From Acidimicrobiales bacterium (lineage in GTDB: Bacteria > Actinomycetota > Acidimicrobiia > Acidimicrobiales > DASWMK01), in assembly GCA_036399815.1 (NCBI GenBank), contig DASWMK010000262.1, forward strand, positions 1 to 39,998: a stretch of DNA of 39,998 bases. Reading direction: 5' to 3'. Shown piece by piece: positions 1 through 39,998 of the stretch. The notes under the pieces are model-generated. The model had not been told where the DNA came from. It saw only the letters and a program-made list of their open reading frames with translations, and made no database searches. Every line of letters begins with the position of its first letter. Within the stretch, counting starts at the first letter, position 1. The position numbers were made by a program, and so were the translations under genes.

Positions 1-37
1 CGCCCGAGCGGCGTCAGCCGAGCGTTACCGTGCATCG

Positions 38-89
38 AGCCCCCTGGGTTCGTGTGTTGCCTGGCAGCTCCACACTCACCCCGGGGGCT
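38..89. repeat. Long-loop inverted repeat in the pyrimidine-operon leader region
   Basis: The bases at 38-49 pair with those at 78-89: seven pairs, one mismatch, then four pairs, around a 28-nt loop. It lies about 140 nt before the first gene of the operon. It could be a transcript structure, the tail of an upstream terminator, or chance in GC-rich DNA. There is no recognisable coding sequence in 1-229. Confidence 0.3.
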
Positions 90-152
90 CACTCACACGC
101 GGACCCCGTCAACAACCTCCGTGGTCACTACAGCTAGTCCCCCCAGGACCGT

Positions 153-183
153 CCGGCCCCCCGGGGAACCCCCCGGGGGCCGG
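153..183. repeat. Strong GC hairpin 46 nt upstream of the pyrimidine operon
   Basis: Nine bases at 153-161 pair perfectly with 175-183. After one bulged C at 162, four G at 163-166 pair with C at 171-174, closing an AACC loop. There is no T-tract after it, so it is not a classical intrinsic terminator. It could be a terminator of an upstream gene or part of the operon's 5' leader. A ribosome-binding GGGGAGG lies between it and the ATG at 230. Confidence 0.45.
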
Positions 184-229
184 GCGGTACCATCGCGGCG
201 CCGACGAGTGCGCATCGGGGAGGCCGAGG

Positions 230-1066
230 ATGACCACGATCAGGGCCGCGCTGGTCCAGACGAACTGGACCGGCGACAAGGAGACGATGATCAAGGCCCA
301 CGAGGAGTACGCCAGGGACGCCGCCGCCCAGGGCGCGAGGGTGATCTGCTTCCAGGAGCTGTTCTACGGCCCGTACTTCTGCCAGGTGCAGGACGCCGAG
401 TGGTACAGCTACGCCGAGAGCGTGCCCGGCCCGACGGTCGAGCGGTTCTCCGCCCTGGCCGCCGAGCTCGGCATGGTGATGGTCCTCCCGGTGTACGAGG
501 AGGAGCAGCCGGGGGTCATGTACAACACGGCGGCCGTCGTCGACGCCGACGGCACCTACCTCGGCAAGTACCGCAAGACCCACCTGCCCCAGGTGAAGGG
601 CTTCTGGGAGAAGTTCTACTTCCGCCCCGGCAACCTCGGGTACCCGGTGTTCCAGACGGCCGTCGGGCCGGTCGGCGTCTACATCTGCTACGACCGCCAC
701 TTCCCCGAGGGCTGGCGGGCCCTCGGTCTGAACGGCGCCCAGATCGTGTTCAACCCGTCGGCCACCCACCGCGGCCTGTCCTCGTACCTGTGGCAGCTCG
801 AGCAGCCGGCGTCGGCCGTCGCCAACGAGTACTTCATCGGGGCCATCAACCGGGTCGGCATCGAGGACCTGGGCGAGAACGACTTCTACGGCACCAGCTA
901 CTTCGTCGACCCCGAGGGCAAGTTCGTCGGCGAGGTGGGCGATGCCCACGAGGCCGAGCTCATCGTCCGCGACCTCGACTTCGACCTGCTGGCCGAGGTC
1001 CGGCGGCGCTGGCAGTTCTACCGGGACCGTCGTCCGGACGCCTACGACGGCCTGGTCGCGCCTTGA
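230..1066 (+). CDS. Beta-ureidopropionase / N-carbamoyl amidohydrolase (nitrilase superfamily)
   Basis: A 278-residue carbon-nitrogen hydrolase. It likely hydrolyses N-carbamoyl-beta-alanine (or N-carbamoyl-beta-aminoisobutyrate) to the beta-amino acid, CO2 and ammonia, the third step of reductive pyrimidine breakdown in the cytosol. The nitrilase triad is visible as Glu43 in FQELF, Lys116 in YRKTHLP and Cys153 in YICYDRHFPEGWR. The C-terminal part carries the NPSATHRG and ANRVG-like segments typical of carbamoyl amidohydrolases. The length fits the single-domain bacterial enzymes. The ATG at 230 follows a GGGGAGG ribosome site. The stop overlaps the next gene's TTG start by 3 nt, showing translational coupling. 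Neighbours (dihydropyrimidinase, aminotransferase, semialdehyde dehydrogenase) supply the flanking steps and support this substrate over other nitrilase roles. A D-carbamoylase role in hydantoin metabolism is the main alternative. Confidence 0.85.
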   Translation: MTTIRAALVQTNWTGDKETMIKAHEEYARDAAAQGARVICFQELFYGPYFCQVQDAEWYSYAESVPGPTVERFSALAAELGMVMVLPVYEEEQPGVMYNTAAVVDADGTYLGKYRKTHLPQVKGFWEKFYFRPGNLGYPVFQTAVGPVGVYICYDRHFPEGWRALGLNGAQIVFNPSATHRGLSSYLWQLEQPASAVANEYFIGAINRVGIEDLGENDFYGTSYFVDPEGKFVGEVGDAHEAELIVRDLDFDLLAEVRRRWQFYRDRRPDAYDGLVAP

Positions 1067-2373
1067 GCGGCGACCTGCTCCGGCGCCACCGCGCCGTCAC
1101 GCCGAGCTGGCTGGCGCTCTACTACGAGCAGCCGATCGAGCTGGTCCGGGGCGAGGGCCGCCACGTCTGGGACGCCGACGGGCAGCGCTACCTGGACTTC
1201 TTCGCCGGCATCCTCACGACCAGCGTCGGCCACGCCGTGCCCGAGGTGGTCGAGGCCATCCGGGAGCAGGCCGGCCGCCTGCTCCACACCTCGACCCTGT
1301 ACCTCAGCACGCCGCTCGTGGAGCTGGCCGAGCGCCTGTCCGAGCTGTCGGGCATCCCCGGCGCCAAGGTGTTCTTCACGGCGTCGGGCACCGAGGCGAA
1401 CGAGGCCGCCCTGCTCGCCGCCACCTGCTTCCGCCGCAGCAACCAGGTCATCGCCCTGCGCAACAGCTACCACGGCCGCTCGTTCGGCACGGTGGCCATC
1501 ACCGCCAACCGGTCGTGGTCGCCGACCAGCCTCTCGGGGCTCCAGGTGTCCTTCGTCCACGGCGGCTACCGCCTGCGCAGCCCGTTCCGCCACCTCGACG
1601 ACGAGGGCTACGTGGCGGCCTGCGTGCAGGATCTCCGCGACGTCATCGACATGTGCACGAGCGGCGACGTGGCCTGCATGATCGCCGAGCCCATCCAGGG
1701 GGTCGGCGGGTTCGCCACCCCGCCGGACGGGCTGTTCGGGGCGCTCCAGGAGGTGCTCGCCGAGCACGGCATCCTGTTCGTCACCGACGAGGTGCAGACC
1801 GGCTTCGGCCGCACCGGCGACCACTTCTGGGGCTACCAGGCCCACGGCGTGGCACCCGACCTCATGACGATGGCCAAGGGCATCGGGAACGGCACCGCGC
1901 TCGGCGCCGTGGCCGGCCGGGCCGAGGTGCTCGACAGCATCCCGTCGAACAGCATCTCGACCTTCGGCGGCAACCCGCTCGCCTGCGCCACCGCGCTGGC
2001 CACCCTCGACGTGCTGCTGTCGAGGGACCTCCAGGGCAACGCGCAGAAGCAGGGCCACACCCTCGCCGACGCGCTGCACCGCATCGCCGAGCGCCACCCG
2101 TTCGTGGCCGACGTGCGGGGCCGGGGCCTGATGCAGGCCGTCGAGACCTGCGTGCCGGGCACGGGCGACCGGCTGGGCGGGCCGGAGCCGTGGCCGGCGG
2201 CGGCCGCCGCCTTCATGGAGGAGACCAGGAAGCGGGGGCTGCTCGTCGGCAAGGGCGGGCTCTACGGGAACGTGCTGCGCATCGCGCCGCCGCTCAGCGT
2301 CACCGACGACGAGATGGCCGAGGCGACGGCGATCCTCGCCGACGCCGCGGACGCGGTCGCGGCCGGGCTCTGA
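1063..2373 (+). CDS. Class III PLP aminotransferase, probably beta-alanine / 3-aminoisobutyrate transaminase
   Basis: A 436-residue fold-type I PLP enzyme. It likely transfers the amino group of beta-alanine (from uracil) or 3-aminoisobutyrate (from thymine) to a 2-oxo acid, giving malonate or methylmalonate semialdehyde. The N-terminus has DADGQRYLDFFAGI, typical of AGXT2-like transaminases. The phosphate-binding SGTEANEAA segment, the TDEVQTGFGRTG cofactor-binding Asp segment and the PLP lysine Lys272 in MTMAKGIGNG are all present. The in-frame TTG at 1063 is chosen because it overlaps the upstream stop (TTGA) and the protein then begins just before the conserved domain. The frame stays open upstream to position 52, but that part is out of frame with the nitrilase and is a shadow. 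Substrate assignment rests on operon context; 4-aminobutyrate or alanine-glyoxylate activity cannot be excluded. Confidence 0.83.
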   Translation: MSGDLLRRHRAVTPSWLALYYEQPIELVRGEGRHVWDADGQRYLDFFAGILTTSVGHAVPEVVEAIREQAGRLLHTSTLYLSTPLVELAERLSELSGIPGAKVFFTASGTEANEAALLAATCFRRSNQVIALRNSYHGRSFGTVAITANRSWSPTSLSGLQVSFVHGGYRLRSPFRHLDDEGYVAACVQDLRDVIDMCTSGDVACMIAEPIQGVGGFATPPDGLFGALQEVLAEHGILFVTDEVQTGFGRTGDHFWGYQAHGVAPDLMTMAKGIGNGTALGAVAGRAEVLDSIPSNSISTFGGNPLACATALATLDVLLSRDLQGNAQKQGHTLADALHRIAERHPFVADVRGRGLMQAVETCVPGTGDRLGGPEPWPAAAAAFMEETRKRGLLVGKGGLYGNVLRIAPPLSVTDDEMAEATAILADAADAVAAGL

Positions 2374-2401
2374 TCCGCACGACGGGGGAGGGAACAACCG
2401 A

Positions 2402-5304
<2,903 letters not shown>

Positions 5305-5306
5305 CG

Positions 5307-6326
5307 GTGGACTTCGGGATCGTCCTCCAGACCAACCCCCCGGCGTGGCGGGTGGTGGACCTCACCCGCCAGGCCGAGAACCTCGGCTTCACCCACGCCT
5401 GGACCTTCGACTCCCACCTCCTGTGGGAGGAGCCGTTCGTCGTCTACAGCCAGATGCTGGCGGCCACCCACCGCATCGTCGTCGGCCCCATGGTGACGAA
5501 CCCGGCGACGAGGGACTGGACGGTCACCGCCTCGCTGTTCGCCACGCTCAACGAGATGTTCGGCAACCGGACGATCTGCGGGATCGGCCGGGGCGACTCG
5601 GCCGTGCGGGTCACGAACGGCAAGCCGACCACGCTCGACACCCTGCGCCGGTCGATCGCCGTCATCCGCGGCCTGGCCAACGGCGAGGAGGTCGAGCACC
5701 GGGGGAGCCGGCTGCGGTTCCCGTGGAACCCGGACAGCCGCCTCGACGTCTGGGTGGCGGCCTACGGGCCCAAGGCGCTGGCCCTCGCCGGCGAGGTGGG
5801 CGACGGGTTCATCCTCCAGCTGGCCGACCCCGACATCGCGGCGTGGAGCATCGCCGCCGTGCGCCGGGCCGCCGAGGAGGCCGGCCGCGACCCCGGCTCG
5901 ATCCGGTTCTGCGTCGCCGCGCCGGCCTACGTGGGCGACGACCTCGCCCACCAGCGGGACCAGTGCCGGTGGTTCGGCGGCATGGTCGGCAACCACGTGG
6001 CCGACATCGTCACCCGCTACGGAGCCGACGGCGGGCAGGTGCCGGCCGCCCTCACCAGCTACATCGAGGGCCGGAAGGGCTACGACTACAACGAGCACGG
6101 GCGGGCCGGGAACACCCACGCCGACTTCGTGCCCGACGACGTGATCGACCGCTTCTGCGTGCTGGGCCCGGTCGACCACCACGTCGAGCGGATGTGCGAG
6201 CTGAAGGACCTCGGGGTCGACCAGTTCGCCATCTACCTCCAGCACGACGCCAAGGAGGCCACGCTCCAGGCGTACGGCGAGTCCGTGATCCCGAGGCTCG
6301 CCGAGATCGTCGCCGCGAAGTCCTGA
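5307..6326 (+). CDS. LLM-class, probably F420-dependent oxidoreductase of the pyrimidine operon
   Basis: A 339-residue luciferase-like (TIM-barrel) protein. The opening VDFGIVLQTNPPA, the TRDWTVTASLFATLNE stretch, the GIGRGDSAVR segment and the WVAAYGPKALALAGEVGDG motif match LLM F420-dependent oxidoreductases (my recollection is the CPS_4043-like subfamily). It starts at the GTG 2 nt after the dehydrogenase stop, so it belongs to the pathway operon. The operon otherwise lacks the enzyme that reduces uracil or thymine. I infer that this protein could do that with F420H2, or could act on an alternative N-heterocycle. A RutA-type ring-opening monooxygenase is less likely, because the downstream Rut hydrolases are absent while dihydropyrimidinase is present. 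Family call is firm; substrate is inference. Confidence 0.78.
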   Translation: MDFGIVLQTNPPAWRVVDLTRQAENLGFTHAWTFDSHLLWEEPFVVYSQMLAATHRIVVGPMVTNPATRDWTVTASLFATLNEMFGNRTICGIGRGDSAVRVTNGKPTTLDTLRRSIAVIRGLANGEEVEHRGSRLRFPWNPDSRLDVWVAAYGPKALALAGEVGDGFILQLADPDIAAWSIAAVRRAAEEAGRDPGSIRFCVAAPAYVGDDLAHQRDQCRWFGGMVGNHVADIVTRYGADGGQVPAALTSYIEGRKGYDYNEHGRAGNTHADFVPDDVIDRFCVLGPVDHHVERMCELKDLGVDQFAIYLQHDAKEATLQAYGESVIPRLAEIVAAKS

Positions 6327-6328
6327 CC

Positions 6329-7273
6329 GTGGCCGCCACCACCTCCGCCGTGGAGGCGCCGGCCCCCGAGGAGCAGGTCGGCGCGGCGGCGCCGTCCCTG
6401 GCCGCCGGCGCCGGCGCCAAGGTGCTGCTCGTCGTCGGGGCGGTGGCCGCCGTCGGCCTGGTGTGGACGGGCTACAAGGCGATGGGCGAGGCCACCGGCG
6501 GCACGTGGCCGCTCACCAACGTCGACCTGCCGGTGCCGACCGACGACCGCACCCTGCCGCCGTTCGCCGACGTGCTGACCCGGTTCTTCGACCCCCAGCG
6601 GGCCGGCGACTCGACCCCGCTCTGGCGCTTCGTGCTCGACGCCGCCCTGTTCACGTTCCGGGAGGCGGCCGCCGGGTTCGTGGCCGGCCTGGTCATCGGC
6701 CTCGGCCTCGCCCTCGTCATGCTCCGGTCGGGCTGGCTCGAGCGGGGGCTGCTGCCCTACGTGATCGTCTCCCAGACCGTGCCGCTGATCGCCCTCGCCC
6801 CGCTCGTCGTGGCGTGGGGCAACCAGATCGACGTCGGCGTCGTCGAGTGGCAGCCGTGGATGTCGGTGTCGATCATCGCCACCTACCTCACGTTCTTCCC
6901 GGTCTCGGTGAACGCCCTGCGGGGGCTGAAGTCGCCCCAGCCCCACTCCGTGGAGCTGATGCGGAGCTACGCCGCGTCGTGGTGGCAGACGGTCGTCAAG
7001 CTGCGCTTCCCGGCCGCCGTGCCCTACCTGGTGCCGGCCCTGAAGGTGGCGGCCACGTCGGCCGTCGTCGGCGCCATCGTCGGGGAGATCTCGGCCGGGG
7101 TGCGGGGCGGCCTCGGCCGGCTGATCATCGACTACGCCCAGCAGTACCTCACCGACCCGGCCCGCCTGTACTGCGCGGTGATCGGCGCCGGGATCCTCGG
7201 CGTCGGCTTCGTCGCCCTCGTCGACCTGGCCGACCGGCTGCTCGCCCACCACCGCCCGAGGGAGGCCAGGTGA
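6329..7273 (+). CDS. ABC transporter permease (SsuC/ThiX type), first of two
   Basis: A 314-residue inner-membrane permease. It has an N-terminal membrane segment (about residues 29-52), a hydrophilic stretch, and then the binding-protein-dependent permease core. The core includes FREAAAGFVAGLVIGLGLAL and the cytoplasmic EAA-type loop near ELMRSYAASWWQTVVKLRFP, which docks on the ATPase. The GTG start at 6329 lies 2 nt after the LLM stop and the stop overlaps the ATPase start (GTGA). The core is longer than that of the second permease (8076-8876), and the two are clearly paralogous (both have an ELMRSYAA loop). They therefore probably form a heterodimer. Relatives transport taurine, hydroxymethylpyrimidine or riboflavin; operon context suggests a pyrimidine-related substrate. 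Confidence 0.85.
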   Translation: MAATTSAVEAPAPEEQVGAAAPSLAAGAGAKVLLVVGAVAAVGLVWTGYKAMGEATGGTWPLTNVDLPVPTDDRTLPPFADVLTRFFDPQRAGDSTPLWRFVLDAALFTFREAAAGFVAGLVIGLGLALVMLRSGWLERGLLPYVIVSQTVPLIALAPLVVAWGNQIDVGVVEWQPWMSVSIIATYLTFFPVSVNALRGLKSPQPHSVELMRSYAASWWQTVVKLRFPAAVPYLVPALKVAATSAVVGAIVGEISAGVRGGLGRLIIDYAQQYLTDPARLYCAVIGAGILGVGFVALVDLADRLLAHHRPREAR

Positions 7274-8079
7274 GCGGGGGGCCGGCGGTCGCCGTCAGCG
7301 GCGTCGACCAGGTGTTCAACCGGGGCCGGCGCAACGAGGTCGTCGCCCTGCGGGGCATCGACCTCGAGGTCGAGCCGGGCGGGTTCGTGTCGCTGATCGG
7401 CCCGTCGGGGTGCGGGAAGTCCACGCTCCTCCGCCTCGTCGCCGACCTCATCCAGCCGACCGCGGGCACGGTCACCGTCAACGGCAAGCCGGCCCGCCAG
7501 GCCCGCCTCGACCAGGACTACGGCATGGCCTTCCAGCAGGCCGGCCTGTTCGAGTGGCGGACGGTGGCGGCCAACGTCGAGCTGCCGCTGGAGCTGCGGG
7601 GCTGGGACCGGGCCAGGCGCCGGGAGCGGTCGAGGGAGCTGCTCGAGCTGGTGCGGCTGGGCGAGTTCGCCGGCCACCGGCCCTGGGAGCTGTCGGGCGG
7701 CATGCAGCAGCGGGTGGCCATCGCCAGGGCGCTCGCCGTCCGCCCGCCGATCCTCCTCATGGACGAGCCCTTCGGCGCCCTCGACGAGATGACGAGGGAG
7801 CACATGCAGGACGAGCTGGTCCGCATCTGCGCCGAGACCGGCACGACCGTCGTCTTCGTCACCCACTCGATCCCCGAAGCCGTGTTCCTGTCGGACCGGG
7901 TGGTCGTCATGTCGGCCCGCCCCGGCCGCATCACGGCCGTCGTCGAGGTCGGCCTCGACCGCCGCGACCAGGACACGAGGGAGGACCCGGCCTTCTACGC
8001 CGCCGTCACCGAGGTGCGGGAGGCGCTGCGGGGCCGCACCGGTCGGGTGGCCGACCCGACCGCGGTGGTGGAGCGATGA
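7270..8079 (+). CDS. ABC transporter ATP-binding protein (SsuB/TauB/ThiZ type)
   Basis: A 269-residue cytoplasmic ATPase that powers the importer. Walker A is GPSGCGKST (residues 44-52), the Q-loop is in AFQQAGLFEW, the ABC signature is LSGGMQQR (141-148), Walker B is ILLMDEP (161-167) followed by a D-loop GALD, and the switch His is in VTHSIPEAV. The PEAVFLSDRVVVMSARPGRI tail is characteristic of the nitrate/sulfonate/thiamin-precursor transporter group. The GTG at 7270 overlaps the preceding permease stop. The stop overlaps the ATG of the second permease (ATGA), so both permeases and the ATPase are translationally coupled. Confidence 0.93.
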   Translation: MSGGPAVAVSGVDQVFNRGRRNEVVALRGIDLEVEPGGFVSLIGPSGCGKSTLLRLVADLIQPTAGTVTVNGKPARQARLDQDYGMAFQQAGLFEWRTVAANVELPLELRGWDRARRRERSRELLELVRLGEFAGHRPWELSGGMQQRVAIARALAVRPPILLMDEPFGALDEMTREHMQDELVRICAETGTTVVFVTHSIPEAVFLSDRVVVMSARPGRITAVVEVGLDRRDQDTREDPAFYAAVTEVREALRGRTGRVADPTAVVER

Positions 8080-8876
8080 GCGTCGTCGCCCTGCCCCGTC
8101 CCCGCCGGCGCTGGAACCGGCCCGACCTCGTGCTGCCGCCCGTCGCCGTCGCCGTCGTCGGCCTCGGCGGCTGGGAGCTCGCCGTCGACGCCTTCGACAT
8201 CCAGCGCTTCCTCCTCCCGAAGCCGTCGGCCATCTGGTCGGCCCTCGTCGAGGAGCGGGACGTGATCTGGGAGGCGGCCAGGACGACCGGCTGGGTGGCG
8301 GTCAGCGGGCTGCTGGCCGGGGTGGTCGCCGCCGTCGTGTTCGCGCTGGCCTGCTCCCGCTTCCGCCCGCTGGCCCGGGCCGTCACCCCGCTCGCGTCGG
8401 CGCTGGCGGCGACCCCGATCGTCGCCCTCGCCCCCGTCTACTTCAAGTGGTTCGGCCAGGTGGGGCCGACGGCCAAGCAGGCCGTGGTCGTCTCGGTCGT
8501 GCTCTTCCCGGTGTTCGTGAACACCGCCCGCGGCCTGCTCGAGGTCCAGCCCGTGCACCTCGAGCTGATGCGGTCCTACGCGGCGGGGGAGTGGCGGGTG
8601 CTCCGCGAGGTGCGGGTGCCGAACGCGCTCCCGTTCTTCTTCACCGCGCTGAAGGTGGCCGCCTCGCTCAGCGTGATCGCGGCGATCGTGTCCGAGTACT
8701 TCGGCGGCGAGCAGGGGACCCTCGGCGGGATCATCACCCAGTCGGCCGGCCTCAGCCGGTACGACCGGGCCTGGGCCGCGGTGCTGGCGGCCTGCGCCCT
8801 GGGCCTCGCCCTCTACGCGGGGGTGACCCTGCTCGAGCGGCTCCTCGTCCACCGGCACACAGGGAGGCAGACATGA
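8076..8876 (+). CDS. ABC transporter permease (SsuC/ThiX type), second of two
   Basis: A 266-residue inner-membrane protein. It has a short basic N-terminus, then about six membrane segments and the EAA loop ELMRSYAAGEWRVLREVRVP that contacts the ATPase. The FLLPKPSAIWSAL motif shortly after the first membrane segment is typical of SsuC/ThiX permeases. The ATG at 8076 overlaps the ATPase stop, and its own stop overlaps the binding-protein ATG at 8873. It is paralogous to the first permease of this operon but lacks that protein's N-terminal extension. Most relatives use one permease as a homodimer, so the two-permease layout is notable. Confidence 0.88.
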   Translation: MSVVALPRPRRRWNRPDLVLPPVAVAVVGLGGWELAVDAFDIQRFLLPKPSAIWSALVEERDVIWEAARTTGWVAVSGLLAGVVAAVVFALACSRFRPLARAVTPLASALAATPIVALAPVYFKWFGQVGPTAKQAVVVSVVLFPVFVNTARGLLEVQPVHLELMRSYAAGEWRVLREVRVPNALPFFFTALKVAASLSVIAAIVSEYFGGEQGTLGGIITQSAGLSRYDRAWAAVLAACALGLALYAGVTLLERLLVHRHTGRQT

Positions 8877-10015
8877 GAAGGAACCGACGAGGATGGCGCG
8901 CGCTCGCCGTCGTGCTGGCGGTGGTGCTCGTCGCCGCCGGCTGCGGGGGCGACGACGACGACTCGGGCGGCAGCGACGAGCAGGGCTCGGCCGACAGCGG
9001 CGACCTCACCCCGGTGAAGCTCCAGCTCCAGTGGGTGGCCCAGGCCCAGTTCGCCGGGTACTACGCGGCGCTGGCCGAGGGCTACTACGAGGACGAGGGC
9101 CTCGACGTCGAGATCGTCGAGGGCGGCGTCGACATCGTCCCCCAGACCCAGCTGGCCACCGGCGCCGTCGACTTCGCCATCGCCTGGGTCCCGAAGGCGC
9201 TCGCCTCCCGGGAGGAGGGGGCCGAGATCACCGACATCGGCCAGGTGTTCCAGCGCTCGGGCACCCTCCAGGTGTCCTGGGCCGACGAGGGCATCGACGA
9301 GCCGGCCGACCTCGAGGGCAAGTCCGTCGGCAACTGGGGCTTCGGCAACGAGTTCGAGCTCTTCGCCGGGCTCCGCCAGGCCGGCCTCGACCCGCAGAGC
9401 GACGTCACCCTCGTCCAGCAGCAGTTCGACATGTCGGCCCTGCTGGCCCGGGAGATCGACGCCGCCCAGGCCATGACCTACAACGAGTACGCGCAGGTGC
9501 TCGAGACCGTGAACCCCGACACCGGCGAGCTGTACCAGCCCGAGGACCTGTCGGTCATCGACTGGAACGAGGTCGGCACGGCCATGCTCCAGGACGCCAT
9601 CTGGGCCGACACCGGGCGCCTTGACGACGACGACTACCGGGCCACCTCGGTCGCCTTCCTGCGGGCCTCGATGCGGGGCTGGGTCTTCTGTCGGGACAAC
9701 TTCGACGAGTGCGTCGACCACGTCCTCGACGCCGGCCCGACGCTCGGGCGCTCGCACCAGGCCTGGCAGCTGGCGGAGGTGAACAAGCTGATCTGGCCGT
9801 CGCCCGACGGCATCGGCGTGATGGACCAGGCGCTGTGGGACCAGACCGTCGACGTCGCCGTCGAGGAGGAGATCATCTCGGCCGAGCCCGACGAGGACGC
9901 GTTCACCGCCGACCTGGCCCAGGAGGCCGTCGACTCCCTCGAGGAGGACGGGGTGGACGTGGTCGGCGACGGCTACGAGGCGCCCGAGGTCCAGCTGAAC
10001 GAGGGGGGCGCCTGA
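8873..10015 (+). CDS. Substrate-binding lipoprotein of the SsuA/THI5-like family
   Basis: A 380-residue exported lipoprotein. A basic N-terminus and hydrophobic core end in the lipobox LVAAGC, with Cys24 as lipidation site, followed by an acidic Gly/Asp/Ser linker. The mature part has the NMT1/THI5-like opening KLQLQWVAQAQFAGYYAAL and YYEDEGLDVEI, typical of proteins that bind thiamin-pyrimidine precursors, riboflavin or other small heterocycles. An AGGGAGG ribosome site precedes the ATG at 8873. It captures the substrate outside the membrane for the two permeases and ATPase just upstream. A pyrimidine or pyrimidine-like ligand is inferred from the operon enzymes and the fold; HMP for thiamin synthesis is the main alternative, although no thi genes are present. 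Confidence 0.87.
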   Translation: MRRNRRGWRALAVVLAVVLVAAGCGGDDDDSGGSDEQGSADSGDLTPVKLQLQWVAQAQFAGYYAALAEGYYEDEGLDVEIVEGGVDIVPQTQLATGAVDFAIAWVPKALASREEGAEITDIGQVFQRSGTLQVSWADEGIDEPADLEGKSVGNWGFGNEFELFAGLRQAGLDPQSDVTLVQQQFDMSALLAREIDAAQAMTYNEYAQVLETVNPDTGELYQPEDLSVIDWNEVGTAMLQDAIWADTGRLDDDDYRATSVAFLRASMRGWVFCRDNFDECVDHVLDAGPTLGRSHQAWQLAEVNKLIWPSPDGIGVMDQALWDQTVDVAVEEEIISAEPDEDAFTADLAQEAVDSLEEDGVDVVGDGYEAPEVQLNEGGA

Positions 10016-10031
10016 CCGGCACCTGACCTAG

Positions 10032-10059
10032 GGTGCCCCCAGGAGAGAGGGGGGGCACC
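10032..10059 (+). promoter_or_regulatory. Hairpin with the ribosome-binding site in its loop, before the FG-GAP gene
   Basis: Bases 10032-10040 pair perfectly (9 bp) with 10051-10059. The 10-nt loop AGGAGAGAGG is the Shine-Dalgarno of the next gene. The ATG at 10060 follows the stem directly. It may present or restrict the ribosome site, or act as a terminator of the pyrimidine operon that ends at 10015; no T-tract follows. Confidence 0.5.
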
Positions 10060-11646
10060 ATGCACCGTTCCGGCATCGCCGCGGCCCTGGCCGCGCTCGC
10101 GTCCCTGTTCGTCCCCGTGACCGTGGCCGGGTCGGCCGGTGCCGCCCCGCCCCGGTCGTCCGCCGCGGCCGCGCCGGCCGCGGCGGGGGGCGGCGACAGC
10201 GCGGCCGGCGACTTCGACGGGGACGGGTTCGGCGACCTCGCCGTCGCCGCGCCGGGCGAGGACGTGGGCGACGTCATCGACGCCGGCAACGTCACCGTCG
10301 CCTACGGCACGGCGTCGGGGCTCACGGCGGCGGGCGCCGAGGTCGTCCGCCAGGGCCTGTCCGGGGTGCCCGGCGCGCCCGAGCAGGGCGACTGGTTCGG
10401 CGCCGCCGTGTCGGCCGGCGACTTCGACGGCGACGGCTTCGACGACCTCGCCGTCGGGGCCTCCCAGGAGGACAGCGGCACGGTCCGCGACAGCGGCAAC
10501 GTCACCGTCGTCTACGGCACGCCGTCGGGCCTCGTCGGCGGGCGGGCCGAGGTGCTCCGCCACGGGCTCCCTCCCGTCGGGCAGGCCCTGGAGGCCGACG
10601 ACTGGTTCGGCGAGACCACCACGGTGGGGGACGTGGACGGCGACGGCTTCGACGACCTCGTCGTCGCCGCCCCGTTCGAGGACGTCGGCTCGGCGATCGA
10701 CGCCGGCAACGCGTCCGTCGTGTTCGGCAGCGCCACCGGGCTCGGCGGCGGGCGGGCCACGGTCACCGTCCGCCAGGGCCTGAGCGGCCTGCCCGGCGCG
10801 CCCGAGACCTCGGACTGGTTCGGGCTGCGGATGACGGCCGGCGACCTCGACGGCGACGGGTTCGACGACCTCGCCGTCAGCGCCCCGGCCGAGGACGTGG
10901 GCAGCGTGGACGCCGCCGGCAACGTCACGGTCGTGTTCGGGACCGGCGCCGGGCCCGACCTCGCGGCCGGCGAGCCGGTGAACGCGTCCGAGACCGACTG
11001 CGGGTGCCTCCAGGCGGCGGCCGAGTTCGGCGCCACCGTGGCCACCGGCGACGTGAACATCGACGGGTTCGACGACCTCGCCGTCGGCACGCCGTTCTGG
11101 GACGAGGGCGGCGCCGCCGACGCCGGCATGGTCACGCTCCTGTTCGGGACGGGCGAGCGGCTGTTCCCGTCGTCCAGCCGGGTGCAGCCCCAGGTCGGCC
11201 AGGCCGCCGAGACCGGCGACCAGTTCTCCTGGAACCTGGTCGTCGTCGACGTCACCGCCGACGGGGTCGACGACCTGATCGTCGGCGCGGCGCGGGAGGA
11301 CGTGGGCGCGACCGTGGACGCCGGCAACGTCACCGTCATCGAGGGCGCCGGGGCCGAGTTCCCGGGGCCGGCGACCACGTTCCACCAGGGCAGCTTCGGC
11401 GGCGCCCTGGAGCCGACCGACCTGTTCGGCCTGACGATGAGCGACGGCGACTTCGACGGCGACGGCCGCCCCGACCTGGTGATCGCCGCGCCCGGCGAGG
11501 ACGTGGGCAGCGCCGACGACGCCGGCAACGTCACCGTCGTCTACGGCACCGCCACCGGCCTGCCCGGCCGGCCCGTGCCCTACAACCAGGGCTCCTTCGT
11601 CGGCGTCGCCGAGCTGGGCGACACCTTCGGGCTGAACCTGTCCTAG
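10060..11646 (+). CDS. Secreted FG-GAP (integrin-alpha-like) seven-bladed beta-propeller protein
   Basis: A 528-residue exported protein. A signal peptide (about residues 1-29, ending near GSAGAAPP) and an Ala-rich spacer lead into seven repeats of about 65-75 residues, starting near residues 50, 120, 190, 260, 330, 397 and 463. Each repeat has a GD(F/V/L)DGDGFDDL calcium-loop motif followed by a (A/S)GNVTVVYGT strand. Repeats 5 and 6 have degenerate loops (NIDG, TADG) and probably bind calcium poorly. The C-terminal DTFGLNLS resembles the strand before each calcium loop, so it probably closes the ring with blade 1. Cys314 and Cys316 sit in an insertion between blades 4 and 5. No catalytic domain is visible; a surface adhesion or ligand-binding role is a guess. 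The ATG at 10060 is chosen over the GTG at 10033 because the ribosome site and signal peptide fit it. Confidence 0.85.
   Translation: MHRSGIAAALAALASLFVPVTVAGSAGAAPPRSSAAAAPAAAGGGDSAAGDFDGDGFGDLAVAAPGEDVGDVIDAGNVTVAYGTASGLTAAGAEVVRQGLSGVPGAPEQGDWFGAAVSAGDFDGDGFDDLAVGASQEDSGTVRDSGNVTVVYGTPSGLVGGRAEVLRHGLPPVGQALEADDWFGETTTVGDVDGDGFDDLVVAAPFEDVGSAIDAGNASVVFGSATGLGGGRATVTVRQGLSGLPGAPETSDWFGLRMTAGDLDGDGFDDLAVSAPAEDVGSVDAAGNVTVVFGTGAGPDLAAGEPVNASETDCGCLQAAAEFGATVATGDVNIDGFDDLAVGTPFWDEGGAADAGMVTLLFGTGERLFPSSSRVQPQVGQAAETGDQFSWNLVVVDVTADGVDDLIVGAAREDVGATVDAGNVTVIEGAGAEFPGPATTFHQGSFGGALEPTDLFGLTMSDGDFDGDGRPDLVIAAPGEDVGSADDAGNVTVVYGTATGLPGRPVPYNQGSFVGVAELGDTFGLNLS
10207..11559 (+). repeat. Seven FG-GAP coding repeats
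   Basis: The DNA repeats with a period of about 200-225 bp. Near-identical segments encode GDFDGDGFDDL and AGNVTVVYGT, recurring at roughly 10207, 10417, 10627, 10837, 11047, 11248 and 11446. They encode propeller blades. The similarity at DNA level suggests duplication within the gene and makes it prone to recombination or misassembly. Confidence 0.8.
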
Positions 11647-11658
11647 CCCCGGCGGCGG

Positions 11659-14439
11659 TCAGCCGGCGACCCGCAGCACGAGCACGGCGAGGTCGTCGGT
11701 CGGCTCGCCGGGGAAGGCGTCGAGGGCGGCGCGCTCCAGGCCCGCCGCCAGCTCGGCCGCCCCGGCGCGCCTCGCTGCGAGCGACGACAGCACGGCGTCG
11801 ACGCCCTCGTCGCCGAAGAACCGGGAGCCGGCGCGGCGCTCGATCACGCCGTCGGTGTGGAGCACGACGGCGTCGCCCGGGCCGAGCGCCACCTCCACGT
11901 CGGCCACCTCCACGGACGGGAACAGCCCGGCGAGGTCGCCGGCCACCGGCACCCGCTCCACCGCGCCCCCGGCCCGGACGACGACGGGCGGCGGGTGGCC
12001 GGCCACGGCGGCGATGAGCCGGGCGCCGTCGGCCGTGGGCTCGACGGTGGCGAGGGCGACCGAGCAGAACCGGCGCTCGACGGCGGCCGACTCGGCCCGG
12101 TCGGTGCCCGGGTCGACCTCGGGCGCGGCCCGGACGAGCACGTCGTTCAGCCGCCGGAGCACGGCCGACGGCGACGGCTCGCCGAGGGCCACCGCCCGGA
12201 TCGTGTGACGGGCGGCGCCGGTCACGCTGGCCGCCTCGACCCCCTTGCCGCACACGTCGCCGATGGCGAGCACCACCCGGTCGCCGGCCTCGAAGGCGTC
12301 GTAGAAGTCGCCGCCGACGTCCACGCCCTCGCCGGCGGCCCGGTAGCGGGCGGCCAGGTCGAGCCGCTCCGGCGCCGGGAGGCGGGCCGGCAGCAGGCTG
12401 GCCTGGAGGGCCCTGGCCACGTGGAGCTGGGACCCGTACAGGCGGGCGTTCACGACGGCGGCGCCGGCCCTGGCCCCGAGGTCCTGGGCCAGCGCGAAGT
12501 CCTCGTCGGTCACCACCCGACCCCGCCCGTTGGCCACGCCGAGGGCGCCGACGACGGTGCCGCCCCCGGTGAGCGGCACGGCCATGCCCGACCCGAACCC
12601 CAGGTCCCGCAGGTGGGCCAGGTGCTCCTCGTCCCTCGCCGCCGTGCTGAGCAGCTCCTCGGGGACGACCTGGAACAGCGCCGGCCGGCCGTCGACCAGC
12701 ACCGTGCCGATGCCGGCCTCGCCGAGGCGGACGGGCCAGCGCCGGTGGAGCTCCTCGGCCGCGGCCTTGCGGTCCTCGTCCACGTGGGCGGCGGCCACGA
12801 ACCGGGGCTCGCCGTCCTCCAGCAGGTGGACCGAGCACCAGTCGCCCAGGCGGGGGACGGCCAGGGCGACGAGGGCGCGCAGGGTGTCCTCGAGGGCGAG
12901 CGAGGCGTTCAGCAGGTCGCTGGCCTCGGCCAGGAACGCGAACCGGGCGCCGGCGGCGACGACCGTGTCGTGGAGGCGGGCCCGGTCGAGCGCCTGCGCG
13001 GTCAGCCCGGCCAGCGCGTTCAGGAAGTCGCGGTCCTCGGCGCCGAACTCGCGGGAGTGGGCGTAGCCGACGGCGATGGCCCCGAGCACCCGGCCGGGCT
13101 GGACGGTGAGCGGCACGATGGCGAACGCGCCGTTGTCGACCACCGGCGTGTCCCGGAACACCGGGTAGCGGGCGTCGCGCTCCTCGGCCGAACGGAGGTA
13201 GACGGCCTGGCCGGTGCGGATGGCGTCGCTCGCCGGCAGGTCGGCCGACACCGGGAACGTGTGCCAGCGCTCCCGCACGTCGGTCGAGTAGCCGGCGGCG
13301 GCGACGATGGCGACCGTCTCGCCGTCGGGCTGGAGCAGGCACAGCGAGGCGCTCCTCGCGCCGGTCTCGGCCACGCCCCGGCCGAGGACGACGTCGGCCA
13401 CCTCGGTGGTGCCGAGGGCCCGGGTCAGCCCGGCGGCCACGGCCTGGAGGCTGGCCAGGCGGGCCGCCGCCCGCTCGGCCGCCTCCCTGGCCGTGCGCTC
13501 GGTGAGCAGCAGCTCGCGGGCCGGCACGCCGGCGGCGTCGCCGTCGCCCGGCACCACCGGGAACGGGCACGGCGTGGGTGGCGCCCCGCCGACCTGGCGC
13601 TCGACCTCGGCGGCCAGCCACCGGCGGTAGGCCGACAGCTCCTCGGTCGGCGGCGGGGTCAGCAGCTCGCCGTCGCGCGACAGCTGGGCCAGCTGCTCGA
13701 GCACGGCGGTGAGCCGCCAGAAGGCGGGGACGCCGTCCTCGCCGACGGACATCGTCACGTCGGCCAGCCGCTGCCCGGCCCTGGCCGCCTCCGCGACGGC
13801 CGCCCTCGCCGTCCACCGGCTGGGCGCCAGCAGCGCGGTGGCCTCGTCGAGCGCCTCGAGCAGCGCCACGGGCGCGGGCGCCGAGCCGGGCGACGAGCGG
13901 ACCAGCTGGAGCTCGCGCACCACGTCGTCGAGGTGGGCGTCGGTGGCGACGGCGAGGCGGACGGGCACGGCGACGAGGCGCACCGGGCGGCCGCCGTCCC
14001 GCTCGGCCCGCTCCTGCGGCCCGCTCAGGTGGGGCGGGGGCGCGGCGCCGGTGCCGATCTCGGCCCACACGGTCTTGCCGACCGTCGCCGTGTCCACCCC
14101 CCAGGCGTCGGCCACCGAGGCGACGAGGCGCAGGCCCCGCCCGGTCATCGCCTCGTCCCGCGGCGGCACCGGCACGACGGGCACGTCGCTCTCGTCGTGG
14201 ACCTCGACCCGCACGCCCGTGCCCCGCCGGCGCACGGCCACGGTGACGGGGGTCCTCGCGTGGAGCAGGGCGTTGGCCACGAGCTCGGAGGCGCACAGGG
14301 CGGCGTCGGCGGCGAGCCGGGCGGCGCCGAAGGCCGTCACCGTGGCCGCGACGAACGAGCGGGCCTTGCCGACGCCGTCGAGGTCGGCGCCGAGGCGCAG
14401 GGTGGCGGTCCCGCCGCCGTCGTCCGCCATCCGGCCCAT
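11659..14439 (-). CDS. Multidomain anti-sigma kinase-like / GAF / SpoIIE (PP2C) phosphatase
   Basis: A 926-residue cytoplasmic signalling protein. Residues about 15-130 form an RsbW-like GHKL ATPase with N-box ASELVANALLHA, G1 VEVHDES and G2 MTGRGLRLV. A linker with a helical segment follows. Then come two GAF sensor domains (about 345-500 and 510-680) and a C-terminal SpoIIE/PP2C phosphatase (about 690-926). The phosphatase metal Asp motifs are visible in GGDFYDAF, IGDVCGKG, HTDGVIE and TDDLAVLVL. Such proteins typically act in partner-switching, dephosphorylating anti-sigma-factor antagonists, and this one carries a kinase-like domain as well. No antagonist or sigma gene is adjacent. It starts 15 nt after a small TfoX-like gene on the same strand, and converges on the FG-GAP gene with only 12 bp between stops. 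An in-frame ATG three codons later (14430) is an alternative start. Confidence 0.88.
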   Translation of the reverse strand: MGRMADDGGGTATLRLGADLDGVGKARSFVAATVTAFGAARLAADAALCASELVANALLHARTPVTVAVRRRGTGVRVEVHDESDVPVVPVPPRDEAMTGRGLRLVASVADAWGVDTATVGKTVWAEIGTGAAPPPHLSGPQERAERDGGRPVRLVAVPVRLAVATDAHLDDVVRELQLVRSSPGSAPAPVALLEALDEATALLAPSRWTARAAVAEAARAGQRLADVTMSVGEDGVPAFWRLTAVLEQLAQLSRDGELLTPPPTEELSAYRRWLAAEVERQVGGAPPTPCPFPVVPGDGDAAGVPARELLLTERTAREAAERAAARLASLQAVAAGLTRALGTTEVADVVLGRGVAETGARSASLCLLQPDGETVAIVAAAGYSTDVRERWHTFPVSADLPASDAIRTGQAVYLRSAEERDARYPVFRDTPVVDNGAFAIVPLTVQPGRVLGAIAVGYAHSREFGAEDRDFLNALAGLTAQALDRARLHDTVVAAGARFAFLAEASDLLNASLALEDTLRALVALAVPRLGDWCSVHLLEDGEPRFVAAAHVDEDRKAAAEELHRRWPVRLGEAGIGTVLVDGRPALFQVVPEELLSTAARDEEHLAHLRDLGFGSGMAVPLTGGGTVVGALGVANGRGRVVTDEDFALAQDLGARAGAAVVNARLYGSQLHVARALQASLLPARLPAPERLDLAARYRAAGEGVDVGGDFYDAFEAGDRVVLAIGDVCGKGVEAASVTGAARHTIRAVALGEPSPSAVLRRLNDVLVRAAPEVDPGTDRAESAAVERRFCSVALATVEPTADGARLIAAVAGHPPPVVVRAGGAVERVPVAGDLAGLFPSVEVADVEVALGPGDAVVLHTDGVIERRAGSRFFGDEGVDAVLSSLAARRAGAAELAAGLERAALDAFPGEPTDDLAVLVLRVAG

Positions 14440-14454
14440 GGCCCCCGGGAGCGC

Positions 14455-14778
14455 CTAGAGGTAGGCGTCCACGGCCCGCCGGGCGAGGTCGGCCCAGGCG
14501 TCGGCGTGCTCGTGGGGGACGAGCACCCAGTCGGCGACCGCCCGGCCGCTCGACCGGGGGTCCCAGGCGTCCGCCCCGTCCAGGCCCATGGCCTCGTCCC
14601 TCGCGCCGTCGTCGGTCAGCTTGAACGCCATCCCGCCGGCCTTCTCGTCGAGGGCGGCGACGGCGCGGCCGTCGGCGGTCAGCGCCGGGACCCCGAAGAC
14701 CTCGCCGATCCGCACGTTGGCGGCGACGGCCATGAGGTCCTCGGCGACCCGTTCGAAGTCGAAGGCAGGCGTGCTCAC
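14455..14778 (-). CDS. TfoX N-terminal-like small protein
   Basis: A 107-residue protein beginning STPAFDFERVAEDLMAVAANVRIGEVFGVPAL, with a later KLTDDGARDEAMGL stretch. The layout resembles the TfoX/Sxy N-terminal or MmcQ-like fold, found as stand-alone small proteins in many actinobacteria. Its role is unknown. It starts with GTG at 14778, 8 nt after a TAGCAT box, so its mRNA may be leaderless. It lies 15 nt upstream of the SpoIIE-type phosphatase gene and is probably cotranscribed with it. Family call is moderate; no catalytic residues can be assigned. Confidence 0.6.
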   Translation of the reverse strand: MSTPAFDFERVAEDLMAVAANVRIGEVFGVPALTADGRAVAALDEKAGGMAFKLTDDGARDEAMGLDGADAWDPRSSGRAVADWVLVPHEHADAWADLARRAVDAYL

Positions 14779-14785
14779 GAGGGGT

Positions 14786-14792
14786 GATGCTA
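14786..14792. promoter_or_regulatory. Shared -10 region of a divergent, probably leaderless pair
   Basis: On the minus strand TAGCAT (14792-14787) lies 8 nt before the GTG at 14778. On the plus strand GATGCT (14786-14791) lies 7 nt before the GTG at 14799. The two -10 boxes occupy the same bases, so the two transcripts would compete for one promoter region. Confidence 0.45.
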
Positions 14793-14798
14793 GGGGGC

Positions 14799-15569
14799 GT
14801 GCCGGCCACGACCGACCGCTACGGCCCCGACCCCGCCCACACCGCTGACCTGCTCGTCCCCGCCGGCCCGGGGCCGCACCCGGTCGTCGTCCTCGTGCAC
14901 GGCGGGTTCTGGCGGGCCCGGTACGGGCGGGACCTGATGGCGCCGCTGGCCGCCGACCTCGAGGCCGCCGGGTGGGCGTCGTGGAACGTCGAGTACCGCC
15001 GGCTCGGCCAGGCGGGCGGCGGGTGGCCGGGGACGTTCGCCGACGTGGCCGCGGCGGTCGACCACCTGGCCGGCCTCGCCGGCCCCCACGCCCTCGACCT
15101 GGCCAGGGTGGTCACGGTCGGCCACTCGGCCGGCGGCCACCTGGCGCTGTGGCTGGCCTGCCGGCCCGGCCTGCCGGCGGGCGCGCCCGGCGCCGGGCCC
15201 GCCGTCCGGGTGGCGGCCGCCGTGTCCCAGGCGGGGGTGGTCGACCTGGTGGCCGGGTGCGACCTGAGCGCGGGCGCCGCCGTCGACCTCCTCGGCGGCC
15301 GGCCCGACGAGGTGCCCGACCGCTACGCCCTCGCCTCGCCGTGCGCCCGGGTGCCGCTCGGCGTCCGCCAGCTGCTCGTGCACGGCCTCGACGACGACAC
15401 CGTCCCCGTCGACCTGAGCCGCCGCCACGCCGCCGCCGCCCGCGCCGCCGGCGACGACGTCGAGCTGGTCGAGCTGCCCGCCGTCGGCCACATGGACGTG
15501 ATCGACCCGGCCAACCCGGCGTGGGCCGCCGTCCGCGCCCGCCTCGCCGCGCTCGCCCCGCCCACCTGA
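14799..15569 (+). CDS. Alpha/beta hydrolase (BD-FAE / kynurenine-formamidase-like)
   Basis: A 256-residue cytoplasmic serine hydrolase. HGGFW (residues 34-38) forms the oxyanion-hole motif, the nucleophile is Ser110 in GHSAGGH, an acid lies in HGLDDDTVP (Asp198-200), and the base is His231 in VGHMDV. This matches small esterases and arylformamidases of the BD-FAE/carboxylesterase group, but the substrate cannot be read from the sequence. Start codons are ambiguous: GTG 14784, ATG 14787 and GTG 14799 are in frame. GTG 14799 is preferred because it sits 7 nt after a GATGCT -10 box, the same spacing as other leaderless genes here, and no good ribosome site serves the others. Confidence 0.8.
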   Translation: MPATTDRYGPDPAHTADLLVPAGPGPHPVVVLVHGGFWRARYGRDLMAPLAADLEAAGWASWNVEYRRLGQAGGGWPGTFADVAAAVDHLAGLAGPHALDLARVVTVGHSAGGHLALWLACRPGLPAGAPGAGPAVRVAAAVSQAGVVDLVAGCDLSAGAAVDLLGGRPDEVPDRYALASPCARVPLGVRQLLVHGLDDDTVPVDLSRRHAAAARAAGDDVELVELPAVGHMDVIDPANPAWAAVRARLAALAPPT

Positions 15570-15611
15570 CGGCGCCGCCGCCGCGGCCATCCGCGCCGGA
15601 AGGTGGCGTCG

Positions 15612-15617
15612 TACGCT
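15612..15617 (+). promoter_or_regulatory. -10 box TACGCT of a leaderless gene
   Basis: TACGCT lies 7 nt before the ATG at 15625 with no Shine-Dalgarno between, so transcription probably starts at or next to the ATG. Confidence 0.55.
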
Positions 15618-15624
15618 GGGCGTG

Positions 15625-16782
15625 ATGCCCGAACGCCCCGACCCCTCGGTCGCCGCGGTCCTCGCCGCGCTGGCGGCGGGAGCGGCCGCCATCCACCTCG
15701 CCATGGTGCCGATGCACGCCCAGGAGTGGCTGCTGCTCGGCATCGCCTTCGCCGTGGTCGGCTGGGCCCAGGCGGCCCTGGCCGTCGCCGTCGTCGTCGC
15801 CCCCCGCCGCTGGCTGCTGCCCGCCGGCATCGCCCTCTCGGTGGCGGCCGTCGGGGCCTGGGCCGTCAGCCGCACGACCGGCTTCCCGTTCGGGCCGGAG
15901 GCCGGCGTGCCGGAGGAGGCGTCGACCATCGACCTGCTCTGCGTCGGCCTCGAGGTGCTGTTCGCCGCCGGTGCCGCCTACGCCATGCGCGCCCGCCCGG
16001 TGCCCGGCCGCCGCCCGCTGGCCGCCGGCGTCGCCACGGTCGCCGTCCTCGCCGTCGCCGGCTTCACCACGGCGGCGCTGGCGACGCCCAGCGGGGCCCA
16101 CGAGCACGGCGAGGCCCACGAGCACGCGGTGGCGGCCACCGGCGAGGCGGACCACGCGGACGACGGGCACGATCACGCCCCCGAGCTCGCCGTGGCCGCG
16201 GGCGAGTCGGCGGCCGCCGCGGAGATCGCCGCCGACGAGACCAGCGCCGGCCACGAGCACGGCCACGGCGTCGTCCCCAACGTGCCGGTCGACGCGGCCA
16301 CCAGGGCGGCGCTGGCGTCCGAGCTGGTCGAGGCGCGGGCCGTGGCCCTCAGCTACCCGACGGTCGCCGACGCCGAGGCCGCCGGCTACACGATGGTGAC
16401 GCCCTACGTGCCGCTCATCGGCGCCCACTACATCAAGTGGTCGGCCATGGACGGCACCTTCGACGTGGCCGAACCGGAGATGCTGCTCTACGACGGCACC
16501 GACCCGGCGTCGGCCATGGTCGGCCTCAGCTACTACCAGTTCAGCCCGACCGAGCCGGCCGGGTTCGCCGGCCCCAACGACCACTGGCACCAGCACATCG
16601 GGCTGTGCCTGAACGCCCAGCTGGTCGTGGTGGGCGGCTCGTCGACCTCGGCCGAGGAGTGCGCGGCGAGGGGCGGCCGGAAGATCGAGGCCGCCGACGG
16701 CTGGATGGTGCACGCCTGGGTGGTGCCCGGCTGGGAGAGCCAGGAGGGCGTGTTCAGCCCCGAGAACCCCGACCTGCGCTAG
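15625..16782 (+). CDS. Membrane protein with His-rich linker and His-containing C-terminal domain, function unknown
   Basis: A 385-residue protein. About five membrane segments lie at residues 9-28, 35-58, 62-81, 102-121 and 130-153. A linker rich in His, Asp and Glu follows (His at 159, 161, 165, 167, 177, 182, 184, 210, 212, 214), then a soluble domain of about 165 residues. That domain carries GAHYIKWSAMDGTF, MLLYDG, MVGLSYY, GPNDHWHQHIGLCL and MVHAWVVPGW. The clustered His residues suggest metal binding, perhaps Zn, Ni or Cu, on the outer side of the membrane. I do not recognise the C-terminal domain as a named family. The gene is probably monocistronic, with its stop directly abutting that of the convergent glyoxalase-II-like gene. 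It could be a metal sensor, chaperone or enzyme. Confidence 0.75.
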   Translation: MPERPDPSVAAVLAALAAGAAAIHLAMVPMHAQEWLLLGIAFAVVGWAQAALAVAVVVAPRRWLLPAGIALSVAAVGAWAVSRTTGFPFGPEAGVPEEASTIDLLCVGLEVLFAAGAAYAMRARPVPGRRPLAAGVATVAVLAVAGFTTAALATPSGAHEHGEAHEHAVAATGEADHADDGHDHAPELAVAAGESAAAAEIAADETSAGHEHGHGVVPNVPVDAATRAALASELVEARAVALSYPTVADAEAAGYTMVTPYVPLIGAHYIKWSAMDGTFDVAEPEMLLYDGTDPASAMVGLSYYQFSPTEPAGFAGPNDHWHQHIGLCLNAQLVVVGGSSTSAEECAARGGRKIEAADGWMVHAWVVPGWESQEGVFSPENPDLR

Positions 16783-17493
16783 TCAGCTGAACAGGGCCAG
16801 CCACTGCTCGAGGCTGGCCGGGCGCAGCACCATGTTCGTCCGCCGGGTCGCGCCCATCGGGGCGGACGGCTGCGGCGAGTACTGGTGCCCCGGGTAGAGG
16901 ACGGTGTCGTCCGGCACCCGGGCGAGGCGGGTGGTGAGGCTCTCGTAGAGCTGGGCCGGGTCGCCGCCGGGCAGGTCCGTGCGACCGCACCCCTGGAGGA
17001 ACAGGGTGTCGCCGGCCAGCAGCTTGCCGTCCACCAGGAAGCACTGGCTGCCCGGCGTGTGCCCCGGCGTGTGGAGGAGCGTGATCGGCACCCGGCCGAC
17101 GGTGACGACGTCGCCGCTCGTGTGGGCCACGAGGTCGGCGTCGCCGAGGCCGGTCACCCGCCGCACCCAGGGCGCTTCGTCGGCCTGCACGTGCACCGGC
17201 ACCTGGCACCGCTCGAGCAGCTCGGCCGCGCCCTCGACGGGGTGGCCCATCAGGTTCCCGCCGGCGTGGTCCGGGTGGTAGTGGGTGACGAGGGCGCCGA
17301 CCACCCGCAGGCCGTCCGCCTCGACCAGGTCGACGAGCTCGCCGACGGCGTACGCGGGGTCCACGAGCACGGCCTCGCCGGTCGAGCGGTCGCCGACGGC
17401 GTAGACGAAGTTGACCATCGCGCCGGCCACCTGGTCGGACCGGGCGAAGTCCCGGCCGGCCAGCAGCTGGCGGAAGTACGGCTCGTCACTCAC
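16783..17493 (-). CDS. Glyoxalase-II-like metallo-beta-lactamase-fold hydrolase
   Basis: A 236-residue MBL-fold enzyme. The metal ligands are complete: HYHPDH (His71, His73, Asp75, His76), His145 in HTPGHTPGS, Asp162 in AGDTLF and His203 in YPGHQY. The GCGRTDLPGGDPAQLYESL segment resembles hydroxyacylglutathione hydrolase and persulfide-dioxygenase relatives. It probably cleaves a thioester or oxidises a low-molecular-weight thiol adduct in the cytosol; actinobacteria would use mycothiol rather than glutathione, which is inference. The GTG at 17493 lies 7 nt after a TACGAT box, favouring a leaderless start there; an ATG at 17502 in the same frame is the alternative. It follows the PaaX-like gene closely and may also be read from that operon. 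Confidence 0.82.
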   Translation of the reverse strand: MSDEPYFRQLLAGRDFARSDQVAGAMVNFVYAVGDRSTGEAVLVDPAYAVGELVDLVEADGLRVVGALVTHYHPDHAGGNLMGHPVEGAAELLERCQVPVHVQADEAPWVRRVTGLGDADLVAHTSGDVVTVGRVPITLLHTPGHTPGSQCFLVDGKLLAGDTLFLQGCGRTDLPGGDPAQLYESLTTRLARVPDDTVLYPGHQYSPQPSAPMGATRRTNMVLRPASLEQWLALFS

Positions 17494-17500
17494 GGCGGCC

Positions 17501-17506
17501 ATCGTA
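17501..17506 (-). promoter_or_regulatory. -10 box TACGAT inside the regulator-hydrolase gap
   Basis: On the minus strand TACGAT ends 7 nt before the GTG at 17493 and overlaps an alternative ATG start. It would give the hydrolase its own leaderless transcript in addition to read-through from upstream. Confidence 0.4.
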
Positions 17507-17510
17507 GGGG

Positions 17511-18290
17511 TCAGGGCTGGCCGCGGAACCAGTCCCGCCAGGCGGCCGCGAACGCCGCGTCGTAGCGGTCGTAGGCCCGCCGCAGCTCGTCGCCCGGCCA
17601 GCCGGCGGGGAGGAGGTCGGCGGGCAGGAGCGGGTCGGCCTGGAGGTGGCGGAGGACGGCGGCCGACAGCACGAACCCGGGCGCGAGCGCGGCGGTGCCG
17701 CCCCGCTCGAGGTCGCCGACCCGGGCCGCCATCCGCCCGAGCAGCGCCGTCGCCCCGCCGGCCCAGCCGTCGAGGTCCCAGAGCGCCGCCGCCAGCGCGG
17801 CCGGGTCGTCGTCGGGCTCGGCCCGGAACCAGGCGCACTGGCGGTCGGCGACGGCCCTCGCGCCGGGCAGGCGGGCCGGGTCGAGGTTGTCGGGCCGCAG
17901 CCACACGCCCTCACGGCGCTCGGCCAGCCGGAGCCCGGCCATGGCCGCCCGGAGGTCGGCCCGATCGGCGGCGGGGCGGCGGTCGGCGGTGACCACGGCC
18001 AGGCGCCAGGTGCCGTCCCACGGCCCGGTGGCGCCGGTGCGGCTCTCGGCCTGGCGGGCCTGGCGGGCGAGCAGGCGGCCGGTCAGCCGGTAGCGCCCGC
18101 CGTCGGCCTCGAGCTCGCCGGCCGCCACCATGCGGGACAGGGCCACGCGGGTGGTGCCCTCGGCGATGCCGAACAGCTCGCCCGAGCGCACCAGCACCCG
18201 GCCCGCCAGCTCGGGCGGCCGGACCCCGAGCAGGGTGCTGGCGATGACGTTGCGGGCGGTCAGCGGCCGCTCGCCGAGCGGGGCGGCCAC
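17511..18290 (-). CDS. PaaX-family transcriptional regulator
   Basis: A 259-residue regulator. The N-terminal winged helix (about residues 10-75) contains TARNVIASTLLG, a GIAEGTTRVALSRMVAAGEL recognition region and a wing DGGRYRLTGRLLARQ. The middle and C-terminal parts (GPWDGTWRLAVV, EGVWLRPDNL, WFRAEPDDD) match the PaaX/DUF-type effector and dimer domains. PaaX proteins usually repress phenylacetate genes, but none are nearby, so its targets may be its neighbours. It starts with GTG at 18290, 18 nt after the ABM-domain gene on the same strand. Confidence 0.83.
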   Translation of the reverse strand: MAAPLGERPLTARNVIASTLLGVRPPELAGRVLVRSGELFGIAEGTTRVALSRMVAAGELEADGGRYRLTGRLLARQARQAESRTGATGPWDGTWRLAVVTADRRPAADRADLRAAMAGLRLAERREGVWLRPDNLDPARLPGARAVADRQCAWFRAEPDDDPAALAAALWDLDGWAGGATALLGRMAARVGDLERGGTAALAPGFVLSAAVLRHLQADPLLPADLLPAGWPGDELRRAYDRYDAAFAAAWRDWFRGQP

Positions 18291-18308
18291 CTCAGGCCGC
18301 CCGGCCGG

Positions 18309-18614
18309 TCAGGGCAGGTGGTTGTAGACCTCGAAGAACGTCAGGTCGGGCTGGGGCACGCCGGCCGCGCCGAGGGCCGGGCCGAGCCGCCCGCCCACGA
18401 ACGCGTCCAGGGCCTCCCGGCTCTCCCAGGTGTCGACCACGCACCAGCCGTCGTCCGTCGGGCCGGCCAGGTGGGCGACGAGCCCCTCCGGCCACTTGCC
18501 CTCGGCGTCGGGGTTGCGGGGCGACTGCACGTCGATCCCCGGGCCCTTCCCCATCACGGCCTCGTAGTGCTCGGCCGTCACGCCCGTGAACCGCATCACC
18601 ACGCCGATCGCCAT
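18309..18614 (-). CDS. ABM-type dimeric alpha/beta-barrel protein
   Basis: A 101-residue single-domain protein beginning MAIGVVMRFTGVTAEHYEAV and containing DDGWCVVDTWESREALDAFV, the layout of antibiotic-biosynthesis-monooxygenase-like ferredoxin-fold dimers. Its role is unknown; such proteins range from small oxygenases to non-enzymatic dimers. The ATG at 18614 follows a clear GAGGAGGGG ribosome site, unlike the many leaderless genes nearby. It heads a three-gene run (this gene, PaaX-like regulator, MBL hydrolase) and diverges from the desaturase-like gene across a symmetric promoter region. Confidence 0.72.
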   Translation of the reverse strand: MAIGVVMRFTGVTAEHYEAVMGKGPGIDVQSPRNPDAEGKWPEGLVAHLAGPTDDGWCVVDTWESREALDAFVGGRLGPALGAAGVPQPDLTFFEVYNHLP

Positions 18615-18680
18615 CGGTCCCCTCCTCTCGTCGGACGGCGCTCGTTCGTCGCCGGAGCGGGGGACGGATCACGACCTCCG

Positions 18681-18721
18681 ATGTTACGCGGCTGGCACAC
18701 GTGATCGGTGGGACGTAACAT
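18681..18721. promoter_or_regulatory. Symmetric divergent promoter/operator: ABM gene vs desaturase-like gene
   Basis: ATGTTACG (18681-18688) and CGTAACAT (18714-18721) form a perfect 8-bp inverted repeat with arms about three helical turns apart. The palindrome CACGTG (18698-18703) sits at the centre. Each outer arm also contains a TAACAT -10 box pointing outward: on the plus strand at 18716-18721, 6 nt before the GTG at 18728, and on the minus strand at 18686-18681. The symmetry could be two matched promoters, a regulator operator, or both. Confidence 0.55.
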
Positions 18722-18727
18722 GGAGGC

Positions 18728-19729
18728 GTGGCGACGACGATGCTCCCGGCCCCGGAGCTGCTGCCCGACGTGCTGCCGACCGAGCGGCTGACCCGCACGG
18801 GCATGCCGGTCCCCGAGATCAGGGCCGAGCTGCGCCGCATCCCCGGCGCCCGCAACGCCGTCACCGTCCTCGTCGCCCACCTCCAGGCCGCCGCCGTGCT
18901 GGCCGGCGCCGCCTGGCTGTCCCACCCGCTGGCCTGGGCGGCGGCGTTCGTGCTGATGGGACGGGTGTTCGCCTGCTACGCCATCCTCGCCCACGAGGGC
19001 GCCCACCGGCTGCTGTTCGCCCACCGCCGGGTGAACGACCTGGTCGGCCGGTGGCTGCTCGCCTACCCGGCCTTCATCCCGTTCGACGCCTACCGCCGGG
19101 CCCACATGGCCCACCACCGCGACGAGCTGGGCCCGGGCGAGCCCGACCTCGGCCTCTACCGGGGCTACCCGACCACGTGGCGGTCGATGGCCCGCAAGCT
19201 GCGGCGGGACGCGCTGTTCGTCTCTGGCTGGAAGAACCTCCGCCCGCTGCTGCGGGCGCTGCGCAGCCCCGGCGGCCGCCCGGTGGCCCTGTCGATCCTC
19301 GGCGTGCAGGCCGCCGTGCTCGCCGCCTGCGCGGCGTTCGGCCGGCCCGAGCTGTACCCGCTCCTGTGGCTGGCCCCGTGGATGACCGTGTGGCGGGTGC
19401 TGAACCGGCTGCGGGCGCTGGCCGAGCACGGCGGGATGACGAGGTCCGGCGACCGCCGCCTCACCACCCACCACGTCCGCCAGGGGCTGGCCGCCCGGTT
19501 CTTCATGGTCCCGTACCGGACGGGCTGGCACCTCGCCCACCACGTCGACATGGGCGTGCCGTTCCGCAACCTGCCGAGGCTGCACGCCGAGCTCAAGGCG
19601 GCCGGGTGGGTGCCCGACGAGCTCGAGCACCCGACCTACCGGGCGCTCTGGCGCCGCCTGGCGTCCGCCCCGGCCCCGGCGGCCGCCGCCCCGGCCGACC
19701 CCGCGCCCGCCGCCTCCGGCACGTTCTGA
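18728..19729 (+). CDS. Fatty-acid-desaturase-like membrane di-iron protein
   Basis: A 333-residue membrane protein with the three His clusters of the desaturase/hydroxylase superfamily: HEGAH (89-93), HMAHH (126-130) and HLAHH (268-272). An extra His234 lies in ALAEHGG. Hydrophobic segments lie near residues 45-80, 105-120, 185-205 and 207-222. It probably uses a di-iron centre and O2 to desaturate or hydroxylate a lipid or lipid-like substrate, with electron donors encoded elsewhere. The C-terminus ends in an Ala/Pro-rich tail. The GTG at 18728 is 6 nt after a TAACAT box; the intervening GGAGGC is too close to act as a normal ribosome site, so the mRNA is probably leaderless. Confidence 0.82.
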   Translation: MATTMLPAPELLPDVLPTERLTRTGMPVPEIRAELRRIPGARNAVTVLVAHLQAAAVLAGAAWLSHPLAWAAAFVLMGRVFACYAILAHEGAHRLLFAHRRVNDLVGRWLLAYPAFIPFDAYRRAHMAHHRDELGPGEPDLGLYRGYPTTWRSMARKLRRDALFVSGWKNLRPLLRALRSPGGRPVALSILGVQAAVLAACAAFGRPELYPLLWLAPWMTVWRVLNRLRALAEHGGMTRSGDRRLTTHHVRQGLAARFFMVPYRTGWHLAHHVDMGVPFRNLPRLHAELKAAGWVPDELEHPTYRALWRRLASAPAPAAAAPADPAPAASGTF

Positions 19730-19745
19730 CCGCCCGGCGCCGCTC

Positions 19746-20975
19746 CTAGGTGGCGAGGGGCGGCGGGTCCCACCCGCCGTCGCCGTCGCCGTCGCCCCCG
19801 TCCCCTGCGGGCAGCCGGCGCCCCCGGCGCCAGGCCTCCTCGGCGAGCGACACGACCTCCCGCACCGGCAGCCCCGTCCGGCGGGCGGCCCGGACGGCGT
19901 CGTCGTGCTCGACCTTCACCCGCCCGGCGCTCACCTTCACCCGCACCGGCAGACCCTCGACCTCGACCTCAGCCTGAGATCGAGCCGCCGGCCAGCGCTC
20001 GAGGGTCGAGCCCCGCACGCCGAGCGAGCCGGTCTCGCTCGTGAGCGCGGCCGCCACCTGGGCCGCCAGCGCCCGGTCGGTGAGGGCTGCGACCACGTGC
20101 CCGGGCCGGCCCTTCTTCATCACCACCGGCGTGATCCAGGCGTCGTGGGCGCCGGCCTCGAGCAGGGCGGCGACGGCGTGGGCCAGGGTCTCGCCGGTGG
20201 CGTCGTCCACGTTGGCCTCGAGCAGCACCACCGGCTGGCCGGGCTCGAGCGGGTCGGCCGCCGTCCCGACCACCACCTGGGTCACGTTCGGCCGCCGGTC
20301 CAGCTCCCTCGTCCCGGCCCCGAACCCCGTGGCCGCCACCGTCATGGCCGGGAGGGCGCCCCACTCGGAGGCCAGGCTCACGGCCAGGGCCGCGCCGGTC
20401 GGGGTCGTCAGCTCGACGGGCAGGTCGAGGCCGTAGGTCGGCGCGCCCCTGAGCAGCTCGACCACGGCGGGCGCCGGGTTCGGGAGCAGGCCGTGGGCGG
20501 AGCGGACCATCCCGAGGCCGGTGGCGACCGGTGAGCACGCCACCCGGTCGACGCCGAGGACCTCGAGCGCCGCGCACGTGCCGACCACGTCGACGATGGC
20601 GTCGAGCCCGCCGACCTCGTGGAAGTGGACCTGGGCCGGCGGCCGGCGGTGGAGCCGGCCCTCGGCGTCGGCCAGCGCCCCGAACGCGGCCAGCGCCCGG
20701 TCCCTCAGCCGGTCGGGGAGCCTGGCCTCCTCGACCAGCCCGGTGATGTGGGCGTAGGTGCGCACGATGCCGGTCTCGTGGGCGTCGACGACCGCCCTCG
20801 TCGCCGCGATCCCGCCCCGCAGGACGGGCTCGGCGTCGAGCCGCCACCCGGTGACCGGGAGCCGCTCGCAGAGGGACCGCACCTCGTCGACGTCGGCGCC
20901 GGCGTCGAGGAGGCTCCCGAGCGCCATGTCGCCGGCGATCCCGGAGAAGCAGTGGAACCAGGCGAGCGTGGTCAT
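19746..20975 (-). CDS. larC: LarC, nickel-pincer cofactor biosynthesis (nickel insertase)
   Basis: A 409-residue cytosolic protein that inserts nickel into the pyridinium bis-thiocarboxylate mononucleotide to make the cofactor of lactate racemase and related LarA-type enzymes. It has the family hallmarks AWFHCFSGIAGDMALGSLLDAG at the N-terminus (broken here only by this description), HFHEVGGLDAIVDVVGT, LTTPTGAALA, the LLEANVDDATGE segment and VMKKGRPGHV. The gene is one continuous frame, unlike some firmicutes that need a frameshift. The Asp/Gly-rich acidic tail is unusual. The ATG at 20975 overlaps the larB stop (ATGA). No larE or larA is in this window, so the client racemase must be encoded elsewhere. 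Confidence 0.9.
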   Translation of the reverse strand: MTTLAWFHCFSGIAGDMALGSLLDAGADVDEVRSLCERLPVTGWRLDAEPVLRGGIAATRAVVDAHETGIVRTYAHITGLVEEARLPDRLRDRALAAFGALADAEGRLHRRPPAQVHFHEVGGLDAIVDVVGTCAALEVLGVDRVACSPVATGLGMVRSAHGLLPNPAPAVVELLRGAPTYGLDLPVELTTPTGAALAVSLASEWGALPAMTVAATGFGAGTRELDRRPNVTQVVVGTAADPLEPGQPVVLLEANVDDATGETLAHAVAALLEAGAHDAWITPVVMKKGRPGHVVAALTDRALAAQVAAALTSETGSLGVRGSTLERWPAARSQAEVEVEGLPVRVKVSAGRVKVEHDDAVRAARRTGLPVREVVSLAEEAWRRGRRLPAGDGGDGDGDGGWDPPPLAT

Positions 20976-21727
20976 CCGCCGGACCGGGTCGTGACCGGGA
21001 CCAGGATGCGGGCGACGGCGCAGGCCGCCCCGAACCCGTTGTCGATGCCGACGACGGCGATCCCCGACGCGCAGGACGCCAGCATGGCCAGCAGGGCGGT
21101 GACCCCCTCGAGCGCGGCGCCGTAGCCGACGCTCGTGGGCACGGCGACGACCGGGCCGCCCGTCATCCCGCCGACGAGGCTGGCCAGCGCCCCCTCCATG
21201 CCGGCCACGACGACGACGGCGTCGGCGGCGACGAGCTCGTCGGCCGAGGCCAGCAGCCGGTGCACGCCGGCGACGCCGACGTCGGTCAGGCGCCGGGGCC
21301 GGAACCCGAAGGCGGTCAGGGTGGCCGCGCACTCGTCGGCCACCGGCAGGTCGGCCGTCCCCGCCGTCACGACGAGCACGGCCTCGGACCGCTCGGGCGC
21401 GGGCGACCACACGAGCGTCGGCCCGTGGCGCTCGCCGCCCGGGTTGCGGGCGAGGGCGGCGGCCGCCTGGCGGTCGTCGGCCCTGGTCAGCAGCACCGGC
21501 CCGCCCGCCGTGAGCAGCTCGGCCACGATCGCCGCGCATTGCTCGGGCGTCTTCCCCGGCCCGTACACGGCCTCGGGGCGGCCCTGGCGCAGCGCCCGGT
21601 GGTGGTCGACGCGGGCGAAGCCGAGGTCGGCGAACGGCAGCCGGCGCAGCTCGGCCACGGCGTCGTCGGGGTCGACCGCGCCGGACCGCACGCCGTCGAG
21701 CAGTGCCCGGAGAGCCGCCTCGTCCAC
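20972..21727 (-). CDS. larB: LarB, nickel-pincer cofactor biosynthesis carboxylase
   Basis: A 251-residue protein. The N-terminal part (LLDGVRSGAVDPDDAVAEL, FARVDHHRALRQGRPEAVYG, GKTPEQCAAIVAEL) and a C-terminal AIR-carboxylase-like domain (TAGTADLPVADECAATLTAFG, VAGMEGALASLVGG, GIDNGFGAACAVARI) match LarB. LarB carboxylates and hydrolyses nicotinic acid adenine dinucleotide as the first step to the pincer cofactor. GTG at 21727 is the only sensible start; the frame continues upstream but runs antisense to pheA. It is translationally coupled to larC and diverges from pheA across 19 bp. Confidence 0.88.
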   Translation of the reverse strand: MDEAALRALLDGVRSGAVDPDDAVAELRRLPFADLGFARVDHHRALRQGRPEAVYGPGKTPEQCAAIVAELLTAGGPVLLTRADDRQAAAALARNPGGERHGPTLVWSPAPERSEAVLVVTAGTADLPVADECAATLTAFGFRPRRLTDVGVAGVHRLLASADELVAADAVVVVAGMEGALASLVGGMTGGPVVAVPTSVGYGAALEGVTALLAMLASCASGIAVVGIDNGFGAACAVARILVPVTTRSGG

Positions 21728-21732
21728 GTCAC

Positions 21733-21738
21733 TATCCT
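21733..21738 (+). promoter_or_regulatory. -10 box TATCCT of pheA
   Basis: TATCCT lies 8 nt before the GTG at 21747 in a 19-bp gap between the larB and pheA starts, suggesting a leaderless pheA mRNA. The -35 region would fall inside larB. Confidence 0.5.
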
Positions 21739-21746
21739 GCTCCGTC

Positions 21747-22700
21747 GTGACCGACCCCGTCGCCGGCCGCCGCCGGCGGGTCGGGTTCCTCGGGCCGGCC
21801 GGCACGTTCACCGAGGAGGCGCTGCTCACCCAGGGCGACCTCGCCGCCGCCGAGCTGGTCCCCCTGCCCTCGATCCCCGCCGTGCTGGCGGCCGCCGCCC
21901 GCCGGGAGGTGGACCTCGGCTTCGTGGCCATCGAGAACGCCATCGAGGGGACGGTCAACGTCACCGTCGACACGCTGGCCTTCGGCCCCGACGACCTGCT
22001 GATCCAGCGGGAGGTCGTCACCCCCGTGCGCCTCCACCTGCTGGGCCGGCCCGGGGCGACCCTCGCCGGCGTGGAGCGGGTGCTGTCCTTCCCCCACGCC
22101 ACCGCCCAGTGCCGGGCCTTCCTCGATGCCGAGCTGCCCGGGGCCCGCACCGAGGCGGCCAACTCCACGGCCGAGGCCGCCCGCCTGGTCGGCGAGGGCG
22201 ACGACCCCACGGTGGCGGCCATCGGCACGGCCAGGGCGGCCGGGCTCTACGGCCTCGACGTGCTGGCCGCGGACGTCGAGGACCACCCGGACAACGCCAC
22301 CAGGTTCGTGGTCGTCGCCACCGAGGGGGTGCCGGCGCCGACCGGGCACGACAAGACGACGATCGTCGTCTTCCAGCACGCCGACCGCCCCGGCAGCCTG
22401 CTCGCCATCCTCCAGGAGTTCGCCGCCCGGGCCCTCAACCTCACCAAGCTCGAGTCCCGGCCGACCAAGCGGGGCCTCGGCGACTACTGCTTCGTCGTCG
22501 ACCTGGCCGGCCACGTGGCCGACGAGCTGGTCGCCGACTGCCTGCGGGACCTGCGCTCGAAGCAGCCCGACGTGCGCTTCCTCGGCTCCTACCCGGCGGC
22601 CGGCGAGCACGGCCCGGCCGTCCGCCGGGACGCCGAGGCCGCGTGGCGGGCGGCCGACGCCTGGGTGGCCGGGCTGCGGGACCAGGTCGGGGCAGGCTGA
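21747..22700 (+). CDS. pheA: Prephenate dehydratase
   Basis: A 317-residue stand-alone prephenate dehydratase that converts prephenate to phenylpyruvate in phenylalanine synthesis. The catalytic domain shows VGFLGPAGTFTEEAL, VAIENAIEGTVNVT, ANSTAEAA and the DNATRF motif. A C-terminal ACT domain begins near TTIVVFQHADRPGSLLAIL and carries the phenylalanine-sensing LESRP segment, so feedback inhibition is likely. No chorismate mutase domain is fused, as usual in actinobacteria. The GTG at 21747 fits both the conserved N-terminus and the leaderless -10 spacing. A PPOX-family gene follows after 4 nt. Confidence 0.95.
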   Translation: MTDPVAGRRRRVGFLGPAGTFTEEALLTQGDLAAAELVPLPSIPAVLAAAARREVDLGFVAIENAIEGTVNVTVDTLAFGPDDLLIQREVVTPVRLHLLGRPGATLAGVERVLSFPHATAQCRAFLDAELPGARTEAANSTAEAARLVGEGDDPTVAAIGTARAAGLYGLDVLAADVEDHPDNATRFVVVATEGVPAPTGHDKTTIVVFQHADRPGSLLAILQEFAARALNLTKLESRPTKRGLGDYCFVVDLAGHVADELVADCLRDLRSKQPDVRFLGSYPAAGEHGPAVRRDAEAAWRAADAWVAGLRDQVGAG

Positions 22701-22704
22701 GGCG

Positions 22705-23139
22705 ATGGGCTACACCCCGATGACCGAGGACGAGTGGCAGGCGTTCCTGCGCTCGCCCGTCCGCCCGGCGATCCTCGCCACCGTCCGCAAGGACGGCCGG
22801 CCCCACGCCACGCCGGTCTGGTACGACGTCGACGACGACGGGACCATCGTGTTCACCACCCACGAGACGTCGGTGAAGGGCGCGGCGGTGCGCCGGGACG
22901 GCCGGGTGTCGCTCTGCGTGCAGGACGATCGGCCGCCGTTCTCGTTCGTGATGGTCGAGGGCCGGGCCGAGGCGTCGGCCGACCCCGAGGACCTGCGGCG
23001 GTGGGCGGCGCGGATCGGCGGGCGCTACATGGGCGCCGACCAGGCCGAGGCCTACGGCGCCCGCAACGGCGTGCCCGGCGAGCTGGTCGTGCGGGTGACG
23101 CCCGCCCACGTCGTGGCGCTGAAGGACGTGGCCCTGTAG
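22705..23139 (+). CDS. PPOX-class, probably F420-dependent split-barrel protein
   Basis: A 144-residue flavin/F420-binding split beta-barrel protein. RPAILATVRKDGRPHATPVWYDVDDDG and VKGAAVRRDGRVSLCVQDDRPPFSFV follow the layout of the Rv1155-like family (TIGR03618 as I recall), whose members bind F420 rather than FMN. It probably reduces an unknown small substrate in the cytosol. The ATG at 22705 lies 4 nt after the pheA stop, with GAGG just upstream, so it is cotranscribed with pheA; a role in aromatic amino acid synthesis is not implied. F420 use is family knowledge, not proven here. Confidence 0.8.
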   Translation: MGYTPMTEDEWQAFLRSPVRPAILATVRKDGRPHATPVWYDVDDDGTIVFTTHETSVKGAAVRRDGRVSLCVQDDRPPFSFVMVEGRAEASADPEDLRRWAARIGGRYMGADQAEAYGARNGVPGELVVRVTPAHVVALKDVAL

Positions 23140-23142
23140 CGG

Positions 23143-23233
23143 CGGAGAGGGTGGGATTTGAACCCACGGACGGCGGTGAAGCCGTCAACGCCTTAGCAGG
23201 GCGCCCCGTTCAACCTGGCTCCGGCACCTCTCC
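23143..23233 (-). tRNA. tRNA-Ser(GCT)
   Basis: A 91-nt type II tRNA. The acceptor GGAGAGG (23233-23227) pairs with CCTCTCC (23150-23144), with discriminator G at 23143. The anticodon loop CTGCTAA gives anticodon GCT, reading AGC/AGU. A long variable arm (GACGGCTTCACCGCCGTC region) and the T-loop TTCAAATC are present. CCA is not encoded. A TACGAT -10 box (minus strand, 23252-23247) lies 13 nt upstream of the mature 5' end. Confidence 0.95.
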
Positions 23234-23246
23234 TCGTGTGGGGCGG

Positions 23247-23265
23247 ATCGTACCCGTCCTACGCT
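23247..23265. promoter_or_regulatory. Back-to-back -10 boxes of the two divergent tRNA-Ser genes
   Basis: TACGAT on the minus strand (23252-23247) and TACGCT on the plus strand (23260-23265) are separated by only 7 bp. They serve tRNAs whose mature 5' ends are 38 bp apart. Each -35 region must lie in or next to the other gene's leader or start, so only one polymerase could bind at a time. Confidence 0.55.
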
Positions 23266-23271
23266 GCGCCC

Positions 23272-23356
23272 GGAGCGGTGGCGGAGTGGACTAACGCACC
23301 GGCCTTGAAAGTCGGCGGCCCGCGAGGGCCCGAGGGTTCGAATCCCTCCCGCTCCG
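23272..23356 (+). tRNA. tRNA-Ser(TGA)
   Basis: An 85-nt type II tRNA. The acceptor GGAGCGG (23272-23278) pairs with CCGCTCC (23349-23355), with discriminator G at 23356. The anticodon loop CTTGAAA gives anticodon TGA, reading UCA and related UCN codons. A long variable arm (GCGGCCCGCGAGGGCCC region) and the T-loop TTCGAAT are present. CCA is not encoded. The -10 box TACGCT ends 6 nt before the mature 5' end. Confidence 0.95.
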
Positions 23357-25282
<1,926 letters not shown>

Positions 25283-25286
<4 letters not shown>

Positions 25287-25612
25287 GTGGTCCCCTCCGT
25301 GTCCGTCGTCTCGGTCTCGTCGATGTGGGCGGCGAAGCGGGCCAGCGACTCCTGCCAGAGCGACTCGAGGTAGGCCCGCAGCACGGCGAGGCCCCCGGGG
25401 TCGACGGCGTAGAGGCGCCGGGTGCCCTCCCGGCGGTCAACGACCAGCCCGGCCTCCTTCAGCACCCGGAGGTGCTGGGAGACGGCGGGCCGGCTGACCG
25501 GCAGCCCGTCGGCGATCTCGCCGACCGGCCGGGGCCCCTGGCGGAGCCGCTCGAGGATGGCCCGCCGCGTCGGGTCGCCCAACGCGTCGAGCACCGCTCC
25601 GTAAGCCACCAC
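25283..25612 (-). CDS. ArsR-family repressor
   Basis: A 109-residue winged-helix regulator. VLDALGDPTRRAILERLRQGP, GEIADGLPVSRPAVSQHLRVLKEAGLV and the wing DRREGTRRLYAVDP are textbook ArsR/SmtB-type DNA-binding features. The metal-binding ELCVC motif is absent, so it probably senses something other than arsenic or cadmium. GTG 25612 is given as start; GTG 25609 and GTG 25594 are also in frame. A palindrome immediately upstream is a good candidate for autoregulation. It is coupled to the SRPBCC gene. Confidence 0.87.
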
Positions 25613-25633
25613 GAACGTAAGTGTGCGCTTACG
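25600..25633. promoter_or_regulatory. Candidate ArsR operator (three CGTAAG half-sites)
   Basis: CGTAAG (25616-25621) and CTTACG (25628-25633) form a 6-bp-arm inverted repeat directly upstream of the arsR start. A further CGTAAG copy at 25600-25605 overlaps the first codons. Such AT-containing dyads stand out in this GC-rich DNA. Confidence 0.55.
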
Positions 25634-25645
25634 GAGAGCGGGCTG

Positions 25646-26110
25646 TCAACGGGTGACGGCGCGATACGTCACGGCGGTGGCGAGCCCGTAGGCGACGTGG
25701 GGCACGACGTCGGACACCCAGCCGGCCACCCCCCAGGTCCTCGGGTCGGTGAGCCCCTGGGCGACCATCGGCCCGTTGGCGGCGGCCATGGCCAGCGCAG
25801 CCGCCGTGAGCCCCCGCCTGGTGGTGCTCGTCTGCCGGCGGAAGCGCCAGGCGCCGCCGAGGACGGCCCCGACGGCGACGCCGGTCGAGTACCCGAGGAT
25901 GGCCCCGAAGGCGGCCCGCCGGTTCGGCGTCCTCGGGTCGTCGGCCGGCCCGAGGTCGACCCCGACGGTCTCGGCCACCTTGGCGGCCGCCTGGGCGGGG
26001 AGGTCGCTCGCCGCCCTGCCCCGAGCGAGCATGTCCCCGTAGCTGACGACGTCGAGGGCCAGCGTCCCGACCGCCCCGGCGATGGCCCCGGCCCGAATCC
26101 CCGGCTTCAC
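25646..26110 (-). CDS. Small membrane protein of unknown function
   Basis: A 154-residue protein with about four hydrophobic segments (roughly residues 7-24, 68-87, 100-118 and 128-150). The first loop DMLARGRAASDLPAQAAAKVAETVGV and the PNRRAAFGAILGYSTGVAVG stretch recall YagU/DUF1440-like membrane proteins, but the match is weak. The GTG at 26110 lies 8 nt after a TACGGT box, suggesting a leaderless mRNA. It is divergent from tRNA-Arg and faces away from the ArsR operon's start with a 33-bp gap. Confidence 0.65.
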   Translation of the reverse strand: MKPGIRAGAIAGAVGTLALDVVSYGDMLARGRAASDLPAQAAAKVAETVGVDLGPADDPRTPNRRAAFGAILGYSTGVAVGAVLGGAWRFRRQTSTTRRGLTAAALAMAAANGPMVAQGLTDPRTWGVAGWVSDVVPHVAYGLATAVTYRAVTR

Positions 26111-26118
26111 GCCGGCCG

Positions 26119-26140
26119 ACCGTAGCGCCGCTGGTACGCT
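26119..26140. promoter_or_regulatory. Divergent -10 boxes of the membrane-protein gene and tRNA-Arg
   Basis: TACGGT on the minus strand (26124-26119) lies 8 nt before the GTG at 26110. TACGCT on the plus strand (26135-26140) lies 13 nt before the tRNA-Arg 5' end. Only 10 bp separate the boxes, so the two promoters overlap. Confidence 0.5.
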
Positions 26141-26153
26141 GGCGAGCCACCCA

Positions 26154-26227
26154 GCGCTCGTAGCTCAATTGGACAGAGCATCTGACTACGGATCAGAAGG
26201 TTGGGGGTTCGAGTCCCTCCGAGCGCG
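26154..26227 (+). tRNA. tRNA-Arg(ACG)
   Basis: A 74-nt tRNA. The acceptor GCGCTCG (26154-26160) pairs with CGAGCGC (26220-26226), discriminator G at 26227. The anticodon arm TCTGA/TCAGA carries loop CTACGGA, giving anticodon ACG (inosine-modified to read CGU/CGC/CGA). The T-loop TTCGAGT is present. CCA is not encoded (CAG follows). Confidence 0.95.
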
Positions 26228-26278
26228 CAGGAAACCGCCAAGCCCCAAGCCTCTGCGGGCGGCGCGGCACCGCGGCGG

Positions 26279-26944
26279 TCAGGTCCCCGGGGAGACGACG
26301 CCTGCTTCGTACGCCAGCATCACCAGCTGGGCGCGGTCGCGGGCGTGGAGCTTGGTCAGCAGGCGGCTGACGTGGGTCTTGGCCGTGGCGGGCGACATGA
26401 AGAGGGTGTCGGCGATCTCGGTGTTCGAGAGGCCTCGGGCCACGGCGACCAGGACCTCGGTCTCGCGGTCGGTCAGCGACTGCAGGCCCGGCGGCGGCTC
26501 GGCAACGGGCGCCGCCGGCCGGCGCACGAACTCCTCCATCAGCCGGCGGGTGACCTTCGGCGCCAGCAGGCCCTGCCCCCCGGCGACGACGCGCACGCCG
26601 GACAGCAGGTCGACCGGCAGGGTGTCCTTCAGCAGGAACCCGCTGGCGCCGGCGCGGAGGGCCTCGAAGACGTACTCGTCGAGGTCGAACGTCGTCAGGA
26701 TCAGCACCTTCGTGGCGGCGAGGCGCTCGTCGGCGGTGATGCGCCGGGTGGCCTCGAGGCCGTCGGTGCGGGGCATGCGGATGTCCATGAGGATGACGTC
26801 GGGGCGCTCGTGGACGGCGACGGCGACCGCCTCGTCGCCGTCGCCCGCCTCGCCGACGACCTCGATGTCGTCGGCCGAGCCCAGCAGCACCGAGAACCCG
26901 CTGCGGACCAACGCCTGGTCGTCCGCCACGACGACGCGGATCAC
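26279..26944 (-). CDS. NarL/LuxR-family response regulator
   Basis: A 221-residue two-component regulator. The receiver domain (1-120) has the acidic pair in VVADDQALVRSG, phospho-acceptor Asp54 in ILMDIRMPRTDG, the conserved Thr in ILTTFD and Lys in FLLKDT. A C-terminal LuxR-type helix-turn-helix includes LTDRETEVLVAVARGLSNTEIA and SPATAKTHVSRLLTKL. The GTG at 26944 overlaps the kinase stop (GTGA), so the pair is coupled. It probably controls the divergent CPBP/ABC genes across the 138-bp promoter region. It ends 52 bp from tRNA-Arg, convergently. Confidence 0.95.
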   Translation of the reverse strand: MIRVVVADDQALVRSGFSVLLGSADDIEVVGEAGDGDEAVAVAVHERPDVILMDIRMPRTDGLEATRRITADERLAATKVLILTTFDLDEYVFEALRAGASGFLLKDTLPVDLLSGVRVVAGGQGLLAPKVTRRLMEEFVRRPAAPVAEPPPGLQSLTDRETEVLVAVARGLSNTEIADTLFMSPATAKTHVSRLLTKLHARDRAQLVMLAYEAGVVSPGT

Positions 26945-28128
26945 GCCCGCTCCTCGTCGTAGGGCAACGTCGCCGTCACCCGGAACCCGCCATCGGGCGC
27001 CGGGCCGACGTCGAGCGACCCGCCGTAGACGGCGACCCGCTCCCGCATCCCGACCAGCCCGAGGCCGCCGGGGCCCCCGCGACCGCCGTCCTTCGCCGAC
27101 GCACCGGCGCCGTCGTCGGTCACCACCACGTGCAGGCTGCCCCGGTCGACGTCGAGGCGCACCGTCGCCCGGTGGGCCCGGGCGTGCTTGCGGGCGTTCG
27201 TGAGCGCCTCCTGCACGATCCGGTAGGCGGCGAGCTCGACGCCGGGCGGCAGGTCCCTCGCCGCCTCGGCGACGGTGAGGTCGACGCGCAGCCCGGCGTC
27301 GACGACGTCGTCCATCAGCCGGGGAAGGTCGGTGAGGCCCGGGGTGGGCGCGTACCCGCTCGCCCCGTCGCCGGCGCGCACCAGGCCGAGCAGTCGCCGG
27401 ATCTCGGCCAGGCTCGACCGGCTGGTGCGGGAGATGTGCTCGAGGGCCTTCCTGGCCTCGTCCGGGCTCGTGTCGATGAGGTGCATCCCGACCCCCGCCT
27501 GCACGGCGATGACGCCGAGCGAGTGGCCGATCACGTCGTGCAGCTCCTGGGCGATGCGGAGCCGCTCGTCGGCCGCCGCCCGGAGGACGGCCTCGCCCTG
27601 GTCCCGCTCGAGGCTCTCGGAGCGCAGGCGGCGGGACTGCATCGTCCAGCCCACGAGCAGGCCGGCGCCGAACATGGGGACGCTGGTGGCGAACTCGGCG
27701 ACGCCGAACCCCACGCTGTCGGACACGAGCATCACGACGAACGCCCCGTACATGTAGGCGGCGGCGACCACGACCTCGCGCTGCGGGCGGTGGGCGGCGA
27801 CGGTATAGGCGCCGGCGATCACCACGAACGAGAGCGCGCCGGCGTCGTAGTCGAGGACATACAGGACGGCGGTCGCCGTCAGCGACACGACGAAGACGGG
27901 CACCGGCGCCAGCCGCCGCGCGTAGTACGGCAGGGTGGCGACGAGCACCAGCGCGACGACGAGGCCGTCGCGGGGCTCGTACCCCGGGTCCGGGTTGGCC
28001 GTGGTGGCCAGCCCGATGGCCACGAGGACGGTCGCCAGCACGGCGTCCTGGCACCACCGGGGCAGGTGCCGCAGCCGTTCCACCAGACCCACGCCGGTGA
28101 CCGTACCGAGCAGCCCGACGCGGCGCAT
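26941..28128 (-). CDS. DesK/NarX-type sensor histidine kinase (HisKA_3)
   Basis: A 395-residue membrane kinase. Several membrane segments lie between residues 28 and 160 with very short external loops, suggesting an intramembrane or membrane-stress sensor. The HisKA_3 domain has His197 in ERLRIAQELHDVIGHSLGV. The ATPase domain has N-box VQEALTNARKHA and G-boxes VTDDGAGAS and GGLGLVGMRERV. It phosphorylates the partner regulator encoded immediately downstream. Kinases of this layout often sense cell-envelope damage or peptide antibiotics and control FtsX-type ABC exporters like the one divergently encoded here; that link is inference. The ATG at 28128 gives a normal N-terminus. Confidence 0.93.
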   Translation of the reverse strand: MRRVGLLGTVTGVGLVERLRHLPRWCQDAVLATVLVAIGLATTANPDPGYEPRDGLVVALVLVATLPYYARRLAPVPVFVVSLTATAVLYVLDYDAGALSFVVIAGAYTVAAHRPQREVVVAAAYMYGAFVVMLVSDSVGFGVAEFATSVPMFGAGLLVGWTMQSRRLRSESLERDQGEAVLRAAADERLRIAQELHDVIGHSLGVIAVQAGVGMHLIDTSPDEARKALEHISRTSRSSLAEIRRLLGLVRAGDGASGYAPTPGLTDLPRLMDDVVDAGLRVDLTVAEAARDLPPGVELAAYRIVQEALTNARKHARAHRATVRLDVDRGSLHVVVTDDGAGASAKDGGRGGPGGLGLVGMRERVAVYGGSLDVGPAPDGGFRVTATLPYDEERA

Positions 28129-28150
28129 CCGCCTGGGGGCTGACGTCCGC

Positions 28151-28168
28151 GTACGACCCGGGGTGTAC
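28151..28168. promoter_or_regulatory. Candidate response-regulator dyad between kinase and CPBP genes
   Basis: An 18-bp imperfect palindrome, GTAC-GA-CCCGGG-GT-GTAC, matching in 14 of 18 positions, sits in the 138-bp divergent region (28129-28266). The position suits an operator for the neighbouring NarL-type regulator. No clear -35/-10 pair could be assigned. Confidence 0.35.
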
Positions 28169-28266
28169 GGCGGCGTCCGAGACAGCGCCTCCGGCCCGAC
28201 GACCCGACCGCCCCGCTCGGCTCATGGTGACGGCGAGCACCGTCCACCAGCCGGGAGGCGACCGCG

Positions 28267-29046
28267 ATGACGACCACGATCGAACGAAGGATCGGCCGAC
28301 CACCGGCCCGGCGGGCCGTCACCGTGACGCAGTACGGCCGCGGCGGCATCGTCCTGATCTGGGCGGCCGCCGCCGTCCCCATGGCGGTCCTGTCCTGGGT
28401 CGTCGCCCCCGCCGTCGCCGACGGGAGCGGCGTCGAGTCCATGGTCACCCCGCTGCTCGCCTGCCTGACCGCGGGGCTGGTGTGGCAGTTCGTCCTCGCC
28501 GTCGGCCTGGTGGCCCACGAGCAGCGCAGCCTGCGCTGGTCCCGTCTCCGCCAGGCCATGTGGCTGCGGTCCCCCCGCAGCCCGGCGACGGGCCGGGCCG
28601 GCGGCAGGGCATGGCTCGTCGTCGTCCCCCTGGTCGTCGCCTTCGCCCTGATGCAGCTGGCGGGCCTGCCCGCCCCGAGCGGCCGAGATCTCGGCGGCTT
28701 CCTCGACACGGACGCCGGCCGGGCCTTCTTCGACGGGGCCTGGGGCGTGTACGCGCTGTTCCTCGTCATGAGCGTCTTCAACACGGTGCTCGGCGAGGAG
28801 CTGCTCTTCCGGGGCGTGCTCCTGCCCCGCATGCAGGGCGCCTTCGGCGACCGCGACTGGCTGGCCAACGGCGTGCTGTTCGGCCTCTACCACCTGCACG
28901 TGCCGTGGAGCATCCCGAACGCGCTGCTCGACGGCCCGATGATCGCCTACTTCACCAAGCGGTACCGGAGCACGTGGATCGGCGTCGCCGTCCACAGCAC
29001 GCAGACCGTCGTGCTCGGCCTCCTCGTCCTCGCCGTGGTGGCCTGA
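28267..29046 (+). CDS. CPBP-family (Abi/Rce1-like) intramembrane metalloprotease
   Basis: A 259-residue polytopic membrane protein. The CPBP motifs are GEELLFRGVLLPRMQ (Glu-Glu plus Arg), FGLYHLHVPW and the final His in VAVHSTQT, forming the putative metal/catalytic site within the membrane. Hydrophobic segments lie near residues 28-50, 62-82, 115-135, 160-178 and 240-259. Members include CAAX prenyl proteases and bacteriocin-immunity proteins; the substrate here is unknown. The ATG at 28267 follows a GGGAGG ribosome site. The ABC ATPase gene begins 1 nt after its stop, so it belongs with the exporter. Confidence 0.87.
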   Translation: MTTTIERRIGRPPARRAVTVTQYGRGGIVLIWAAAAVPMAVLSWVVAPAVADGSGVESMVTPLLACLTAGLVWQFVLAVGLVAHEQRSLRWSRLRQAMWLRSPRSPATGRAGGRAWLVVVPLVVAFALMQLAGLPAPSGRDLGGFLDTDAGRAFFDGAWGVYALFLVMSVFNTVLGEELLFRGVLLPRMQGAFGDRDWLANGVLFGLYHLHVPWSIPNALLDGPMIAYFTKRYRSTWIGVAVHSTQTVVLGLLVLAVVA

Positions 29047-29047
29047 G

Positions 29048-29794
29048 ATGGCGACGGTCACCCACACCACGACGGCGGCGGCGAGAGCCGTCGGCGTCAC
29101 GAAGACGTACGGCTCGGGCCCGACGAAGGTGACCGCCCTCGACGACGTGACGGTCGCGTTCGAGCGGGGCCGGCTCACCGCCATCATGGGCCCGTCGGGG
29201 TCGGGCAAGTCGACCCTGCTCCACGTGGTGGCCGGCCTCGACTCGCCCACCTCCGGTTCCCTCTACATCGGCGACACCGACATCTCCGGCCTCGGCGACG
29301 ACGGCCTCACCACCCTCCGCCGGGACCGCATCGGCTTCGTGTTCCAGGCCTTCAACCTGCTCCCCCAGCTCACCGCGGCCGAGAACGTGACGCTCCCCCT
29401 CGACCTGGCCGGGCGCAGGCCCGACGCGGCCTGGATCGACCGGGTGGTGGCGACCGTCGGCCTGCAGGACCGCCTGGCGCACAAGCCCTCGGAGCTGTCG
29501 GGCGGCCAGCAGCAGCGGGTGGCGGTGGCGAGAGCGCTCGCCGCCGAGCCGGAGATCGTGTTCGCCGACGAGCCCACCGGCAACCTCGACTCGCGGGCCG
29601 GCACCGAGGTGCTCCGGTTCCTCCGCACGTCGGTGGACGAGCTGGGCCAGACGGTGGTCATGGTCACCCACGACCCCGCGGCCGCCGCCTACGCCGACCG
29701 GGTGCTGTTCCTCGCCGACGGCCGCATCGTGGACGAGCTGGTCCTGCCGACCGTCGAGCAGGTGCTCGACCACCTGAAGACCCTGGGGGCGTGA
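29048..29794 (+). CDS. ABC exporter ATPase (MacB/LolD/FtsE-like)
   Basis: A 248-residue ATPase. Walker A is GPSGSGKST, the Q-loop is in FVFQAFNLLPQ, the signature LSGGQQQR, Walker B IVFADEP with the NLDS D-loop, and the switch His is in VMVTHDP. The TALDDVTVAFERG start and the NLLPQLTAAENV motif define the MacB/LolD subgroup that works with FtsX-type permeases in lipoprotein or antimicrobial-peptide handling. The ATG at 29048 follows the CPBP stop by 1 nt and the stop overlaps the permease start. Confidence 0.94.
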   Translation: MATVTHTTTAAARAVGVTKTYGSGPTKVTALDDVTVAFERGRLTAIMGPSGSGKSTLLHVVAGLDSPTSGSLYIGDTDISGLGDDGLTTLRRDRIGFVFQAFNLLPQLTAAENVTLPLDLAGRRPDAAWIDRVVATVGLQDRLAHKPSELSGGQQQRVAVARALAAEPEIVFADEPTGNLDSRAGTEVLRFLRTSVDELGQTVVMVTHDPAAAAYADRVLFLADGRIVDELVLPTVEQVLDHLKTLGA

Positions 29795-32292
29795 TGCGGA
29801 ACGTCACCCTGAAGGGGTTGCTGGCGGCGAGGAGCAGGCTGGTGCTGACCGCCCTGGCCATCGTGCTGGGCACGGCGTTCCTCTCGGCCACCGGGGTGCT
29901 GACCGACAGCATCCGCCGGGGCGTCGACGACGTCTACGGCGAGACGGCCCGCCACAGCGACGTGGAGGTGCGGGGCGCTCCCGCCTTCGAGCAGGACACG
30001 AGCACCGACCCGGCCAGGGAGCCCCTGGCGGCGTCGACGGTCGACCGGGTCAGGGCCGTCCCGGGCGTGGCCGCGGCGGCCGGGATGGTCACGGGCTTCG
30101 CCCAGGTCGTCGATGAGCACGGCGACGAGGTCGGTGGCCTCACCACGAGGACGCAGGGTGCGTCGGCCGACGGCATCGGCACCGTCTCCCCCTTCGAGCT
30201 GCGCACCGGACGGGTGCCGAGGGGGCCGGGCGAGGTCGTGGTCGACGCGTCGACGGCGTCGTCGCACGGGATCGCGCCGGGCGACCGGGTCGAGGTGCGC
30301 TTCGCCGGCCCGGCGCGGGAGTTCACGGTCGTCGGCACGGTCGGCCTGGGCCGCGAGGACCACGTCGCCGGGACGACCTACGCCCTGTTCGACCTGCCGG
30401 TGGCCCAGGAGGTGCTGGGCCGCCCTGGTCAGGTCGACGAGGTCCTGGCGTCGGCCGTGGACGGGGTGGACGACGCCGAGCTGGCCCGGCGGGTGTCGGC
30501 CGCGCTGGGCGACGGCGTGGTCGTCGAGACGAGCGCGGCCCGGGCCGCCGAGCGCTCGGCGGCGGCCCGCGACGACCTCGCCGTCGTCGACCGCGGCCTG
30601 CTGGCCTTCGCCCTGATCGCGCTGGTCGTCGGCGGCTTCATCATCGTCAACACGTTCACGATCGTGGTCGCCCAGCGGACGCGCGAGCTGGCCCTGCTGC
30701 GGGCCCTCGGCGCCAGCCGGCGCCAGGTCCGTCGCTCGGTGCTGGCCGAGGCGGCGCTGACCGGCCTCGTCGCCTCGGTGGTCGGCGCCGTGGTCGGCGT
30801 CGGCCTGGCCGCCGGGCTCCGCGCCCTGGTCGAGGCGTTCGGCCTGGAGCTGCCCGGGTCGGGCGTGGTCGTCTCGGGGCGGTCGCTGGTCGTGCCCGTC
30901 GTCGTGGTGGGCGTGGCGCTCACGGTGGCGGCCGCCTACGTGCCGGCCAGGCGGGCCGGGAGGCTGCTGCCCCTCGCCGCCATCCGGGACGGCGGCGCGC
31001 CGGCGCGGACGTCCCGGTGGCGCGTCGTCGCCGGTGCCGTCCTCGCCGTGCCCGCCCTGGTCGGCGGCATCCTCGGCGTGCCCCTGCTCCTCGTGGCCGT
31101 CGTGCTGGTGGCCCCGGTGGTCGTGCCGTCGCTGGCCCGCTGGCTGGGCTGGCCGGTGGTCCGGCTCGGCGCCCGTCCCGGGAAGCTGGGCTACGAGAAC
31201 GCCGTCCGCAACCCCCGGCGCACCGCGTCCACGGCGAGCGCCCTGATGGTCGGGCTGGCCATGGTGGTGGGCGTGGCGGTGGTCGCCGAGTCGGCCCTGC
31301 AGTCGTTCTCGGGCGCGCTCGACGAGGCGGTGACGGCCGACTTCGCCGTCTACTCCCACACCGTGGAGCTCAGCCCCGAGGTGGCGGCCCGCCTGCGCGA
31401 GCGGCCCGAGCTCGGCGTCGTGTCGGAGATGCGGGCCGGCGAGTTCGAGCTGGCCGAGGGACCGGCGGGCGTGCAGAGCCTGACGGCCGTCGACGGCGCC
31501 ACCATCGGCGCGGCGTACGACCTCGGCTACAGCGACGGCGCCCTCGAGGCGCTCGCCGACGGTGGCGTGCTGGTGTCGGCCACGAAGGCCGCCGAAGAGG
31601 GCTGGGAGGTGGGCGACGTGCTGCCCATGCGCTTCGCCCGCACCGGCGTGCAGCCCGTCCGCATCGACGGCACCTACGCCGAGGACGCGCTCGAGGACCA
31701 GGGCTTCCTGCTCTCGCTGCGGGACTACGAGGCGAACTACACCGACCAGAGCGACGTCCGCGTCCTCGTCACCGCCGCGCCCGGCGTGCCCGTGCCCCTG
31801 GCCCGGGCGGCCATCGAGGAGGTGACGGCCGCCTTCCCGAACGCCCGGGTGGACGACCGGGCCGGCTACGTGGCCGAGATCAAGGGTGCGCTCGACGTCG
31901 TGCTCGCCCTCGTCGCCATCCTGCTCGGCCTGACGGTGGTCATCGCCGTCCTCGGCATCGTCAACACGCTGGCGCTGTCCGTCGTCGAGCGGACCCGGGA
32001 GCTCGGCCTGCTGCGGGCGGTGGGGATGTCGCGCCGGCAGCTGCGGGCGATGATCCGGTGGGAGTCCGTCGTCATCGCCCTCGTCGGCGGCGTGCTCGGC
32101 GTGGTCGTCGGGATGCAGATCGGCACCACGATGGCGGGCTCCCTGGGCGACATGATCACGGAGGTCAGGTTCCCGTGGGCCCGGCTGGCGCTGTTCCTGG
32201 TGTTCGCCGTGCTGGCGGGCGTGGCCGCCGCCGTGCTGCCCGCCCGCCGGGCCGCTCGCCTCGACGTCCTCGCCGCGGTCGGCCACGAGTAG
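29794..32292 (+). CDS. FtsX-like ABC permease with two FtsX domains
   Basis: An 832-residue membrane protein. An N-terminal membrane segment (KGLLAARSRLVLTALAIVLG) is followed by a MacB-type periplasmic domain (to about residue 260), a first FtsX block (about 265-395, with VNTFTIVVAQRTRELALLRALG), further membrane segments, a second extracytoplasmic domain (about 500-700), and a final FtsX block (about 705-832, VNTLALSVVERTRELGLLRAVGMSRRQ, written here in part). This is the usual 4+ membrane-segment, two-half layout of peptide or lipoprotein mechanotransmission/export permeases. ATG 29794 overlaps the ATPase stop by 1 nt; a GTG at 29791 is an alternative. It probably pumps or senses antimicrobial compounds under control of the divergent two-component system. 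Confidence 0.92.
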   Translation: MRNVTLKGLLAARSRLVLTALAIVLGTAFLSATGVLTDSIRRGVDDVYGETARHSDVEVRGAPAFEQDTSTDPAREPLAASTVDRVRAVPGVAAAAGMVTGFAQVVDEHGDEVGGLTTRTQGASADGIGTVSPFELRTGRVPRGPGEVVVDASTASSHGIAPGDRVEVRFAGPAREFTVVGTVGLGREDHVAGTTYALFDLPVAQEVLGRPGQVDEVLASAVDGVDDAELARRVSAALGDGVVVETSAARAAERSAAARDDLAVVDRGLLAFALIALVVGGFIIVNTFTIVVAQRTRELALLRALGASRRQVRRSVLAEAALTGLVASVVGAVVGVGLAAGLRALVEAFGLELPGSGVVVSGRSLVVPVVVVGVALTVAAAYVPARRAGRLLPLAAIRDGGAPARTSRWRVVAGAVLAVPALVGGILGVPLLLVAVVLVAPVVVPSLARWLGWPVVRLGARPGKLGYENAVRNPRRTASTASALMVGLAMVVGVAVVAESALQSFSGALDEAVTADFAVYSHTVELSPEVAARLRERPELGVVSEMRAGEFELAEGPAGVQSLTAVDGATIGAAYDLGYSDGALEALADGGVLVSATKAAEEGWEVGDVLPMRFARTGVQPVRIDGTYAEDALEDQGFLLSLRDYEANYTDQSDVRVLVTAAPGVPVPLARAAIEEVTAAFPNARVDDRAGYVAEIKGALDVVLALVAILLGLTVVIAVLGIVNTLALSVVERTRELGLLRAVGMSRRQLRAMIRWESVVIALVGGVLGVVVGMQIGTTMAGSLGDMITEVRFPWARLALFLVFAVLAGVAAAVLPARRAARLDVLAAVGHE

Positions 32293-32374
32293 CGCGATGG
32301 TGGTCGTCTGTCGGACCGATGAGTCGGGGCACCGTGCCTCGTCTGCGTCGACGGGACGACACGCGGAGGACACG

Positions 32375-33187
32375 ATGACGACCACCGGCGATGCGAGCAG
32401 CGACCTCCCCGGGATGCCGCCGGTGGTCGACCAGGCGACCTGGGAGGCGGCCAGGGAGGCGCTGCTCGTCCGGGAGAAGGCGCACACGCGCGAGGGGGAC
32501 GCCATCGCCGCGGCCCGGCGGCGGCTGCCGATGGTCGAGGTGGACGGCACCGTCGAGGTCGTCGGCGCCGGCGGGCCGGTCCCGTTCCTCGACCTGTTCG
32601 AGGGCCGCGACGAGCTCGTCGTGTACCAGCACATGTGGTACGACGACGCGCCGCACCAGGGCCAGTGCGAGGGCTGCACCACGACCGTCTGGCACCTGAA
32701 GGACGCCGTCTACCTGGACGCGAGGGGCGTGTCGTACGCCGTGCTCACCTCGGGCCGGTGGGAGGAGGTGGCGCCCTACGTCGAGTTCATGGGCTACACC
32801 CAGCCGTGGTACTCGGTGCGGGGCGTGCCGGCGCCGATCGGCGGCGAGATGGGGCACCTCGCCTGCTTCCTGCGCCACGGCGACCGCGTGTTCCTCACCT
32901 ACGCCACGACCGGGCGGGGCAACGAGCCGGCCAACGGGTCCCTCGGCGTGCTCGACATGACCCCCTACGGCCGCCGGGAGGGCTGGGAGGACGTCCCGGA
33001 GGGCTGGCCCGAGGTGCCGGACGCCGGGTCGCCGGTCGGCGGGCACGGCGCGCCGATCTCCTGGTACTGGCGCGCCGACGCCGACGGCAACGCCACCTGG
33101 GGGCCGACCAGCCGGCCCGTCCCGCAGTGGACCCGCCCGGGCGCCGGTCCCGTCGACACGCTCGGCCGGCAGCGCGGGCACCACTGA
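32375..33187 (+). CDS. DUF899 (thioredoxin-like) family protein
   Basis: A 270-residue protein. FLDLFEGRDELVVYQHMWYDD, QGQCEGCTTTVWHLKDAVYL and the TSGRWEEVAPYVEFMGY region match DUF899, a thioredoxin-fold family common in actinobacteria. Cys98 and Cys101 form a CxxC-like pair that may be redox active. The function is unproven. The ATG at 32375 follows a GGAGG site. It is separated by 82 bp from the FtsX permease and is probably transcribed independently. Confidence 0.85.
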   Translation: MTTTGDASSDLPGMPPVVDQATWEAAREALLVREKAHTREGDAIAAARRRLPMVEVDGTVEVVGAGGPVPFLDLFEGRDELVVYQHMWYDDAPHQGQCEGCTTTVWHLKDAVYLDARGVSYAVLTSGRWEEVAPYVEFMGYTQPWYSVRGVPAPIGGEMGHLACFLRHGDRVFLTYATTGRGNEPANGSLGVLDMTPYGRREGWEDVPEGWPEVPDAGSPVGGHGAPISWYWRADADGNATWGPTSRPVPQWTRPGAGPVDTLGRQRGHH

Positions 33188-33221
33188 CGCCGGGTCGGAG
33201 AGCGGTGGTGCCGCCGTCCCG

Positions 33222-33227
33222 TACCTT
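33222..33227 (+). promoter_or_regulatory. -10 box TACCTT of the Imm5-like gene
   Basis: TACCTT ends 6 nt before the GTG at 33234 with no ribosome site between, consistent with a leaderless mRNA. Confidence 0.5.
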
Positions 33228-33233
33228 GGCGCC

Positions 33234-33770
33234 GTGATCCTCCCGAAGGACCGCGACGCCCGGTTCACCACGATCCGCCGCGGGGGGACGTTGACCGACG
33301 CCGACCATCGGCTCCTGGCGCGGTGGGCGGCCGCCTGCGCGGAGCACGTGCTGCCCCTCTTCGAGTCGGCGCAGCCGGCGGACCCCCGACCCCGCCAGGC
33401 GATCGAGCAGGTCCGGGCCTGGGCCAGGGGCGAGGTCACCATGTCCCGGTCCCGCGCCGCGGGCGGCCACGCGATGGCGGCGGCCAGGGCGCTGACCGGA
33501 GCGCGTCGGCACGCGGCGTTCGCCGCCGGCCAGGCCGCGGTGGTGGCCCACGTGGCCGCCCACGAGCTCGGTGCCGCGGCCTATGCCATCAAGGCGGCGC
33601 AGGCCGCGGCGCCCACCGGCGAGGCCGACGACGCCGGGCGACGGGAGTGCCGGTGGCAGCGCCACCAGCTCCCCGACGAGATCCGCGCGCTGGTCCTCGA
33701 CGACCAGCGGTTGCGGAACGACCTCTGCTGGTCGGTGTTCGATCCATCTGACGGAGGCGGGATGCGATGA
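33234..33770 (+). CDS. Imm5-like putative immunity protein
   Basis: A 178-residue all-helical-looking protein. DHRLLARWAAACAEHVLPLFESA, RPRQAIEQVRAWARGEVTMSRSR and GQAAVVAHVAAHELGAAAYAIKAA fit proteins called Imm5 or putative immunity protein in polymorphic-toxin surveys. No toxin is adjacent, so an orphan immunity role or an unrelated house-keeping role are both possible. The GTG at 33234 is set by the leaderless -10 box. The stop overlaps the ATG of the PPOX gene (ATGA). Confidence 0.65.
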   Translation: MILPKDRDARFTTIRRGGTLTDADHRLLARWAAACAEHVLPLFESAQPADPRPRQAIEQVRAWARGEVTMSRSRAAGGHAMAAARALTGARRHAAFAAGQAAVVAHVAAHELGAAAYAIKAAQAAAPTGEADDAGRRECRWQRHQLPDEIRALVLDDQRLRNDLCWSVFDPSDGGGMR

Positions 33771-34144
33771 GCGTGTTCAGCGAGGACGAGCGGGCCTACC
33801 TCGAGCAGCCGGGGCACCTCGGCCGGCTGGCGACGGTGGCGGCGGACGGCACGCCGCACGTCGTCCCGCTCGGCTGGCGGTACAACCCGGAGCTCGACAC
33901 CATCGACGTCGGTGGCCGGGACGCCGCCGAGTTCGTCGCCAGCGTCAAGTTCCGGCACGTGCGGGCCAACCCGAGAGTCGGGTTCGTCGTCGACGACGTG
34001 CTGCCGCCCTGGCGGCCCCGGTGCGTGACGATCAGGGGCCGGGCCGAGGCGATCGACACGACCGACGGGGACGGCCGGCGGGTGGCGCTCATCCGCATCA
34101 CCCCCGAGAAGGTCGTCAGCTGGGGCGTGCCCGACGGCGACTGA
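33767..34144 (+). CDS. Short PPOX-class, probably F420-dependent protein
   Basis: A 125-residue split-barrel protein. SEDERAYLEQPGHLGRLATV, GTPHVVPLGWRYNPELDTIDVGG and VRANPRVGFVVDDVLPPWRPRCVTIRG match the MSMEG_5819/OxyR-like PPOX family (my recollection), several of which bind F420. The cofactor and substrate are not proven. It is translationally coupled to the Imm5-like gene, an unusual pairing. The stop lies 24 bp from the convergent tetR stop. Confidence 0.8.
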   Translation: MSVFSEDERAYLEQPGHLGRLATVAADGTPHVVPLGWRYNPELDTIDVGGRDAAEFVASVKFRHVRANPRVGFVVDDVLPPWRPRCVTIRGRAEAIDTTDGDGRRVALIRITPEKVVSWGVPDGD

Positions 34145-34168
34145 CCGCCGGGGCCCCTCGCCCGGGCG

Positions 34169-34720
34169 CTACGGCCCGAGGAGGTGCTGCGCGGCGAGGG
34201 CCAGGGCGTCGGCCCTCGTCCGCCCACCGTGGTCGGCGGCGATGAAGTGGCTGCCGATCCACAGCGAGAACGCCAGCAGGCAGCGCACCTCCACCTCGTC
34301 CTCGTCGGCGCAGAGCACCCCGAACAGCGACCGCATGTAGTCCATGCGCCGGTTGTCGACCCGGCGGAGGCGCTCGGCCACGGCCGGGTCGCGCCTCGCC
34401 CAGTCCCGCACGGCGAGGTCGATGCGCAGCAGCTCGTCGCTCGACGTGGCGAGCGCGTAGAGCCGCCGCAGCTTCCCCCTGGCGTCGCCGCCCTCGGCCT
34501 CGACCCGCTCGATGACCTCGTCGACGCTGACCCGCTCCCACGTGTCGAGCATCTCGGCGAGGAGGGTCGAGCGGTCATCGAACTGCCAGTAGAAGCCGCC
34601 CTTCGTCACCCCGAGCGCGCGGGCCAGCGCCTCGACCCGCACGGCGTCCGGCCCGCCGGCGGCGAGGGCCACGAGGCCCTCCTCGACCCACCGGTGCCGC
34701 GGGGTCCTGGCGTTGGCCAC
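34169..34720 (-). CDS. TetR-family repressor
   Basis: A 183-residue regulator. The N-terminal helix-turn-helix contains GLVALAAGGPDAVRVEALARALGVTKGGFYWQFDDRSTLLAE, here summarised by its core VTKGGFYWQF, matching the TetR signature. The C-terminal ligand domain is variable (RRMDYMRSLFGVL, FSLWIGSHFIAADHG). GTG at 34720 is the only in-frame start near the domain. It lies 6 nt after TACAGA on the minus strand, which suggests a leaderless mRNA. The gene diverges from the sulfite-oxidase-fold gene, whose promoter carries a large palindrome that is the natural operator candidate for this protein. Confidence 0.92.
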   Translation of the reverse strand: MANARTPRHRWVEEGLVALAAGGPDAVRVEALARALGVTKGGFYWQFDDRSTLLAEMLDTWERVSVDEVIERVEAEGGDARGKLRRLYALATSSDELLRIDLAVRDWARRDPAVAERLRRVDNRRMDYMRSLFGVLCADEDEVEVRCLLAFSLWIGSHFIAADHGGRTRADALALAAQHLLGP

Positions 34721-34726
34721 CGCCCA

Positions 34727-34732
34727 TCTGTA
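34727..34732 (-). promoter_or_regulatory. -10-like box TACAGA of tetR
   Basis: On the minus strand TACAGA ends 6 nt before the GTG at 34720. It deviates from the TANNNT pattern at the last base, so it is less certain. Confidence 0.35.
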
Positions 34733-34748
34733 GCGCGCCGGGCCAGGG

Positions 34749-34777
34749 TTGACGCGCCGCCGGAGCGGCCCTACGGT
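34749..34777 (+). promoter_or_regulatory. Sigma-70-type promoter of the sulfite-oxidase-fold gene
   Basis: TTGACG (34749-34754) and TACGGT (34772-34777) are separated by 17 bp, a near-consensus pair. Transcription would start near 34784, inside the downstream palindrome. Confidence 0.65.
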
Positions 34778-34806
34778 CGTATCCATACGCTCACGTATGG
34801 ATACGA
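34777..34806. promoter_or_regulatory. Perfect 13-bp-arm palindromic operator (TetR candidate)
   Basis: TCGTATCCATACG (34777-34789) and CGTATGGATACGA (34794-34806) are exact inverse copies separated by CTCA. The element starts on the last base of the -10 box and covers the expected start site, so a bound repressor would block transcription. It is AT-rich for this genome. Confidence 0.75.
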
Positions 34807-34817
34807 GGAGGTCGCGG

Positions 34818-35534
34818 ATGGGGACCGTCCTGCCCCCGGGCCAGCGGGCCGTCGACGGGTTCCCCCGCTTCGGCACCCACCTCCACCGGCCGCCGCCCCC
34901 GGTCCCCGCCGAGCCGGTGATCGACATCGGCGGCGCCGTCCGGGAGCCGTCGTCGGTGCCGCTCGCCACGCTCGCCACCCTGCCCCGCCGCGAGCTCACC
35001 GCCGACTTCCACTGCGTGGCCGGGTGGTCGGCGACCGGCCTCCGGTGGGAGGGGGTGCCGTACGCCGAGTTCCACCGCGCGATCGTGGAGCCGTTGCTCG
35101 CCCCCGGCACCCACGTCACCCACCTGGTGTTCGCCGGCCTCGACGGCTACCGCTCCGCCGTCACCGTCGAGGACGCCCTGGACGAGGACGTGCTCCTCGC
35201 CGACCGCCTCGACGGTCGGCCCCTCGACGGCGACCACGGCGCGCCCGTCCGGCTCCTCAGCCCGAAGCAGTACGGCTTCGTCAGCACCAAGCACCTGTGC
35301 CGCGTCGAGGTCCGCACCGCCGAGCCGGCCGCGAGCTACCGCCGGCTGCCGGCCGTCGTCCGCGTCGGCCTCCGCCTGGCCACCCCCCACCCCCGGGCCA
35401 GGGTGTGGGAGGAGGAGCGGCACCGTGACCTGCCGGCCTGGGCCGTCCGCCCCGTCTACCGGCTGCTGATCGCGCCGATCAGGTCGCTCAGCGCCCGAAG
35501 CGCCCGCAGCGGTCGACCGGTGGCACGGCGATGA
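34818..35534 (+). CDS. Sulfite-oxidase-fold molybdopterin enzyme (small)
   Basis: A 238-residue protein of the Oxidored_molyb family. The segment VREPSSVPLATLATLPRREL leads into DFHCVAGWSATGLRWEGV, where Cys66 is the expected molybdenum ligand. SPKQYGFVSTKHLCRVEV matches the C-terminal cofactor-binding region. It lacks a signal peptide, a haem domain and the sulfite oxidase dimer domain, so it is a minimal cytoplasmic member. The substrate is unknown. GAGGAGG precedes the ATG at 34818. The stop overlaps the next ATG (ATGA). A strong promoter with a TetR-type palindrome indicates inducible expression. Confidence 0.85.
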   Translation: MGTVLPPGQRAVDGFPRFGTHLHRPPPPVPAEPVIDIGGAVREPSSVPLATLATLPRRELTADFHCVAGWSATGLRWEGVPYAEFHRAIVEPLLAPGTHVTHLVFAGLDGYRSAVTVEDALDEDVLLADRLDGRPLDGDHGAPVRLLSPKQYGFVSTKHLCRVEVRTAEPAASYRRLPAVVRVGLRLATPHPRARVWEEERHRDLPAWAVRPVYRLLIAPIRSLSARSARSGRPVARR

Positions 35535-36118
35535 GGCTCCCGAGCTCGGCGCACACCGGCCACCCGTGGCGGATCCACGAGGTGGCGCCGGACTTCCGGC
35601 TGGAGGACGTGTGGGAGCTGCCGGGGGTCGGGCGGGCCGACGACTTCCCCCGGCTGGTGCGGTCCCTCGCCGCCTACGACCCGGCGCAGAGCTCGTCGTG
35701 CGCCGTGCGGGGCCTGTTCGCCGTCCGGTGGCGGCTCGGGCAGCTGCTCGGCTGGGACCGCCCCGACGCCGGCGTGGGGGCCAGGGTGCCGTCCCTGCGG
35801 GAGTGGCTCCCGGCCGACCTGCGCGACGGCCCGTCCGGCCCGGCCTTCGAGGCCATGCCCTTCACCTCGCTGTACCTGACCGAGGACGAGTGGGCCGCGG
35901 AGGCGGCCAACCACACGATGCACGGGGTCCTCCACCTCGGCCGGGTGGCGGACGGCACCGGCGGCTCCCGGGCCAGGGTGGCGGTCCTCGTGAAGCCCAA
36001 CGGCCGGCTCGGCGAGGCGTACCTGGCCGCCATCCGGCCGTTCCGCCACCTGCTCGTGTACCCCGCGGTGCTGCGCGAGGGCGAGCGGGAGTGGCGGGCC
36101 GCCCCGGCCGGGCGGTGA
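35531..36118 (+). CDS. DUF2867 family protein
   Basis: A 195-residue protein. WRIHEVAPDFRLEDVWELPG, AVRGLFAVRWRLGQLLGWDRP, FTSLYLTEDEWAAEAANHTMHG and VAVLVKPNGRLGEAYLAAIRPFRH are typical of DUF2867, whose function is unknown; some members are fused to NAD(P)-binding epimerase-like domains. The ATG at 35531 overlaps the sulfite-oxidase-fold stop and the stop overlaps the next GTG, giving a three-gene coupled unit. It likely acts with the molybdoenzyme, but no reaction can be named. Confidence 0.82.
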   Translation: MRLPSSAHTGHPWRIHEVAPDFRLEDVWELPGVGRADDFPRLVRSLAAYDPAQSSSCAVRGLFAVRWRLGQLLGWDRPDAGVGARVPSLREWLPADLRDGPSGPAFEAMPFTSLYLTEDEWAAEAANHTMHGVLHLGRVADGTGGSRARVAVLVKPNGRLGEAYLAAIRPFRHLLVYPAVLREGEREWRAAPAGR

Positions 36119-37041
36119 CCCAGCCCCCCGACGCGGCGTGGGTCGCCTGGTTCCGGCGCCGGGGCTACGCCGGCGCCGAGCCGCTGGCGTCGGGCATGGA
36201 AGGGGCCGTCTACCGGCTCGGGCGGGGCCTCGTCGGCAAGGTGTGGGGCGGGGAGCGGCCGCTCGCCGACCTCGTCGCCCTCCGGCGCTTCCACGACGAG
36301 CTGTCGGCCCGGGCGCTGCCCTTCGCCACGCCGGAGGTGGTCGAGGTCGCCGTCGTCGACGGCACGCCGGTCACCGTCGAGCGCGAGCTGCCCGGCCGGC
36401 CGCTGCCCGAGGTCGGCGCCGGCCCCACCCGGGTGGGTGACTGCCTCGCGCTCGTCCTCGAGGGACTGGCCACGGTGCCGGACCTGCCGAGCGCGCACGA
36501 CCTGCCGGTGCTGTCCGAGGACCGGCCGTTCCGGGCCGGGCTCGACTGGGGGCCGGCCCTCGCCGCCCTGCTGCGCCGCCGGGTCGAGCGCTTCGGCGAC
36601 CAGCTCCGGGCCGCCGTCCCCGGCTTCGACGACGTGCTCGCCCACCTCGCCGGCGTGCTCGACGGCATCGAGGGCGCCGCCGGCGTCGTCCACGGCGACG
36701 TCTGCCCCGAGAACGTCCTCGTCGACGGCGACCTCCGGCCGACCGCGCTGGTCGACTGGGGCTTCCTCACCACGGCCGGCGACCCGGCGTTCGACGCGTC
36801 GATCGCCGCCGGCGTGGTCGACATGTACGGGCCGGACGCGAGGGCGGTGGACGACCGGTTGACGGGCGTGCTGGCCCGGCGGCTCGCCGTCCCCGTCGAC
36901 CGGCTGCTCGTGTACCGGGCCGCCTACGCCGTCGCCACGAGCAACGCCTACGACCCCGGCGGCCGGGACGGGCACTTCGCCTGGTGCGCCTCGACCCTGC
37001 GGCGAGGCGACGTCAGGGAAGCGCTCGGGATGCCGGGCTGA
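36115..37041 (+). CDS. APH-family phosphotransferase (kinase-like)
   Basis: A 308-residue protein kinase-like fold. The glycine-rich region SGMEGAVYRLGRGLVGKVW carries the ATP-binding Lys. The catalytic loop is HGDVCPEN (His193, Asp195, Asn200), and Asp214 in VDWG is the metal-binding position. Relatives phosphorylate aminoglycosides, choline, homoserine or macrolides; nothing shows antibiotic resistance here. The GTG at 36115 overlaps the DUF2867 stop (GTGA). The 3' end overlaps the convergent helicase fusion by 29 bp. Confidence 0.87.
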   Translation: MTQPPDAAWVAWFRRRGYAGAEPLASGMEGAVYRLGRGLVGKVWGGERPLADLVALRRFHDELSARALPFATPEVVEVAVVDGTPVTVERELPGRPLPEVGAGPTRVGDCLALVLEGLATVPDLPSAHDLPVLSEDRPFRAGLDWGPALAALLRRRVERFGDQLRAAVPGFDDVLAHLAGVLDGIEGAAGVVHGDVCPENVLVDGDLRPTALVDWGFLTTAGDPAFDASIAAGVVDMYGPDARAVDDRLTGVLARRLAVPVDRLLVYRAAYAVATSNAYDPGGRDGHFAWCASTLRRGDVREALGMPG

Positions 37042-39475
37042 CCGGGCGGCCGGCCGGCCCGCGGGCGGCGGCGAGGGCCGCCTCGGCCGCCTCGTCCCAG
37101 CAGAGCAGACGCTCCTCGGGGAGGAGCCGGAGGATGGCCCGCCGCTCGTCGGAGAGCGTCGCCGGGTCGACGACGAGCACGGCCAGGCACCTCGTCCGGG
37201 TGAGGATCGTGTACACCCACTCGAGCTCGGACTCGTGGGCCGGGATCTCGCCCGACGTGCACCACACGACCGCGGCCCGCTCCAGGCCCTTGATCTGGAG
37301 CATCGACGCCGACCGCACCCGGTAGCCGGGCGGCGCGGCCGCCCGCACCGTGGCGACGGGGAAGCTGTCCTCGGCGACCGTGATCTCCCGGCACGCCTGG
37401 GGGACGGCCTCGAGGGTGCGGCGGTAGGCGGCGAACACCTCGGCGAGCGCCGTCCCGGCATCGGCAGCCGACAGCACGACCGGGCGGACGCCGAGCACGG
37501 CCGGCTTCCTGGCCTCGGGCAGGCCCACGTCGTGGTCGCCGTCGAGGTCGCGCCGGTCCTCCTCGATGCGGCCGGCGAGCGGCCGCACGCACTCGCACAC
37601 CCGGACGGGCAGGCGGTAGGAGCCGGACAGGCGGTGGACCCGCCAGCGCCGCGCCGACGGTCCGCCGGCGGTGCGCGACCGCGCCGGGATCTCGACCAGC
37701 CCGGGGCGCTGGTAGGACGACCCGAGGTGCAGCGCCTGGGCCTCGTCGCCCGCCACCACCAGCCGGTCCGGGTCGCCGACGAGCAGGGTGGCCAGCTCGA
37801 AGTCGGCCGGCGTCATGTCCTGGCACTCGTCGACGAACACGTGCGTGTACCGGGGACGGCGCCCGGCCGCGGCGTCGGCCCTGGCCCGGTCGACGCCGTC
37901 CATCCGGTAGTGGGCCCACGTGCGCACGCCGTCGGCGAACGCCACCTGCCACACGAGCTCGCGCTGCTGCGGGCCGATCGGCGTCCTGCGGCCGCGACGG
38001 TCGACGGCGAGATAGGCGGCCCGGTCCCGCCAGGCCCGGAGCCCGTAGATCACCCGCCGCAGCTCGGCGTCGAGGAACGCCTCGCCGACGACCCGGCGCT
38101 GCGCGTCCGACAGCCGGGCGGGGTCGACGCCGGCGGCCCGCAGGGCCCGGTCGATCACCGGCTGGCGCAGCTCGGTCGTCCTCGTCGAGACGCGCAGCGC
38201 CCGGGACGGGACCTTGTCCCAGTTGAGGACGTCGACCGACCTCCCCTCCGGCTCGCCCGGGTGGGCGAACGTGTGCGCTCCCGGCTCGATGGACCGGTGG
38301 GCCCAGTGGCGCAGGGTCGTGCCGCGGATGGCCTCGGCCAGCCACTCGGCCAGCTGGTCGGCCATCGGCTTGTTGAACGTGGTGAGGAGGATCTTCGACG
38401 GGCCGTTCGCCCGCGGCCACTGCTCGGCCGTGCGCACGACGCGCTCGACCAGCACGCGGCTCTTGCCGGCCCCGGCGGCCCCGACGATCGCCGTCATCCG
38501 CCCGTCGGGCCGGGCCGCCCGGTCCTGCTCGTCGTCGACGAGGAACGTCCCGCCGTGGTGGGGCTGGAACAGCTGGCCGGGGACGCGGCGGTCGCGCACC
38601 CGCAGGAACCTCGTCGCGTCGCCGGGCCGGGACCACGTCGGCACCGGCAGGCGCCGGGCCGGCCCGTACACGGCGGCGCGATGGGCGGCGACCCCCGGGA
38701 GCGGGCCGTCCCACACCGGCTCCGACGGGCGGTTCTCGGTGACCGTCCACCCCTGGCGGTCCAGCCGGTCGGCGATCCCCGCGGTGATCCCCGCCTTCAC
38801 GCCGGCGCCGACGAGGTGCACGGCCTCGGCGCCCGTGGCGATGGCGGCGTCGGACAGGAGGTCGGCGAGGGCGGGCGTCCGGTCGCGGTCGGACTCGTCG
38901 AAGAGGTAGCCGCCGACCAGCCAGGTGGTGTCGGCGGCGGGGAGGTCGAGGGCGGCCACGTCGGTCCAGCTGGCCAGCTCGAACCGGGCCGTGATCGCCG
39001 CTGCCCCGGCGGCGAGCGCCGGTGAGCGCCGCAGGTCGGCCCACAGCGCCTCGGCGGCGGCCAGCATCGGCTCGCTGGCCTCGACGGCGACGACCCGCAG
39101 GCGGGGGAGGGGGACCGACGCCCGCCGGGCCGCGGCCACCAGCGCGGCGAGCGCCGACAGGGTGGCCCCGGTGCCGGCGCCGAGGTCGGCGATCGTGAGC
39201 GTCCCCGTCCGCGCCGCGACCACGGGCGCCAGCAGGCGGACGGCGTCGTGCGTGCGGCGGCCGTGGTACCAGGCGGCGTACGCCCAGCCCGTGCTCGGGC
39301 GGTCGTAGCAGGCGTCCTCGTGGCGGGAGAGGGCCAGCAGGTCGTCGAGCGACCGGCCGAGCTCGTGGTCGGACCACGCGCCCCGCCGGGCCAGCCCGGC
39401 CAGCCCGCCGGCGAGCGCCCGGTCGAGCTCGGGGGCGAGCGGCCGGAGGTGGGGGACGAGGGCGGCGGCGCTCAT
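37013..39475 (-). CDS. Methyltransferase-like domain fused to a UvrD/Rep-type helicase
   Basis: An 820-residue protein with two parts. Residues about 45-275 resemble a class I SAM methyltransferase: motif I IADLGAGTG (95-103) and Glu132 in VVAVEASEPML. Residues about 325-800 form a compact SF1A helicase. Walker A is GAAGAGKS (332-339), motif Ia LLTTFNKP (363-370), Walker B VFVDECQD (546-553), motif III AGDEAQAL (575-582), then SGSYRLP (617-623), MLQIKGLERAAVVW (725-738) and motif VI LTRTRC (758-763). The helicase part is shorter than full UvrD (about 700 residues). The frame is continuous, so this is a true fusion. Its ATG at 39475 overlaps the stop of a radical SAM gene (ATGA). A nucleic-acid repair, modification or defence role is inference; the methyltransferase part may be inactive or a fold relative only. 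Confidence 0.82.
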   Translation of the reverse strand: MSAAALVPHLRPLAPELDRALAGGLAGLARRGAWSDHELGRSLDDLLALSRHEDACYDRPSTGWAYAAWYHGRRTHDAVRLLAPVVAARTGTLTIADLGAGTGATLSALAALVAAARRASVPLPRLRVVAVEASEPMLAAAEALWADLRRSPALAAGAAAITARFELASWTDVAALDLPAADTTWLVGGYLFDESDRDRTPALADLLSDAAIATGAEAVHLVGAGVKAGITAGIADRLDRQGWTVTENRPSEPVWDGPLPGVAAHRAAVYGPARRLPVPTWSRPGDATRFLRVRDRRVPGQLFQPHHGGTFLVDDEQDRAARPDGRMTAIVGAAGAGKSRVLVERVVRTAEQWPRANGPSKILLTTFNKPMADQLAEWLAEAIRGTTLRHWAHRSIEPGAHTFAHPGEPEGRSVDVLNWDKVPSRALRVSTRTTELRQPVIDRALRAAGVDPARLSDAQRRVVGEAFLDAELRRVIYGLRAWRDRAAYLAVDRRGRRTPIGPQQRELVWQVAFADGVRTWAHYRMDGVDRARADAAAGRRPRYTHVFVDECQDMTPADFELATLLVGDPDRLVVAGDEAQALHLGSSYQRPGLVEIPARSRTAGGPSARRWRVHRLSGSYRLPVRVCECVRPLAGRIEEDRRDLDGDHDVGLPEARKPAVLGVRPVVLSAADAGTALAEVFAAYRRTLEAVPQACREITVAEDSFPVATVRAAAPPGYRVRSASMLQIKGLERAAVVWCTSGEIPAHESELEWVYTILTRTRCLAVLVVDPATLSDERRAILRLLPEERLLCWDEAAEAALAAARGPAGRPVSPASRALP

Positions 39476-39998
39476 GCCGGACCGAACCCGGCCCGCCCCT
39501 CGGCGAGGGTGGGCAGGCGCCGGCGCAGCACGTCGACCGTGCGCCGGTACGACTCGGCGGACCAGTCGTAGCCGTCGAGCAGGGCGACGGCGGCGTCCGG
39601 CGTGCCGGCCGAGAACCGGCCCCGCCGGGGCTGGAAGGGCTGGACGACGAAGCGCTCCACGCCGGTGGCCAGCAGGGCGTCGGCGAAGCGGTCGGGGTCG
39701 GCCACGGGGAGGAGCGGGGTGAGCGTGACGCAGGTGGGCACGCCGGCCGCCGCCACCTCCGCGATGGCCGCCAGGCGCCGGCCGAGGGTCGCGCAGTGCG
39801 GCTCGAAGCGGCGGCGGACGGCCTCGTCGTCGGTGGTCACCGTCATGTTCACCCGCACCCGCTCGAACCTCCGGAACAGGTCGACGTCCCTCGTCACGAG
39901 CGGGCTGCGGGTCTGCACGACCAGCCGGGGCCGCCGCTCCACGAGCTCCTCGAGCAGCGCCCGCACCAGCCCGAGCCGGCGCTCGATCGGCTGGTACG
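39472..39998 (-). CDS. Radical SAM protein, SplB-like (COG1533 type), 5' end cut by the window
   Basis: Only the C-terminal 174 or so residues are visible. The first codons read YQPIERRLGLVRALLEEL, followed by LVVQTRSPLVTRDVDLF, VRVNMTVTTDDEAVRRRFEP and VTLTPLLPVADPDRFADAL. These are hallmarks of the radical SAM family related to spore photoproduct lyase and annotated DNA repair photolyases. The CxxxCxxC iron-sulfur motif would be in the missing N-terminal part beyond 39998. The stop overlaps the ATG of the helicase fusion, so the two are cotranscribed. Many family members are not spore proteins, and their substrate is unknown. Confidence 0.82.
   Translation of the reverse strand, partial: YQPIERRLGLVRALLEELVERRPRLVVQTRSPLVTRDVDLFRRFERVRVNMTVTTDDEAVRRRFEPHCATLGRRLAAIAEVAAAGVPTCVTLTPLLPVADPDRFADALLATGVERFVVQPFQPRRGRFSAGTPDAAVALLDGYDWSAESYRRTVDVLRRRLPTLAEGRAGFGPA

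Follow-up and report, generated by a model that had tools for sequence, protein, structure and literature searches.

Radical SAM (rSAM) enzymes of the COG1533 branch are, to our knowledge, widespread, and their substrates are, spore photoproduct lyase (SPL) apart, mostly not known. SF1A UvrD-like helicases usually have DNA as their substrate. In the window, i.e., the whole stretch of 39,998 nucleotides analysed here, which forms one entire contig of a 287-contig genome, members of both groups are encoded side by side on the minus strand. One gene (37013–39475), recognised from its ORF, Pfam matches and full-length homologues, specifies an 820-residue fusion of a methyltransferase-like domain with an SF1A helicase, and the C-terminal 174 amino acids of an rSAM protein (39472–39996; ORF, Pfam, and NCBIfam) are encoded directly upstream. 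Both the unbroken frame joining a SAM-binding-like domain to a helicase with its main motifs and the overlap of its ATG (39475–39473) with the rSAM stop codon, as put forward in the original prediction, were borne out; from the shared ATGA (39472–39475) we infer that translation of the two genes is coupled. At its 3′ end the fusion gene overlaps tail-to-tail by 29 bases with a gene for an APH family phosphotransferase (36193–37041, plus strand).

The helicase part (residues 311–820; 37013–38545) was delimited by Pfam, by alignment with homologues and by its solved relatives. Pfam UvrD-helicase matches from residue 314 (E 1.3e-15; 58.3 bits vs. a cut-off of 23), and the motifs GxxGxGKS, DExQD, GDxxQ, YR, KGLE, and LTR follow each other in order and are kept in the four complete homologues. 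By this alignment, the Walker A motif of the window copy is GAAGAGKS (residues 332–339; 38459–38482), Walker B is DECQD (residues 549–553; 37817–37831), and the cores of motifs V and VI are KGLE (residues 729–732; 37280–37291) and LTR (residues 758–760; 37196–37204). With all core motifs in order and the Pfam match, the fusion belongs to the SF1A (UvrD-like) helicases, and PcrA, UvrD, and Rep are the best relatives of this part among solved structures.

The N-terminal part (residues 1–310; 38546–39475) was recognised as a class-I methyltransferase-like domain from weak Pfam matches and from its conservation in five homologues. Generic methyltransferase models match weakly at residues 97–151, with Methyltransf_12 at E 0.0024, under its curated cut-off; Methyltransf_12, Methyltransf_25, and Methyltransf_31 match most members of the fusion family weakly, the top score being 20 bits vs. 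a cut-off of 30. Conserved elements occur in the order CYDR...Y..WY[HQ]xRR, DLG[AC]GTGA, an acid after strand 2, S..M, LW, and LFDxS. In the window copy the invariant CYDR signature (residues 56–59; 39299–39310) precedes SAM motif I, DLGAGTG (residues 97–103; 39167–39187; one of the five homologues has C for A), and LFDESD (residues 191–196; 38888–38905), in which LFDxS is invariant, stands at the place of motif IV. All five homologues keep the DLG[AC]GTGA motif and have an acidic residue, or its equivalent, after strand 2; they thus carry the motif pair of class-I SAM methyltransferases (motif I and an acid ending strand 2). Homologues devoid of a SAM pocket had been named as an outcome that would speak against the original prediction; motif I is present in all five homologues. 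Because of this conservation of motifs, the domain likely binds SAM. The (D/N/S)PP(Y/F/W) motif IV of N6A/N4C DNA methyltransferases is missing from the fusion homologues, LFDxS taking its place, and a standard DNA methylation role is, therefore, not supported. A profile search of the PDB gave no significant match for the domain, and AlphaFold2 run on the single sequence reached a pLDDT of 39.

The rSAM gene is a fragment since the window ends where the contig ends. Beyond position 39,998, the N-terminal half was traced, with a homologue as query, to another contig (C196) of the same genome, where it lies right at the end. The two contig ends have 23 identical bases in common and the joined frame is intact and carries CTYGCSYC, i.e., the CxxxCxxC motif; this join is inferred from the overlap and the continuity of the frame, not from reads. 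The motif and the Radical_SAM profile (PF04055; 30.7 bits for the window fragment and 58.3 for the rSAM of homologous genome G088) make the protein a member of the radical SAM superfamily. The original description as “SplB-like” holds at this level only. The SPL model PF20903 scores 12.8 bits (cut-off 27) and TIGR04070 scores 11.1 (cut-off 400) on the window fragment, so that it falls outside SPL as defined, and the nearest families are instead PA0069, Rv2578c, and rSAM_mob_pairB, whose NCBIfam models give the G088 rSAM 108.3, 82.5, and 86.9 bits, well under their cut-offs of 360, 430, and 410, respectively. The rSAM found no match in a profile search of the PDB.

The same two-domain layout, whose search in other genomes had been proposed as a check, was found in four further copies, of which three are from members of the same phylum (genomes G088, G908, and G1031) and one is on a conjugative plasmid of a member of the Bacteroidota. 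With the N-terminal domain as query, the order yielded G088 as the single clear relative (36% identity, E 1e-26); G908 came from a search of the phylum, G1031 from one of the class to which G908 belongs, and the copy on plasmid pRUNSL02 of Runella slithyformis from tblastn of plasmids. The window fusion is 37–40% identical to those of G088 and G1031 and 26% to that of Runella, and the rSAMs are more conserved (65% identity to the G088 rSAM for both the window and G908, 52% for Runella). An rSAM of this type lies immediately upstream of the fusion in all five copies, so that the predicted co-occurrence, which rare pairing among homologues would have undermined, stands. The ATGA overlap is seen in four of them (window, G088, Runella, and G1031); the exact start in G908, whose contig stops inside the helicase part, is uncertain. 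In the reverse direction, with the G088 rSAM as query against 396 genomes of the phylum, G908 scored 411 bits and the window fragment 220, the next match falling to 128, so that matches above 130 bits were confined to the two genomes with the fusion, and among 72,556 plasmids only Runella scored high (283 bits; next 153). The distribution is patchy across two phyla, and the pair is missing from the one congener of G088 and the three of G1031 that were searched. No relatives of the fusion were found in viral contigs, with the fusion alignment as query, or in phage records. Weak order- and class-level matches (G038, G085, G182, G216, G346, G022, G552, and G034) were not counted as members; of the two that were read, that of G038 is an unrelated membrane protein reading like an NADH-dehydrogenase subunit, and that of G346 is a large DNA methyltransferase with NPPF. 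The sole match in the genome contigs collection (L010) and plasmid matches H2–H8 comprise the helicase part only.

In a phylogenetic tree, four pair rSAMs form a clade (100/100) on a long branch, clearly apart from the phylum's other rSAMs. Nearest to them is an rSAM of viral origin (L087 7938–8867, IMGVR_UViG_3300027327_000038), which joins them at 100/98; monophyly of the pair rSAMs without it is weak (86/44). No fusion is encoded in the 16.9 kb of this viral contig that was examined, and the viral rSAM would, if counted in the same branch, be an exception to strict co-occurrence. Its neighbours are SF1 and SNF2 helicases, an NPPY methyltransferase, and a family 4 uracil-DNA glycosylase; the cluster also holds a gene reading as a ribonucleotide reductase. 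On a Staphylococcus saprophyticus plasmid (L083 4028–4789), a lone rSAM from a neighbouring branch adjoins genes for a DNA glycosylase, Ada, a methylated-DNA methyltransferase, and a 2OG-Fe(II) oxygenase. The surroundings of both relatives point to DNA.

The neighbourhoods of the pair itself are diverse. In G088 it comes directly after a complete BREX type 2 locus, in the order PglW-PglX-PglY-PglZ-BrxD-HipA-like-HIRAN-like-BrxHI. A ZacC (Zorya-type) helicase gene (L040 300–3512) lies some kilobases off in the same island. Next to the G1031 pair is a DUF262-type gene with matches to PADLOC HEC-05 and PDC-M55C, and beyond it lie HerA-, SbcD-, and SbcC-like genes, these names resting in part on a reading of the sequences. 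On pRUNSL02 the pair follows HTH, HipA-N, and HipA genes, and its GC content is ~34% vs. ~40% around it, i.e., it is more AT-rich than its surroundings. HipA-like genes thus precede the pair in G088 as well as in Runella (L031 2407–4081, L042 9334–10598), their partner being a HIRAN-like or HipA-N gene (PADLOC PDC-M03A/B), and it is possible that they are a third partner of the pair. The G908 copy has an HTH-DUF3293 gene and ORFs without an assigned family as neighbours. The window copy is flanked on one side by DUF899, Imm5-like, PNPOx, TetR, molybdopterin oxidoreductase, DUF2867, and APH genes, and in the same genome on the other side by HrpA-like helicase, DUF72, and AHSA1 genes, and its GC content shows no marked shift. 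The Imm5-like gene (33234–33770) encodes a putative immunity protein (Pfam E 1.8e-36).

The invariable pairing and the intact motifs make it well supported that the rSAM and the fusion form a functional two-gene module, as originally proposed; of the functions considered at that point (nucleic-acid repair, modification, or defence), residence in defence islands holds for only two of the five copies (G088 and G1031); a third is carried by a conjugative plasmid, and the window copy itself lies among ordinary genes. Patchiness in two phyla, carriage by a plasmid, and the two copies in defence islands speak for involvement in conflicts with mobile DNA. We consider it about an even call that the pair is a horizontally mobile module acting on DNA, most likely a putative defence against phages or mobile DNA. 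The helicase part would move along DNA at the expense of ATP, the N-terminal domain would bind SAM and either modify the engaged nucleic acid or act as a sensor via SAM, and the rSAM may act on a base by radical chemistry, an idea prompted by those of its relatives that lie in clusters for DNA repair and phage DNA metabolism; together, the two proteins might alter, mark, or block invading DNA. More tentatively, the pair may stand for a defence or nucleic-acid modification system of a new class. The SAM enzyme borne by the helicase and the rSAM would then act in sequence to install or reverse a modification on invading DNA. Against a defence role stand the small sample (five copies in total), the lack of recognisable defence genes next to the window copy and, as far as the contig extends, next to the G908 copy, the lack of any nuclease or other killing domain seen in the four complete fusion proteins, and the low Pfam scores and low model confidence of the SAM domain.

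Repair of DNA lesions remains the main rival since COG1533/SplB-like proteins have been tied to the SOS response (PMC8565304; PMC3765255). The rSAM would then, like SPL, reverse or alter a lesion in a base, the fusion would find or process it, and the position in islands would reflect shared mobile cargo. The alkylation-repair genes around the closest Bacillota plasmid relative of the rSAM and the HerA/SbcCD-like genes near the G1031 pair fit such a role, which we nevertheless regard as rather unlikely: the pair is very patchy and missing from congeners, one copy is packed straight behind BREX genes, and the SPL models fit the rSAM poorly. Defence against phages or mobile DNA seems more likely than general repair. 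The lack of NPPY in the SAM domain could also suit an RNA-modifying module, in which the rSAM and the methyltransferase-like domain act on tRNA, rRNA, or phage RNA opened by the helicase, and the viral rSAM does match a tRNA-modifying rSAM model weakly. However, DNA is the usual substrate of SF1A UvrD-like helicases, the best solved relatives of the helicase part are PcrA, UvrD, and Rep, and the neighbours of the pair and of the rSAM relatives are DNA-directed, which makes this improbable. Finally, the very weak family scores and the lack of a recognisable catalytic motif might be explained if the SAM domain were a non-catalytic regulator, the helicase being switched by SAM or by the rSAM product without methylation, but both motif I and LFDxS, the latter standing where the catalytic loop is usually found, are conserved across two phyla, which renders this quite improbable.

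The wider relevance of the putative defence module lies in the hint it gives at the substrate of its rSAM: a conserved, compact, and mobile association with a helicase and with another SAM-binding domain limits the likely candidates to nucleic acid. As a two-gene unit the module is also small enough for expression and assay. Should it serve defence, a translocating motor and two types of SAM chemistry would be brought together in one system. Neither the fusion nor the pair rSAM is named by any NCBIfam or PADLOC model, Pfam cut-offs are exceeded by the helicase and the rSAM core alone, and PLSDB labels the Runella genes just ‘radical SAM protein’ and ‘UvrD-helicase domain-containing protein’. 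We found no description of the pair in the literature searched, which largely excluded subscription journals, and none of the terms sought for it occur in an account of BREX diversity (PMC12839542).

The domains are, hence, each of a known kind, and it is the fusion with its fixed rSAM partner that appears to be undescribed. The N-terminal domain resembles class-I (Rossmann) SAM methyltransferases in motif I, DLGAGTG, and in the order of its predicted elements; it differs from them in scoring under every Pfam cut-off, in lacking NPPY, and in its new N-terminal signature CYDR...Y..WY[HQ]xRR. The pair rSAMs have the core, CxxxCxxC, and TDPYQPxE in common with PA0069, Rv2578c, and rSAM mobile pair B (COG1533, relatives of SPL), but they form a branch of their own and their partner is a helicase fusion rather than a second rSAM. 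In G088 the pair is the direct continuation of a BREX locus, yet it lies outside BREX type 2 as defined (pglW, pglX, pglY, pglZ, brxD, and brxHI); these genes stand beside the G088 copy only, and the other loci examined have no BREX. All core SF1A motifs are common to the fusion and the UvrD/PcrA/Rep helicases, including GajB of Gabija, whereas its N-terminal SAM-binding domain sets it apart and it scores far under the NCBIfam helicase cut-offs. GajB profiles match the fusion at low score, too weakly for membership of Gabija, and the pair is further distinguished from that system in having no GajA gene beside the fusion and an rSAM gene adjoining it in five loci out of five.
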